Below, piece by piece: positions 1 through 64,000 of a stretch of DNA of 64,000 nt. How positions within the stretch are numbered: the stretch's first letter is position 1; every line of letters begins with the position of its first letter. The DNA is taken from assembly GCA_014799805.1 (NCBI GenBank), contig JAAVHJ010000023.1, positions 1-64,000 of the forward strand. Direction: 5' to 3'. The notes below the pieces were generated by a model, which saw nothing but the letters and a program-made list of their open reading frames with translations, did not search any database and was not told where the DNA came from. A program made the position numbers and the translations under genes. This stretch comes from Ruminococcus sp. (GTDB taxonomy: Bacteria; Bacillota; Clostridia; Oscillospirales; Ruminococcaceae).

Positions 1-690
1 ACCTATGCCGAGATAATTTTCTTGATTTTCTATATTATGCAATATAATTTGATTATTTTCTGTTACATAGAGAATACTTCCGTCCGTATTCACATCAAAG
101 CTGGCTTTTTCATGAATATTAGTAATAATTATCTCGTCTGTTTTATCCTGTAAATCAAAACAATGAATGTCATTAGAGCTATTATGCTTTAGTACATAGT
201 AAAGCTTATTGTCTTTGATACACTTGTATGTTATTTCACCATCTTGTGAAAGAATGAAATTCCAATCGTTATTTTTTCTATAGTATTTATTTTCAACTCC
301 ATTTTTTTCATCTGTAAAAACTGTCCAATCTGGTTCTTGATTTGTCTTTGCAATGATACAATTTTTTCCTGTTTTTACGCTAGTTGTTGTATAGTAAACA
401 ATATTTTCTGATTGTATTGGATATTTTAAGCCAAAATATTCACTATTATCGAGCGAATCAATTGGATAGACTTTTGCTTTTGTTAAAGTATCAATAGCAT
501 ATTTTGTACGCATGCCAGATATTGTGTAAGCACCGTTGCAATCTCCAGTAGACCAACTAAAAAAAGAACTTTCTTCTTCGCTTTTATGATATTTTTTGAT
601 TCCCCAAAAAACCATAAAGCATACTATTATGATTCCAAGAATTACACTTAATATGATAATTGTTTTTCTTTTTGCAAATAATAATTTCAA
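1..690 (-). CDS. membrane-anchored hypothetical protein, partial (C-terminus outside window)
   Basis: Open minus-strand frame from TTG at 690 with upstream AGGTGAT; translation starts MKLLFAKRKTIIILSVILGIIIVCFMVFWGIKKYHK (single TM anchor) and runs open to base 1. Missing from the ORF track because it is truncated. Confidence 0.75.
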   Translation of the reverse strand, partial: MKLLFAKRKTIIILSVILGIIIVCFMVFWGIKKYHKSEEESSFFSWSTGDCNGAYTISGMRTKYAIDTLTKAKVYPIDSLDNSEYFGLKYPIQSENIVYYTTTSVKTGKNCIIAKTNQEPDWTVFTDEKNGVENKYYRKNNDWNFILSQDGEITYKCIKDNKLYYVLKHNSSNDIHCFDLQDKTDEIIITNIHEKASFDVNTDGSILYVTENNQIILHNIENQENYLGIG

Positions 691-717
691 GAGCCATCAC
701 CTGTTTTTTAAATTTAA

Positions 718-757
718 TTAAAAAAATACACCCAACAATTTTAAAAATCGTCGGGTG
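718..757 (-). terminator. Rho-independent terminator downstream of tRNA-Leu
   Basis: Minus strand CACCCGACGATTTTTAAAATTGTTGGGTG followed by TATTTTTTT. Confidence 0.7.
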
Positions 758-766
758 CTGTCACCA

Positions 767-850
767 TGCCGCTGACCGGACTTGAACCGGTACGGATTTT
801 ACTCCGAGGGATTTTAAGTCCCTTGTGTCTGCCTATTCCACCACAGCGGC
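767..850 (-). tRNA. tRNA-Leu (anticodon UAA)
   Basis: Reverse complement GCCGCTGTGGTGGAATAGGCAGACACAAGGGACTTAAAATCCCTCGGAGTAAAATCCGTACCGGTTCAAGTCCGGTCAGCGGCA: acceptor stem pairs, GGTTCAAGTCC T-arm, long variable arm, loop CTTAAAA. CCA is not encoded. Confidence 0.97.
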
Positions 851-1064
851 TTATTTAGTACAGTATTTATTTTAGCATAAAACAACAAATTTGTCAATAA
901 GATTTTTGGTAAAAAATAATGCTAAATTTTATCTAAAATTTATGCAATATGCTGAAATCTCAATTTCAAAAGAATTTTTGTCATATTTTATGTGTGAAAA
1001 GTGTTTTATTAGTAGGAACTTATGTAATATAAGTTTAAGATTCAGTTAAGATTTCAAAAGACTA

Positions 1065-1093
1065 TTGACAAATATAAATGCCTGTGCTATTAT
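1065..1093 (+). promoter_or_regulatory. sigma-A promoter of the permease/adaptor operon
   Basis: TTGACA-17 nt-TATTAT upstream of the 1146 ORF. Confidence 0.75.
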
Positions 1094-1145
1094 GAATAGT
1101 ACAGTAAAAAAATAAAAGATTAAAATTTTTATGAGGTGATGTTAT

Positions 1146-2018
1146 TTGCAAGTTCGTAAAAAAATACTAAACGCTCTAAGCCAATGGGGTTGGCTGATAC
1201 CTAGCTTAATCGGAGTACTAATATTTTTTATTATCCCATTCTGTGTTGTCATGTATTATTCTGTATTAGATAATCTGGCATTTTCCAATTTTGTAGGGTT
1301 AGAAAATTTCAGAAAATTACTTAAAAATGACTCATTTTTGCGAGCGTCCAAAAATACGGCTATTTTTTCAGCAATTGCCGTACCATTATCTGTGATATTA
1401 TCATTAGTAATGGCATTTGGATTGAATGCAAAAATTCCGTGTAAAAGCTGGATAAAATCTTGTTTTTTATGTCCTTTAATGGTACCGATTGCATCTGTTG
1501 TGCTAGTATGGCAAGTTATTTTTCATTATCACGGCACTTTAAATCAAATCACTGGATTATTTGGAGCTGAACCTATTGACTGGCTGAAGTCAAACTGGTC
1601 ATATTTCATTCTGACAATTATGTTTCTTTGGAAAACATTAGGCTATAATATGATATTATTTATGTCAGCTATTGCTGGAATTCCAACAGATATATTGGAA
1701 GTAGCAGAATTAGAGGGAGCAGGGGAATTTTATAAATTCTTGCATATTAAATTAAGATATTTATCGCCTACGATTTTATTTGTGACGATTTTATCTATTA
1801 TCAGCTCTTTTAAAATGTTCCGTGAAGTATATTTACTAGCAGGTCCTTATCCACATGAAAGCATGTATTTATTGCAACATTTCATGAATAATACATTTCA
1901 GTCAACGGACTATCAAAAATTATCCAGTGCGGCAGTATTATTATCTATTGTCATGATAATTATCATTGGCATTTTATATTTAATAGAACGCAAATATGGA
2001 GAGGACGTAGAAGAATGA
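1146..2018 (+). CDS. carbohydrate-type ABC transporter permease (MalF/UgpA-like)
   Basis: Six-TM BPD_transp_1-type protein with EAA-like loop (EVAELEGAGEFYKFLHIKLRYLSP); TTG start after GAGGTGAT. Confidence 0.88.
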   Translation: MQVRKKILNALSQWGWLIPSLIGVLIFFIIPFCVVMYYSVLDNLAFSNFVGLENFRKLLKNDSFLRASKNTAIFSAIAVPLSVILSLVMAFGLNAKIPCKSWIKSCFLCPLMVPIASVVLVWQVIFHYHGTLNQITGLFGAEPIDWLKSNWSYFILTIMFLWKTLGYNMILFMSAIAGIPTDILEVAELEGAGEFYKFLHIKLRYLSPTILFVTILSIISSFKMFREVYLLAGPYPHESMYLLQHFMNNTFQSTDYQKLSSAAVLLSIVMIIIIGILYLIERKYGEDVEE

Positions 2019-2905
2019 GCAGTAAATTTAAAAAGCATTTTATAACTGGTTTATTATTTTTGATTGCTTTTCTAGCAGCGATATTATTTATTTTGCCAAC
2101 TGTGCTGACAATTACAAATTCTTTCATGACAGAAAAAGAAATTAACGCCAATTATGGGGCTATGATAGAAAGTGCATCTGCTGATAAAAAAACTTATATT
2201 TCAGAGAATTTAAATTTAAAATTTATTCCTGATTCAGTCAGCATTCAGCAATATTTATCTGTATTATTCAAAAGTCCAGATTATTTATTAAAATTCTGGA
2301 ATTCTGTGATACTTGTTGTGCCAATTACAGTATTTCAGGTATTATTGGCAAGTATTACAGCATATGGTTTTTCAAGATACAGAGGAAAAATTCGGGAAAT
2401 TATATTTTTTGTTTATATTATTCTCATGTTAATGCCATATCAAGTAACACTTGTCCCGAATCGGTTAGTTTCTGAATTTTTAGGAATTTTCGGTACAAGA
2501 TGGGCAATTATCTTACCTGCTGTTTTTTCGCCGTTCAGCGTATATTTATTAACAAAAATTATGCGTAGAATTCCGAATGCTTATTTTGAAGCTGCACGGC
2601 TTGACGGTGCAGGAGAATTTCAAATTTTCTTATATATCTGCCTGCCATTATGCAGAAGTGCTATGCTTTCTGTTGGATTACTAGTATTTATTGATTATTG
2701 GAACATGGTGGAACAGCCTTTAATTTTGCTAGATAATCAAGACCAATATCCATTATCTGTATTTTTATCACAGATTAATACTGGTGATGTAGGACTTGCT
2801 TTTGCAGTTGCTGTTGTGTATATGATTCCAGCATTGCTATTATTTCTATATGGTGAAGAATATCTTGTAGAGGGCATTACTTATTCTGGCGGTGTAAAAG
2901 GTTAA
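2015..2905 (+). CDS. carbohydrate-type ABC transporter permease (MalG/UgpE-like)
   Basis: EAA motif (EAARLDGAGEFQIFLYICLPLCRS); 4-bp overlap with upstream gene. Confidence 0.88.
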   Translation: MSSKFKKHFITGLLFLIAFLAAILFILPTVLTITNSFMTEKEINANYGAMIESASADKKTYISENLNLKFIPDSVSIQQYLSVLFKSPDYLLKFWNSVILVVPITVFQVLLASITAYGFSRYRGKIREIIFFVYIILMLMPYQVTLVPNRLVSEFLGIFGTRWAIILPAVFSPFSVYLLTKIMRRIPNAYFEAARLDGAGEFQIFLYICLPLCRSAMLSVGLLVFIDYWNMVEQPLILLDNQDQYPLSVFLSQINTGDVGLAFAVAVVYMIPALLLFLYGEEYLVEGITYSGGVKG

Positions 2906-2931
2906 TTATTATCTGGAGGTTTTATATTATT

Positions 2932-4917
2932 ATGGAAGAACAATCAAAAAGTGCAAAACGCAGAGAAAAAATTAAAACTATTTTAATTATTTTCCTGATG
3001 ATATTATTATTATTGACATTTTTTTCAAGTAGTATTTTAAATTATAGTTTGCCAACTGTTTCAGCACAATATGCAAGTTATGGTGTGATTACAGAGAAAA
3101 TCAGAGGCACTGGCATTGTGACAGCAAATCAAAATTATGATATTAAAGCCGACAGTACACGTGTTGTGACTTCTGTTTCTGTCAAAGTCGGAGATGAAGT
3201 CAAAGCTGGAGATAAATTATTTGTTCTTGATGCATCTGAAAATCAAGAAGAAATAAAAAATGCAGAAAATGCGTTACAAGAAGCAGAACTTGCTTATCAA
3301 AAAGCATTATTAACGGCTGTACCAGATTATACAGCAGAAAATCAGGAAATTACGAATGCAAGAGCGGATTTACAATCCGCAATTCAGAAATTAAATCAGG
3401 CAAAAAATCAAACGTCTAGTATTTCTGATTCTGCTTATCAGCAAGCTAATTCAAAAGTAAAAGAACTTTCTTCCAGAATAGAGGATTTAAATAATTATTT
3501 ATTAGCCGTTTCTTCTGGTGAATTAGACAGCGTTCCGTCACAGTATTTAGCCGAATTGCAAACAGCACAGAATAATTTGCAAATTGCTACAAAAAAATTA
3601 GAATCTGCACAGGAAAATTTAGAATCTAAAAATATTGCTGTTTCCTCAGGGGAACAAGAACAAACAATATTATCTTTAGAACGTGAAGCCGAAAAAGCAC
3701 AGATTGCTTATCAAAGAGCCAAAACAGATTATGAAACTGCCAAAGAATCTGGTATCATAAATTCTATACCGTCTACTAAATTCACAGATGATGAAGAAAA
3801 TGAAGAAAATAATATGCCTGTTATGAATTCTCTGACAGATATGCAACGTGCAATGGAAGATGCAGAACAAACCATGCGTTATGCCAACGAAGACGTAGAG
3901 AATGCAAAAAAAATATTAGAATCTATTAAATTACAGGAAACAGATTTACAAAATGCAAAAGATGCTGTCACACAAGCAACAGCAGAACAGGAACAAGCAC
4001 AAAAAGCTTATCAATCTGCTTCTTCTGGTGTAAATGCCTTAATACAAGCAGATTTAAATACTGTCAATGCAGAGTTGGAATCCGCACAATCTGTGATAAC
4101 TGCTTATGAAATGCAGGAGTCTCAAAACGCTGGTTCAGATATTACTAGTTTGCAAGAAGCAGTTTCCCAACAAGAACGTAATTTACAGACTTTGATTTTA
4201 CAGCTTGCTGAAAAAAAGCAAGAAGATGATTTATCCCAGAAAGTAAATGATTTAGAATTAAAAAGTCAACAAAATGCAATTGAACAGCAAAAAACAGAAT
4301 TAGAAAAATTAAAAAAAGACATTGGAACACAGATAATTACCAGCAAAAATGATGGTATTGTAAGTAGTATCACTTGTGTTGCAGGTGATACTGTCATGGA
4401 AGGTGACACACTTGCAAGTCTAAGTTTAACAAATTCTGGTTATACGGTACAATTTTCTGTTACGGCTGAACAAGCCAGAAAAGTTCATGCAGGTATAACT
4501 GCTGAAATTATGAATCAATATCATAGTGATATTACAGCAAAATTAACGGCAATTAAGCCTGACACAGAAAATGGAAAGAGTGATAATAAATTATTAATTT
4601 TTGATATTACAGGTAGTGAAGTAGATTCTGGTCAGTCGCTTGCGTTGTCAATTGCTTGCTCCAGTGAAAATTATGATTGTGTTGTTCCTACAAGTGCGAT
4701 TATGGAAGATAATGACGGAAAATTTGTGTTAATCATGAAAGCCAAAAGTACGCCTTTGGGCAATCGCTATTATGCAAGTCGTTGTGATGTCACTGTACTT
4801 GCACATGATGAAGTAAATTCTGCCGTACAGGGTGATATGAACAGCTCCGATTTTGTAATTACGAATTCTGAAAAACCTTTGACAGCTGGTACACAAGTAC
4901 GCATGGAGGATAATTAA
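2932..4917 (+). CDS. HlyD/MacA-like periplasmic adaptor with long coiled coil
   Basis: N-terminal TM, split biotinyl-lipoyl halves (VKVGDEVKAGDKLFVLDASENQEE ... GIVSSITCVAGDTVMEGDTLASL) flanking ~250 aa of Gln/Glu/Ala-rich coiled coil. Confidence 0.85.
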   Translation: MEEQSKSAKRREKIKTILIIFLMILLLLTFFSSSILNYSLPTVSAQYASYGVITEKIRGTGIVTANQNYDIKADSTRVVTSVSVKVGDEVKAGDKLFVLDASENQEEIKNAENALQEAELAYQKALLTAVPDYTAENQEITNARADLQSAIQKLNQAKNQTSSISDSAYQQANSKVKELSSRIEDLNNYLLAVSSGELDSVPSQYLAELQTAQNNLQIATKKLESAQENLESKNIAVSSGEQEQTILSLEREAEKAQIAYQRAKTDYETAKESGIINSIPSTKFTDDEENEENNMPVMNSLTDMQRAMEDAEQTMRYANEDVENAKKILESIKLQETDLQNAKDAVTQATAEQEQAQKAYQSASSGVNALIQADLNTVNAELESAQSVITAYEMQESQNAGSDITSLQEAVSQQERNLQTLILQLAEKKQEDDLSQKVNDLELKSQQNAIEQQKTELEKLKKDIGTQIITSKNDGIVSSITCVAGDTVMEGDTLASLSLTNSGYTVQFSVTAEQARKVHAGITAEIMNQYHSDITAKLTAIKPDTENGKSDNKLLIFDITGSEVDSGQSLALSIACSSENYDCVVPTSAIMEDNDGKFVLIMKAKSTPLGNRYYASRCDVTVLAHDEVNSAVQGDMNSSDFVITNSEKPLTAGTQVRMEDN

Positions 4918-4919
4918 TT

Positions 4920-5963
4920 GTGAAAAAAAAATTACAAAAACGACAGATTTTTAGATTTTTTAGTGCTTTACTCTGTTTGATTGTAGTATTTATATTAACT
5001 TGTATTAGCAATTATATTTCTAATTTGCTAGATAGTCAAAAGGCAGGCGAACGTTGGCAGGGAAATTCAGACACAAAATTTGCACAAGTTAGCGTATTTT
5101 TTAAACAAGATGAAGATTTTAATACAAGTAATATTCAGAGTTTACATGAAAGTATTGAAGAGAGTTTAAAATCCGCATCATTGGAAGCCAGTTCTGATTC
5201 TTCCAGACTTTGGTATGATTGCTATAGTACACAGGGCGGAGAAACTGAAATTACTGGTTCACGCAAAAATTCTGCAAAAGCTCTTGTAACAGCTGTCGGA
5301 GGGGATTTTTTCACAATGCATATGCCAGAACTTGCAGACGGCAGTTATTTTCAAGATTCTGATATCATGCATGACAGAGTTATCATAGATACAACGCTTG
5401 CATGGCAATTATTTGGTTCTTCTCAAGTTGCGGGCATGGAGCTGACAATTCAACAAAAAACTTGTTTCATTGCGGGTGTTGTGAAACCTGAAACAAATTA
5501 TGCTTCTCAAACTGCTTATGGCGATACGCCTAGAATTTACATGTCTTATTTATTCTATCAGGAATTATCTTCTGATACAAAAATAGACTGTTATGAAGCT
5601 GTCTTGCCAAATCCTGTTAAAAATTTTGCAAAAAATACCATTTCTGAATTAATAAATTCTGAAAGCAATATAACTATTTTGCAAAATACAGACAGATATT
5701 CGCTTTCTGGAAGATTTGAGAATTTAAAACATATTCGCAATTTTGTTGTTGCAGAAACTGTGACATATCCGTATTGGGAAAATTCTGCAAGAATCATTTG
5801 CTTTGATACGGCTATGCTATTATTTTTAATGCTATTATTTTTAATTTATCCTGTTTTCTATTTTATCTGGCTTTGCTGGAAAGCATATTGTTTCATAGAT
5901 AGCACAATCTGGCAAAAACGGCAAGCTTATAAAAATCGCTATCGTTCGCAAATTTCTTCCTGA
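4920..5963 (+). CDS. MacB-periplasmic-core-like ABC permease-related protein
   Basis: N-terminal TM, MacB_PCD-like ectodomain (GGDFFTMHMPELADGSYF...VIIDTTLAWQLFGSSQVAGMEL), C-terminal TM; GTG start; no ATPase domain. Confidence 0.65.
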   Translation: MKKKLQKRQIFRFFSALLCLIVVFILTCISNYISNLLDSQKAGERWQGNSDTKFAQVSVFFKQDEDFNTSNIQSLHESIEESLKSASLEASSDSSRLWYDCYSTQGGETEITGSRKNSAKALVTAVGGDFFTMHMPELADGSYFQDSDIMHDRVIIDTTLAWQLFGSSQVAGMELTIQQKTCFIAGVVKPETNYASQTAYGDTPRIYMSYLFYQELSSDTKIDCYEAVLPNPVKNFAKNTISELINSESNITILQNTDRYSLSGRFENLKHIRNFVVAETVTYPYWENSARIICFDTAMLLFLMLLFLIYPVFYFIWLCWKAYCFIDSTIWQKRQAYKNRYRSQISS

Positions 5964-5993
5964 AATAATATTTTTCATGCCATTATAAAAAAA

Positions 5994-6030
5994 CAGCTCC
6001 CTGCTATTTCTGCAAGGAGCTATTTTTTTA
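5994..6030. terminator. bidirectional Rho-independent terminator
   Basis: AGCTCCCTGCTATTTCTGCAAGGAGCT with A- and T-tracts on both sides, between convergent genes. Confidence 0.85.
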
Positions 6031-6031
6031 A

Positions 6032-6457
6032 TTATTCGGAATCGCTATCAATGACAACACCGTCTACAGATTCAATTAATTTCGTACCACAATAAGGACA
6101 GAATTTTTGATGTTCCATCACATATTTTTTGCAGTTTGGGCAGGCAGACGCATTGTCTAAATTGCTCAATTCTGCTTTTGCAGCTGCAATTTGTGCTTTG
6201 ACATCTGCAATTTCAACCATGAAATTTACAAATTCCGGAGCATTTTTACTCCCATAAATTTCTTCGTATTTTTTGCCTATAGCAAGATAAATTTCATTTA
6301 ATTTTGCTTCCGCATGACGAATTGTATTTTGCAATTTTACTTTTTCAGCCATTTTCTTTGAGCTGTCAACTGCATTTCTTTTCAGTTTTTCGGCTTTATC
6401 TCTTGCATCAGAACCAAATTGTGCAAGTTTGTCTCTAAAATTTCTTTCATCTGGCAT
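6032..6457 (-). CDS. zinc-ribbon domain protein
   Basis: C-terminal CPNCKKYVMEHQKFCPYCGTKL double CxxC after a coiled-coil N-terminus. Confidence 0.8.
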   Translation of the reverse strand: MPDERNFRDKLAQFGSDARDKAEKLKRNAVDSSKKMAEKVKLQNTIRHAEAKLNEIYLAIGKKYEEIYGSKNAPEFVNFMVEIADVKAQIAAAKAELSNLDNASACPNCKKYVMEHQKFCPYCGTKLIESVDGVVIDSDSE

Positions 6458-6552
6458 AAAAACAACCTCCTATGTATAAAAAATAATAAAATATTAGAAT
6501 ACTACAAGTTTATCATAATTTCAAATATTTGTCAAGTCTTTTATGTGAAAAT

Positions 6553-6816
6553 TTAATGAAAATTTAATTCACAAAAACTTTGCATTTGCTGTGCCGTTGT
6601 TCTGAATACCAGCACAAAATTTTCGTTATATTGACTGGACATTTGTCTTGTGATTTCTTCTGGCGAAAATGCCTGCAAAAATTTCTCTGCACTTTGAATA
6701 ATTAAATTATTATTATTCTCTTGCAAGATATTATTAATATATAATTTTTGTTGATAACAATTATGTTTCAATTCACAGACAAATTTAATTTTATCATTAT
6801 TTTTTAAATCTTGCAT
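6553..6816 (-). CDS. hypothetical protein (87 aa)
   Basis: ORF in same orientation as and overlapping the VanZ gene. Confidence 0.5.
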   Translation of the reverse strand: MQDLKNNDKIKFVCELKHNCYQQKLYINNILQENNNNLIIQSAEKFLQAFSPEEITRQMSSQYNENFVLVFRTTAQQMQSFCELNFH

Positions 6817-7396
6817 AAATAACTCGCTTTCTTAGAAATTTTACTAGAAAATATAATATTTGAAAACAAATAAACCCACCAAATGCACCAAATAAATTCA
6901 ATAGCAAATCATCAATATCACATTTACCAATTAAAGCCAATGCTTGAATCATTTCAACCAAGCTAATCATAATTATCATTGTGAAGAAAAATAAAAAAAG
7001 ATTCCTTTGTTTTTTCTGAAAATATGGCAGAAAAAATCCCATTGGGAAAAATAATGCTAAATTTCCCATTAAATTCATAATTGCAATGGGGAATAGGGGA
7101 TTACTTCTATCAAGCCATGATGAAAAATATCGAATTGTTGAAAATGGCTTATACTGAATTGATTTTTTTACGGCTTGCCAATAAGGCATATTATCAAATA
7201 CCGCTTTATGAAATTTTGAATTTGTACCATGAATGATTCTTTCAAAAAACACTAGATACAAAACACATGCGATATAAAATAAAAATGCAATGATAATCAA
7301 AAATTTACAGAAATGAAATTTTTTTCGCTCTGGTGATAATTTATTTTTCTTTTTATTATATGCAGTTCTATCTGAAACGGTTCTGCTTTTCATCAT
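6797..7396 (-). CDS. VanZ family protein
   Basis: NLMGNLALFFPMGFFLPYF ... SLVEMIQALALIGKCDIDDLLLNLFGAFGGF, the VanZ-like signature. Confidence 0.88.
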   Translation of the reverse strand: MMKSRTVSDRTAYNKKKNKLSPERKKFHFCKFLIIIAFLFYIACVLYLVFFERIIHGTNSKFHKAVFDNMPYWQAVKKSIQYKPFSTIRYFSSWLDRSNPLFPIAIMNLMGNLALFFPMGFFLPYFQKKQRNLFLFFFTMIIMISLVEMIQALALIGKCDIDDLLLNLFGAFGGFICFQILYFLVKFLRKRVIYARFKK

Positions 7397-7544
7397 AAAT
7401 ATAGCCTATTGTAGCAAGTTTATTCATAATTTCTTGCATATCACAATCATTTGTTTTGCAAAATTCTTCCAGAGATGGATAAAAATCCCGTAATTGCGTA
7501 TTTAAATAACTTACTAAAATCGCAGGGTCATTTGGTAAATTCAT
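7368..7544 (-). CDS. DUF4250 domain protein (58 aa), absent from ORF track
   Basis: ATG at 7544 after AGGAGCTGAATAGC: MNLPNDPAILVSYLNTQLRDFYPSLEEFCKTNDCDMQEIMNKLATIGYIYDEKQNRFR*; overlaps start of VanZ gene. Confidence 0.85.
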   Translation of the reverse strand: MNLPNDPAILVSYLNTQLRDFYPSLEEFCKTNDCDMQEIMNKLATIGYIYDEKQNRFR

Positions 7545-7692
7545 GCTATTCAGCTCCTAATTAATTTAATAATAATATTAATAATATTATTTTTTCTTTT
7601 CTTTTGATTAATCATAACACAGAAACTAATTTTTGTCAAGTGCAAAATCTGTACCATTTGGGTAAAATTTACAAATTTTTTTCAAATCCCTA

Positions 7693-7721
7693 TTGCAAAA
7701 TATTTTAGAATGTAGTATAAT
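7693..7721 (+). promoter_or_regulatory. sigma-A promoter of pgk
   Basis: TTGCAA-17 nt-TATAAT, ~85 nt upstream of pgk. Confidence 0.65.
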
Positions 7722-7805
7722 AATATTTGTAAGCTTTGCAGAGGGATTCTCTCTGCATTCAAAACGCTGTAAAACAGCAAATTTATACGAAAGGATGTCA
7801 TAACA

Positions 7806-9026
7806 ATGGCAGGTTTAAACAAAGTAACTGTAGAAGACATTGACGTAAAGGGCAAAAAGGTCCTTGTCAGAGTGGATTTTAACGTTCCACTCAAAGAAGG
7901 CGTTATCACAGATGATAACAGAATTCAAGCTGCACTTCCAACAATTAACAAGCTTGTTGAGAATGAAGCAAAAGTTGTTCTGTGTTCTCATCTGGGTAAA
8001 CCGAAAAACGGTCCAGAAGACAAATTCTCTCTCGCTCCAGCAGCTGCAAGATTGGCAGAATTAGTATCTGCAAAAGTTGTATTTGCAAAAGATGATACTG
8101 TTGTTGGCGAAAATGCAAAAAAAGCTGTTGCTGAAATGAATGACGGTGAAATTGTTGTACTGGAAAATACCAGATTCAGAGGTGCAGAAGAAACCAAGAA
8201 CGGCGAAGAATTTTCCAAAGAATTGGCTGAATTGGTTGACAATCAGATTTTTGTCATGGACGCTTTTGGTTCTGCACACAGAGCGCATGCTTCTACAGCA
8301 GGTGTCACAAAATTTGTAGAACAAACAGCTGTTGGCTATTTAATGCAAAAAGAAATTCAGTATTTAGGTAATGCTGTTGAAGAGCCAGTACGCCCATTTG
8401 TTGCAATTCTGGGTGGTGCAAAAGTAGCAGATAAATTAAATGTTATTTCTAATCTGCTTGAAAAATGCGATACCCTGATTATTGGCGGTGGTATGGCATA
8501 TACGTTTATTAAAGCACAGGGCGGTTCTATTGGTAATTCTTTAGTAGACAACGAAAAACTGGATTACTGTAAAGAAATGCTTGCAAAGGCTGAATCTCTT
8601 GGCAAGAAAATATTATTGCCAGTTGATACCACTGTTGCAAGTGAATTTCCAAATCCAATTGATGCAGAAATTGCTGTAGAAGTTGTAAATTCTCATGAAA
8701 TCCCTGCTGACAAAATGGGCTTAGATATTGGTACAGAAACACAGGCAATCTTTGCAGAAGCTGTAAAAACTGCAAAAACTGTTGTTTGGAATGGACCAAT
8801 GGGCGTATTTGAAAACCCAACACTTGCAAAAGGTACAATTGCAGTTGCACAAGCACTTGCTGAAACAGATGCAACTACGATTGTAGGCGGTGGCGATTCT
8901 GCAGCAGCTGTAAAGAAACTCGGCTTTGCAGATAAAATCAGTCATATTTCCACTGGTGGTGGTGCTTCTCTGGAATATCTCGAAGGAAAAGTATTACCAG
9001 GTGTAGCTGTTATCGCTGAAAAGTAA
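7806..9026 (+). CDS. pgk: phosphoglycerate kinase
   Basis: [61 protein letters not shown]. Confidence 0.98.
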
Positions 9027-9122
9027 GTTTTTTAAAATTTTTGTCTGAAATTCCTGCTGTTATAATAAATTTTCAGCAGGAAAATCAGCATTATATTTAT
9101 TATGAAATGAAAGGTTAATTTT

Positions 9123-9356
9123 ATGAATAAATATATTCTTTGTTATACAGAAAGTGAATTTGATACTAGTATCAATGATACTGTTACAAGTTGCTATACA
9201 GAAAAATTTGATGCTGATGATTTTACAAAAGCTGTGGAGCGTTATACAGTCATGTGTGGCGCTTACAAACATGCAGTTGTATTAGCAGATGTAGAAACAG
9301 GACAAATTCTAAAACAATTCGGTTGTGCACCACAGGGCAAAGCCGTTAGTGTTTAA
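9123..9356 (+). CDS. hypothetical protein (77 aa) between pgk and tpiA
   Basis: Co-directional ORF with good frame between two glycolytic genes; no recognised domain. Confidence 0.65.
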   Translation: MNKYILCYTESEFDTSINDTVTSCYTEKFDADDFTKAVERYTVMCGAYKHAVVLADVETGQILKQFGCAPQGKAVSV

Positions 9357-9384
9357 TTAAATTTTAAATTTTGAGGTGATTTTT

Positions 9385-10161
9385 TTGAATAAAAGCACAA
9401 GAAAGGCAATTATTGCTGGAAACTGGAAAATGAATAAAACCAGACCAGAAGCAAAAGCTTTATTAGAAGCAATCAAGCCATTGGTTGCAAATGCAGAGGG
9501 CAATGTAGAAGTCATTGCATGTGTACCGTTTACAAATTTAGAAACAGCAATGACTGTAACTGAAAATTCTAATATCAAGATTGGTGCAGAAAATGTGCAT
9601 TTTGAAAAGTCTGGAGCCTATACAGGTGAAATTTCTGCGGATATGCTCACAGAACTTGGTGTAGCATATGTTGTCATCGGACACAGCGAAAGAAGACAGT
9701 ATTTCGGTGAAACTGACGAAACTGTAAATAAGAGAACTATTGCTGCATTGTCTGCTGGATTAAAGCCAATTGTTTGTGTTGGTGAGTTAAAATGGGAACG
9801 TGAATGCAACATTACAGAGGAAGTCATTGCACGTCAGATTAAACTTGATTTATGGGGTATTTCTAAAGAAGATGTCAAGAATATTGTCATTGCTTATGAA
9901 CCAGTCTGGGCAATTGGCACAGGTTTGACTGCAACTCCAGAACAAGCTGAGGAAGTTTGTGCATTTATCCGTGCAGAACTTGCAAAGCTTTATGATGCAG
10001 AAACTGCTGAGGCAATTACAATTCAATATGGTGGTTCTATGAATGCAGGCAACGCTGCAGAATTATTAGCAAAACCAAATATTGACGGTGGTTTAATTGG
10101 TGGTGCATCTCTCAAAGCAGAAGATTTTAATATTATTGTTCAAGCAGCAGTAAACGGCTAA
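9385..10161 (+). CDS. tpiA: triose-phosphate isomerase
   Basis: IIAGNWKMNKT, VIGHSERRQYFGE, AYEPVWAIGTG, IQYGGSMNAGNAAELL. Likely TTG start at 9385 after GAGGTGAT; the track's 9376 start lies in the RBS. Confidence 0.97.
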   Translation: MNKSTRKAIIAGNWKMNKTRPEAKALLEAIKPLVANAEGNVEVIACVPFTNLETAMTVTENSNIKIGAENVHFEKSGAYTGEISADMLTELGVAYVVIGHSERRQYFGETDETVNKRTIAALSAGLKPIVCVGELKWERECNITEEVIARQIKLDLWGISKEDVKNIVIAYEPVWAIGTGLTATPEQAEEVCAFIRAELAKLYDAETAEAITIQYGGSMNAGNAAELLAKPNIDGGLIGGASLKAEDFNIIVQAAVNG

Positions 10162-10173
10162 TAAAAAAATTTT

Positions 10174-10195
10174 GGGAGGTTTTAAAAGGCCTCCC
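10174..10195 (+). terminator. possible terminator/processing hairpin between tpiA and gpmI
   Basis: GGGAGG-ttttaaaagg-CCTCCC, with only a weak T-rich tail. Confidence 0.4.
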
Positions 10196-10241
10196 TATTA
10201 TTTAAAATAATTATTAAATTAGAAAGGATTGATATATTATT

Positions 10242-11765
10242 ATGGCAAAAAAACCAGTTGCTTTAATTATTATGGACGGTTTCGGCTATAATCCCGATTC
10301 TTACGGCAATGCAATTGCTGCCGCAAAAACACCAAATTTAGATAAATATCTTGCAGAAGAACCTAATACAATTATTGGTGCTTCTGGTCTGTGTGTTGGT
10401 CTGCCAGATGGTCAGATGGGCAATTCAGAAGTGGGGCATACGAATATTGGTGCAGGAAGAATTGTATATCAAATGTTAGTAAAAATTTCAAAATCTATTG
10501 AAGATGGTGATTTTTTTGAAAATCCGGCACTTGTGCATTCTATGGAAAATGCGAAAAAAAATAACTCTGCGTTACATGTGATGGGCTTATTATCTCCAGG
10601 TGGTGTGCATAGCCATATGACGCATTTATACGGCATTGCAGAAATGGCAAAAAAATTCGGTCTTGAAAAAGTGTATATTCATGCATTTTTAGATGGCAGA
10701 GATGTTCCACCCTCTTCTGCAAGTGAATTTATGCAAGAAGCTGTAGAAAAATTAAATCAAATCGGCGTTGGTAAAATTGCAACAATCGCAGGTCGTTTCT
10801 ATGCAATGGACAGAGACAATGCTTGGGACAGAGTAGAAAAAGCATATTCTGCTTTAGTTTATGGCAAAGGTGTCGAAGAAACTTGTCCTGTACAGGCAAT
10901 TAAAAATAGCTATGCAAACGGTGTTACAGATGAATTTATGCTTCCAACGGTGATTGATAAAAACGGCATGATAAAAGAAAATGATAGTATTATCTTTTTC
11001 AATTTCCGTCCTGACCGTGCAAGACAAATTACAAGAGCTTTTGTTGATGAAGAGTTCAAAGGCTTTGACAGAAAAAATGGCTTTTTCAAAACGCATTTTG
11101 TTTGCATGGCACAGTATGATGCGACTATGCCAAATGTTGAAGTGACATTCCCTCCAGAAGAATTAACGATGACATTAGGCGAATATTTAGCAAAGCAAAA
11201 TAAAACACAGCTCAGAATTGCTGAAACACAGAAATATGCACATGTTACATTTTTCTTTAATGGCGGTGAAGAAAAGCAATTTGACGGCGAAGATAGAATT
11301 TTAATTAAATCTCCTGATGTAGAAACTTTTGATATGAAGCCAGAAATGAGTGCTTATGAAGTCACAGATGCAGTTTTAGAAGCAATTGATTCTGATAAAT
11401 ATGATGTGATTATTTTAAATTATGCAAACTGCGACATGGTAGGACATACAGGTATTTTTGATGCAGCAGTACAAGCTGTTGAAGCTGTTGACACTTGTGT
11501 TGGCAAAATGGTTGATGCAATTCTTGCCAAAGGCGGTTGTGCTTTAATTACAGCAGACCACGGCAACGCTGATAAAATGTATGAAGCAGACGGTTCACCG
11601 TTCACAGCACATACAACAAATCCTGTGCCATGTATTTTAGTTGGAGCAGGACAGCATAAACTCCGTGAGGGCGGCGTATTAGCTGATTTATCGCCAACAA
11701 TTCTACAATTATTAGAATTGCCACAACCTAAAGAAATGACTGGACAAAGTTTAATTGCTGATTAA
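10242..11765 (+). CDS. gpmI: 2,3-bisphosphoglycerate-independent phosphoglycerate mutase
   Basis: IIMDGFGYNPDSYGNAI, MGNSEVGHTNIGAGRIVYQ, HAFLDGRDVPPSSA, ITADHGNADKM. Confidence 0.98.
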   Translation: MAKKPVALIIMDGFGYNPDSYGNAIAAAKTPNLDKYLAEEPNTIIGASGLCVGLPDGQMGNSEVGHTNIGAGRIVYQMLVKISKSIEDGDFFENPALVHSMENAKKNNSALHVMGLLSPGGVHSHMTHLYGIAEMAKKFGLEKVYIHAFLDGRDVPPSSASEFMQEAVEKLNQIGVGKIATIAGRFYAMDRDNAWDRVEKAYSALVYGKGVEETCPVQAIKNSYANGVTDEFMLPTVIDKNGMIKENDSIIFFNFRPDRARQITRAFVDEEFKGFDRKNGFFKTHFVCMAQYDATMPNVEVTFPPEELTMTLGEYLAKQNKTQLRIAETQKYAHVTFFFNGGEEKQFDGEDRILIKSPDVETFDMKPEMSAYEVTDAVLEAIDSDKYDVIILNYANCDMVGHTGIFDAAVQAVEAVDTCVGKMVDAILAKGGCALITADHGNADKMYEADGSPFTAHTTNPVPCILVGAGQHKLREGGVLADLSPTILQLLELPQPKEMTGQSLIAD

Positions 11766-11778
11766 TTTAAATAATAAT

Positions 11779-11818
11779 AGCCGTTTTTCAAGTTCTTACT
11801 GAAAAACGGCTGTTTTTT
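11779..11818. terminator. Rho-independent terminator between gpmI and spoIIR
   Basis: AGCCGTTTTTCAagttcttacTGAAAAACGGCT + GTTTTTT. Confidence 0.9.
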
Positions 11819-12407
11819 ATGATTTTAATTTTTTAGTAAATTTTTCCCACAGCTCCACGCATTTAAATTTGACTTCGTATTGTTGGGGATATTCTAATAA
11901 TTCTACTGTTTCATCATCAAAATAATTTTCTGGTTCCGCTACAGGTAAACATAACGGCGGATACATCACACACCACCAATTATGTCCCTCTGCGTTGCCA
12001 ATTAAAATCCTAACAGCGTCATAATCACCTGCTGGCATAGTAAAATTTTCATATTCCCTTGTGTCAAATTCCATGCTCACTAATTGTACTTGTACATCAT
12101 CATAACAGCCTTGTTTTTCTAATGTTTGTTTTGCAATTTTTTGAATTGTTTCTTGTTGTTCAACGGCTCTTGTTTTCATGTCTTCTAAACTCTCACAGCC
12201 TGCAAATAATAATTCAGATTGTTCTAATAAAGCGTCACGTACTTGTAATTTTAAATTCTGGTCTTGTTCAGAATCTGAATTTGCTAAAATATGCAATCTA
12301 AGTACATCTTGTTGTAAATTTTTTAATTTCTGGGAGAAATGCACAAAATTTCCAATAAAAATACTTGCGATTAATGCTAATGCCATTGCTGTTTCTAATT
12401 TTCTCAT
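11817..12407 (-). CDS. spoIIR: stage II sporulation protein R
   Basis: VLRLHILANSDSEQDQNLKLQVRDALL is the SpoIIR signature; ATG at 12407 follows AGGAGG; the track start at 12470 is upstream of the RBS. Confidence 0.92.
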   Translation of the reverse strand: MRKLETAMALALIASIFIGNFVHFSQKLKNLQQDVLRLHILANSDSEQDQNLKLQVRDALLEQSELLFAGCESLEDMKTRAVEQQETIQKIAKQTLEKQGCYDDVQVQLVSMEFDTREYENFTMPAGDYDAVRILIGNAEGHNWWCVMYPPLCLPVAEPENYFDDETVELLEYPQQYEVKFKCVELWEKFTKKLKS

Positions 12408-12545
12408 ATTAGAAAACCTCCTGTAAATTTCGTTATTTACAGAATGGGAAAAATTTCTTATTTTATGCAAAGAGCATTAAAAAAATTTAAAATATTTGCT
12501 ACAAACTATATTTAAAATCAGGATAGAAAATAATGAATATTATTC

Positions 12546-12574
12546 TTGACAAATTGCTAAAATTATGCTATAAT
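12546..12574 (+). promoter_or_regulatory. sigma-A promoter of pdp
   Basis: TTGACA-17 nt-TATAAT. Confidence 0.85.
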
Positions 12575-12613
12575 TTAGAAAAATTTTATCTATTTTTCAC
12601 AGGAGCTGATACT

Positions 12614-13912
12614 ATGCAAGTTTATGATTTGATTCAAAAAACAGTGAGACAAGAAAAACTTACGAAATCAGAAATACAATTTTTAATTACGAATTTTACA
12701 GATAATAAAATCCCAGATTATATGATGTCTGCATGGCTTATGGCAGTGCGTTGTCAAGGGCTTACACCAGAAGAAACCGCAGATATGACACTTGCTATGC
12801 GTGATTCAGGAGAATGCTTAGATTTATCGCCAATTGGTGCAATTACAATTGATAAGCACAGCACAGGCGGTATTGGGGATAAAACAACGCTAATGCTTGC
12901 ACCAATTGTTGCTTCATGTGGAGGCTATGTACCCAAAATGTCAGGTCGTGGACTTGGATTTACAGGCGGTACAATTGATAAATTAGAAAGTATTCCTAAT
13001 TTTTCGGTGAATTTGTCTAAAAAAGATTTTTTCAAGCAGGTACAAAAAATTGGTTGCTGTATTATTGCACAAAGTGGTAATTTAACACCAGCAGATAAAA
13101 AAATTTATGCTTTAAGAAATTTAACGGCAACTGTTGACAGTATTCCGTTAATTTGTGCTAGTATTATGAGTAAAAAATTAGCTTTGGGTGCAGATTGTTT
13201 ATTATTAGATGTCAAATATGGAAACGGTGCATTTATGAAAACGCCTGAATCTGCAAAAGCATTAGCAAAAAGCATGTTACAAGTTGGTACTGCACATGGC
13301 AAGAAATGCAGGGCTTTAATCACAGATATGAATGCACCTTTAGGCTTTGCTGTGGGAAATGCTTTAGAAGTCCGTGAGGCTATTTCTATTTTAAGATTTG
13401 AAACACATAATGCTTTAACAGAATTAGTGCTGGAATTAGCAGGACAAATGTTGGAGCTGTCGGGGGCAGGAAATTTACAGGAATGTAAATTTAAAGCATT
13501 TCATGCTTTAGAATCAGGAAAAGCATTAGAAAAATTCGCTGAAATGATAACAGCACAAGGTGGAGATGCATCTATTATAGATAATCCAGAACGGTTGCCA
13601 CATGCCAAATGCAGTAAAATTATGTTTGCCGATAAAAATGGCTATCTTGCATCTATTAATAGCGAAGAAGTCGGACTTGCTTGTTTAACTTTAGGTGCTG
13701 GCAGAACAGCTTCTAATCCAAGGATTGATTTTGGTGCAGGTGTTATTTTCTTGCATAAAATCGGCGATGAAATCAGAAAAAATGATATTTTATGTGAAAT
13801 TCATGCAAGTTCTGAAACACTTTGCGAACAAGCGGAACAAAGATTACGTTCTGCAATGGTGATTTCTGAAATGCCTGTACCTGAACCGCAATTAATTTAT
13901 GACAAAATTTAA
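12614..13912 (+). CDS. pdp: pyrimidine-nucleoside phosphorylase
   Basis: DKHSTGGIGDKTTLMLAPIVASCGGYVPKMSGRGLGFTGGTIDKLESIPNF; ATG at 12614 after AGGAGCTGATACT. Confidence 0.95.
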   Translation: MQVYDLIQKTVRQEKLTKSEIQFLITNFTDNKIPDYMMSAWLMAVRCQGLTPEETADMTLAMRDSGECLDLSPIGAITIDKHSTGGIGDKTTLMLAPIVASCGGYVPKMSGRGLGFTGGTIDKLESIPNFSVNLSKKDFFKQVQKIGCCIIAQSGNLTPADKKIYALRNLTATVDSIPLICASIMSKKLALGADCLLLDVKYGNGAFMKTPESAKALAKSMLQVGTAHGKKCRALITDMNAPLGFAVGNALEVREAISILRFETHNALTELVLELAGQMLELSGAGNLQECKFKAFHALESGKALEKFAEMITAQGGDASIIDNPERLPHAKCSKIMFADKNGYLASINSEEVGLACLTLGAGRTASNPRIDFGAGVIFLHKIGDEIRKNDILCEIHASSETLCEQAEQRLRSAMVISEMPVPEPQLIYDKI

Positions 13913-13931
13913 AATCTGGAGGGATAAATTT

Positions 13932-14561
13932 ATGGCAAATCATTATGAAGTAATAGATGAAAAAAATTGGAAACGTGCTATGCATTGCATGATTTTTAGA
14001 AATAGTGTTGAACCGTGTTTTTGTGTTACTTTTGAGGCGGATATTACGAATTTTAAATCAAAAATCAAACAACAAGGCTTTTCTTTTACAATAGCTATTG
14101 TCTATGCAATTTGTAAATGTGCCAATGAAATTGAAAATTTCAGATATCGATTTCTTGACGGAAAAATTGTTCTTTTTGATAAAATTGATACTGCGTTTAC
14201 TTATCTTAATCCTGAAACAGAATTATTTAAAGTTATTAATGTTCCAATGACAGATACAATTCAAGACTATGTGAAATTAGCAACTAAAATTGCAACAGAA
14301 CAAAAAGAATATTTTACTGGTACGTTAAAAAATGATGTATTTCAATGTTCGCCTATGCCTTGGGTTAGTTATACGCATATTTCACATACCAATTCTGGTA
14401 AAAAAGATAATGCAACACCTTTATTTGATTGGGGAAAATATTATCTTAAAAATAATCAATATTTTATGCCTATTTCCGTGCAAGCACATCATTCATTTGT
14501 AGATGGTATTCATATTGGCTTATTTGTTGATAAGTTGCAAAAATATTTTGATGAGTATTAA
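13932..14561 (+). CDS. CatA-type chloramphenicol acetyltransferase-like protein
   Basis: Substrate-side motifs and C-terminal HHSFVDGIHIGLFVDKLQKYF (cf. HHxxxDG active site); ATG after CTGGAGGG. Confidence 0.85.
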   Translation: MANHYEVIDEKNWKRAMHCMIFRNSVEPCFCVTFEADITNFKSKIKQQGFSFTIAIVYAICKCANEIENFRYRFLDGKIVLFDKIDTAFTYLNPETELFKVINVPMTDTIQDYVKLATKIATEQKEYFTGTLKNDVFQCSPMPWVSYTHISHTNSGKKDNATPLFDWGKYYLKNNQYFMPISVQAHHSFVDGIHIGLFVDKLQKYFDEY

Positions 14562-14590
14562 TTTATAAATTAAAATTGAGGTGAGACAAA

Positions 14591-15487
14591 ATGGAAAAAA
14601 ATTTTAATGTTGATGATATTAAAAAACTATATTCAGCTTTTATATCGTTATGTGATTATATTGAATATGATATTAGTTGTAATAACTGTCCGCTATGGGA
14701 AACTATGTGCGGAGCAGATGACAGAACTTCTGTTGATGAATTTTGTAAAGCTTTAGCAAGGATTCGTTCTATTGCAGATATTCCAGATAATCCTAGACCA
14801 ACTGCTTATAAATTTCATGATTGTAGTGAAAATAATTTACATATAAGAGTCAATGCATTTAAATTATGGGCAAAATTAAATTATCCTGAAATCACAGAAG
14901 AAAATGATAATGGCGAATGGTGTTGTTGTCATGCATATGATGAAATGATTTCATCTGTGTTAAATTTCATCAAAAATAATTCTGTGAAAAAAGCAACGAA
15001 ACAAGTAATTGATGATTTATTATATGCGATTGCAAGAGATAATGAAGGTAGCTGTATTATGATAGAATTAGAAAAATATAACGAATGGTTTTCTTTATTG
15101 TGTCGGCAAAGTTTAAAAACAAATTATACAAATGCAAAATGGCAGTTTGCAGAGCATTTAAGCAATTACAAGGGCAATGATAATTTACAAGAATTAATTT
15201 ATGATTTTTTGGTAGTAGAAGATGAATATACACAAAGATTAGCATTAAAATCATTAGCTTATATTTACCCCGAACAAGCAGAACAATATGCAATTACATT
15301 TTGGGAAAGAAAAAAATTTGAAGCTGGTACATTTGAAGATGAATATCAAAAAATTATGGTTTTACATGTTCTGTATCAAATTCATTCACCGAAGTTAAAT
15401 GATTATTTAGAGTTAGCAGAACAATCAAATTACAAATATCTTAAAATAAATGCACAAGAAATACGAAAAAATATACAAAAGACTTGA
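14591..15487 (+). CDS. hypothetical protein, possible HEAT-like C-terminal repeats
   Basis: 298-aa ORF with GAGGTGAGACAA RBS; Cys-rich N-terminus (CNNCPLWETMCG), helical C-terminus. Confidence 0.7.
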   Translation: MEKNFNVDDIKKLYSAFISLCDYIEYDISCNNCPLWETMCGADDRTSVDEFCKALARIRSIADIPDNPRPTAYKFHDCSENNLHIRVNAFKLWAKLNYPEITEENDNGEWCCCHAYDEMISSVLNFIKNNSVKKATKQVIDDLLYAIARDNEGSCIMIELEKYNEWFSLLCRQSLKTNYTNAKWQFAEHLSNYKGNDNLQELIYDFLVVEDEYTQRLALKSLAYIYPEQAEQYAITFWERKKFEAGTFEDEYQKIMVLHVLYQIHSPKLNDYLELAEQSNYKYLKINAQEIRKNIQKT

Positions 15488-15545
15488 CATCTATAAAAAA
15501 TATGATATAATAAAATCATTAATTTATATATCAGGAGGTATTAAG

Positions 15546-16013
15546 ATGATTATTAGACGATTCAAAAATGAAGATTCTGTAGAGTTGGCTGATGTGATTG
15601 CTAAAACTTTGCGAACAACAAATATAAAAGATTATTCAGTTGATTACATCGAAAATGATATTAGCTTTCTAACTGCGGAAAAACTAATTGAACGCTCAAA
15701 TTGGACAAATTTATATGTGGTTTGTGAAGATAATAGTATCATAGGCTGTGGTGCGATTGGCTCATACTGGGGCAAAGAAGATGAAAGTAGTCTATTCACA
15801 ATATTTGTTCTTCCTGAATATCAGGGGAAAGGAATAGGACGGAAAATAATTGAAACGCTTGAACAAGATAACTATTTTTTAAGGGCAAAGCGAATTGAAA
15901 TTCCCTCATCAATTACAGCAGTAGAATTTTACAGGAAAATGGGTTATGATTATAAAAATGGAATAGCAGAATTAGATGACGAACAACTCTATCGTTTGGA
16001 AAAATTCAGATAA
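15546..16013 (+). CDS. GNAT family N-acetyltransferase
   Basis: MIIRRFKNEDSVELADVI ... FVLPEYQGKGIGRKIIETLEQ; own promoter TTGACA-16-TATAAT at 15484-15511; AGGAGG RBS. Confidence 0.9.
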   Translation: MIIRRFKNEDSVELADVIAKTLRTTNIKDYSVDYIENDISFLTAEKLIERSNWTNLYVVCEDNSIIGCGAIGSYWGKEDESSLFTIFVLPEYQGKGIGRKIIETLEQDNYFLRAKRIEIPSSITAVEFYRKMGYDYKNGIAELDDEQLYRLEKFR

Positions 16014-16098
16014 ATTTTGATTTATTATGCTAATTCATAAATCCAATTCCTTGGAAAAATTGTGAATGAAAATTATAAAATTATTTAGTTAATAATAA

Positions 16099-16140
16099 AA
16101 ATTCCTGCATTGTAGATTACATAGCAGGAATTTTTATTTT
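16099..16140 (+). terminator. Rho-independent terminator
   Basis: AATTCCTGCattgtagattacataGCAGGAATTTTTATTTT. Confidence 0.8.
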
Positions 16141-16238
16141 ACGGATAAAGAAAATCAAAGTAATTTTTTTATTTATACTATATTTTTAAGCTAAATTAGC
16201 AATATAATATATATAATTACCAAAAATAACGGAAGCTA

Positions 16239-16267
16239 TTGACAAATCAAAAAAAATGGTTTATAAT
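16239..16267 (+). promoter_or_regulatory. sigma-A promoter of the CooS-like/ABC operon
   Basis: TTGACA-17 nt-TATAAT upstream of 16319. Confidence 0.85.
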
Positions 16268-16318
16268 ATCTATATAACCTATAGTTTAAATAGGCGATAT
16301 AAATGCGGAGGAATTATT

Positions 16319-16708
16319 ATGGCTTGTTTTGTTGTACCCGTAGCAGAAGCAATCGTGACTTCTGTTGCAACACGTATTTTAGAATCGAAGGAAAATAAAT
16401 CTGAAAAAATCGCACCTGATAATGTGCGTTTTTCGACAAAACTGAAATGGCTTTCAAAGTTGTTATGGGGAGGTTCATTTCTGCTTGCATTTGAACATGT
16501 ATGGCATGGAGAAATACAACCATTTTTTCCATTTCTGACGGCTTTAAAAAATCCAGAATCTACACATGCTATGCTGCATGAAATGGCAACAGTTGGTGTT
16601 AGTATGTCAATTATTGTTACTGTTGCATGGATTGGTATGCTGATAATAACAGGTATTTTAAAAAATCGCAAAAATTGCAAAAAAGACTTGACAGGTGAAA
16701 CTACATGA
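16319..16708 (+). CDS. small membrane protein, first gene of CooS-like operon
   Basis: MACFVVPVAEAIVTSVATRILESKENKSEK...two TMs; ATG after GGAGG. Confidence 0.8.
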   Translation: MACFVVPVAEAIVTSVATRILESKENKSEKIAPDNVRFSTKLKWLSKLLWGGSFLLAFEHVWHGEIQPFFPFLTALKNPESTHAMLHEMATVGVSMSIIVTVAWIGMLIITGILKNRKNCKKDLTGETT

Positions 16709-17007
16709 CATTAATTATTACAATGATTTCAGCAATTATTTGCACGGCTATCTGGTATAAAAATGCTTCCAATGATAAACTGAAAATTTCAACATTATGT
16801 TTTATGTATTGGGGAGCGGCTTTGATGTGGCTTGTGGATATGATTTTTGAGTACATAGAATTACAGGAAGAATTTTTTGTTGTATTTATGCAGAATATTC
16901 TAAATGATAGTTTACTAGGAATTTCTGTAATCGCATTTGGATTAGTTGCATGGAGAATATTATTATTTATTCATAATCAAAAAAATATTTTGAAAAATAA
17001 AAATTAA
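16705..17007 (+). CDS. small three-TM membrane protein
   Basis: ATGA overlap with upstream gene; hydrophobic throughout. Confidence 0.75.
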   Translation: MTLIITMISAIICTAIWYKNASNDKLKISTLCFMYWGAALMWLVDMIFEYIELQEEFFVVFMQNILNDSLLGISVIAFGLVAWRILLFIHNQKNILKNKN

Positions 17008-17039
17008 TAAATAAAAATTAATTAAAGGAGATTTTAGCC

Positions 17040-19127
17040 ATGAGCGAAAATTTACATCATCATAATCATGATAATCATCATGAAAAACCGCATATACATT
17101 CGCACCGTGCATTGATTGGATTTGATAAGCATGGAATTCCTACGATTGTAGCGAAAGCAGACCACCAAGACGAATTAGAGAATGACCCTAAGGCATTTAT
17201 TCGTGATTACATGAATGCTGTTGCGGAATATAAAAAAACGTTTCCATCAAAGCAAGATGTTATCGACCAAACGCCAGACCCAGCTGTAAGAGAAATGCTT
17301 TTGCGTGCAGAACAACTTGGCATTGATACAACATTTGACCGTTTTGATAAACAAAAACCGCAGTGCAATTTTGGGCTTGCTGGCATTTGTTGTAAAATTT
17401 GCAACATGGGTCCTTGTCGCATTACGGCAAAATCTCCTAAAGGGGTCTGTGGAGCTGATGCAGATTTAATTGTTGCAAGAAATTTATTAAGAGCTGCTGC
17501 GGCAGGTGTCGCACAACATGGCATGCATGCAAGAGAAATCATTTTATCTCTGAAATGGGCAGCGGAAGGCAAATTAGATATCCCGATTATGGGAGAACAA
17601 AAAATAATTGCAACAGCAAAATCTTTTGGCATTCTTACAGAAAATCGCACTGTAAAAGAAATTGCAGTTGATTTAGCAAATGTTTTGTTAGCAGATTTAT
17701 CACGAACAGAACCAGAAGAATATCAAACAATTACTGCTTGTGCACCTCCAGAACGTCAAAAAGTTTGGAAAAATCTTGATATTTTGCCAATTAGTGCTTA
17801 TCATGAAGTATTTGAAGCCTATCATAAAACAGGCTGTGCCATTGACGGAGATTGGAAAAGTATTATGCAACAATTTTTAAGATGTGGCCTTGCATTTACA
17901 TTTTCGGGCGTTGTCGGTGCAAATATTGCTACAGACAGTTTATTTGGTGTTGGCGATAGAGTTACTTCTAAAGTAAATATTGGGGCATTGAAAAAAGGCT
18001 ATGTGAATATTGCTGTACATGGACATTTGCCTACTCTAGTTAGCCAGATTGTCAAAACTGGACAGGAAGAAAAATTTATTAATCTTGCGAAATCCAAAGG
18101 TGCAAAGGGCATTAGATTCTATGGGATTTGTTGTTCTGGATTAGCAGCAATGTATCGCTATGGCGGTGTGATTCCGTTGTCAAATGCTGTTTCTGCGGAA
18201 TTAGTTCTCGGTACAGGTGCATTGGATTTATGGGTTGCAGATGTGCAAGATGTTTTCCCATCTATTATGGAAGTAGCAAAATGTTTTAAAACAACTGTTG
18301 TGACAACAAGCGATTCTGCCAGATTGCCAAATGCTGAACGCTATGAATATGACCATTATCATTCTAATATTTCCGAAACAAAGGCACTTGCTGAAAAAAT
18401 TGTCATTCGTGCGATTGAAAGCTTTGCACAGAGAAAAGGCATTCCAGTATATATTCCGCCTTATGAAGTCGAAGCAGAAGTTGGATTTTCTGTTGAATAT
18501 GTGCATAAAAGATTCGGAAGCATGCAACCTCTTGCAGAAGCAATTCAAACTGGTAAAATTTTAGGCATTGTCAACATGGTAGGTTGTAATAATCCGAAAG
18601 TTTTATATGAAAAAGCAATTCTTGATGTAGCAGATGTTTTATTAAAAAATAATGTCTTAATTTTATCTAATGGCTGTGCATCATTCCCGTTAATGAAATT
18701 AGGCTATTGTAATATTTCTGCTTTAGATAAAACAGGAGAAAGTTTAAGAGATTTTTTAACACCAGATTTGCCACCAGTATGGCATGTCGGTGAATGTATT
18801 GATAATACACGTTCATCAGGAATTTTTGCAGGCATTGCAGGTGTGCTTGGAAAAAATTTATATGAAATGCCGTTTGCGTTTTCTTCTCCAGAATGGGGCA
18901 ATGAAAAAGGCATTGATGCTGCATTAGGATTCCGTCTTATGGGAATTAATTCTTATCATTGTGTAGAAGCTCAAATTTATGGTTCTCAGAATATAATAGA
19001 ATTTCTAAAGAACGGTACAAGAGAATTATTAGGTTCTGTTATGCATGTAGATACTGACCCTGTTGCATTGGGCAATAAAATTGTAGATGATATGAAAGCG
19101 AAAAGAAAGGCATTAGGTTGGGATTAA
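17040..19127 (+). CDS. cooS: anaerobic Ni-carbon-monoxide dehydrogenase-like protein (CooS family)
   Basis: D/B-cluster segment QCNFGLAGICCKICNMGPCRITAKSPKGVCGAD; HGHLPTLVSQI, GICCSG, VGCNNPKV, NGCASFPLMKLG, HVGECIDNTRSSG, SSPEWGNEKG; His-rich N-terminus. DVQD replaces the usual DVQC. Confidence 0.93.
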   Translation: MSENLHHHNHDNHHEKPHIHSHRALIGFDKHGIPTIVAKADHQDELENDPKAFIRDYMNAVAEYKKTFPSKQDVIDQTPDPAVREMLLRAEQLGIDTTFDRFDKQKPQCNFGLAGICCKICNMGPCRITAKSPKGVCGADADLIVARNLLRAAAAGVAQHGMHAREIILSLKWAAEGKLDIPIMGEQKIIATAKSFGILTENRTVKEIAVDLANVLLADLSRTEPEEYQTITACAPPERQKVWKNLDILPISAYHEVFEAYHKTGCAIDGDWKSIMQQFLRCGLAFTFSGVVGANIATDSLFGVGDRVTSKVNIGALKKGYVNIAVHGHLPTLVSQIVKTGQEEKFINLAKSKGAKGIRFYGICCSGLAAMYRYGGVIPLSNAVSAELVLGTGALDLWVADVQDVFPSIMEVAKCFKTTVVTTSDSARLPNAERYEYDHYHSNISETKALAEKIVIRAIESFAQRKGIPVYIPPYEVEAEVGFSVEYVHKRFGSMQPLAEAIQTGKILGIVNMVGCNNPKVLYEKAILDVADVLLKNNVLILSNGCASFPLMKLGYCNISALDKTGESLRDFLTPDLPPVWHVGECIDNTRSSGIFAGIAGVLGKNLYEMPFAFSSPEWGNEKGIDAALGFRLMGINSYHCVEAQIYGSQNIIEFLKNGTRELLGSVMHVDTDPVALGNKIVDDMKAKRKALGWD

Positions 19128-19163
19128 TTCTTAGCAAAAAATACAAAAAAGAGGTTTTTATAT

Positions 19164-20078
19164 ATGAAATTAAAACAGGTTACATCTTTGTTAGTTGCAG
19201 GTGCGTTGACGATTTTGTCAACGTCTTGCAATAACAAGGCAACAAATTCTGATAAAATAAAAATTGCATATTTGCCGATTACGCATTCTCTTGCCGTATT
19301 AGAAACAGCCGAAGAATTAGGCGAGAATATAGAACTTGTCAAATATGGTTCATGGACGGAGCTTATGGACGCATTGAATTCAGGACGTGTTGACGGTGCA
19401 TCTGTATTAATTGAACTTGCTATGAAATCCAAAGAACAGGGAATTGGCATTAAAGCTGTTGCCTTAGGACATAAAGACGGCAATGTAATTATTACTTCTA
19501 ATGATATTTCATCAGCAGAAGATTTGACAGGAAAAACGCTTGCCATTCCACATAGGCAATCTTCACATCATATTTTATTAAATGACGCATTGGCTAGTGT
19601 TGGTTTGACAATTGATGATGTGAATATTACGGAACTTGCACCAACAGAAATGCCCTCTGCTTTGGCAAGTGGACAGATTGACGGCTATTGTGTCGCAGAA
19701 CCATTTGGGGCAAAAGCTGTTTCTCTCAATGCAGGGCAAGTATTATTTTCTTCAGAAGAATTATGGGAAGATTCTTTATGCTGTGGATTAGTTTTAACAG
19801 AAAATTTTATTAATACTCGCACAGAAGAAGCAAAATCTTTTGTAGAGAGTTACAAACAAGCAGGTAAAAATTTAACAAAAGAAAAAGCAATGGAAACAGC
19901 CAAAAAATATTTAAATCAAGAAGATGATGTTCTGGAGCTGTCATTGCAATGGATTTCTTATGATAATCTTGATATTACAGAAGAAAATTATAATATTCTA
20001 ACTGAAAAAGTCAAAGCTTATGGCTTGTCAGACAATCCGCCAAGTTATGCGGATTTCGTACAGACTAATTTTGAGTAA
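19164..20078 (+). CDS. ABC transporter substrate-binding lipoprotein (SsuA/NrtA/NMT1-like)
   Basis: Lipobox LSTSC; IAYLPITHSLAVL...GKTLAIPHRQSSHHILLNDAL...QIDGYCVAEPFGAKAV. Confidence 0.88.
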   Translation: MKLKQVTSLLVAGALTILSTSCNNKATNSDKIKIAYLPITHSLAVLETAEELGENIELVKYGSWTELMDALNSGRVDGASVLIELAMKSKEQGIGIKAVALGHKDGNVIITSNDISSAEDLTGKTLAIPHRQSSHHILLNDALASVGLTIDDVNITELAPTEMPSALASGQIDGYCVAEPFGAKAVSLNAGQVLFSSEELWEDSLCCGLVLTENFINTRTEEAKSFVESYKQAGKNLTKEKAMETAKKYLNQEDDVLELSLQWISYDNLDITEENYNILTEKVKAYGLSDNPPSYADFVQTNFE

Positions 20079-20097
20079 TAAAGCGTGATATGATAGT

Positions 20098-20454
20098 ATG
20101 AAAAAAATTTTATTTATTTTGATAGCAAGTTTGATGCTATTGCTTTGTGCATGTAATAATAATTTAATTAATATGACTAGTTCCGATAATGGCGAAGTGC
20201 ATTCTATTATCTGGGAAGATAAAATTTATCAGCCATTTTGTGTGGTGTCCAAAAATGATTGTGGCAAAAAAATAGGATATCTTAATCATGAAAAAGATAA
20301 TGTGATAAGTGTTTATAAAGATTTCCCACAGGAAGAATGGATTGCAAATTATCTCACTGTAGATGGTGGAGCAATGTTATATAAAGAAATAAATGTAACA
20401 GATATTCCAGACGGTATGCAATCGGATATGATTGATATTATTTTGAGGAGATGA
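20098..20454 (+). CDS. small hypothetical lipoprotein
   Basis: Signal peptide with lipobox LLLCAC; lies between SBP and permease. Confidence 0.7.
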   Translation: MKKILFILIASLMLLLCACNNNLINMTSSDNGEVHSIIWEDKIYQPFCVVSKNDCGKKIGYLNHEKDNVISVYKDFPQEEWIANYLTVDGGAMLYKEINVTDIPDGMQSDMIDIILRR

Positions 20455-20459
20455 TTTAT

Positions 20460-21221
20460 ATGAAGAAATTACTGGATTTGAAAAATATTATGATTTCTAT
20501 ATTGCTAGTATTAATTATTTGGCAGATTGCATTTTCTGTTAGCAATTTTGATAATGCATTGTTTCCGTCACCATTACAGGCATTTCAAGCCTTGTTAGAA
20601 ATGATTTCTAGTGGTGTATTATTTGTACATATCGGTTCTAGTATGTTTCGGTTTGTAATTGGCTATGTCAGTGCTGTTATCGCAGCCGTTTTATTAGGAT
20701 TAATTCTAGGCAGATTGCCTAAACTATTTCAATATATTAACCCTGCTGTGCAGTTATTAAGACCAATTTCTCCTATGGCATGGATGCCATTTATTGTGCT
20801 TTTGTTCGGCATTGGTGATATTCCAGCAATAGTGATTATTTTTATTGCAGGATTTTTTCCAGTTTTATTATCTACTGTTTCAGCAGTTAATGGAATCGAC
20901 CCAATTTATTTAAAAGTTGCTAAAAATTTTGGTATTCGTCAGCCACAGGCAATGTGGAAAATTATTTTTCCAGCATCATTTCCACAGATTGCGAATGGCA
21001 TTCATTTAGCATTGGGAACAGCATGGGTGTTTCTTGTTGCAGGCGAAATGGTCGGCGCACAGTCAGGATTAGGCTATCTGATTATAGACGCAAGAAATAA
21101 TATTCGTGCGGATATTCTTTTGGCAGATATTATTGTCATTGGTGTAATTGGCTTAATTTTGGATATGTTTCTAAAAATCGCTGAAAAACAAATTTTGAAT
21201 GCATGGGGAGATATTACATGA
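20460..21221 (+). CDS. ABC transporter permease (SsuC/TauC-like)
   Basis: AKNFGIRQPQAMWKIIFPASFPQIANGIHLALGTAWVFLVAGEMVGAQSGLGYLI; ATG at 20460. Confidence 0.92.
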   Translation: MKKLLDLKNIMISILLVLIIWQIAFSVSNFDNALFPSPLQAFQALLEMISSGVLFVHIGSSMFRFVIGYVSAVIAAVLLGLILGRLPKLFQYINPAVQLLRPISPMAWMPFIVLLFGIGDIPAIVIIFIAGFFPVLLSTVSAVNGIDPIYLKVAKNFGIRQPQAMWKIIFPASFPQIANGIHLALGTAWVFLVAGEMVGAQSGLGYLIIDARNNIRADILLADIIVIGVIGLILDMFLKIAEKQILNAWGDIT

Positions 21222-21991
21222 TATATATCGAAATTCAAAATGCATGCAAGACTTTTTTGCAAAATAATGAAAAATTTACGGCATTTGAAAATGTTTCGCT
21301 GTCAATAGAAAAAGGTGAATTTATTTGCTTGTTAGGTCCGTCAGGCTGTGGAAAAAGTACGTTATTAAATGCAATAGCAGGATTTTCGCCTGTCACAGAG
21401 GGAAGTATTAAAATCAATGGCAAAGAAGTCAGAGAACCCTCTGTACAGAATGTTACTATTTTTCAGAATTACGGATTATTGCCATGGCGAAGTGTTCAGA
21501 AAAATGTAGAGCTTGGACTGGAAGCAAAGAAAATTTCCAAATCAGAACGGCATAAAATTGCTGATAAATATATAGAAATGGTTGGACTTTCTGATTTTAA
21601 AAAATCTCATCCAAGACAGCTTTCAGGAGGAATGCAACAGAGAGTTTCAATTGCAAGGGCTTTAGCAGTCAATCCTGATATTATTTTCATGGATGAACCA
21701 TTCGGAGCGTTGGATGCTATCACACGTATGAAATTACAAGACGATATTCTGACTATCTCCCGACAAGAAAAGAAAACTATTATTTTAGTTACTCATGATA
21801 TAGAAGAAGCTGTTTTTCTTGCTGACAGAATCGTTATTATGACAGCAAATCCTGGAAAAATCAAAAGCATTCTAACTGTTCCGCTTAGAAGCCACAGAGA
21901 ACGTACCGCTGGAGATTTTTTGCAGGTTCGTGATAAAGTTTTTGAATTATTCAATATGAAGCATGAGGAAAATATTGAATATATCATATAG
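21218..21991 (+). CDS. ABC transporter ATP-binding protein (SsuB/TauB-like)
   Basis: GPSGCGKSTLLNAIAG, LSGGMQQRVSIARALA, IIFMDEPFGALDAITR; ATGA overlap with permease. Confidence 0.95.
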   Translation: MIYIEIQNACKTFLQNNEKFTAFENVSLSIEKGEFICLLGPSGCGKSTLLNAIAGFSPVTEGSIKINGKEVREPSVQNVTIFQNYGLLPWRSVQKNVELGLEAKKISKSERHKIADKYIEMVGLSDFKKSHPRQLSGGMQQRVSIARALAVNPDIIFMDEPFGALDAITRMKLQDDILTISRQEKKTIILVTHDIEEAVFLADRIVIMTANPGKIKSILTVPLRSHRERTAGDFLQVRDKVFELFNMKHEENIEYII

Positions 21992-22031
21992 CAATTTTTG
22001 TTGCAATCAGAAAGTATTTTTTTCTTTTCCG

Positions 22032-22061
22032 AACGCTCTTGAAGCAGAGCGTTTCTTTTTT
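22032..22061 (+). terminator. Rho-independent terminator of ABC operon
   Basis: AACGCTCTtgaagcAGAGCGTTTCTTTTTT. Confidence 0.8.
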
Positions 22062-22196
22062 GTTCATACTCTTTAATAGTTTGAATTAGTAGTTTAAATT
22101 AGTCCATCAATAACGGGTTTATATATCTGTATTTCTAAAATATCTTCTGCATAAATTGACATTTTGACTGTTGCCTTAACAAATTTATCATCTTAT

Positions 22197-25100
22197 TTAT
22201 AATTTAAAATAAATATCAGGTAAAATAATAGCAGCGTCTTTCCAAGTGCAAATAAATCTTATTTTTGCGTCATAAAGCTTATAACCAGCAGATATAATAT
22301 CTTTAATTTTTTTATAACAAGCTGATGAAAATTGCAATACTGGTAATTTATTTCCATGAGAACATAAACACAGCGTATTTGCAATGACGCAAAGGTGCAT
22401 ACCACTTCGCAAACCTAGGATAGTTCTTAGTTTGTCCTTAAAAAAATCTAAAAATACATCTTTATGTGATAACTGCATAATTAATTCAGATGGTTTTTGA
22501 TAAGATTTTAAATCTGTTTTATAAGAACATGCTATATTTTTTAACGAATCTAATAAATTACCTGTATAATGAATATGTAAAAGTGATTTTGCCCTTGTAA
22601 TGCCTACATAAAGTTTTCTTTTTTGTTCATCAGTCGCAAGATTTATATTATCCAGCATGAGAAATACATTATCAAATTCTCTGCCCTTGGATTTATGCAT
22701 AGTTGAAATTGTAATAATATCTTGTTCACTTTTATAAAAATCTTCTATTTTAGATTCCTGCAAGAACATCATAAAATCAGTAAAATATTTTTTTTCATTA
22801 GTAATTGCAAATGTAGTAAGTGCCTCAAGAATCACAGGCAGACATTCACTTTCAGAATATATTCTTTTCAGCCTATCAATGGCATAATTCCATTTTTCAT
22901 CACTAATCACAGGTGCTATATTATCTGATTTTAATACTCTTAAAAAATATTGAATTTCTATAATATGATACATATCAAATTCATCACTAGACTGAATTAA
23001 TTTAGCTGAAATCTTTTTCTGTTTTAGAAGTCCCAGTATCATTAAAGTTTCTCGGTTAGTATTAGTCAAAATACAAGTTGTCCCGACAAGATTTGTTGCC
23101 ATAATATCATTCACAATAGCTGTTTCTATATGCATTCCAGTATGTTTAATTAATTTCACTTCCCCAGCTTGATGAGAAACAGGTAAAATATTTTCTGTTT
23201 TCATTCTGTTGGAAATGCTTTTCACAAATGCATTTGCAAAAGCAATAATATTTTGACAGCTCCGATAATTATCAATCAAGGAATATTGCACAGCATAATA
23301 ATTAGTAATCAATGATTTTAAATATTTAGAATCTGAGCCACGGAATTGATAAATATTTTGGTCATCATCACCAACTGCAATAATACGCATCGTTTCATTT
23401 TTTTCCAGTAAAGCTTCTATTAATTGAAATTCATTTTCATCCATATCTTGTGCTTCATCAATGACTAACACAGTTTTTGTAATTTTTCCTAAATCGGCTT
23501 CACCATTGCGAATTAAATTGCCTGCGTCTTTTACAATACTATCGGAATCTTTAATATTTCCAATTTTTCCTAATATATCAAAACAATAAGAATGAAATGT
23601 CTTAATTTCGACATAATTAGACGCATTGCCAATTAATCTATGAAGTCTTTGTTTAAATTCCATTACGGCAGCCCTTGAAAATGTTAACATAAGTAGCTGT
23701 TCGTGTTTTACATCTTCCAGAAGTAACAAAGACGCTAATTTATGAACTAACACTTTTGTTTTTCCACTTCCTGGGCCTGCAGATACAACAATATGTTGAT
23801 TTTCGTTATCATGAATAATTTGAAGTTGTCTTTCTGACAAAGTATGAAATAATTCATGATATTTTGCAGGGGTAATATTTATTTCAATTTGCTTTCGCCG
23901 TTCATCTGAAAAATAACGAGACAGAAATTTTTTATAATCCATTTGGAAATAATCATTCACAAATTGAATTGCTTTAGAATTATCTTGTATCATGATATTG
24001 GCATATTCTCCTACAATATGAATTTGTGCAATTCTCTGTTTATAAAATGCTTCCATTTGTTTATAATCATCTTTTTTATATTGAATTCTATCATTTAGTT
24101 CAAGTCTTTTTATGTGCATCGCATTGTATAAAACTAAAAAACCTCCCTCCAGTTTAATAGCATTAATTTTAGAAAGAAATAATAATGCTTCTTCAATTTC
24201 ATCTGTAGAAATAGTTGTTGCAAATTTTTTTTGATAAGCATTTAAAATCTCAAGAATTGAAAATCCAACAAGTACTTCCTCTTTTGTTTCAAAATCAAAA
24301 CTACTATAATTATTATGATGAAATAAATAGCGAATAATAAATTCTGCAATTTGATAACTAGCTGTTCTTTTCTTGATAATTATTTCAATTTCAAATTTTG
24401 GTTCAATTATCACTCGGTTTGTAAGAGAATCCTGTTGTTTCTGAATATAACTACGAATCGTCCAATAATAAAATAAAGTTTTAATTGCATGAATAGAACT
24501 TTTTATACCCTTTGCAAGAGCAGACTCGTTTAATTCTTTATAATTCATGCAAAAATTATCTTTGGAAATATATGCTAATATAAATTCTTCGAGTGCCTGA
24601 AACTTATTCAATATCGAAAGTGATTTATTTTCCGTATTTGTTTTAAAAATATATGCTGTTAAATCTTTTTCATCTGCAAGCAAGCCATCTTCTTTCATCA
24701 TTTGCACAGAACGAATAATATTCCTTTTTTCAATTCCAAGACGGTCAGCAAGATAATCAATTCTGGATTCTGCGTCAGCATTGCTAGCATTGGCAATATT
24801 TTTGCTAGAAATAAGTGCGTGAATAATTCGCTTGGCATCTTTTTTTTCTTGTTCATTAGTAATGCGTAAAGACTTATCAATCCATTCAGATGCTTCAGTC
24901 ATATTTTTTGCAAGAATACTTGTAGCATAAATTCTTGGAACATTTTTTCCCCTTCTAAGATAGCCAGCATTTTCCAATGCTTGCAAAGCAGTTTTCACTC
25001 TTGTTTCTATATCTACAACACTTTCATCCCAACCAGCTTTTCTTGCGATTTCTAGCGGAGAGCAACATACTTCCGAACGTTTTCTCGTCAAATTTATTAC

Positions 25101-26963
25101 TGCTCTCCAAACTTGCTGTATTTCATTTTTATTAAGTTTTGTTTGATTTAGTAATATAAAATGCTTGTCCAAATCTTCTTGGTTAAATAATATATAACAT
25201 TCTGCTTCTAATGTCTCATTACGACCGGCACGCCCAGCTTCTTGGACATAATTTTCAAGAGAATCAGAAATATCATAATGAATCACCAGTTTTACATTAG
25301 ATTTATCAACACCCATTCCAAAAGCAGATGTTGCAACAATAATCTGAATTTTATCATTCATAAATGCTTCTTGATTTTCTTCTTTTTCGGTACTTTCCAT
25401 TTTACCATTAAAAGCCCTTGCTTTAAATCCGTCATCAGTTAATTTTTTTGCAAGTTCTCGTGTACGTTTTGTTCTTGAAACATATACAATCGTAGGACAA
25501 TTTTTTTGTTCAATCAGGGAACGCATTGTATCATATTTTTGACTATCTTTTTCTTGATATAATACTTCATAGCGAAGATTTGTTCTTGATGCATGAGACA
25601 CAAATAATGCAAGTTCAATATCTAATTTATTTTTAAAATATGCTTTAATATCTTGAATTACTTTTTGTTTTGCTGTTGCTGTAAAACAAGATACAGGAAT
25701 TTTACAGCCATCGCCTTTTTTTTCTTGCAATTGTCTGATAAAATCGCCAATATATAAATAATCTACTCTAAAATCTTGTCCCCATGCAGAAAAACAATGT
25801 GCTTCATCAATGACAAAACGGGCAATATGCCTTGCTAAAAAAAGTCTTTCTATCGTAACAGAACGCAATGATTCAGGTGAAATATATAAAATAGACGCTA
25901 TACCAGATTCTACACGTTCAATTGCTTCTGCTCTTTCAACAGGGCTTAATAAGCCATTAATTGTTACGGCTTCGGCAATGCCTTTTTTTTCTAAATTATC
26001 AACTTGGTCTTTCATTAAAGATTGCAAGGGCGATATAACTACTGTTAAAGCACGTTCTGTTTCACCAGCCATTAGTGCGGGTATTTGAAATGTAAGGGAT
26101 TTTCCCCCGCCAGTCGGAAATATTGCAAGCAATGATTCATGATGAATCGCAGAATTAATAGCATTTGCTTGTAAAGGCTTGCCACCATAGTTTCTAAAAT
26201 CTTGATATCCAAAATATTGATTAAGATATTTTTTCGGATTTAATCTTGATTGGCAGTAATTGCAATTTTCATTGCCACAAGAAGTATTTCTTAATATTCT
26301 AAGAATATAATTCACTTTCGGATAATTAATCAGTACCCATTTTGGAATTAAAGAATGTTTTTCTGTTGCAGATAATAATGCAAAACAATATGCAAGTTCT
26401 ACTGGTGATTCTGTTATTAATGGCATAATAGGCACATTTTCACAAATTTTATTTGAAAATAACTCTAAAATCATTGTTTTTAAATCGCCAGAAGAAAATT
26501 TATCTGAAAAATCTAAATTTATATATGAAAAAAATCCAGAAAAATATTTATTTTCTTTTAAAAGCATATAATATATAAATTTTAATCTTTCGTCTAATTC
26601 TTGAAAGGCATTGATTTCGTCATAGAATAAATGCATTGCCTTAATCGCATCATTCAAAGGATTATTTAATTCATCACTTTGTAATTTATCATCTTTTAAA
26701 AGCGAATGATAAGGCTTATTTGGAAATACCAAGGGTGAAAGATATAATGTATCAATACAAATAATTTCATCAGGTATTTTAATATATTTTATATCATGTG
26801 AAATGATATTATGGCCACATAAAAACGTTACATCAGATATAAATTCCTGAAATTCATTTGCAGAACCTGTATGAATTGTTTTATAATTTTCATTAATTGC
26901 CCCAAAATCATAGGCTTTATGTTCTTCAGGATTTACTTCAGTATCTATAAATGCTATTTTCAT
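22197..26963 (-). CDS. DEDD exonuclease-like / RecQ helicase / UvrD helicase fusion (1588 aa)
   Basis: Exonuclease-like FIDTEV...GHNIISHDIKYI...NDAIKA; CGNENCNYC zinc-binding-like; RecQ AIFPTGGGKSLTFQIPA, VIDEAHCFSAWGQDFR, QEAGRAGR; UvrD VSAGPGSGKTKVLVHKLASLL, VIDEAQDMDENEFQLIEALL, DDDQNIYQFRGSD, TMHKSKGREFDNVFL, LYVGITRAKSLLHI. Confidence 0.95.
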   Translation of the reverse strand: MKIAFIDTEVNPEEHKAYDFGAINENYKTIHTGSANEFQEFISDVTFLCGHNIISHDIKYIKIPDEIICIDTLYLSPLVFPNKPYHSLLKDDKLQSDELNNPLNDAIKAMHLFYDEINAFQELDERLKFIYYMLLKENKYFSGFFSYINLDFSDKFSSGDLKTMILELFSNKICENVPIMPLITESPVELAYCFALLSATEKHSLIPKWVLINYPKVNYILRILRNTSCGNENCNYCQSRLNPKKYLNQYFGYQDFRNYGGKPLQANAINSAIHHESLLAIFPTGGGKSLTFQIPALMAGETERALTVVISPLQSLMKDQVDNLEKKGIAEAVTINGLLSPVERAEAIERVESGIASILYISPESLRSVTIERLFLARHIARFVIDEAHCFSAWGQDFRVDYLYIGDFIRQLQEKKGDGCKIPVSCFTATAKQKVIQDIKAYFKNKLDIELALFVSHASRTNLRYEVLYQEKDSQKYDTMRSLIEQKNCPTIVYVSRTKRTRELAKKLTDDGFKARAFNGKMESTEKEENQEAFMNDKIQIIVATSAFGMGVDKSNVKLVIHYDISDSLENYVQEAGRAGRNETLEAECYILFNQEDLDKHFILLNQTKLNKNEIQQVWRAVINLTRKRSEVCCSPLEIARKAGWDESVVDIETRVKTALQALENAGYLRRGKNVPRIYATSILAKNMTEASEWIDKSLRITNEQEKKDAKRIIHALISSKNIANASNADAESRIDYLADRLGIEKRNIIRSVQMMKEDGLLADEKDLTAYIFKTNTENKSLSILNKFQALEEFILAYISKDNFCMNYKELNESALAKGIKSSIHAIKTLFYYWTIRSYIQKQQDSLTNRVIIEPKFEIEIIIKKRTASYQIAEFIIRYLFHHNNYSSFDFETKEEVLVGFSILEILNAYQKKFATTISTDEIEEALLFLSKINAIKLEGGFLVLYNAMHIKRLELNDRIQYKKDDYKQMEAFYKQRIAQIHIVGEYANIMIQDNSKAIQFVNDYFQMDYKKFLSRYFSDERRKQIEINITPAKYHELFHTLSERQLQIIHDNENQHIVVSAGPGSGKTKVLVHKLASLLLLEDVKHEQLLMLTFSRAAVMEFKQRLHRLIGNASNYVEIKTFHSYCFDILGKIGNIKDSDSIVKDAGNLIRNGEADLGKITKTVLVIDEAQDMDENEFQLIEALLEKNETMRIIAVGDDDQNIYQFRGSDSKYLKSLITNYYAVQYSLIDNYRSCQNIIAFANAFVKSISNRMKTENILPVSHQAGEVKLIKHTGMHIETAIVNDIMATNLVGTTCILTNTNRETLMILGLLKQKKISAKLIQSSDEFDMYHIIEIQYFLRVLKSDNIAPVISDEKWNYAIDRLKRIYSESECLPVILEALTTFAITNEKKYFTDFMMFLQESKIEDFYKSEQDIITISTMHKSKGREFDNVFLMLDNINLATDEQKRKLYVGITRAKSLLHIHYTGNLLDSLKNIACSYKTDLKSYQKPSELIMQLSHKDVFLDFFKDKLRTILGLRSGMHLCVIANTLCLCSHGNKLPVLQFSSACYKKIKDIISAGYKLYDAKIRFICTWKDAAIILPDIYFKL

Positions 26964-27256
26964 AAATTTACCTCACTTTTATTTATTAAATTCATTATTC
27001 TGATTATACTATTTTAAATTTTAAATAATGCCCTTAATCAAACATACATTTTTGATTTGAATTTGTTTGATAATAATAATTAATACTTCTTTCAGATACA
27101 ATATGATTTATTTTTATTATAGCATAGTATCAGGAATTTTACAAGTATTTGGATTAAAATTATAAAATTACTCAGTCAGATACAAAGCATGACGGAGTGA
27201 TTTTATTTTAGGATTTTGAAATAATTACTTTCTTAATCTTTCATAAATAATATTAC

Positions 27257-27413
27257 CTACCCGATAACCAATTTTATCATTTCTGAGTCTGAACACATCT
27301 TTATAAAAAAATCTTCATTCTGCTCATAATGTGCCTCCACCATTTCAGGAAAATTCTTTTTTTGCTTCTGCCTCAAACTTTGTTTTTTTGTTTTTCCATT
27401 CACGTCCGAACAT
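27257..27413 (-). pseudogene. possible decayed small ORF (frameshifted)
   Basis: Minus strand MFGREWKNKKTKFEAEAKKEF- then with a one-base shift PEMVEAHYEQNEDFFIKMCSDSEMIKLVIG*. Confidence 0.3.
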
Positions 27414-27501
27414 GTGAATTGAAAAAATTTAACAAAAATAGATAAAAAGACGTTTTATGTCATTGTTTAAACATATTAGAATAATAGCGAGGTGATAAAA
27501 A

Positions 27502-29205
27502 ATGATATTAAATCAGGCAGATAATATTATGTTAGGCAATCAGGAAGTGCAGAAAGTATATCTTGGCAGTCAACTTGTTTGGGAGAGAACTAAATCTCTT
27601 GATATGACAAAAATCGCTATGATAAAACTTGATAACAATTATCAAGAAACAAGCGATATACAATATTTTGATACGATTTTAGATACCAAAAATGCATTAG
27701 ATTCTGATACCAAAAATCTGTATAAAATCATTATCAGCGAAAATTCTGGTATTACAGAAATTTCAGAAAGTGCATTCTATAGTTGCAGAAATCTTATATC
27801 TGTTGTAATTTTAGGCAGTGTGACAAATATAAAAAAATACGCATTTGGTAATTGTACCAATTTAACAGAGATTAGTATCTCAAATAGCGTGACAGCAATT
27901 GGAGATTCTAGCTTTTTTGGTTGTAAAAATTTAGTATCTATTACAATTCCTGATACGATTACAAGCATTGGAAACTATGCTTTTCAAAATTGCACAGGTC
28001 TAACAAATTTTAATATTCCAAATGGTGTGACAAGCATTCAGCAATCTGTTTTCTCTGGATGTACTGGTCTTACAAATATTGTAATCCCTGATAGTATCAC
28101 AAGTATTGGCAATAATGCTTTTCAAAATTGCACTGGTTTAATGGCAATTTCCATTCCAGACAATGGGATAACGATTGGAAGTGCTGTATTCAGCAACTGT
28201 ACCAAACTGACGGAGATTACAATTCCTGACAGTGTGACAAGCATTGGAACAAATCTGTTTCAAAGTTGTACAAGTCTTACCAATGCTACACTTTCAAGTA
28301 ATCTTACAAGTATTTCAGAACGCATGTTTTATAGCTGTACACGTTTAGCAAGTGTTACCATTCCGGAAAAAGTTACGGTTATTGGCGGATCTGCATTCTC
28401 TGGTTGCACAAGTTTGACTAGTGTCACAATTCCAGATACTGTAACAAAGATTGAAGGTTCTGCTTTTTATAATTGTACTAATCTAACAGAAATCGTAATT
28501 CCAGATAACGTGACGGATATTGGTGGTTCGGCTTTTTATGGATGTACAAAACTAGTAACTATCAATATTCCAGATAATATTACAATCATTAGAAATTCTA
28601 TATTCCGAGCTTGTGAAAGTTTAACTAATATTGTAATTCCAAACGGTGTCACATATATTGAAGCTTATGCTTTTTATAACTGTATAAAATTAACATCTGT
28701 GAATATTCCAAATAGTTTAAGAGATATGGGGAGTTATGCTTTTGCTGGCTGTATACAACTAAGTGGTGATATTATAATTCCAGAGGGATTACACTATATC
28801 CCAGACTACGCTTTCTATAGTTGCAGAATCACAAGCATGGCTCTTACAAGCAGTGACATCATATCCATTGGAAAATATGCTTTCTACCGTTGTCTAATAC
28901 TGACATCTATTGCACTTCCAGACATTGCAACAGGCAATGCAACAGCAATTGGAGATTATGCTTTCTATGGTTGCAGAATCACTAATATTACTATTCCAAG
29001 TGGCATAACCAGCATTGGAGCAAATGCTTTTTATGCTTGCATAAATTTACAAAATATTACTATTCCAAGCAGTGTAACCGGTATTGGAAATGCCGCTTTT
29101 GGAAGCTGTAATAGGATGACGAATATTACTATCCAAAAATCAGAAAACAGTATTTCTGGTTCTCCATGGGACGCACCAAATGCAGAAATTATTTGGACAG
29201 AATGA
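27502..29205 (+). CDS. BspA-like LRR_5 repeat protein with phage-structural-like termini, no signal peptide
   Basis: ~20 tandem repeats xxIGxxAFxxCTxLTxITIPDSVT; N-terminus MILNQADNIMLGNQEVQKVYLGSQLVWER and C-terminus SGSPWDAPNAEIIWTE; RBS GAGGTGAT. Confidence 0.9.
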   Translation: MILNQADNIMLGNQEVQKVYLGSQLVWERTKSLDMTKIAMIKLDNNYQETSDIQYFDTILDTKNALDSDTKNLYKIIISENSGITEISESAFYSCRNLISVVILGSVTNIKKYAFGNCTNLTEISISNSVTAIGDSSFFGCKNLVSITIPDTITSIGNYAFQNCTGLTNFNIPNGVTSIQQSVFSGCTGLTNIVIPDSITSIGNNAFQNCTGLMAISIPDNGITIGSAVFSNCTKLTEITIPDSVTSIGTNLFQSCTSLTNATLSSNLTSISERMFYSCTRLASVTIPEKVTVIGGSAFSGCTSLTSVTIPDTVTKIEGSAFYNCTNLTEIVIPDNVTDIGGSAFYGCTKLVTINIPDNITIIRNSIFRACESLTNIVIPNGVTYIEAYAFYNCIKLTSVNIPNSLRDMGSYAFAGCIQLSGDIIIPEGLHYIPDYAFYSCRITSMALTSSDIISIGKYAFYRCLILTSIALPDIATGNATAIGDYAFYGCRITNITIPSGITSIGANAFYACINLQNITIPSSVTGIGNAAFGSCNRMTNITIQKSENSISGSPWDAPNAEIIWTE

Positions 29206-29214
29206 GGTGAAATT

Positions 29215-29601
29215 TTGCAAAAGTATTTAATTATGATATTAATTATTGTAGGATTAGCTGTTTCAGATTGGCTCACTGGCAATATCAAAGCTCATATCAA
29301 AAATGATTACAAAAGTTCTGTGATGCGTGCAGGGCTTTTGCATAAAGCAAGTGAATTATTAATTATGATAACGGCTTGCGGTTTTGAATTTGGCATTGAA
29401 GAATTAGGAAAGTATTATGAAAATTCAGAAATTGGTGAAATGACTGGATTAATTACAGCAGGGTTTATTTTTATTTATATTGTTTTTATGGAAATTATCA
29501 GCATTTTTGAAAATTATGCGGAAATTAATCCACAGGCACAATGGGCAACTAGAATTATTAAAAAATTGAGAAATAATAAAGAAAATGATAATAATGCGTA
29601 A
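29215..29601 (+). CDS. phage holin family protein (TcdE/Cph1-like)
   Basis: VGLAVSDWLTGNIKAHIKND...SSVMRAGLLHKASELLIMI, multi-TM, charged C-terminus; TTG start after GAGGTGAAAT, 9 nt after LRR gene stop. Confidence 0.8.
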   Translation: MQKYLIMILIIVGLAVSDWLTGNIKAHIKNDYKSSVMRAGLLHKASELLIMITACGFEFGIEELGKYYENSEIGEMTGLITAGFIFIYIVFMEIISIFENYAEINPQAQWATRIIKKLRNNKENDNNA

Positions 29602-29687
29602 CACATAAAAATTTAGTTTATACTGTCTTTGGTTGTGTGATGTGTGTATGAACAGCTTGCGGATACTTCTACAACGGCAAAAAAATA

Positions 29688-29720
29688 CCGTCCAGTATTC
29701 TTATACTGGGCGGATTTTTT
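29688..29720 (+). terminator. Rho-independent terminator
   Basis: CCGTCCAGTATtcttATACTGGGCGGATTTTTT. Confidence 0.85.
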
Positions 29721-29730
29721 GTATCTCAAA

Positions 29731-30696
29731 TTATGAAAGTGAAATTACTTCAGAAGTATATTCTTTATCGTTCAAAAGTCCTTCGACTTGAATTGTTACA
29801 TCTGACATATCTGTAACATGATACCCCTTACTCACAGTTATAGTTACACCAGGCTGAATCTCATTCATAGAATTTTCAGAATTAATATCATCGCATCCCA
29901 GTACAGTATCATCACATTCAACCCCATTCTGGAAAGCTTTTGCTGAAAAACTCCATATGAATGATTTTGATTCATCTGAACCATTGTAATACTCATAATC
30001 TACTACAAGGACATCTTCGTCTTTATAATCCTTGCTCATATGGTGACCTACTACTTTTACATAAGTTTCCTGTAAATTTTCGGCATCTACAACAGCTCCT
30101 TCACCACCACCTAAATCAATTGTTTCATCAAGTAATGTTTTATTACCAAATAAGTCTGTGATAACAACATGTGCGTTTGTCATGTCTTGCAATAAATATC
30201 CAACTTTCAGATTATAAGTAACTCCAGGCTGTACATCATTAAGCTGCTGCTGGACATCCACTTCATCACATCCAAATATAGTAGAACTGCATTCAATGCC
30301 ATTTTGAAATACACTATCTTGGCAGGCAAATGAAAAAGAAGTTGCATCATCTTTAACATTAGTATATGCATATTCTATGACAAGAACATCCTTATCTTCA
30401 TAATCTTTACTTAATGAATGAGAAACAATAGTAATATTACTTTCCTGTTCAGATTCTGTTTCAGATATAGCTTCAACAGTTGTTAGTTCTTCAGTTTCTG
30501 CTTGTGTTGTTTCGTTTTCCGTTATCTGCTCAGCTGTTTCATTTTGCATAGAGGCTTCTTGTTCCGCATTTGTTTCTGTAATAACATCTGAAACATTATC
30601 CTCCAGTATTGCAGAATCATCTTGTGAAGATTCACCACATGATACAAAAGTTGTTAATATCATTAAGGTACATGCTAATATTACAAGCTTTTTCAT
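29731..30696 (-). CDS. lipoprotein with two tandem DUF5067-like domains
   Basis: Lipobox FVSCG; paired segments SHSLSKDYEDKDVLVIEYAYTN...FQNGIECSSTIFGCDEVD and GHHMSKDYKDEDVLVVDYEYYNGSDESKSF...FQNGVECDDTVLGCDDIN. Confidence 0.85.
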   Translation of the reverse strand: MKKLVILACTLMILTTFVSCGESSQDDSAILEDNVSDVITETNAEQEASMQNETAEQITENETTQAETEELTTVEAISETESEQESNITIVSHSLSKDYEDKDVLVIEYAYTNVKDDATSFSFACQDSVFQNGIECSSTIFGCDEVDVQQQLNDVQPGVTYNLKVGYLLQDMTNAHVVITDLFGNKTLLDETIDLGGGEGAVVDAENLQETYVKVVGHHMSKDYKDEDVLVVDYEYYNGSDESKSFIWSFSAKAFQNGVECDDTVLGCDDINSENSMNEIQPGVTITVSKGYHVTDMSDVTIQVEGLLNDKEYTSEVISLS

Positions 30697-31030
30697 TTTA
30701 ATCTATTTCCTTTCAGTTTTGAATTTTTTAATAACTATATAGTTTCTATTTTGTCAGACTATCCTTCCAATCGTTTTCCTAAGACGCAAATTCAGTGTCA
30801 TTATTGCTATCGTACTTTACTGTTTCATTTCTTCGTTACAAAACAGTATAGGAATACAACGCTGTATTTATTATAACATATTATTAAAAATTTGTCAACC
30901 AGTATTTTCAATTTTTTAACAAACTTAAAGTAACTGTTACTTGCGAATTATCCTTGCCAATTGCTTGAATGAAATTGCTATTTTTATATTTTTTAATAAC
31001 ATCATATTTTAACATAAATATCATCTTCAA

Positions 31031-31669
31031 TTATAATTTATGTTCTTGAATGATTAAACGAATTGATGCATATAGATTCGGTTTCAGTTGTTCCAAATCG
31101 CAAGGTTCCTGATATAAGATAGAAGAATAACATGCACCAGAAACTAATTCTACAATTAGAAATAACATAACCTCTGGTTCACGGAATTCATAAGGGGCAT
31201 CTTCAAGCATTTTGTGATAAACATCCGAAAAATTAATATCATCTACTGCAATAGGATTTGTCAAAGCCGTTTTAAAAACACCCCAGCTTAAATTTTTAGA
31301 AATAAATGTCAGAAGTGACTTATTTTTATTGAGTTGATTAATAATATTATCAATAATATAAATAATTTTATCTTCAAAAGTAAGATTTTGCAGTGTTGTG
31401 TTTTGATTCAGCTCCTGTACAGCTGTTTGAAAAAGTTGACTTGATTTATGAGAAATCAGTTTATTACGAATGTCATACTTATCTTTGAAATATAAATAAA
31501 ATGTTCCTTTGGCAACACCTGCATGAGCGACAATATCAGAAATAGAGGTTTTGCTGAAACCTTTCGTTGTAAAAAATTCAAAAGCTGTATTTAGCAAAGA
31601 ATTTTCTTTGATTTGTTTATTTTTATCTACTTTTCGCATTATTTTTCCCAGCTTTCCTATTACTTTCAT
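31031..31669 (-). CDS. TetR/AcrR family transcriptional regulator
   Basis: HTH: LLNTAFEFFTTKGFSKTSISDIVAHAGVAKGTFYLYFKDKYDI; divergent from MMPL transporter. Confidence 0.93.
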   Translation of the reverse strand: MKVIGKLGKIMRKVDKNKQIKENSLLNTAFEFFTTKGFSKTSISDIVAHAGVAKGTFYLYFKDKYDIRNKLISHKSSQLFQTAVQELNQNTTLQNLTFEDKIIYIIDNIINQLNKNKSLLTFISKNLSWGVFKTALTNPIAVDDINFSDVYHKMLEDAPYEFREPEVMLFLIVELVSGACYSSILYQEPCDLEQLKPNLYASIRLIIQEHKL

Positions 31670-31725
31670 ATGATAGATGTGAGCGAATTTTTTCAGAAAA
31701 ATATAAAAATGAATTTATGATATTA

Positions 31726-31754
31726 ATTATACTCTAAAAAAAAGATTCTGTCAA
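31726..31754 (-). promoter_or_regulatory. sigma-A promoter of the TetR gene
   Basis: Minus strand TTGACA-17-TATAAT. Confidence 0.8.
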
Positions 31755-31765
31755 GTATTAAAAAT

Positions 31766-31778
31766 TGACCAATCGTCA
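31766..31778. promoter_or_regulatory. TetR operator candidate 1 (TGAC-caatc-GTCA)
   Basis: One of three TGAC-N5-GTCA dyads in the divergent intergenic region. Confidence 0.6.
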
Positions 31779-31818
31779 TAAATTAAAATTTGATTTTTTG
31801 TGCATCTGTACAAAATAA

Positions 31819-31831
31819 TGACTGCTAGTCA
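31819..31831. promoter_or_regulatory. TetR operator candidate 2 (TGAC-tgcta-GTCA)
   Basis: Within the longer palindrome ATGACTGCTAGTCAT. Confidence 0.65.
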
Positions 31832-31850
31832 TATTTTTTCAAAAATTCTA

Positions 31851-31879
31851 TTGACTAATGGTCATTTTTGTAATATAAT
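31851..31879 (+). promoter_or_regulatory. promoter of MMPL operon with overlapping operator candidate 3
   Basis: TTGACT-17-TATAAT; TGAC-taatg-GTCA (31852-31864) covers the -35 and spacer. Confidence 0.75.
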
Positions 31880-31914
31880 ATAGGCATACTAACAACCAGA
31901 AAGGATGATACAAT

Positions 31915-34029
31915 ATGTTACGGTTCGGAGAAAAGATTGTCAAGCATAAAGTATTAATTTTACTGATTGGCATTATCATGTTAATTCCTTGTGCAATTGG
32001 TTACCTGAATACAAGAGTAAATTATGACCTCTTGTCTTACTTGCCAGAAGATATTGAAACCATGATAGGACAGAATATTCTAAAAGATGAATTTGGCAAA
32101 GGCGGTTTTTCATTTGTTATCATTGAGGGAATGCCTGACAAAGACGTTGAAAAAGTGAAAGGGCAACTTGAAGATGTTGAACATGTAGCACAAGTACTCT
32201 GGTATGATTCTCTTGCAGATATTTCTGTGCCAAAGGAAATTCTTCCTGAAAAATATTATCATTTTTTTAATTCAGAAGATTCTACAATGATGATTGTATT
32301 TTTTGATGATACGACTTCAGCAGATGGCACACTGCAAGCAATTGATACGATGCGGGAAATTACATCTGAACAGTGTTTTATCAGTGGTATGTCCGCAGTT
32401 ACAGCAGATATGAAACATCTGTCTGAAAGTGAAACCCTTATGTATGCAGGCGTTGCGGTCGTTTTAACAAGCCTGATATTAGCCATTACAATGGATACTT
32501 TCCTGATACCGTTATTTTTTATGCTGAGTATAGGGCTTGCCATTGCATGGAATTTAGGAACAAATTTCTTTTTCGGAGAAATTTCATTTATGACACAGGC
32601 TTTAGCACTGGTATTACAATTAGGTGTTACAATGGACTATTCTATTTTCCTGTGGCATAGTTACAAAGAACAGCAGACATTATATCCAGATAAAATGGAA
32701 GCAATGGCACATGCAATTTCTATGACAGTTGGTTCGGTTGTCAGCAGTTCATTCACAACGATTGCAGGATTTTTGTCCATGTGTTTCATGAGCTTTACAC
32801 TAGGACTTGATTTAGGAATTGTTATGGCAAAAGGTGTTGTATTTGGTGTGATTGCCTGTGTGACTGTATTGCCATCTATGATATTAATTTTTGATAAAGC
32901 GATTGAAAAAACATCACATAGAAATTTTATACCAGAATTTCATAAAATTCCTAAATTTATTGTTCAGCATTTTGCATTGTTTCTGACATTAGGATTAGTT
33001 ATTCTATTTCCGTCATTTTATGGCTATCATCATTATGATGTGTATTATAATCTTGATAGTACAATGCCAGCTTATTTGCAGAGTATGACCGCTAATGAAA
33101 AACTTGCTGAAGAATATGGTATGAATAGCACACATATGTTACTTGCAAGTTCTGATTTAGATGCTAAAGCAGTCACAAAAATGCTGAACGAAATGAAAGA
33201 AATTGATGGTGTGCAGTTTACATTAAGTTTTAATTCAATTGTCGGCACAGCCATTCCAGATGAAGTAATTCCAGAAAGTGCAAAAGAAAAATTAAAAAGT
33301 GATGACTGGCAATTAATGATGATTGGTTCAGAATATAAAGTTGCTTCTGATGAAGTAAATGCACAAGTTGAAAAATTAAGTGCAATTGCCAGAAAATATG
33401 ATACTGCCAGCATGTTAATCGGTGAAGCACCTGCAACAAAAGATTTGATTGAAATTACAAATCATGATTTTACAGTTGTTAGTATTTTGTCTATCGCAAT
33501 TATTTTTGTGATTATTGCATTTACATTCCGTTCTGTCACAATTCCAGTTATTTTAGTAGCTGTAATTGAACTTGCTATTATGATTAATCTTGGTTTATCT
33601 TATTACTTAGGCGGTTCCTTACCGTTCGTTGCGTCAGTCGTAATCGGAACAATTCAGTTAGGTGCAACTGTGGATTATGCAATTTTAATGACAACCCGTT
33701 ATCGTGTGGAACGGCATTCTGGCAAGAGTAAGCAAGAAGCTGTTGGTATTGCATTATTCACTTCTATGAAATCCGTTATGGTTTCTGCATTAGGCTTTTT
33801 TGCTGCAACAATTGGCGTAGCAATTGTATCAGAAATCGGTATGATTTCTTCTTTATGTATGTTGCTTGCAAGAGGTGCATTAATTTCCATGATAGTTGTA
33901 TTAACTGTACTGCCCTCACTGTTTTTATTATTGGATAAAATTATTTGCAAAACAAGTGCTGGATTCAAGCCAGAAAATTCTATGCATGAAATGACATATT
34001 CGCATGTATCTGAAAGGAGTATATTATAA
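31915..34029 (+). CDS. MMPL/RND-family transporter
   Basis: Two repeated 6-TM blocks; VLQLGVTMDYSIFLWHSY and IQLGATVDYAILMTTRYR motifs. Confidence 0.92.
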   Translation: MLRFGEKIVKHKVLILLIGIIMLIPCAIGYLNTRVNYDLLSYLPEDIETMIGQNILKDEFGKGGFSFVIIEGMPDKDVEKVKGQLEDVEHVAQVLWYDSLADISVPKEILPEKYYHFFNSEDSTMMIVFFDDTTSADGTLQAIDTMREITSEQCFISGMSAVTADMKHLSESETLMYAGVAVVLTSLILAITMDTFLIPLFFMLSIGLAIAWNLGTNFFFGEISFMTQALALVLQLGVTMDYSIFLWHSYKEQQTLYPDKMEAMAHAISMTVGSVVSSSFTTIAGFLSMCFMSFTLGLDLGIVMAKGVVFGVIACVTVLPSMILIFDKAIEKTSHRNFIPEFHKIPKFIVQHFALFLTLGLVILFPSFYGYHHYDVYYNLDSTMPAYLQSMTANEKLAEEYGMNSTHMLLASSDLDAKAVTKMLNEMKEIDGVQFTLSFNSIVGTAIPDEVIPESAKEKLKSDDWQLMMIGSEYKVASDEVNAQVEKLSAIARKYDTASMLIGEAPATKDLIEITNHDFTVVSILSIAIIFVIIAFTFRSVTIPVILVAVIELAIMINLGLSYYLGGSLPFVASVVIGTIQLGATVDYAILMTTRYRVERHSGKSKQEAVGIALFTSMKSVMVSALGFFAATIGVAIVSEIGMISSLCMLLARGALISMIVVLTVLPSLFLLLDKIICKTSAGFKPENSMHEMTYSHVSERSIL

Positions 34030-36587
34030 TGAAAAATTATCAAAAAATAGTAGCCTGTGTTTTGGCTGTTACGATTTCCGCAGGTGCAACTGGATTTTAT
34101 GCTTATCATCAAAAAAAAGATTCTGCATTTATTAATACATCTGCAGTTGTAACAGAAGTAATTAACACAGAATCTGTTGCAAGAGTTGCGACAAATGGCA
34201 ATATGTTTAAAGATGAAACAGTTTATGTGCTTTGTAACAATGATGCAAGTATTCGTGATATTATTGTCAGCGATTGGTTAAAAAATCCTATGGCAGAATC
34301 AAATATTTCAGACATTTCTAATTTATCTGCTATTGAGAATGTCAAAGGTGATGAAATATTTAGTACTAACGGTTCTGTCTTAAATTGGAATGCGAATGGT
34401 AATGATATTTATTACAAAGGTCATGCGACAGATACATTGCCTGTTACTGTGAATATTAAATACTTTCTGGATGATATAGAATATAGCTTAGATGATATGA
34501 AAGGCAAAAGCGGGCATCTGGTCATTAAATGGGAGTATTATAATAATCAGGTAATTACAAGAAATGTCAATGGTGAAGATATGGCACTGTATGTGCCATT
34601 CATGACAGCAAGTACTGCAATTTTAAATACAGATATTTTCCATAATGTGGAAGTGACTAATGGTAAAATAATTTCAGATGGTGAAAAATTAATTGTTGCT
34701 GGCATGGCATTCCCTGGATTATCTCAAAGTTTAGGCTTAGATGAAAAAGAAGATTTAGATATTGAAATTCCAGAAAGCTTTATGATTGAAGCAGATGTTG
34801 TTAATTTTTCTATGGATAATTCTATTACCGTTGTATCTAATGAAATTTTCAATGACTTGGATTTGAGTCAAACAGATTCTCTTGATGAAATTGAACAGAA
34901 ACTGAATGATTTAAATCAGGCTGCAAGTGATTTGTGTGATGGTACAACAAAGCTTTATGATGGCGTAAAAGAATTAGATAACGGCACAAGTGATTTCATA
35001 GACGGTGTGAATCAACTTTTTGATGGAGCAGGCGAACTTCGTGACGGTGCAAAAGAATTAAATGACGGTTCAGATAAATTGTCTAATGGTGCAAAAACAC
35101 TTGCCGATTCTACAAAAACGCTTTCTGATGGTATTGCAAGTGCGAAATCTGGTTCTGGTGTGCTGTTAGATGGGTTCTCACAGGTTACTGCTGGTTCAGA
35201 ATCTCTGAAAAATGGTTTAATTTCTGCAAAAGAGGGTGCAGAACCATTAATTAATGGTATTACACAAGTAACAGATGGTTCAGAAAGTCTTGTCAATGGA
35301 TTTGCACAGATAACAGATGGTACAGATAGATTAAACAAGGGAGCAGAAGATTTGACACAGGGAATAGATACTTTGAAAAATGGCAGTGCAGAATTAAAAA
35401 ATGGTTCTTTAGAATTGGCAAATGGTGCTGATATGCTTAGTGCAGGAGCTGAACAAATTTATATTTCTGCGAATAATCTTTCAACAGGGATTAGTTCTGT
35501 GAAATCTGGTGCAGATAGTTTGAATCAGGGTTCAGCTGCACTTGAAAATGGTCTTGAACAAGTATCTGCTGGTTTAGATACTGCAAGTGCTTCACTGGAT
35601 ACAACAATTACAGCCAATGAACAAGTTTTAAATGCCTTACAGATAGCTTATGAAACAGCTCCCTCTGAACAACTTGCTGTTGCAATTGGTACTCTGGAGC
35701 AGACAATTGCGGGACAGAAACAAGTTTCTGCATCTATGAAAACAGGTGGTTCTCTTAAAAATGGCGTGATTGCATTACAAGATGGTGCAGATAATTTGAA
35801 TCAGGGTTTATATTCACTTTCAGAGGGATTAACACAGGTTGACCAAGGTAGTAAGGCTCTTTCTGCTGGAACAGAGCAATTATATCAGTCTACACAAAAT
35901 CTTGCTGACGGTGCCGAACAGGTTTCTGCTGGTGCAAATGCATTAGATGAAGGTATGACTTCTTTAAATTCTGGAAGTAAGCAGTTAATTGGTGGTCTGG
36001 ATTCTTTGGTAACTGGTATTTCCGCACTTTCCACAGGTGCAAATGATTTAAATACTGGTCTTATGCAGTTAAAAGATGGTTCACTGGTGCTTACAGATGG
36101 TTTGACACAACTTTCAGACGGCAGTGTAACGCTTTGTGATGGAATTTTAAAGCTCTCTGATGGTGCAGATTCTCTTGACAGCGGTTTGACACAGCTTGCT
36201 GATGGCAGTACAAAACTTTTTGATGGTACACAAACACTTTATGATTCTACATTGCAGTTATCTGATGGTGCAAAAAAAATTGCTGACGGTGGGCAGACAT
36301 TATATGATGGTGTTGGTGAATTGAAAGATGGAAGTAATGAACTTGCAGACGGTGTGAAGAAACTTAAAGACGGTGCAAAGGAATTAGATGACGGAATGCA
36401 TGAATTTAAAACAGAAGGTATTGATAAAATAAATGATTTGTATCATGATGAAGTCAATGATTTCATAGAACGTCTGAAAGCAGTTAGCAATATTTCTAAA
36501 GAATACCAATCTTATTCTGGTATTTCAGATAGCATGCATGGCAGTGTAAAATTTATTTATACAATAGATGGCACAAGTGATAATTGA
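34029..36587 (+). CDS. YhgE/Pip-like secreted protein with extensive LxxGxxxLxxG heptad repeats
   Basis: ~35 copies of xxLxDGxxxLxxGxxxL; N-terminal TM; stop/start overlap with MMPL gene. Confidence 0.85.
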   Translation: MKNYQKIVACVLAVTISAGATGFYAYHQKKDSAFINTSAVVTEVINTESVARVATNGNMFKDETVYVLCNNDASIRDIIVSDWLKNPMAESNISDISNLSAIENVKGDEIFSTNGSVLNWNANGNDIYYKGHATDTLPVTVNIKYFLDDIEYSLDDMKGKSGHLVIKWEYYNNQVITRNVNGEDMALYVPFMTASTAILNTDIFHNVEVTNGKIISDGEKLIVAGMAFPGLSQSLGLDEKEDLDIEIPESFMIEADVVNFSMDNSITVVSNEIFNDLDLSQTDSLDEIEQKLNDLNQAASDLCDGTTKLYDGVKELDNGTSDFIDGVNQLFDGAGELRDGAKELNDGSDKLSNGAKTLADSTKTLSDGIASAKSGSGVLLDGFSQVTAGSESLKNGLISAKEGAEPLINGITQVTDGSESLVNGFAQITDGTDRLNKGAEDLTQGIDTLKNGSAELKNGSLELANGADMLSAGAEQIYISANNLSTGISSVKSGADSLNQGSAALENGLEQVSAGLDTASASLDTTITANEQVLNALQIAYETAPSEQLAVAIGTLEQTIAGQKQVSASMKTGGSLKNGVIALQDGADNLNQGLYSLSEGLTQVDQGSKALSAGTEQLYQSTQNLADGAEQVSAGANALDEGMTSLNSGSKQLIGGLDSLVTGISALSTGANDLNTGLMQLKDGSLVLTDGLTQLSDGSVTLCDGILKLSDGADSLDSGLTQLADGSTKLFDGTQTLYDSTLQLSDGAKKIADGGQTLYDGVGELKDGSNELADGVKKLKDGAKELDDGMHEFKTEGIDKINDLYHDEVNDFIERLKAVSNISKEYQSYSGISDSMHGSVKFIYTIDGTSDN

Positions 36588-36744
36588 TTTTATTTTCTGA
36601 TATCTGATAAGATATTATTAAAATTGAAAGTCTGTCAGGAGTTGCTTGTAATAATAATCTTCAAAATTTAAAACAGATTCTGATTTTTTCATGTAGTTGC
36701 CCTGTTTTGTAAATTGTCTAATCACATAATTACAAAATTTTGAT

Positions 36745-36773
36745 TTGACAAGAGCTGGATTTTATGCTAGAAT
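36745..36773 (+). promoter_or_regulatory. sigma-A promoter of the topoisomerase B-like gene
   Basis: TTGACA-17-TAGAAT. Confidence 0.7.
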
Positions 36774-36815
36774 AAATATATTATGCAATTTTACCAGAAT
36801 AGGAGAGTATGATAT

Positions 36816-38789
36816 ATGGCTAAAAGACAGGATTATGGCAATGAAAGCATTACTATGCTAAAAGGTGCTGACAAAGTACGCAAAAGACCTGGTGTTATTT
36901 TCGGGTCAGATGGTTTAGATGGTTGCGCACACTCTGTTTTTGAAATTATTTCAAATTCCATTGATGAAGCAAGAGCTGGATTTGGTGATAAAATTTTAAT
37001 TACTCGTTGGAATAATGGCGAAATTGAGGTAGAAGATTTCGGGCGTGGTTGTCCTGTTGATTTTAATAAAACAGAACAGCGTTATAATTGGGAATTGGTT
37101 TATTGTGAATTATATGCAGGTGGCAAATATGAAGAAAATTCTTATGATTTTTCATTAGGCTTGAATGGCTTAGGCTTATGTGCCACGCAGTACGCATCAG
37201 AATTTATGGACGTGACGGTACATAGAGATAATACAGAATATAACCTGCATTTTGAGAAAGGCGAAAATGTCGGCGGTTTGCAGAAAAAAAAATATTCTGG
37301 AAAAATCACTGGGACTAAAACAAGATGGAAACCAGACTTAGATGTATTTACAGATATTCATGTACCAGACGAATTTTTTCATGATATACTCAGAAGACAA
37401 GCGGTTGTAAATGCGGGTTTATTATTTATTTATCGTTCGCAACAGGAAGATGGCAGTTTTTTAGAAAAGCAATATTTTTATCAAAATGGTATTTCTGATT
37501 ATATACAGGAAATTGTCAGTGATAAAGCAATGACTTCTATTAAATTCTGGACAGCGGAACGTGTCGGACGTGACAGAGCTGATAAACCTGATTATAAAGT
37601 AAAATTATCTGTTGCATTGGCATTTTCTAATAAAATAAATTTACTGGAATATTATCATAATTCAAGTTTTTTACAACATGGCGGGTCACCTGATAAAGCT
37701 GTCAGAAGTGCATTTTTATCACAAATTAATAGCTATCTGAAAGCCAATAATAAATTTCAAAAAAATGAATCGGTTGCATCTTTTGATGATATCAAAGACT
37801 GTTTGGCATTAGTTTCTTCGTCATTTTCAACGCAGACTTCTTATGAAAATCAAACCAAAAAAGCAATTACAAATAAATTTATTCAGGAAGCAATGACAGA
37901 TTTTTTAAAACATCAATTAGAAGTTTATTTTATTGAGAATCCAGAAGAAGCAAATAAAATTGCAGAACAAGTGCTAATTAATAAGCGAAGCCGTGAAAAT
38001 GCGGAAAAAACAAGATTAAATATCAAGAAAAAATTAGCAGGTAATATTGACTTAGCAAATATGGTTGAAAAATTTGTTGACTGTCGCACAAAAGATATTT
38101 CTCGCAGAGAATTATATATTGTAGAGGGTGATTCTGCTTTAGGAGCTGTTAAATTAGCCAGAGACGCTGAATTTCAAGCAGTTATTCCAGTAAGAGGAAA
38201 AATTTTAAATTGTCTCAAAGCTGATTATCCTAGAATTTTCAAGAGCGATATTATTACGGATTTATTAAAAGTCTTAGGCTGTGGCGTGGAAGTTAATTTG
38301 AAAAATACAGGCAATATTGCAAAATTCAGTTTACAAAATCTGCGTTGGAATAAAATTATTATTTGCACTGATGCTGATGTAGATGGCTTTCAAATCAGAA
38401 CTTTGATTTTAACGATGCTTTACAGATTAACACCAACACTGATACAAAAAGGTTATGTTTATATTGCAGAATCGCCTTTATATGAAATTAATACAAAAGC
38501 AAAGACTTATTTTGCCTATACAGAAAAAGAACGAATTGCGATTCAGAAAAAAATTGGCAATGCCAAATATACAATTCAGCGTTCTAAAGGTCTTGGCGAA
38601 AATGAACCTGAAATGATGAGTTTAACAACTATGAATCCAGATACCAGAAGATTAATTAAAGTCATGCCCTCAGACGCTGAACAAATGCAACAAGTATTTG
38701 AATTATTACTTGGTGATAATTTACAAGGCAGAAAAGAACATATTGCTTTGCATGGTGCAGATTATATTGATTTTATAGACGTGTCTTAA
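36816..38789 (+). CDS. type IIA topoisomerase B-subunit-like protein (GyrB/ParE family)
   Basis: VRKRPGVIFG, EIISNSIDEARAG, DFGRGCPVD, GLNGLG, Toprim YIVEGDSALG and CTDADVDGFQIRTLILTML. Confidence 0.93.
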   Translation: MAKRQDYGNESITMLKGADKVRKRPGVIFGSDGLDGCAHSVFEIISNSIDEARAGFGDKILITRWNNGEIEVEDFGRGCPVDFNKTEQRYNWELVYCELYAGGKYEENSYDFSLGLNGLGLCATQYASEFMDVTVHRDNTEYNLHFEKGENVGGLQKKKYSGKITGTKTRWKPDLDVFTDIHVPDEFFHDILRRQAVVNAGLLFIYRSQQEDGSFLEKQYFYQNGISDYIQEIVSDKAMTSIKFWTAERVGRDRADKPDYKVKLSVALAFSNKINLLEYYHNSSFLQHGGSPDKAVRSAFLSQINSYLKANNKFQKNESVASFDDIKDCLALVSSSFSTQTSYENQTKKAITNKFIQEAMTDFLKHQLEVYFIENPEEANKIAEQVLINKRSRENAEKTRLNIKKKLAGNIDLANMVEKFVDCRTKDISRRELYIVEGDSALGAVKLARDAEFQAVIPVRGKILNCLKADYPRIFKSDIITDLLKVLGCGVEVNLKNTGNIAKFSLQNLRWNKIIICTDADVDGFQIRTLILTMLYRLTPTLIQKGYVYIAESPLYEINTKAKTYFAYTEKERIAIQKKIGNAKYTIQRSKGLGENEPEMMSLTTMNPDTRRLIKVMPSDAEQMQQVFELLLGDNLQGRKEHIALHGADYIDFIDVS

Positions 38790-38813
38790 TAAAATATAAA
38801 ATAATAATTTAAT

Positions 38814-38848
38814 AATCAGACGGGAGCTGTCCTGTCTGATTTTTTTTG
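38814..38848 (+). terminator. Rho-independent terminator
   Basis: AATCAGACgggagctgtccTGTCTGATTTTTTTT. Confidence 0.85.
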
Positions 38849-38934
38849 AAAATTTTTAAAAAAAATTGACTTTTTTGAATATTCATGCGTATTACTAGTG
38901 AAAGCTTTCAGATTTTCAAAAAGGGGGGATAAAC

Positions 38935-39402
38935 ATGCAGGCATTTGAACTTGTGAATCAATATGGCGATATGCTATATCGAATTTGTTTGCTGTCACTG
39001 AAAAATCATGCAGATGCAGAAGATGCTGTACAGGAAGTATTTTTAAAATATTTCACTCGTGCACCAGAATTTGATTCTGAAAATCATAGAAAAGCATGGT
39101 TAATTACTGTTGCATTAAACCAGTGTAAAACGATACATAGACAAAAAAAGCGTTCTATTCCAACAGAGCCAGAATTATTAAAAATTTCTGAAACTATTTC
39201 ACAGGAAAATCATGCGATTTTAGATGCACTTGTGCAAGTACCTGAAAAATTCAGAATTGTATTAATTTTGTATTATGTAGAGGGTTATAAAATTCAAGAA
39301 ATTGCGAATCTGATTGGCAAAAGCTCTAGTGCTGTGAAAATGCGTTTATCAAAAGGAAGAAAATTATTAGAAACTATCTACAGAAAGGAGTATTTATCAT
39401 GA
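38935..39402 (+). CDS. ECF-type RNA polymerase sigma factor
   Basis: Region 2 DAEDAVQEVFLKYF...HRKAWLITVALNQCKTIHR; region 4 FRIVLILYYVEGYKIQEIANLIGKSSSAVKMRLSKGRKLL; RBS AGGGGGG. Confidence 0.93.
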   Translation: MQAFELVNQYGDMLYRICLLSLKNHADAEDAVQEVFLKYFTRAPEFDSENHRKAWLITVALNQCKTIHRQKKRSIPTEPELLKISETISQENHAILDALVQVPEKFRIVLILYYVEGYKIQEIANLIGKSSSAVKMRLSKGRKLLETIYRKEYLS

Positions 39403-41336
39403 GTGAAAAAAAATTAAAACATGCTGTCAAGCAAATTAAATTACCAGAAAATTCTAAACAAAGAATGATTCAGAAATTAGATTTAATTTCACAAGAAGAA
39501 AACGTTTTCCAAGCGGAACAGGCAAAATTGCCTATTTTTAGATATTTGCTGACGGGTGTGGCAACATGTGCATTCGTAGCGATAAGTGCAGGAGGGTTAT
39601 TTCATCTTGCATCTATGCGTACAGAAACTAGTAATCAGGAATTTTCGACTGGTAGCATTGTTCTTGATAATGCAATATCAGATTTTTCTAATCAAGAAGC
39701 CTATTTTGTCACAAAAGAATCCGAAACGCAATATTTTAATCTTAGCGAATCAGAAACGCAAGATTATTTAGAAAATTTGCAGGTATTTTTAACAAATCAT
39801 ATTGATGATTTGCAAACAGATTATTTAGCTAGTTACACTGATTATTTTATTTTATATTTAAAAAGCAGAGATTATTTTGAATTTTTTAATGATGGCAATT
39901 ATGCGTATATTATAATAAAAAATTTAGAAGAACAAAATTATTGTCTTGAAATCACAGTTGAAGATTATGAAAATTTTAAAGCAATGCTTGCAAATCCAGA
40001 GAGTTATTTTGATTTGCCTTATGAAAATGCAGATACTATTTTATATGGTAATGTCGAACAAGATATTATGAATGCTATGTTTCCTGAAACACCATTTGGC
40101 GATATTTCAGAAATGCAAGCTAGAATTATATTAGAAGATTTTTCACAAGAATCAGAAAATTCAGGAAAATATTATATTATCCCGACAGAAGAAGAATATC
40201 AAAAACTTGAAGATTTTCTAAATCAAGTAACATGGAAAAAATCTGAAAAAAATATTGAGGAAATCGCAAAATTAGAAAATAATTGGTTAGAAGTTATCAT
40301 GTATTTCATTTCACCTGACGGCGAAAAATTCACAGTTCATATGTCAAATTATGTGATAGTGACAAGTAATGATAATCAAACAGTTTATGGAATTGATGAT
40401 TTAAGTTATTTAGAAACAATTTATGATATGTTTGCCTCTAGCAATCTAAAGCATAAATTAACTTCTGGTATTGATATTTATGAACAGATGTTTTCTGAAA
40501 AAATTACGCCGTTTGGTGATGTGTCACAATTGCAAGAAAGAATAACAGTTTCAGAATATCCAGAAAAACTTATGATTATTCCAACAGAAGAACAACATCA
40601 AAAATTTGCATATTTGCTAAATAACTCTGAATGGAATGAAATCACAGATATTGATGAAAATTTTATAAACGAATTACGTTCTCAAAATCCAATTTTTACA
40701 ATTTATTTTAATACAAACTTTATTCTTGATGTTTATGATGATATTTTATGTTACTATGACCCAATGAAAAGCTCTTTGCCACAATGCTATGAAATGAATT
40801 ATCTTGTTTCAGAACTTTATCATATATTTACCCCTGCGGATAATGCGCTTTATGACATAAATCCTGATATTGATATATTTGAACAAATGTTTCATCAAAA
40901 ATCAATAAAATCTATGGAATCTGTTCCAGATTGTATTGTACGGATACCAGATACATCAATTTTAATTCATGATGAAAGTTTTTTAAGAAATTCTGCTGGC
41001 GAATATGAGCTGGAATCAGATATTACTTATTTGATTTCACAGGAGCAAAAAATAAAATTATCTGATTTTGTTGCAACACAGGAATTACAGGCAATTATCG
41101 GTTATCCAGAATTTCAGCGAGCAGATAATTATCAAAAATTTGTTGTAGAATTAACAGAAGAAAATGCATTTTTCACAGTCGAATATGATACAGAACATCA
41201 TCAATATTATTTTGTTTTATGTTCTCAAATGGAACTCCCTGGAGAACCTGTAGAGACAGGAAAGTATTGCTATTTTCCTGTGACAGAAGAATTCTATCAG
41301 ACTTGGAATGCACTGCTTGCAAATCCTGAGATATAA
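39399..41336 (+). CDS. single-TM membrane protein with repeated ectodomain, candidate anti-sigma/sensor
   Basis: 4-bp overlap with sigma gene; cytosolic ~45 aa, TM FRYLLTGVATCAFVAISAGGLFHLA, ectodomain with recurring (D/N)I.(E/N).MF..TPFGD(I/V)S.(M/L)Q.RI...IPTEE..QK. Confidence 0.75.
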   Translation: MSEKKLKHAVKQIKLPENSKQRMIQKLDLISQEENVFQAEQAKLPIFRYLLTGVATCAFVAISAGGLFHLASMRTETSNQEFSTGSIVLDNAISDFSNQEAYFVTKESETQYFNLSESETQDYLENLQVFLTNHIDDLQTDYLASYTDYFILYLKSRDYFEFFNDGNYAYIIIKNLEEQNYCLEITVEDYENFKAMLANPESYFDLPYENADTILYGNVEQDIMNAMFPETPFGDISEMQARIILEDFSQESENSGKYYIIPTEEEYQKLEDFLNQVTWKKSEKNIEEIAKLENNWLEVIMYFISPDGEKFTVHMSNYVIVTSNDNQTVYGIDDLSYLETIYDMFASSNLKHKLTSGIDIYEQMFSEKITPFGDVSQLQERITVSEYPEKLMIIPTEEQHQKFAYLLNNSEWNEITDIDENFINELRSQNPIFTIYFNTNFILDVYDDILCYYDPMKSSLPQCYEMNYLVSELYHIFTPADNALYDINPDIDIFEQMFHQKSIKSMESVPDCIVRIPDTSILIHDESFLRNSAGEYELESDITYLISQEQKIKLSDFVATQELQAIIGYPEFQRADNYQKFVVELTEENAFFTVEYDTEHHQYYFVLCSQMELPGEPVETGKYCYFPVTEEFYQTWNALLANPEI

Positions 41337-41350
41337 TTAATTTAATAAAT

Positions 41351-41382
41351 AAAAAACTCCCATGTATTCGGGAGTTTTTTAT
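41351..41382. terminator. bidirectional terminator
   Basis: AAAAAACTCCCatgtattcGGGAGTTTTTT between convergent genes. Confidence 0.9.
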
Positions 41383-41384
41383 AA

Positions 41385-43301
41385 TTATTCCAATTCAAAT
41401 GCACCTGTGTATAATTGATAATAATGTCCTTTTTGTGCAATTAATTCGTCATGATTGCCTTTTTCAATTACTTTGCCATGTTCTAACACCATAATTAAAT
41501 CTGCATTTCTGACTGTGGATAATCTATGTGCAATGACAAATACAGTTCTGCCATGCATAAGCTTATCCATACCAGCAGAAACAATTGCTTCTGTTCTGGT
41601 ATCAATGGAAGAAGTCGCTTCATCAAGAATCATAACAGGCGGATTTGCAACAGCAGCTCTTGCAATTGCAATTAATTGCCGTTGTCCCTGTGATAAATTA
41701 GAGCCGTTACCTGTCAGCATTGTTTCATAGCCGTTTGGCAATCTTGTAATAAAATCATCAGCTCCAGCAAGTTTAGAAGCTTCTATGCATTCTTCGTCCG
41801 TTGCGTCTAATTTACCATAACGAATATTATCCATAACTGTTCCAGTAAATAAATTTGTTTCTTGTAAAACTAGTCCAAGAGATTGGCGTAAATCTGATTT
41901 TTTGATTTTATTAATATTAATGCCATCATATCTGATTTTGCCGTCTGCAATGTCATAAAAGCGATTAATTAAATTTGTAATCGTTGTTTTTCCTGCACCA
42001 GTAGACCCAACAAAGGCAATTTTCTGACCAGGTTTCGCATACACAGAAACATCATGTAATACTGTTTTGCCCTCTTCATAGGCGAAATCAACATTGAACA
42101 TTCTGACATCGCCTTCTAATTTCGTGTAAGTAACACTGCCATCAGCTTGATGTGGATGTTTCCAAGCCCATTGACCAGTATAATTTTTAGTTTCTGTAAT
42201 CGTGCCATCTTGAGAAATTTCTGCATTGACAAGCTTTACATAGCCTTCATCAGTTTCTGGTTCTTCGTCCATTAATGCAAAAATTCTTTCTGCACCAGCT
42301 AATGCCATAACAATTGCATTAATTTGCTGTGTCACTTGATTTAAATTACCTGTAAATTGTTTTGTCATGTTTAAAAATGCAACAACGACACTGACATCAA
42401 GAGCTAAACCAGATAAGCTATAATTTTTAAAATGATTCAGAACCATGACACCGCCAAGCACGGCAATTAATACATATAAAATATTACCAATATTCATAAT
42501 AACAGGACCCAATGTATTTGCATAAGCATTTGCCCTGTAGCTATCTTGATATAATTGTTCATTAATTTCATCAAAATCAGCTTGTGCTTCGGATTCATGA
42601 CAGAATACTTTAACAACTTTTTGACCGTTCATCATTTCTTGAATATAGCCCTCAGCATCACCAAGAGATTTTTGTTGTTTCAAGAAATATTTTGCACTGC
42701 CACCGCCCATGAATTTAGTAACTAGTATCATGAAAATCACGCCAATGATAGTAATTAACGTCAGCCAAAAGCTATAATATAACATAATACAAAATACAGC
42801 AATCACAATAGTTCCAGCTCTTAAAAGATTAGGCAGACCTTGTGAAATTAACTGTCTTAAAGCGTCAATATCATTTGTATAATAACTCATAATATCGCCG
42901 TGTTTATGAGTATCAAAATAACGGATTGGCAAATTTTGCATACCTTTGAACATAGATTGACGCATTTTATTTAGTGTACCCTGTGTAATAATTGCCATAA
43001 ACTGTGAATAAACAGTAATTGCTGTTGTAGAAATTAAATACAAAACAACTAAGAACAACATCATAGGAATAATTTCTTCACTGGCAGATTGCCAACTTGC
43101 ACCTGTTTCCAGAGAGTTTGTAATAATTTTAATCACTTTCTGAATATACATATCTGGAATCGAAGACGCAATCGAAGAAAATAAAATACATATAATCGTA
43201 ATTGGCAAAAGCTTTGGATAAAATTGAAACATCATTTTCATGAGACGTTTAAAAACATCTTTTTTAATTTTAGGTTTGCCCCCAGAATTATGATTGCTCA
43301 T
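41385..43301 (-). CDS. ABC exporter half-transporter (TM + ATPase)
   Basis: GSTGAGKTTITNLINRFYD, LSQGQRQLIAIARA, MILDEATSSIDTRTE; ATG at 43301 after GGAGGTG. Confidence 0.95.
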   Translation of the reverse strand: MSNHNSGGKPKIKKDVFKRLMKMMFQFYPKLLPITIICILFSSIASSIPDMYIQKVIKIITNSLETGASWQSASEEIIPMMLFLVVLYLISTTAITVYSQFMAIITQGTLNKMRQSMFKGMQNLPIRYFDTHKHGDIMSYYTNDIDALRQLISQGLPNLLRAGTIVIAVFCIMLYYSFWLTLITIIGVIFMILVTKFMGGGSAKYFLKQQKSLGDAEGYIQEMMNGQKVVKVFCHESEAQADFDEINEQLYQDSYRANAYANTLGPVIMNIGNILYVLIAVLGGVMVLNHFKNYSLSGLALDVSVVVAFLNMTKQFTGNLNQVTQQINAIVMALAGAERIFALMDEEPETDEGYVKLVNAEISQDGTITETKNYTGQWAWKHPHQADGSVTYTKLEGDVRMFNVDFAYEEGKTVLHDVSVYAKPGQKIAFVGSTGAGKTTITNLINRFYDIADGKIRYDGININKIKKSDLRQSLGLVLQETNLFTGTVMDNIRYGKLDATDEECIEASKLAGADDFITRLPNGYETMLTGNGSNLSQGQRQLIAIARAAVANPPVMILDEATSSIDTRTEAIVSAGMDKLMHGRTVFVIAHRLSTVRNADLIMVLEHGKVIEKGNHDELIAQKGHYYQLYTGAFELE

Positions 43302-45030
43302 CTTCATCACCTCCGTTTGTCTGCTGTTCGTAAACTTCACGGTAAATATGACTTGATTTTAATAATTCTTCATGTGTACCAATCGCACTAATAGAGCCAT
43401 TATCTAATACAATAATCATATCAGCATCTTGCACGGAAGAAATTCTTTGTGCAATAATAATTTTAGTCGTTTCAGGAATAAAATTCTTAAATCCTTGTCT
43501 GATAAACGCATCTGTTTTGGTATCAACGGCACTGGTAGAATCGTCTAAAATTAAAATTTTCGGCTTTTTTAATAAAGCTCTTGCAATACATAATCTTTGT
43601 TTCTGACCGCCTGAAACGTTTGTACCACCTTGTTCTATATAAGTATCATAGCCATCAGGAAAAGTCTGTACAAATTCATCAGCTTGTGCCAATTGACAGG
43701 CTTCTATAATTTCTTCATCTGTTGCATTCGGATTGCCCCAACGCAAATTTTCTTTAATTGTTCCAGAAAATAATACATTTTTTTGTAATACCATAGCAAC
43801 AGCATTTCTAAGTACGTCAATATCATAATTTCTGACATCGACACCGCCAATTTTTACGGAACCCTCTGTTACATCATAAAGTCTTGGAATTAATTGCACA
43901 AGGGTTGATTTACTAGACCCTGTACCGCCAATAATTCCAACTGTCTGACCTGACGCAATATGCAAATTAATATTTGCCAGAGCATATTTTTTTGCCTGTG
44001 CAGAATATTTGAAATTCACATTTTCAAATTCTATATCGCCGTCAGTGATAATTTTTAAGGCTTGTTCTGGATTTTGCAAAGATGGTTCTTCTACTAAAAC
44101 TTCATAAATACGCTTTGTAGATTCGGCTGACATGGTAACCATAACATAGATAACAGATAAAAACATCAAAGCCATTAAAATTTGCACGCCATAAGTAATC
44201 ATAGCAGAAATCTGTCCGATATCAACAGCATTATCAATAATTGCCATTTTAGAACCAACAAATAAAATAAATACCATGTCAAAATACAGGCAAATTTGCA
44301 TTAAAGGTGTATTTAATGCGACAATTCTTTCTGCTTTTGTAAAATCTTTGCAAATATCATCTGCTGAAATGCCAAATTTTTTCTTTTCATGTTCTTCACG
44401 GGAAAAGCCTTTGACAACACGCATTGCCCTAACATTTTCTTCAATCGATTCATTCAGTCTGTCATATTTTTTAAATACACTTCTGAATGCAGGCATTGCA
44501 TATTTACTTACTAGAAATAAACCGATTACAAGCACTGGAATCACAATCACGAATGCCATTGCAAGTTTACCGCCCATAACAAATGCCATAATGACGGAAA
44601 AAACAAACATCAATGGACTTCGCAAACCCATTCTGATTATCATCATGAATGCCATTTGCAAATTTGTAATATCAGTTGTCATTCTGGTTACCAATGACGA
44701 AGAAGAAAATTTATCAATATTTTCAAATGCATATGTCTGTATTTTTTCAAACATATCATGACGTAAATTTTTTGACAATCCAGTAGAGGCTTTGGACGCT
44801 GTAAAACCAGCAGTTGCACCACACATCATGGAGATAATTGCTAAAATTGTCAAAATAATACCAATTCGCAAAATATCATTCATTGGTGCACTTTCCTGAA
44901 CATCTTTGACAAGTTTTGCTGTAATAAACGGCAATAACGCTTCAATTCCTGCTTCTGCCAGAATAAAAATTAACGTCAGAACTGTTGGTAATTTATACTC
45001 TCGCAAGCAGGAAAGAATTTTTTTGAGCAT
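43288..45030 (-). CDS. ABC exporter half-transporter (TM + ATPase), heterodimer partner
   Basis: IIGGTGSSKSTLVQLIPRLYD, VSGGQKQRLCIARALL, LILDDSTSAVDTKTD (degenerate DDS site); overlaps downstream partner. Confidence 0.95.
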   Translation of the reverse strand: MLKKILSCLREYKLPTVLTLIFILAEAGIEALLPFITAKLVKDVQESAPMNDILRIGIILTILAIISMMCGATAGFTASKASTGLSKNLRHDMFEKIQTYAFENIDKFSSSSLVTRMTTDITNLQMAFMMIIRMGLRSPLMFVFSVIMAFVMGGKLAMAFVIVIPVLVIGLFLVSKYAMPAFRSVFKKYDRLNESIEENVRAMRVVKGFSREEHEKKKFGISADDICKDFTKAERIVALNTPLMQICLYFDMVFILFVGSKMAIIDNAVDIGQISAMITYGVQILMALMFLSVIYVMVTMSAESTKRIYEVLVEEPSLQNPEQALKIITDGDIEFENVNFKYSAQAKKYALANINLHIASGQTVGIIGGTGSSKSTLVQLIPRLYDVTEGSVKIGGVDVRNYDIDVLRNAVAMVLQKNVLFSGTIKENLRWGNPNATDEEIIEACQLAQADEFVQTFPDGYDTYIEQGGTNVSGGQKQRLCIARALLKKPKILILDDSTSAVDTKTDAFIRQGFKNFIPETTKIIIAQRISSVQDADMIIVLDNGSISAIGTHEELLKSSHIYREVYEQQTNGGDEDEQS

Positions 45031-45074
45031 AAGCATCAATCCTTTCTAGTTATAAAAATTAATAAAATAAAATT

Positions 45075-45114
45075 TTAATTACATGTACCCAGTGCTTGCC
45101 GTACATGTAATTAA
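45075..45114. repeat. 14-bp perfect inverted repeat at transcription start region of ABC exporter operon
   Basis: TTAATTACATGTAC-12 nt-GTACATGTAATTAA. Confidence 0.85.
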
Positions 45115-45118
45115 ATTA

Positions 45119-45147
45119 ATTTTACTATAATTTCACGCATTTGTCAA
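45119..45147 (-). promoter_or_regulatory. sigma-A promoter of ABC exporter operon
   Basis: Minus strand TTGACA-17-TAAAAT immediately upstream of the inverted repeat. Confidence 0.7.
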
Positions 45148-45201
45148 TACTTGCACAAATTTTTTGTATAATTAATAGAATTTATAATTTTTTTCGGAAA
45201 A

Positions 45202-46485
45202 CTATTGACAAGCATTTTTTCTCAATAAATAAATGCCAATTATAAAACTCAAACACTCTGTCACAGGATATGCTAACCAAAGTCCTTTTACCTGAAATAA
45301 ACTAGCAAATAAAAACGCACAAGGAATGATTAAAATAAAACCTCTTAATAAAGAAATGCTATTACTCTGCAAAGGCTTTTCTATTACAGCAAATAACATA
45401 ATTATTACGATATTTAAGCCTGCAAAAACAGCACCTGAAAAATAATATTTTAAACCCTGTACAGCATAATTCTGCAATAAAATATTTTGTTCCTGATTAA
45501 ATATTTCTGCAATTGGATTCGCAAATAGAAAAATAAAACTATAAATTAAAATAAATAAGCCAATGACGACAAAACATGCAGACTTCAAAAATAATGCTAA
45601 CGATTTTTTTTGTCCATAAGCTTCACTTAATAAGGGCTGAACACCTTGTGCAATTCCTGTCCATATAGAAGTGATTACCAGTGAAATATTTGCGATAATT
45701 CCATAACTGGCAACACCTGTATTTCCTGCAAGTTTCAGCATTAATAAATTAAATATCAAAATCACTATGCCATTTGAAAATTCTGTTACAAAAGATGCAC
45801 CGCCTAAAGATAATATATAACAACTTTGTTGCAATTGGAATCTAGTTTTTACAAATTTAAAATGATTTTGTTTTTTTAAGAAAAATGGTAATAAAATTAT
45901 CATGCTAATAACTGGCGAACAACAAGTTGCCAATACTGCCCCAAACATGCCCATATTAAACCGATAAATAAACAGATAATCTAGTAAAATATTAGAAAAA
46001 CTGCCAATTAGCATAGCTTTCATAGCAAGTCCAGGGGCATTATCATTTCGGATAAAACATAATAAAATTTGATTTAACATAAACAACGGTGAACAAATCA
46101 GTAACATTTTTAAATAAATCAGACTCATTTTAAAAGTTTGTTCATCTGCACCAAGTAAAATTACGATGTTATCTGAAAAAAATACCCCTGTTAAAACTAA
46201 TAATATTCCCAAAAATAACCATAAATATAATACCTGTGTAAAAATTTGATTGGCTTGTTTTTCTTGCTGACAGCTCCTGTGAAGCATATATCTTGTACAG
46301 CCTCCCATACCTAACATTAAAGCCAAGCCGTTTATAAAATTATAAACAGGTATCACAAGATTCAATGCTGTAATGCCATCAGCTCCAAGCCATTGGGCAA
46401 TAAAATAAGTATCTGCCAAAATATAACATGAGATGCCTAACATGCCTAAAATATTAAAACTAACATATTTTGCAAATTGTTTCAT
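45202..46485 (-). CDS. MATE family efflux transporter
   Basis: 12-TM polytopic; ADTYFIAQWLGADGITALNLVIPVYNFINGLALMLGMGG. Confidence 0.93.
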   Translation of the reverse strand: MKQFAKYVSFNILGMLGISCYILADTYFIAQWLGADGITALNLVIPVYNFINGLALMLGMGGCTRYMLHRSCQQEKQANQIFTQVLYLWLFLGILLVLTGVFFSDNIVILLGADEQTFKMSLIYLKMLLICSPLFMLNQILLCFIRNDNAPGLAMKAMLIGSFSNILLDYLFIYRFNMGMFGAVLATCCSPVISMIILLPFFLKKQNHFKFVKTRFQLQQSCYILSLGGASFVTEFSNGIVILIFNLLMLKLAGNTGVASYGIIANISLVITSIWTGIAQGVQPLLSEAYGQKKSLALFLKSACFVVIGLFILIYSFIFLFANPIAEIFNQEQNILLQNYAVQGLKYYFSGAVFAGLNIVIIMLFAVIEKPLQSNSISLLRGFILIIPCAFLFASLFQVKGLWLAYPVTECLSFIIGIYLLRKNACQ

Positions 46486-46514
46486 AATGCATTTCCTTTC
46501 TAATAGATAAAATA

Positions 46515-46580
46515 AAAATAGATAAAAAATACGCTGACTCTGTTCCTGCTAAGACCTATAGGAACAAGAGTACAGCGTAT
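46515..46580 (-). terminator. leader (attenuator) terminator upstream of MATE gene
   Basis: Minus strand ATACGCTGtaCTCTTGTTCCTataggtcttagcAGGAACAGAGtCAGCGTAT-TTTTTT, before the MATE start codon. Confidence 0.8.
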
Positions 46581-46670
46581 ACTGCTTCCATCCGGTGACA
46601 GAAACAGGCTGTTTAATTCATAACTGCCGATATACATATCTTTGCTGGAAACAGTGCGAATCTGTTTCCA
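46573..46670 (-). ncRNA. structured 5' leader of MATE gene; riboswitch candidate (guanidine-IV/mepA-motif possible)
   Basis: Minus strand GGAAACAGattcgcaCTGTTTCC hairpin, then ...CAGCCTGTTTCTGTCACCGGATGGAAGCAGT leading into the attenuator. Confidence 0.5.
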
Positions 46671-46710
46671 ATATTTATTTTTAATTTATTAATTTATGGG
46701 CTGTAATAAT

Positions 46711-47594
46711 AGACCTCTTGCGAAAATAATAAAAAAGTGATAAAATAGAAATATGAAATACGAAATAATAAAAGAGTATAATGATGAGAAATTCCGGAGA
46801 ATAACAGGAGTAAAGAAGACAACATTTGAGAAGATGATAGAAATATTACAAAAAAGCTATGCAGAAAAGCACAGGAGACGAGGGAGGAAGCCGAAGCTGA
46901 GCATAGAAAATCAATTGTTAGCGACACTGGAATATCTCCGTGAATATCGAACATATGCACATATTGCAGCAAGCTATGGAATAGATGAAAGCAATATATA
47001 CCGTGCAATAAAATGGGTGGAAGATGTTCTGATAAAAGACGGAACATTTTCATTGCCTGGACGAAAGGAATTATTAAAAAGTGACGCAGAATATGAAGTG
47101 ATTCTTATAGATGCCACAGAAACACCGATAGAACGTCCTCAAAAAAACAGAGGAAATATTATTCCGGAAAGAAAAAAAGACACACACTGAAAACACAGTT
47201 GGTTACGGACAGAAAAACTTCTGAAATAATCTGCCTTAATTTCAGTAATGGAAAAAAGCACGATTTCAGACTGTTCAAAGAATCACGTATTCACACTTCC
47301 CAAAACGTCAGAATAGAAACTGATACGGGATATATTGGCATAAAATCCATACACAATAATTCATGTCATCCTAAAAAACGTTCAAAAAACAATCCCCTGA
47401 CAAAAGATGATAAAACAAATAACCATCAGATTTCAAAAGACAGAATTTATGTTGAACATTCCATCAGATATATTAAGCGTTTTCGTATTGTTTCTGAACG
47501 TTATCGCAATAGAAGAAAACGCTTTGCTTTGCGTTTCTCTTTAATCGCTGGTATTTGTAATTTTGAATTGTTCAATTAATTTCGCAAGAGGTCT
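46711..47594 (+). mobile_element. IS5-family insertion sequence (884 bp)
   Basis: Perfect 15-bp terminal IRs AGACCTCTTGCGAAA/TTTCGCAAGAGGTCT; flanking AAT at 46708-46710 and 47595-47597; DDE transposase inside. Confidence 0.93.
46753..47579 (+). CDS. IS5-family transposase, two frames joined by predicted -1 frameshift
   Basis: ORF 46753-47190 (...LIDATETPIERPQK) and frame of 47199-47579 (KKQRKYYSGKKKRHTLKTQLVTDRKTSE...) join at A_AAA_AAC, 47142-47148; fused product ~275 aa. Confidence 0.85.
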
Positions 47595-47812
47595 AATCGT
47601 ATAGCTATGCATATTTACTGTAATTTTACAATGATGATTCTCCGAAACCGCATACCAGTTCTTGCCTTTTTGATAGATATTTGTATGATTATCTAAAATA
47701 ATTGCTTTGCAAAATGCAACGACATCATTTGTTTCTAGCTCTAAATTTTTTTTAATGCGTTCTATGCCAAGTTCTGTTGTATGTAATTTAGAAATATTTT
47801 GAATCAAATCAT

Positions 47813-49048
47813 TCATGCCACTAATATTGGATACTGTGCCAGAACTTGTACACCCTTTTGTGCCAAAGTTTTGACAGCTGTTTCAAGTTCCATGCGATTT
47901 AATGCATGTTCTGTTACAAATACTAATTCTTCTTCGTCTGTAGAAATTGTCTGACTTGCAATTTCGCCAAAAACTTCTGATAATAAATTGACATCTGCTG
48001 AAGTTGTTCGGAAATAATATTTTGCTGTAAATTTTGAAACATCTTCTATAAAATCCGTATTTCCAACATTTTCCCAAGTTTGCGCTGGAATGGTATCACT
48101 AAGCTGAACTTCTTCTATCATATCGCCTAATACTGCACTGGCTGTTGGGAATTTTCCTGCACCACGTCCATAGAACATTGCTTTGCCGATTCCGTCACCA
48201 CGTACCATAACAGCATTATATACACCATTGACATCTGATAATAAATTATCATTTTCAACAGCCATTGGCATAACTGTTGGCAAAATTTTATGATTATCCA
48301 GCATTTGTACTCTGGCAATTAATTTAATTGCATAGCCTAATTTTTCACAAAGCTTTGTATCTTTTAATTCTACTTCACGAATGCCTTTTGTATACACAGA
48401 TTCGGGATACACATGCTTGCCAAATGCCAATGATGACAAAATACAAATTTTTCTGCATGCATCATGTCCTTCTACATCGGCAGTTGGGTCTTTTTCTGCA
48501 TAGCCTTTTTCTTGTGCCAGAGCCAAAGCTGTTGCAAAATCCATATCTGCTGTAATCATTTTATTTAAAATAAAATTTGTCGTGCCATTTAAAATACCTG
48601 CAATTGCAGAAAATTCATTTGCAATTAAGCATTTATGCAATGGTCTGATAATTGGAATCGCACCGCCAACACTTGCTTCAAAAAAGAAATTACAATGATT
48701 TTCTTTTGCAGTTTGTAATAAAATATCGCCTTTGGAAGCAACTAATTCTTTATTGGAAGTCGCAACGCTTTTTCCATGTTCTAAACAAGATTTCACAAAT
48801 GTAAATGCTGGTTCTACACCGCCCATACATTCTGCAACAACGGTTACTTCTGGGTCATTTAAAATTATTTCAATATTTTTCACAAGCTTATTTGCATAGG
48901 GCTTATCTGGAAAATCTCTTAAATCTAAAATATATCCCATTTCAAGCGTTTTTCCACAACGTTTTTCAATTAAATTTTTATTTTTTTCAAATAATTCAAC
49001 CACACCTGAGCCAACAACACCACAGCCCAACACTGCTAATTTTTCCAT
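47813..49048 (-). CDS. hom: homoserine dehydrogenase
   Basis: LGCGVVGSGVVELFEKN, GILNGTTNFILNKM, QEKGYAEKDPTADVEGHDACRKI, C-terminal ACT-like region. Confidence 0.97.
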   Translation of the reverse strand: MEKLAVLGCGVVGSGVVELFEKNKNLIEKRCGKTLEMGYILDLRDFPDKPYANKLVKNIEIILNDPEVTVVAECMGGVEPAFTFVKSCLEHGKSVATSNKELVASKGDILLQTAKENHCNFFFEASVGGAIPIIRPLHKCLIANEFSAIAGILNGTTNFILNKMITADMDFATALALAQEKGYAEKDPTADVEGHDACRKICILSSLAFGKHVYPESVYTKGIREVELKDTKLCEKLGYAIKLIARVQMLDNHKILPTVMPMAVENDNLLSDVNGVYNAVMVRGDGIGKAMFYGRGAGKFPTASAVLGDMIEEVQLSDTIPAQTWENVGNTDFIEDVSKFTAKYYFRTTSADVNLLSEVFGEIASQTISTDEEELVFVTEHALNRMELETAVKTLAQKGVQVLAQYPILVA

Positions 49049-49090
49049 AATAAATAAATTCCTTTCAGATTAAAAATAATTTTAAATTTT

Positions 49091-49528
49091 TTATTCGCCT
49101 GATAATATTTTAATATCTACAACACCATCAATTTGCATTAACTGCTGTTTTAATAAAACAGGCGATTGCAACTCGCCACAAAGCCGAATTGAAAAATTCA
49201 CTGTTGCCACACTGTCAACAGGGATATTCTGATTGACTGTTAAAATATTCGCATCTAAGTCATAAAGTGCTAAAAGAACATTGGATAATACACCAACTTT
49301 GTCCTGTAGCACAGCATGTAAATTCATAATACGCTGTGTTAATTTATCTTCATAAGAAAATACACAGTCTTTGTATTTATAATATGCACTGCGGGAAATC
49401 CCAACACGCTTACAAGCCGAAGCAGAACTTTTTTCTTCTTTATTTGCAATTAATTCTTTAACTTTTAAGACTTTGCTAATGACATCCGGCAAAACGGACG
49501 CATCTACCACAATCAGCCGATTTTCCAT
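49091..49528 (-). CDS. ACT domain protein with N-terminal HTH-like region (PheB/UPF0735-like)
   Basis: SSASACKRVGISRSAYYKYKDCVFSYED followed by ACT domain LHAVLQDKVGVLSNVLLALYDLDANILTVNQNIPV; ATG at 49528. Confidence 0.9.
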   Translation of the reverse strand: MENRLIVVDASVLPDVISKVLKVKELIANKEEKSSASACKRVGISRSAYYKYKDCVFSYEDKLTQRIMNLHAVLQDKVGVLSNVLLALYDLDANILTVNQNIPVDSVATVNFSIRLCGELQSPVLLKQQLMQIDGVVDIKILSGE

Positions 49529-49643
49529 GTAAAAAACCTCCCTCAAGTTTGAAATCGTCCGTGTACAGCAAACACTTGTACTTGCATATTTTACTATAAC
49601 ATAATTTCATGTTTTTGTCAAGCGTTTTTGCAGAATTACTTGA

Positions 49644-49697
49644 TTGTAAACTAAATTTTTAAAACTAGTTGACAAATGAAAATTTTTCTGCTATAAT
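49644..49697 (+). promoter_or_regulatory. bioY promoter with overlapping BirA-operator-like dyad
   Basis: TTGTAAAC (49644-49651)-16 nt-GTTGACAA (49668-49675); TTGACA (49669)-17-TATAAT (49692). Confidence 0.65.
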
Positions 49698-49728
49698 TAA
49701 TTAAAATTAATTTACAGGAGGTTTTTTT

Positions 49729-50274
49729 ATGACAAATGCATTTACAACAAGAGAACTTGCTTTCACTGGTATTTGTTCCGCATTATTAGCTGTTTGCTCT
49801 TGGATTTCAGTGCCAACACTTGTACCGTTTACATTTCAGACATTCGGCATATTCTGTACACTGGAATTGTTAGGAGGAAAAAAAGGATTTTTTGCAATCT
49901 TGGTTTATTTATTACTAGGTGCAATTGGTATGCCAGTTTTTGCAGAATTTTCCAGTGGTTTGAGTGTAATTTTAGGCACAACAGGCGGTTATTTAATTGG
50001 ATTTTTATTTATGGCAATGATTTATTATTTTTCGGAAAAAATAATATTACATGAAAAACTTTGGTTCAGAATTTTAATATTAATTTCAGGCATTGCTTTC
50101 ATGTATCTATTTGGGTCAGTTTGGTTTATGCTAGTATATACTAGACAAGTAGAAGCGATCAGTTTCGCAAAAGTTCTTAGCATATGTGTCACACCGTTTT
50201 TAATTCCCGATATTGCAAAGCTTGCACTTGCGATAGTATTAACAGGTAGAATAAAAAACTATGTTAAAATTTAA
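49729..50274 (+). CDS. bioY: biotin transporter BioY
   Basis: AFTGICSALLAVCSWISVPT...VPFTFQTFGIF...LLLGAIGMPVFAEFSSGLSVILGTTGGYLIGF. Confidence 0.95.
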   Translation: MTNAFTTRELAFTGICSALLAVCSWISVPTLVPFTFQTFGIFCTLELLGGKKGFFAILVYLLLGAIGMPVFAEFSSGLSVILGTTGGYLIGFLFMAMIYYFSEKIILHEKLWFRILILISGIAFMYLFGSVWFMLVYTRQVEAISFAKVLSICVTPFLIPDIAKLALAIVLTGRIKNYVKI

Positions 50275-50665
50275 TCTTCGTCCACATCATGGGCTATGTA
50301 TTGCATTTTTTGAGGGCAGGGGCTATGATGATAATTTCACACAGCATATGAAAAAAATGATTTCTATTTTGCAGGAACAAAATCCAAAGATTCAACTTGT
50401 ATCAGAATCAGATATCATTTGCTCGCATTGCCCACATCAAAAAAACAAGCTTTGTGACAGCGATTGTAAAGTACAACGCTATGACAAAGCTGTTTTAAAA
50501 GTTTGTAATTTGCAAGAAAATCAAGTTCTTCACTGGTCTGAATTTTGTGAGATTATTTATAAGAAAATTTTAAGTAGCAAGCCGATTTATGAAATTTGTG
50601 TGAATTGCCAATGGTTAGCTATTTGCCAAAAAAAGAAAATTGAAAATTATAAATTTTTTAAATAA
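50261..50665 (+). CDS. DUF1284 domain protein
   Basis: LRPHHGLCIAFFEGRGYDDNFTQHM and Cys-rich C-terminus (CSHCPH, CDSDCKVQRYD). Confidence 0.88.
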   Translation: MLKFNLRPHHGLCIAFFEGRGYDDNFTQHMKKMISILQEQNPKIQLVSESDIICSHCPHQKNKLCDSDCKVQRYDKAVLKVCNLQENQVLHWSEFCEIIYKKILSSKPIYEICVNCQWLAICQKKKIENYKFFK

Positions 50666-52164
50666 TATTTTTTTGTCAGCACCAAATCAAATATAGTAAT
50701 CATCTCATCATGATTGAAATCTACGGCTTGCCAGTTGGGCAAATTGCCTGAACCTAGTAACCATTTTTGCAATACAATAATATCTAATATATTAAAATCA
50801 CCGTCTTTGTTGGCATCTCCTGTGCAAATTTCTGTAATTGGCTTTTCAGGAGCTGTTCCAAGAGAAACAAAATTTCTGTGATATGTTTCAGCATAGGCTT
50901 GTGCTGTGGAATTATCATATCCATAGATAGTAGCCGTATCAGAAATTGTGTATTCATTATCATAAATTTCACATTCTGGATTCTCAATTGTGACAGATAT
51001 TAAAGCATCACAACCATAAAAAGCATGAGAGTCAATTGATGTCACACTATCTGAGATTATAACAGATTCTAAAGCAAAACAATAGGAAAAAGCATAATTT
51101 CTAATTTTTTTCACACTGTCTGGAAGTATAATAGATTTTAAAGCATAGCAACTACCAAAAGCACTATCTTCAATTGTTATCATACTATCTGGAATGACAA
51201 CAGATGTTAAACCAGTATAGGAAAAAGCCAATCTTTCAATTGTTGTGACGCTATTTGGAATGACAACCGATTCTAAAGCTGAACAATAAGAAAAAGCATG
51301 ATTTTCAATTATTGTGACACTGGCTGGAATTGTGACAGATGTTAAAGATTCGCAACCATAAAAAGTATTCTCTTTGATTATTGTCACACTATTTGGAATA
51401 ACAATTGCTTCTAAAGCAGAACAATAAGAAAAAGCAAGATTTTCAATTGTTGTGACACTGGCTGGAATTGTGACAGATATTAAAGAAGTACAACCATGAA
51501 AAGCAGAATTTCCGATTGCTGTCACACTATCTGGAATAATAATTTCTTTCTGTTCACATGTTGTTCCATCAATTAAAATTCCATTAATAATTACAAGCGG
51601 ATTTTCATTTCTTTTTATTTCCAACCATGAAGTTCCACTAAAAGCATCCACTCCGATTGTTGTCACACTATCTGGAATGATAATAGATTCTAAAGCATAA
51701 CATCCCAAAAAAGCACTTTCTCCGATTGCTATCACACTATCTGAAATTGTGACAGATGTTAGGGATTCACAATGAAAAAAAGCACTATCCCCAATTGTTA
51801 TTACACTATCTGGAATTGTAACAGATGTTAAAGTGCTACAAGAACTAAAAGCATAATTTCCAATTGTTGTTACACCATCTTCAAGTATAATTTTTTTTAT
51901 ATTTTCATGTAAATGATACCAACAAGATTCTGCATAATCCCAGTTTTTCATTGCACCAGTCCCACTAATTGTTAGCGTTTCTGTAGATTCTTCAAAGTTC
52001 CAAGTTAAATTTTCTCCACATGTCCCCGAAGTAACGACTTCTAAATTTTCTGCGCTTGCAAAAATAAAATGCATTGACGGAATCTGTTCAGCTATCGGCA
52101 AACCATTTACACACAAACATAATAATGCTGTCATACTGGCAAGCAAAGCTTTTAATTTTCTCAT
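50647..52164 (-). CDS. secreted BspA-like LRR protein with C-terminal type I dockerin
   Basis: Signal peptide; >10 LRR_5 repeats; C-terminus GDANKDGDFNILDIIVLQKWLL...VDFNHDEMITIFDLVLTKKYYL with two dockerin Ca-loops. Confidence 0.93.
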   Translation of the reverse strand: MRKLKALLASMTALLCLCVNGLPIAEQIPSMHFIFASAENLEVVTSGTCGENLTWNFEESTETLTISGTGAMKNWDYAESCWYHLHENIKKIILEDGVTTIGNYAFSSCSTLTSVTIPDSVITIGDSAFFHCESLTSVTISDSVIAIGESAFLGCYALESIIIPDSVTTIGVDAFSGTSWLEIKRNENPLVIINGILIDGTTCEQKEIIIPDSVTAIGNSAFHGCTSLISVTIPASVTTIENLAFSYCSALEAIVIPNSVTIIKENTFYGCESLTSVTIPASVTIIENHAFSYCSALESVVIPNSVTTIERLAFSYTGLTSVVIPDSMITIEDSAFGSCYALKSIILPDSVKKIRNYAFSYCFALESVIISDSVTSIDSHAFYGCDALISVTIENPECEIYDNEYTISDTATIYGYDNSTAQAYAETYHRNFVSLGTAPEKPITEICTGDANKDGDFNILDIIVLQKWLLGSGNLPNWQAVDFNHDEMITIFDLVLTKKYYLKNL

Positions 52165-52332
52165 GTTTAAAAACCTCCTGTTATATAAATACTCCAGTCT
52201 ATTATATCATGAAGCAAACAATAAAACAAGAGATTTCTTATAGTTTTATACAAAATTCTTTTGTATATGATAAAAAAATTATTTTATCATAAAAAAAAGC
52301 AATCTGTCAAAAGGCTGCTTATATTTTTCTAA

Positions 52333-52983
52333 TCATGATAAGAGTAAATCCAGTAAGGCAGACGGTTCAGAAATAATCGTTTCAGCTCCGTTTGCTTTTA
52401 AAAATGCTTCGTCACGAAATCCCCATGCAACACTAATACAAGGTAAGCCTGCATTTTTTGCCGTTTGCAAATCTACTTCCGAATCGCCAATATAAATTGC
52501 CTGTTCTGGTGTATCATTTAAAGTCTGTAACACAGCATACACGGCATCTGGAGCAGGTTTTCTTGGTCTGCCTTGTATTTCACCAGTCACAATATCAAAT
52601 AAATTTGGGAAATACTCTTGACAAAGCAATTTTACAGCAGAATCAATTTTATTAGAAATCACAGCCGTTTTGATTCCAGCATTACGTAATTCCTGAATTA
52701 CTTTTATAATATTTTGATAGGGAGCTGTATTATCTTTGCAATGTTTGGAATAATAGGCTCTAAATATTTTATGAATTTGCATAATTTCTTCTTCGGATGT
52801 TCCCACAGGAACAGCACGTTTGATTAATTGCAAAATACCATTGCCGACAAATTGCTTAATTTCTAAAAGACTTCGTTCAGGCAAATGCTTTTCACGCAAT
52901 GCATAATTCATAGCAAAATATAAATCTTCTAGTGTATTTAAAATCGTTCCGTCTAAATCAAAAATCGCAAGTTGATATTTCAT
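52333..52983 (-). CDS. HAD hydrolase, phosphoglycolate phosphatase-like
   Basis: LAIFDLDGTILNTLEDL, VISNKIDSAVKLL, GRPRKPAPDAVY, YIGDSEVDLQTAKNAGLPCISVAWGFR. Confidence 0.92.
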   Translation of the reverse strand: MKYQLAIFDLDGTILNTLEDLYFAMNYALREKHLPERSLLEIKQFVGNGILQLIKRAVPVGTSEEEIMQIHKIFRAYYSKHCKDNTAPYQNIIKVIQELRNAGIKTAVISNKIDSAVKLLCQEYFPNLFDIVTGEIQGRPRKPAPDAVYAVLQTLNDTPEQAIYIGDSEVDLQTAKNAGLPCISVAWGFRDEAFLKANGAETIISEPSALLDLLLS

Positions 52984-53034
52984 GATTAATTTCACTTCTT
53001 TCTTATTTTTTAGTTAAATTAAATTAAATTTAAA

Positions 53035-53649
53035 TTATTTTCTAACTGTCTGTATGAAACATAAAATAATTTGTGTAACAGACAATGCAGAACCAACCCA
53101 AAATAAAATATAATTTGCCATGCCATTGGCAGGACATAATCTAAAACTAAAGCCTTTTTTATAAGGATATAATAATTTTAATTTCCGCATGTTGAGACTA
53201 TCTAATAGCAAATGCGATAAAAATCCAATTGTGAAATAACTCACAAACGGCGAATAAATGAAAAAAATAGCAATATCTAATAATAACAATGCCAGAAATG
53301 AATGCATAAAAGACCTGTGAGGCTGTTTTTTGCCAAAGGCACAGATTGCAATAAAACCCAATATACCAATAATAATTTTAAATATATTAGCATTACTCCA
53401 AATTTTTTCAGTAAATCCAGAAAGCAAATCTATCACAGCAATAATAGTTAATATAATCACTGTAAATAAAATTATAAAATTCATTTGATGTATTTTTTTA
53501 CTAGCAATGGAACTGCCAACATCAATATCACTGATTAAAGCACCCACTGCACCAACAGAAACGGCTGTCAGAATCCCTAACAGAGAATCTGGACGGGTAA
53601 TTGCTAATGTTGTGGCAATGCCAATTGACATGTGTGTTTTTCCTAACAA
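53035..53649 (-). CDS. membrane-bound metal-dependent hydrolase (YdjM-like)
   Basis: KTHMSIGIA, DIDVGSSIASKK, HRSFMHSFLALL, GFLSHLLLDSLN; TTG at 53649 after AAAGGAG. Confidence 0.88.
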   Translation of the reverse strand: MLGKTHMSIGIATTLAITRPDSLLGILTAVSVGAVGALISDIDVGSSIASKKIHQMNFIILFTVIILTIIAVIDLLSGFTEKIWSNANIFKIIIGILGFIAICAFGKKQPHRSFMHSFLALLLLDIAIFFIYSPFVSYFTIGFLSHLLLDSLNMRKLKLLYPYKKGFSFRLCPANGMANYILFWVGSALSVTQIILCFIQTVRK

Positions 53650-53830
53650 AATAAAATCTCCTTTATTTTTACTAGTTTCTTGTTTTTTATTATAACATAA
53701 TTTAGTGAATTTGTCAAGCTGTAAGTAAAGCAAAATAAAACAACCCATTTTGTTTTTGTGTTGACAAACTGAAAATAATATGCTATAATATAATCATATG
53801 AAAAGTCAATAAGAAAGGAGTTAAATTTTC

Positions 53831-54328
53831 ATGCCAGAAAAAATATTTACATTGACATGTCGTTCAACAAGACAGGAATTACTCAACGCAATTGATACAG
53901 TTGCCAAGCCTTTGGAACAAACAGGCAGAATGGAACAGACGAAAAATTTTTGTCAGCATGGGGATTGTTCCGTATTTGAACACTGTGCAAATGTGGCTTA
54001 TGTTAGTTGTGCATTATTTATGAAATTGCATATTAATGCAAATTGGGATGAATTAATTCGTGGTGCATTGTTACATGATTATTTTCTTTATGACTGGCAT
54101 AAAAAAGAAGATTGTCATCCAGCCCATGCAGTATACCATCCGACATTGGCATTAAAAAATGCAAGACTTGATTATGAATTAAGTGAAAAAGAAGAAGATA
54201 TTATTTTACATCATATGTTCCCATTAACGATTCTGCCACCAAAAAGCCGTGAAGCATGGATGGTATGTTTAGCAGATAAAATCTGTGCTGTGATGGAAAC
54301 ATTTGGAAAGGTGTTGGTGAGACAATGA
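53831..54328 (+). CDS. HD domain phosphohydrolase
   Basis: FEHCANVAYVSC...LIRGALLHDYFLYDWH...ILHHMFPLT...LADKICAV. Confidence 0.88.
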   Translation: MPEKIFTLTCRSTRQELLNAIDTVAKPLEQTGRMEQTKNFCQHGDCSVFEHCANVAYVSCALFMKLHINANWDELIRGALLHDYFLYDWHKKEDCHPAHAVYHPTLALKNARLDYELSEKEEDIILHHMFPLTILPPKSREAWMVCLADKICAVMETFGKVLVRQ

Positions 54329-55050
54329 CACTGGAATATTTATTTTTAAGCTTTATGTTATATAGCTTCGGCGGTTGGCTATGGGAAACGACAGTCTGTT
54401 CCCTATGGGAAAGCGGGCATTTTCTGAACAGAGGTTCTTTATTAGGACCTTATTGTCCAGTCTATGGTGGAGGAGCTGTAGCTGGTATTTTAGTAGGCAT
54501 GTATATTCAACAGCCAACAAAATTGTTTTTCTATTCTGCAATGCTATGTATTCTAGCAGAATATTTATGTGGTTCGATACTAGAAAATATTTTCAGTATG
54601 AAACTATGGGATTATTCGGGTATGGCATTTCAAATTAAAGGCAGAGTCTGTCTGTTAGGATTTTTATTTTTTGGAACAGCCTGCTTGATAATTAATAAAT
54701 TTATAGAACCCTCTGTTTTAGATTGGTTTGATAGTGTGAGACCTGCACTGCTACATCAGATTGCAATTGCACTTGCAGTAATATTAGCTTTAGATACGAT
54801 ACTTTCAGCAATGGCATTTCGTAGAGTAAGTAAGCGTTTATATAGATTTTATACACGCTGGCATGCTTGTTTAAATAGAGAATTCAGAAGTTTATCTTAT
54901 GCAATGCAAAGAAAATGCCCTGAATGGTTACTAGATGATTTGTCTGGCATGCAAGAATTAATTTTAGATAAAAATCGTAATTTATGTCAAAAACAAGAAA
55001 AATACAAAGAAACTATGTTAGAAAATTTACAGCGTTTCAAGAAATTTTAA
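54325..55050 (+). CDS. CmpB-like putative ABC transporter permease (PF06541-type)
   Basis: SFMLYSFGGWLWETTVCSLWESGHFLNRGSLLGPYCPVYGGGAV signature; ATGA overlap with HD gene. Confidence 0.88.
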   Translation: MTLEYLFLSFMLYSFGGWLWETTVCSLWESGHFLNRGSLLGPYCPVYGGGAVAGILVGMYIQQPTKLFFYSAMLCILAEYLCGSILENIFSMKLWDYSGMAFQIKGRVCLLGFLFFGTACLIINKFIEPSVLDWFDSVRPALLHQIAIALAVILALDTILSAMAFRRVSKRLYRFYTRWHACLNREFRSLSYAMQRKCPEWLLDDLSGMQELILDKNRNLCQKQEKYKETMLENLQRFKKF

Positions 55051-55063
55051 AAAAATAAAAAAA

Positions 55064-55099
55064 TTCGTTTTGGTTTAATAGCCAGACGAATTTTTTTAT
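55064..55099 (+). terminator. Rho-independent terminator
   Basis: AATTCGTtttggtttaatagccagACGAATTTTTTTA. Confidence 0.75.
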
Positions 55100-55245
55100 T
55101 AATTAAAAATTAATAAATGAAAATCTTGTGAAATTTGCTAAAATTCGCTTGATTTTTTTGTTTAATTATGCTATGATTATATAACAAGCAAAATTATTTT
55201 ATTATTATTTTAGTTTATTATTTATTAAAGAAAGGCGTGTTACTC

Positions 55246-55917
55246 ATGGAAGAAAAATTTTCTTTAAATACAATTACGCAGATTAATCAAGCACAGCAAA
55301 AAGAAATTTTTTCTATATTGCAGGAATTCATAGAATTAGAGCATCTCTATGAATCCGCTTCAGAAATCGTCAAAACACAATTGCATATTTATGATTCAGA
55401 ATTTGGTGTGAAATTTCAAAGAAACCCGATTCATAGCATTGAAAGCCGTATCAAATCCCCACAAAGTATTATCGGAAAATTACAAAAAAAAGGACTTGCC
55501 TTGTCGGCAAAATCTGCACAGGAAAATTTAATGGATATTGCTGGTATTCGTGTCGTATGTTATTATATTGATGATATTTATGCCATTGTAGAATTATTAA
55601 ATATGCAAAGAGAATATAAAATTATAAAAATAAAAGATTATATTAAAAATCCAAAACCTAGTGGCTATAGAAGCTTGCATGTGATTTTAATGATTCCAGT
55701 GTATTTGGCAACACAAAAAAAAGAAGTGCCTGTAGAAATTCAGATCCGAACAATTGCAATGGATTTTTGGGCAAGTTTAGAACACCAGTTGCATTATAAA
55801 ACAAATTCTGTTGTTTCAGAATCTCTCAAAAAAGAATTACAAAACTGTGCAGAAGTCATTGCAGATACAGATTTGAGAATGCAGGATATTTACCAGCAAA
55901 TTTATAATTTGGATTAA
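55246..55917 (+). CDS. small alarmone synthetase (RelA/SpoT synthetase domain)
   Basis: RIKSPQSIIGKLQKKG...DIAGIRVVCYYIDDIYAIVELL...YIKNPKPSGYRSLHVIL...VEIQIRTIAMDFWASLEHQLHYK. Confidence 0.93.
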   Translation: MEEKFSLNTITQINQAQQKEIFSILQEFIELEHLYESASEIVKTQLHIYDSEFGVKFQRNPIHSIESRIKSPQSIIGKLQKKGLALSAKSAQENLMDIAGIRVVCYYIDDIYAIVELLNMQREYKIIKIKDYIKNPKPSGYRSLHVILMIPVYLATQKKEVPVEIQIRTIAMDFWASLEHQLHYKTNSVVSESLKKELQNCAEVIADTDLRMQDIYQQIYNLD

Positions 55918-55923
55918 TTATAC

Positions 55924-55952
55924 TTGACAAATGGAAAATAAAATGCTATACT
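55924..55952 (+). promoter_or_regulatory. sigma-A promoter of glyA
   Basis: TTGACA-17-TATACT. Confidence 0.75.
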
Positions 55953-56013
55953 AAAAACAGAAATCAATTAAGATTTTAAAAAATAATGATATTTTAGAAA
56001 AGGAGTTTTTCCC

Positions 56014-57270
56014 ATGTACAAAGATTTAATGGATACGATTGGATATGTAGAATCTGTTGACCCTGAAGTTGGTTCTGCTATGCAACAGGAACTAGCCCGC
56101 CAAAGAAGAAATTTAGAGCTGATTGCAAGCGAAAATATTGTCTCTCCAGCAGTTATGTGTGCAATGGGCAGTGTTTTGACAAATAAATATGCCGAAGGCT
56201 ACCCAGCAAAGCGTTATTATGGTGGTTGCCAATGTGTTGATATTGTAGAACAAATTGCAATTGACAGAGCCTGTCAGTTATTTGGTGCAAAATTTGCCAA
56301 TGTGCAGGCACACTCTGGTGCACAGGCAAATACTGCTGTTTATGTTGCTGTTTTAAAACCTGGTGATACTGTCTTAGGCATGAGCCTTGCAGATGGTGGA
56401 CATTTAACACATGGTTCACCTGCGAATATTTCAGGTAAATATTTTAATTTTGTTTCTTATGGATTAAACGATGAAACAGAAGTCATTAATTATGATGATG
56501 TGCAGAAATTAGCAGAAGAAACACAGCCAAAATTAATTGTTGCGGGTGCGTCTGCTTATCCAAGAGCAATTGATTTTAAACGCTTATCTGAAATTGCAAA
56601 ATCTGTCAATGCTTTACTCATGGTAGACATGGCACATATTGCAGGTTTGGTTGCAGCAGGCGTACATGAATCCCCTGTGCCATATGCTGATATTGTGACT
56701 ACAACAACACATAAAACATTAAGAGGACCTCGTGGCGGTTTGATTTTAACAAATGATGAAACGCTTGCAAAGAAAATTAATTCTGCTATTTTCCCTGGAA
56801 CACAAGGCGGACCTTTAATGCATGTTATCGCAGGAAAAGCTGTTTGCTTTGGTGAGGCGTTGAAACCTGAATTTAAAGAATATCAGAAAAAAATTGTTGA
56901 AAATGCAAAAGCCCTTGCAGACGGTCTTTTAAAACGTGGATTTAATTTAGTTTCTGGTGGTACAGATAATCATTTAATGCTAGTTGACCTGCGTCCATTT
57001 GGTATTACTGGCAAAGAATTAGAACATAGACTAGACGAAGTATATATTACAGTGAATAAAAATGCAATTCATAATGACCCTGAAAAACCTTTTGTCACAA
57101 GTGGTATCAGAATTGGCACACCTGCTGTTACAACAAGAGGATTAGGCGTAGAAGAAATGGAAAAAATTGCAGAATATATTTATCTTTGTGCAACGGATTT
57201 TGGAAATAAAGCTGATGAAATTCGTGCAGGTGTAAATGAAATTTGCCAGAAGTTCCCATTATATGAATAA
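56014..57270 (+). CDS. glyA: serine hydroxymethyltransferase
   Basis: [49 protein letters not shown]. Confidence 0.98.
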
Positions 57271-57799
57271 TATTGCAATTAGAAGTCCTAGATTGCTTGT
57301 CCGCCGTTTCACATCGGCGGACGGTAACGATTTTGCTGAAATTTTAACAGATTCCGAAACTGTTTTTTATGAACCTTATGAAGTTTTTACACAAGAACAG
57401 GCAATTGCAGAAGCTGAAAAATTTTCCCATGATGAACGATTTTTCGCTGTTGAACATCAGGAAACTGGCAAAATGATAGGAAAATTATATTTTAGCAATG
57501 AAAGTTTTTCAAATACATATGAAATTGGCTATACATTTAATCGTCAGTACTGGAATCAAGGCTATGCAAGTGAAGCAGTGAGAGCTTTTCTGCAATATGC
57601 TTTTACCGAAATGCAAGTTACACGCATTTGTGCAATCGCAAATGTGAAAAATCAACGCTCTTGTCATCTTTTGGAAAAACTAGGATTTCAAAAAGAAGGC
57701 GTATTTCTTGAAAATGCCTATCAGCTCCCTTCCAATGAAAACAATATTTTTTGTTATTATTCTATGCTGAAAAATTGCTTGTCTGTTGGTTTTGGCTGA
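57263..57799 (+). CDS. GNAT acetyltransferase (RimJ/RimL-like)
   Basis: [22 protein letters not shown]...[19 protein letters not shown]...[25 protein letters not shown] overlaps glyA end. Confidence 0.9.
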
Positions 57800-57876
57800 C
57801 ATGATAGCAAATCATATAATTTCCACAATATTTTTTTATTTTTTATGATAAAAAGTTATAAATATTTATTTATGAA

Positions 57877-57914
57877 AAGAGGACAGTATTTTTTTACACT
57901 GTCCTCTTATTTCG
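57877..57914. terminator. bidirectional terminator
   Basis: AAGAGGACAGTatttttttacACTGTCCTCTT between convergent genes. Confidence 0.75.
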
Positions 57915-57915
57915 T

Positions 57916-60513
57916 TTATACTAGTATAAATTCGCTGTTTTGATAATCAATTGTTAGAACTGTACCAGATACTACATCATTTTTAATGATATGCTTTGCA
58001 ATTAGCGTTTCAATTTTCTGTTGCAAATATCTTCTGAGTGGTCTTGCACCAAAACTTACATCATAGCTGTTATTTACAATTGCTTGTTTTGCCGTTTCTG
58101 TTAGGATAATATCTAATTGTTTTTCTTTCAGACGGCTTTTTAAATTAACTAATAATAAATCTACAATTTTGAAAATTTGCTCACGCTGTAACGGCTTGTA
58201 AAATACTGTTTCATCAAGTCGGTTTAAAAATTCAGGTCTAAATTGTTGATGCAATAATTGTGTTACCTGATTTCGGGCTTCTTCAGAAATATCTCCATTT
58301 TCTTGTACGCCCTCTAAAATATAAGACGACCCAAGATTAGAAGTTAAAATTAAAATCGTATTTTTAAAATCAACAGTTCTGCCCTGAGAATCAGTAATTC
58401 TGCCATCATCTAGTATTTGTAATAATAAATTAAATACATCAGGGTGTGCTTTTTCCACTTCGTCCAGTAATACAACACAATATGGCTTTCTGCGAACAGC
58501 TTCTGTAAGTTGTCCGCCTTCTTCATAGCCAACATATCCAGGAGGCGCTCCAATCAGGCGACTAACACTGAATTTTTCCATATATTCACTCATGTCAATC
58601 CGAACCATACTGTTTTCATCGTCAAATAATGCTTGTGCCAAAGCTTTTGCAAGTTCTGTTTTGCCGACACCAGTAGGACCTAAAAACAAGAAAGAACCAA
58701 TTGGACGGTCTGGCGATTGAATTCCTGCACGAGAACGTAAAATTGCTTCACTGACTTTTGTGACAGCTTCATCTTGTCCAATCACACGCTCATGCAAAAT
58801 ATCTTCCATGCGTAATAATTTTTCACGTTCGCCCTCCATGAGTTTTGAAACAGGGATACCAGTCCAACGGCAAATAATTCTAGCAATCTCTTCGGCAGTC
58901 ACTTCATCACGGAGCAAACTCTGTTGCGTATTTGCTTCTGATGTAAGTTTTTCCTGTTCAGCAAGCTGTTTCTGTAAGGCAGGTAATTTGCCATATTTTA
59001 ATTCAGATGCAAGATTTAAATTATATTCCCGTTCAGCACGTTCCATGTCAGCTTTGACTTGTTCGATTTCTTCACGGAGTTTTTGTACTTTAGAAATACC
59101 AGTACGTTCATTTTCCCAGCGGGCTTTCATCACGGAAAATTTTTCACGCAGTTCGGCAAGTTCTTTTTGAATTTCCTGTAAATGCTCCTGTGATAATTTA
59201 TCTGTTTCTTTTTTTAAAGCCGTTTCTTCAATTTCTAATCTGATAATATATCTTGAAATATCGTCAATTTCTTGTGGCATAGAATCCATTTCTGTACGAA
59301 TCATTGCACAAGCTTCATCTACTAAATCAATCGCTTTGTCAGGCAAAAATCTATCCGAAATATATCTATCTGACAATGTTACAGCAGATAACAATGCATT
59401 ATCATGAATTTTCACACCGTGAAATACTTCATAACGTTCTTTTAAGCCACGCAAAATAGAAACAGTATCTTCAATTGTTGGTTCTGGAACAAGTACTGGC
59501 TGAAAACGACGTTCTAATGCCTGGTCTTTTTCGATATATTGACGATATTCATTTAGAGTTGTTGCACCAATACAATGTAATTCTCCTCTTGCAAGCATTG
59601 GTTTTAATAAATTTCCAGCGTCCATAGCACCATCTGTTTTCCCTGCACCAACGATTGTATGCAATTCATCAATAAATAAAATAATTTTGCCATCACTTTT
59701 TTTAATTTCTGCCAATACTGCTTTTAATCTTTCTTCAAATTCGCCACGATATTTTGCACCAGCGATTAAAGCACCTAAATCCAGTGAAAAAATTTGGCGT
59801 TCTTTTAAGCTATCTGGCACATCGCCTCTTACAATACGCAAAGCCAAACCCTCAGCAATCGCAGTTTTACCAACACCAGGCTCACCAATCAGAACGGGAT
59901 TATTTTTAGATTTCCTGGATAAAATCTGAATCACATTTCTGATTTCGCTGTCACGTCCGATAACAGGTTCTAATTTATCTTGTTTGGCAAGTTCTGTTAA
60001 AATCTGACCATATTTTGCTAACACATCATAAGTTTCTTCAGGATTTTCGCTTGTTACTCTGGTATTGCCACGCACTTGCATGAGAACTTGTAAAAATGCA
60101 TTTTTCTGAATTGCATACTGACTTAAAATCTTTTTTAATTGATTATCTGGAATTTCTAGCAAAGCCAAACAAATATGCTCTACAGACACGAATTCATCTT
60201 TCATGTTCAAAGCTTGTTGTTCTGCAAGATTTAATGCAGAATCCACTTCACGGGAAATTAATATTTGTCCTGCTTGTCTGCCACTTCCCGTAACAGCAGG
60301 CATAGCATTAATGATTGCCTGTACAGACTCTTGCAAATCGTTGAGATTAATATTTAATTTCTGCAATAATTGTCCAATTAATCCGTTTTCCTGCGTAATC
60401 AAAGCCTGAAACAAATGCATCTGTTCAATATGCATGTTATTTTGACCAATCGCAATGCTTTGGGCATTTTGAATTGCTTCCATAGATTTCTGTGTAAATT
60501 TTTGTGCATTCAT
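57916..60513 (-). CDS. clpB: ATP-dependent chaperone ClpB
   Basis: Clp_[74 protein letters not shown], long middle coiled-coil domain. Confidence 0.98.
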
Positions 60514-60544
60514 AAAAAATACCTCCTCAAAAAGATATCAATAA

Positions 60545-61165
60545 TTATATATATACTCTTGTAAATTCCGCTTCCTGTGAAAACTGTTTTTCTAATACTT
60601 GTGCAGATTGTCCTGAAAACCATGCTTTTAAATAATCATCAAATTTTTGAACATAATTACTAATTAGTTTTCCCAGTAATTCTTCGTCTATGCCCGCATG
60701 AAAAATAGAACGCTCCAATCTGCCAGAGCCAATCTCATATTCTGCATGCGTATTTGGAAAATAATTCTGTTCCAACGCAATCCAGAATCTGAAAAATTGA
60801 TCCAATGCAGAAATTAAATTCTGATTTTGGGTACGCAGGCGAATTTTTAATTTTCCAGTATAGTTTTGTTCAGGATACAGCTCCACAGAATATAAAATCG
60901 TTGGTTTATATTTATAATCCAAACGACTTTGCAAAGTAAATATATTTGCAGAAGTTTGTTCCAGCATTCTGAATTTTTTCACTATCAGATTTTCCATACC
61001 AGCAAAAATTATTTGCATTCGCATTTCTGGTGTTACACAACACAAATGTTCCGCTAGTATTTGATTAATTAAATTAGAACGGCTTGTATGCATTTGATAG
61101 GCTAATTGGTCAGCTTTTTCAATCACTTCATCTGATAAAACCAGACTATAAATATTTTTACTCAA
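60545..61165 (-). CDS. RHH-domain-like protein co-directional with clpB
   Basis: N-terminus YSLVLSDEVIEKADQLAYQMHTSRSNLINQILAEHL resembles ribbon-helix-helix; 31 nt upstream of clpB start. Confidence 0.75.
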   Translation of the reverse strand: MSKNIYSLVLSDEVIEKADQLAYQMHTSRSNLINQILAEHLCCVTPEMRMQIIFAGMENLIVKKFRMLEQTSANIFTLQSRLDYKYKPTILYSVELYPEQNYTGKLKIRLRTQNQNLISALDQFFRFWIALEQNYFPNTHAEYEIGSGRLERSIFHAGIDEELLGKLISNYVQKFDDYLKAWFSGQSAQVLEKQFSQEAEFTRVYI

Positions 61166-61223
61166 TATTTTTCATCTCTTTTCTGAATTTGATTTGCATA
61201 TTATTAATTTTAACTACAAATAT

Positions 61224-61252
61224 ATAATAGCACTGTTTTTATAATTTGTCAA
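61224..61252 (-). promoter_or_regulatory. sigma-A promoter of RHH-clpB operon
   Basis: Minus strand TTGACA-17-TATTAT. Confidence 0.7.
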
Positions 61253-61284
61253 GAGATTTATTAAAATTTCTTGCAATTTTTTTA

Positions 61285-61512
61285 AAAAACAAAAATACCC
61301 GATAAAAATCGGGCATTTTCGTAAGAGGAAGGTAAAATATTAATTACAGCTTAATTTTTTCTGGAATATAATTATCCATCTGCACTGCAAGCTGTATAAA
61401 AAAGTTAAAAATTTAACTTTCTTGGTAACAAATATAAACTACTCTGAGAACCTGAAAATTTTGAGAGGGGGATTTTCTAAATTCTCTTTTTCAAGCAATT
61501 ACATTTGCCACT
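61285..61512 (-). ncRNA. putative small RNA transcription unit (~225 nt)
   Basis: Minus-strand promoter TTGCAT-17-TAAAAT (61547-61519), ORF-poor body with ACAGCTT...AAGCTGT stem, terminator TGCCCGATttttATCGGGTATTTTTGTTTTTT (61314-61281). Confidence 0.45.
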
Positions 61513-61682
61513 TCTATTATTTTACTTTATTTTGGTAAATGATGCAATATACAATTATTTTCTAAACTGACTAATTCTATTCTCAAACAAAAATCTTTTT
61601 ATTTTATTTATCCTTAAAATAGAAAAACAAAACTGCAATGCGAAAATTCTTTCATGCATTACAGTTTTTTATATTATTATTA

Positions 61683-62939
61683 TTATTGTTGTTGTTGATT
61701 TATCTCTACAAGACGGGTAATTTCGACTTGTTCAATGCGTTTCCCTGACATTTTCATGACACGAACACGTAATCCATCACTTTCAAATATATCATCTTGT
61801 GCGGGAATTTTTTCCAATACTTCCATGACCCACCCGCCAATTGTAATTGCTTCAAAATCAGAATCAATTTCTAATACTTCAAATACTTTTTCAACGTTGG
61901 CTTTTCCAGAAACAATAAACACATTATCACTGACTTTTTGTATCTCCCGAACAATTTCGTCATGTTCGTCCCAAATTTCACCAACTAATTCTTCTAAAAT
62001 ATCTTCTAATGTCACAAGTCCTACTGTACAGCCAAATTCGTCCATAACAATCGCAATATGCTGTTGCTGTTCCTGCAATTCTTTCCGCAAATCACTGATT
62101 TTTTTACTTTTGGGAACAAATAACACAGGTTTGACAATTTCAGAAATTTCAGTTTTCCGCTGAAATGCAGTATGATAAAAATCTTTATAATATAAAATAC
62201 CAATAATATTATCAATACTTTTTTCATAAACAGGCAATCTGGAATAGTTCGACTCTGAAAACACACTAGCAACATGTTCTTTAGAACTATCGACTGAAAT
62301 TGCTTCAATATCAATCTTAGGTGTGAAAATATCCCGTACTTCTAATTCATTAAATTCAATGGCACTGCGAATTAACTCGCTTTCATCTTTGTCAATGCCT
62401 CCGCCCTGTTCTGCCTCATCTACAATGGTAAGTAATTCTTGTTCTGTAATGCCAGACTCTTCCGAAGATTTAAATATTTTGGCAAGCATATTTTGCCATT
62501 GTTTAAATATGAACGTAAATGGCTTTAAAATTTTAATTAAAAAATTCAAAAACGGTGCGGAGAACATCGCAATTTTTTCAGGTGATTCTTTGGCAATTGT
62601 TTTAGGTGAAATTTCTCCAAAAATCAGTAAAATAACTGTCATGACAACCGTTGAAATCGTCGCACCTAAATCATTATCTTGCAATAATCTGACAAATAAT
62701 AGTGTAGCAATTGATGAACAGGCAATATTCACAATATTATTACCAATTAAAATTGCCGAAAGCATTTCGTCATAATGTTCAGATAGCTTTAATACAAGCA
62801 TTGCTTTTTTATTGCCGTCTTCAGCTTTATTTTTTAATCTAATTTTACTAACAGAATTAAACGCTGTCTCTGTTGCAGAAAAATACATAGAAAACAGAAC
62901 ACAAATCACAATAATAAAAACAGAAATCCCATTTTCCAT
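61683..62939 (-). CDS. HlyC/CorC (CNNM-CBS) family transporter
   Basis: DUF21 N-terminus (YFSATETAFNSVSKIRLKNKAEDGNKKA), CBS region (DIFTPKIDIEAISVDSS...RLPVYEKSIDNIIGILYYKD), C-terminal CorC_HlyC domain. Confidence 0.95.
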   Translation of the reverse strand: MENGISVFIIVICVLFSMYFSATETAFNSVSKIRLKNKAEDGNKKAMLVLKLSEHYDEMLSAILIGNNIVNIACSSIATLLFVRLLQDNDLGATISTVVMTVILLIFGEISPKTIAKESPEKIAMFSAPFLNFLIKILKPFTFIFKQWQNMLAKIFKSSEESGITEQELLTIVDEAEQGGGIDKDESELIRSAIEFNELEVRDIFTPKIDIEAISVDSSKEHVASVFSESNYSRLPVYEKSIDNIIGILYYKDFYHTAFQRKTEISEIVKPVLFVPKSKKISDLRKELQEQQQHIAIVMDEFGCTVGLVTLEDILEELVGEIWDEHDEIVREIQKVSDNVFIVSGKANVEKVFEVLEIDSDFEAITIGGWVMEVLEKIPAQDDIFESDGLRVRVMKMSGKRIEQVEITRLVEINQQQQ

Positions 62940-62942
62940 AAT

Positions 62943-63080
62943 TCAAAAAATCCTTTCCTGCCTAAAATTTAAATTTACAATTATCATCAAGAATTTTTTG
63001 CATAGAACATGCCTGTTTTTAAAATATTTAAAATTTTTACTGTGATACGGGACAGCCGTATCATCTGAAGATTTTATCAT
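62943..63080 (-). CDS. small upstream ORF (45 aa) / leader peptide candidate
   Basis: GAAAGGAG-tttttt-ATG; MIKSSDDTAVPYHSKNFKYFKNRHVLCKKFLMIIVNLNFRQERIF*, ending 3 nt before the CorC start. Confidence 0.5.
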   Translation of the reverse strand: MIKSSDDTAVPYHSKNFKYFKNRHVLCKKFLMIIVNLNFRQERIF

Positions 63081-63108
63081 AAAAAACTCCTTTCTGGATT
63101 TGACAATT

Positions 63109-63137
63109 ATTATAGCATATTTCAGCAAAAATGTCAA
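63109..63137 (-). promoter_or_regulatory. sigma-A promoter of uORF-corC unit
   Basis: Minus strand TTGACA-17-TATAAT. Confidence 0.8.
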
Positions 63138-63151
63138 GAGCTGTAAAACAC

Positions 63152-63180
63152 TTGACAAAAGTAAATAAAAATAGTATAAT
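63152..63180 (+). promoter_or_regulatory. sigma-A promoter of the LRR gene
   Basis: TTGACA-17-TATAAT. Confidence 0.85.
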
Positions 63181-63227
63181 ATATATTATATTATTAAGCG
63201 AAAATCAATTATTAGGGAGAATAAGTG

Positions 63228-64000
63228 ATGAAAAAAATAATTTTTATAATGGCATTCTGTTTACTGGGTGTGCCGTTAATGACACAGACTATTCAGGAAA
63301 ATCCGATTATTTCCTATGCTGCAAAAGTCACCCGTGAAAATTTAACTTTTATGGAATATGAAGATGAAGTGGTAGTTACTGACTGTGAATTTCTTGCAGA
63401 GGGGGAAATTGTGATTCCTTCTGAAGTCAATGGCAAGCCTGTAACAAGTATTAATTCTAGTACATTTCAATCTTGTTATAAAATTACCAGTGTAATCATT
63501 CCAGACACTGTCACCAGTATTGGTTGGTGGGCATTTAAAGGGTGTAAAAGTTTAGAAATAATTTCTATTCCAGAAACAATAACATATATCGGACGGGATG
63601 CCTTTTCAAATTCGCTATGGCTGGAAAATCAGAAGCAAGAAAATCCGCTTGTGATTGTGGATAATATTCTTGTTGATGGAACGGCATGTGAAGGGGAAGT
63701 AATAATCCCTGAAGGTGTGCATACTATCAATACTCATGCTTTCTATCAGAATGAAACAATTACTTCTGTAGTAATTCCAGATACTGTCACCAGTATTGAA
63801 GATTGTGTATTTCAGGGCTGTATCAATTTAGAAAATATTCCTATTCCTGATACGGTTGTTTCTATTGACAATCAGGCATTTTCTGACACACTATGGTTAG
63901 AAAATCAGCAAACTGAAAATCCGCTTGTAATTATCAATGGTATTCTAATTGACGGAACGGCTTGCGAAGGGGAAGTTATCATTCCAGAAACTGTACATAC
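63228..64000 (+). CDS. secreted BspA-like LRR protein, partial (continues past window)
   Basis: MKKIIFIMAFCLLGVPLMTQTIQENPIISYA signal peptide then LRR_5 repeats (SVIIPDTVTSIGWWAFKGCKSLE); frame open to base 64000. Confidence 0.9.
   Translation, partial: MKKIIFIMAFCLLGVPLMTQTIQENPIISYAAKVTRENLTFMEYEDEVVVTDCEFLAEGEIVIPSEVNGKPVTSINSSTFQSCYKITSVIIPDTVTSIGWWAFKGCKSLEIISIPETITYIGRDAFSNSLWLENQKQENPLVIVDNILVDGTACEGEVIIPEGVHTINTHAFYQNETITSVVIPDTVTSIEDCVFQGCINLENIPIPDTVVSIDNQAFSDTLWLENQQTENPLVIINGILIDGTACEGEVIIPETVH

What the first reader, a model, noticed from the sequence alone, without database searches (positions are those of the whole stretch)
22197..26963. 1588-aa single-polypeptide exonuclease-RecQ-UvrD fusion
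One uninterrupted ORF carries a DEDD-type exonuclease-like N-terminus, a Cys cluster (CGNENCNYC), a full RecQ SF2 helicase and a full UvrD-like SF1A helicase with Walker A/B, QxxR-like and motif VI sequences. It stands alone, flanked by intergenic DNA. Two helicases of different superfamilies plus a nuclease suggest a recombination/repair or anti-phage role. Similar fusions exist in databases to my knowledge, but their function is poorly described.
Basis: partly seen in the sequence, partly recalled or inferred. Interest (0 to 1): 0.75.

Follow-up and report, generated by a model that had tools for sequence, protein, structure and literature searches.

The report
Mobile exonuclease-RecQ-UvrD fusion enzyme
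This bacterium carries one very long gene that joins a DNA-trimming enzyme to two different DNA-unwinding motors; the gene hops between distant bacteria as a single unit, is kept intact by selection, and has no described function, though its habits resemble those of anti-virus or mobile-DNA processing genes.

Summary
In detail: window 22197-26963, on the MINUS strand, is one intact 1588-aa ORF. From N to C: a DEDD 3'-5' exonuclease fold, a four-cysteine (probably zinc) site, a RecQ core, a string of winged helices, a complete UvrD-type SF1A helicase and a C-terminal domain with no match. In 92 full-architecture homologues the catalytic residues of all three enzymes are essentially invariant, and every domain is under purifying selection. 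It is not housekeeping: the genome has separate RecQ and UvrD/PcrA-type genes, about 10 of 38 same-genus genomes carry the fusion, siblings lack it at the equivalent site, and the gene tree conflicts with taxonomy. Copies 85-93% identical mostly sit in unrelated surroundings, so the gene moves alone. Role is open. Some relatives lie beside defence genes (Hma, type I R-M, CRISPR-Cas) and five siblings have an adjacent AAA_13 ATPase gene (one decayed); but the window is no defence island, and defence enrichment was not clearly above an imperfect control. Best bet: a mobile DNA unwinding/degrading enzyme for anti-phage/anti-element defence (about 0.5), closely rivalled by repair/recombination. 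A RecQ-associated exonuclease cluster was listed in 2014; I found no functional study. New variant of a known kind.

The parts
22197..26963 (-). Whole gene: 1588-aa DEDD exonuclease - C4 - RecQ - winged helices - UvrD - CTD fusion (P0001); stop codon 22197-22199
26589..26963 (-). Residues 1-125: DEDD 3'-5' exonuclease domain (Asp7, Glu9, Asp57, Asp105; the usual His/Tyr general base is Asn/Ser)
   Evidence: AF2 model pLDDT 92.4; Foldseek DinG/ExoX; profile match 9l8b; invariance
26229..26588 (-). Residues 126-245: helical linker with four near-invariant cysteines (Cys174, Cys229, Cys234, Cys237), probable zinc site
   Evidence: alignment of 92 homologues; helices in model; metal itself is inferred
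25134..26228 (-). Residues 246-610: RecQ SF2 helicase core (GGGKS Lys288, DEAH Asp386/Glu387, motif VI Arg578/Arg581); no RQC zinc-binding or HRDC domain follows
23859..25133 (-). Residues 611-1035: about four winged-helix-like units plus a helical bundle
   Evidence: AF2 model pLDDT 86.4; Foldseek hits include winged-helix proteins but are weak; weak HTH Pfam hits
22554..23858 (-). Residues 1036-1470: UvrD-type SF1A helicase (Lys1068, Asp1169/Glu1170, Gln1202, Arg1234, Arg1457)
22200..22553 (-). Residues 1471-1588: C-terminal domain of unknown fold, conserved through the family (dN/dS 0.12-0.18 in the pairs where it could be estimated)
   Evidence: no convincing PDB profile match; dN/dS
26964..27501 (-). 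538-bp upstream intergenic region; promoter-like site 27144-27116, promoter-like sites in the region not clearly above shuffled expectation

Best explanation
A horizontally mobile, single-polypeptide DNA-processing machine. SHOWN: a DEDD exonuclease-like domain, a four-cysteine site, a RecQ core, tandem winged-helix-like units and a UvrD core in one frame, with catalytic residues conserved and purifying selection on every domain; the gene is sporadic, extra to housekeeping RecQ and UvrD-type genes, and moves as a lone gene between families and phyla. INFERRED: the winged helices and C4 site hold a DNA end or junction; RecQ and UvrD, both 3'-to-5' motors in their families, open the duplex; the exonuclease trims the 3' strands they expose. 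Two same-polarity motors tied together suit a fork, D-loop or other branched structure better than RecBCD-style tracking from an end. MOST LIKELY ROLE (inferred): unwinding and destroying replication or recombination intermediates of incoming phages or plasmids, sometimes together with an AAA_13 zinc-hook ATPase acting as sensor or loader.
For: Intact ORF and domains. Conserved catalytic and Cys residues in 92 homologues; dN/dS 0.03-0.29 where it could be estimated. Separate RecQ, UvrD/PcrA-type and AddA-like genes elsewhere in the genome; nine of ten other carriers also have a separate RecQ. Present in about 10 of 38 genus genomes and 5 of 120 Bacillota. ABC operon to the left conserved in siblings without the gene beside it. 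Same-genus copies rejected as one clade, p-AU 0.006; Bacillota and Bacteroidota interleaved. Genes 85-93% identical with unrelated flanks. AAA_13/PDC-S06 ATPase in 6 of 38 genomes, all among the 10 with the fusion, Fisher p 7.6e-5, adjacent in five of them, on either side. Hma beside the pair in G026, HsdS and an OLD-like ATPase in G022; type I R-M in Allochromatium, CRISPR I-D in Thiothrix; McrBC genes among neighbours.
Against: The window copy is not in a defence island and its genome lacks the ATPase. Most annotated plasmid copies have no defence gene within 10 kb. PADLOC matches: 125 families among 148 nearest neighbours, 45 among 104 distal, 52 among 148 random genes; both the near set (RecQ neighbours) and the control (one CRISPR locus) are distorted. 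The exonuclease lacks the usual His/Tyr, so its activity is uncertain. The ATPase partner was not seen outside the genus, and the co-occurrence test ignores shared ancestry. No experiment.
Confidence: 0.5

Rival explanations
1. A DNA repair/recombination enzyme, a bacterial analogue of WRN: it dissolves D-loops and stalled forks and trims 3' ends. It spreads because it helps hosts or mobile elements survive damage or replicate large replicons, not because it fights phages.
For: Domain logic matches WRN, which disrupts D-loops and degrades the invading strand (PMC2653227), and DinG, a DEDD exonuclease plus helicase linked to replication stress (PMC12525004). Mostly solitary. Often on large plasmids. 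Operon with another RecQ in L023/L024.
Against: Sporadic, fast-moving distribution next to existing RecQ and UvrD-type genes; defence neighbours in several lineages.
Confidence: 0.35
2. A module that serves the mobile elements themselves (plasmid or prophage replication, transfer, anti-restriction).
For: Found on plasmids beside par/rep genes and in nine IMG/VR viral contigs.
Against: Mostly in genomic contigs with ordinary, ever-changing neighbours and no constant mobile-element partner; no phage record of 50,697 holds a match to at least 80% of it.
Confidence: 0.1
3. Ordinary housekeeping RecQ or UvrD that happens to be fused.
For: Automatic annotation calls it RecQ family helicase.
Against: Separate housekeeping copies, patchy presence, conflicting tree, no RQC/HRDC domains, equivalog cut-offs missed.
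Confidence: 0.03

Closest known systems
WRN (human RecQ with N-terminal DEDD exonuclease)
   Same: Exonuclease then RecQ core in one chain; RecQ core matched at about 1e-38
   Different: WRN exonuclease is DEDDy, with RQC and HRDC domains and no UvrD (established knowledge); here the catalytic Tyr/His is Asn, RQC/HRDC are absent, and winged helices plus a UvrD helicase follow
Bacterial DinG (DEDD exonuclease + SF2 helicase)
   Same: Best Foldseek match of the N-terminus is S. aureus DinG, probability 1.00
   Different: DinG has an XPD-like helicase, not RecQ, and only one motor
RNase H-like cluster F.14: RecQ helicases with PF13482-type exonuclease (PMC3985635, 2014)
   Same: Predicted 3'-5' exonuclease domains attached to RecQ helicases; may include this family
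   Different: The passages read give no UvrD half, distribution or function; the Pfam scan found no PF13482 match here
RecBCD / AddAB
   Same: Two motor cores plus nuclease in one machine
   Different: Multi-subunit, PD-(D/E)XK nuclease, RecD motor of opposite polarity (established knowledge); here one chain, DEDD nuclease, SF2 plus SF1A motors
DpdF (Dpd system) and PsyrT
   Same: Best PADLOC matches, but only to the RecQ core
   Different: Matches do not extend to exonuclease or UvrD; DpdF cut-off missed (219.7 against 550)
Gabija GajB
   Same: UvrD-type helicase in a defence setting
   Different: Needs GajA; none beside the window gene; match limited to the UvrD core

Membership tests
RecQ family (broad) | RecQ-type SF2 core motifs above the family cut-off | tested here: met
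   TIGR00614 287.8 against 219.8 bits; K288, D386, E387, R578, R581 invariant or nearly so
RecQ (bacterial equivalog) | Full-length RecQ score, RQC zinc-binding and HRDC domains | tested here: not met
   TIGR01389 320 against 640.2 bits; no RecQ_Zn_bind, RQC or HRDC match in Pfam
UvrD/PcrA (equivalog) | Score above PcrA/UvrD cut-off | tested here: not met
   PcrA 121 against 911.2; UvrD 102 against 1144.45 bits; SF1A motif residues are present
DEDD 3'-5' exonucleases | Four conserved acidic residues in the DEDD fold | tested here: met
   D7, E9, D57, D105; fold match DinG/ExoX, with weak E-values
DEDDh / DEDDy subclasses | His or Tyr general base before the last Asp | tested here: not met
   Position 100 is Asn (84), Ser (7) or Lys (1); position 101 Asn, Asp or Ser
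DEDD 3'-5' exonucleases | Actual 3'-5' exonuclease activity | not testable with these tools
   needs biochemistry
WRN | Exonuclease + RecQ + RQC + HRDC order | tested here: not met
   exonuclease and RecQ present; no RQC/HRDC match, extra UvrD
DpdF | NF041063 cut-off and Dpd gene neighbours | tested here: not met
   219.7 against 550 bits; no Dpd genes among window neighbours
Gabija | Adjacent GajA OLD-TOPRIM gene | tested here: not met
   window neighbours are ABC transporter and LRR genes
RecBCD/AddAB | PD-(D/E)XK nuclease and partner subunit | tested here: not met
   no such Pfam match; stands alone
Anti-phage defence system (any) | Demonstrated protection from phage | not testable with these tools
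   context only

The most novel reading that the evidence does not exclude
A new single-gene (optionally two-gene, with an AAA_13 zinc-hook ATPase) anti-phage or anti-plasmid system in which one polypeptide with two 3'-to-5' motors of different superfamilies and an atypical DEDD nuclease takes apart replication or recombination intermediates of invading DNA.
Probability: 0.4. Interest if true: 0.8.

Novelty: new variant of a known kind. Interest (0 to 1): 0.52.

Why it matters
At least 80 species-level genomes in a capped scan, and probably many more, carry this enzyme, usually annotated only as 'RecQ family ATP-dependent DNA helicase'. It is a natural fusion of an SF2 and an SF1A helicase with a nuclease, kept intact while moving alone across several phyla. 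That makes it a tractable single-gene test of whether such fusions are defence or repair machines, and of how two motors of the same polarity work together. Carriers include cultured strains such as Allochromatium vinosum DSM 180, Desulfospira joergensenii DSM 10085 and Flavobacterium and Pedobacter isolates.

Tried and rejected
Conserved neighbour search over all loci: no gene family near the fusion in more than 7 loci. Repeats marking an insertion: only short AT-rich matches that look like chance. Pfam for the N-terminus: nothing convincing. Profile searches of the middle and C-terminal regions against PDB: nothing significant; Foldseek on the middle region is weak and only suggests winged helices. 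PADLOC control: the random set happened to contain a CRISPR locus, so the comparison is weak. Bacteroidota prevalence could not be sampled. Predicted coordinates are not readable in the Python box, so the role of invariant His86 could not be checked. Rfam: only a tRNA in the window. Literature: no paper describing the function was found in the held library.
Full report
What is there. The ORF 22197-26963 lies on the minus strand and encodes 1588 aa without interruption. Its RecQ core (about 246-610) and UvrD core (about 1036-1470) are unambiguous. The N-terminal 125 residues have no Pfam match on the window protein, but a model built on 58 homologues (pLDDT 92.4) resembles DEDD exonucleases: S. 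aureus DinG first (probability 1.00, E 5e-3, TM 0.44), with ExoX and family-B polymerase exonuclease domains further down. A profile search weakly hits a DEDDh exonuclease across the whole active site. The four acidic residues are kept in 91-92 of 92 homologues, yet the His/Tyr that completes DEDDh/DEDDy sites is Asn or Ser; an invariant His86 might substitute, which I could not test. Residues 611-1035 look like several winged helices. The last 118 residues have no known match.

It is functional and constrained. dN/dS between six pairs of homologues is 0.03-0.29 in every domain where it could be estimated, including exonuclease, cysteine and C-terminal regions. The Walker A, DEAH/DEAQ, QxxR and motif VI residues checked in both helicases are essentially invariant in 92 full-architecture homologues.

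It is accessory. The same genome has a separate 605-aa RecQ, a 797-aa UvrD/PcrA-type gene and a 1252-aa AddA-like gene (the last two names are my reading of size and match position). Six of the 37 genus genomes, the window's included, have full-length copies and four others have pieces, some at contig ends and some decayed. Across Bacillota 5 of 120 sampled genomes had the N-terminal domain. Nine of ten carriers examined also have a separate RecQ at 36-43% identity; Desulfospira showed only more distant helicases.

It moves alone. The ABC-transporter operon left of the window gene is conserved in siblings at about 65-84% DNA identity, but where flanking sequence is available the fusion is not beside it. 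The gene tree groups the window with Clostridia of other families, places G003/G031/G035 elsewhere and G014 further off; one clade of same-genus copies is rejected (p-AU 0.006), and Bacillota, Bacteroidota, Lentisphaerota and a desulfobacterium are interleaved. Most pairs of genes 85-93% identical share essentially no flanking DNA; the clear exceptions are two Flavobacterium genomes, and L023/L024, which share a RecQ gene upstream. The gene also occurs on plasmids and in contigs classed as viral, though no phage record holds a match to at least 80% of it.

Context. The window's neighbours are a hybrid-cluster (prismane) protein gene, an ABC transporter operon, BspA-type LRR and DUF5067 genes, and a TetR/MMPL pair; a PADLOC scan of 43 window ORFs matched only five models and no recognisable system. 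Elsewhere the picture is mixed. Five siblings have an AAA_13 ATPase (PADLOC candidate PDC-S06) adjacent: downstream in G003, G031 and G026, upstream in G022, and in the decayed locus of G001; G035 has one on another contig. Its presence coincides with the fusion in the genus (6 of 6 within 10 of 38; Fisher p 7.6e-5, not corrected for ancestry). In G026 the pair is followed by HmaA/HmaB; in G022 it is near a type I specificity subunit and an OLD-like ATPase. Distant relatives lie near type I R-M and CRISPR I-D, and one follows a WYL regulator. But most plasmid copies have unremarkable neighbours, and PADLOC hits near versus far versus random genes (125 families/148, 45/104, 52/148) do not separate cleanly.

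How it probably works (inference). RecQ and UvrD families translocate 3'-to-5' (established knowledge). Tied together and acting on opposite strands they would converge on or diverge from a junction, so a fork, D-loop or gap is the natural substrate; the exonuclease would trim the released 3' strand, as WRN does at D-loops (PMC2653227). Winged helices and the C4 site would grip the junction. Whether this serves defence (about 0.5), repair (about 0.35) or the mobile elements themselves (about 0.1) is not settled.

Known or new. In 2014 a cluster of RecQ-associated RNase H-like exonucleases (F.14) was listed without function (PMC3985635). I found no paper in the held library on the whole architecture. 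I file it as a new variant of the helicase-nuclease kind: a RecQ-family core in the broad sense, but not a member of RecQ sensu stricto, UvrD, WRN, DpdF or Gabija, each of which failed a defining test.

Noticed in passing
L138:9383-11188, L143:2641-4449, L144:6002-7861, L145:5463-7270: An AAA_13 ATPase of about 600 aa with a CPYCQQ zinc-hook-like motif (PADLOC candidate PDC-S06) lies directly next to the fusion in siblings, downstream in some and upstream in others, the two kinds only about 36% identical.
   Followed up: yes
L143:5745-11998: An Hma pair (HmaA 1667 bits, HmaB 1152 bits) follows the fusion-ATPase pair in sibling G026.
   Followed up: partly
L145 and L146 (G001, G009): Decayed, fragmented copies of the fusion (and of its ATPase in G001), suggesting gain and loss.
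   Followed up: partly
L023:9020-11059, L024:9258-11303: A RecQ of about 680 aa lies 9-10 bp upstream of the fusion on the same strand in two Bacteroidales-labelled genomes.
   Followed up: no
L093:9125-10261: A gene that by eye looks like SbcD (calcineurin-like nuclease) starts 56 bp downstream of the fusion.
   Followed up: no
L140:5597-6175, L098:6849-7628, L075:6754-7287: A small protein family (193 aa in L140; no Pfam or PADLOC match) lies beside the fusion in at least three loci.
   Followed up: partly
L110, L105 and L115: Divergent members: the Aliarcobacter copy (L110) has lost three of the four cysteines, the viral-contig copy L105 has Cys in place of Asp105, and the Pseudanabaena copy (L115) lacks the cysteine cluster in the alignment.
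   Followed up: no
window 27502-29205, 50647-52164 and 63131-64000: Several BspA-type LRR or LRR-like genes in the window, one directly upstream of the fusion; an LRR-like gene is also next to the fusion in G014.
   Followed up: no
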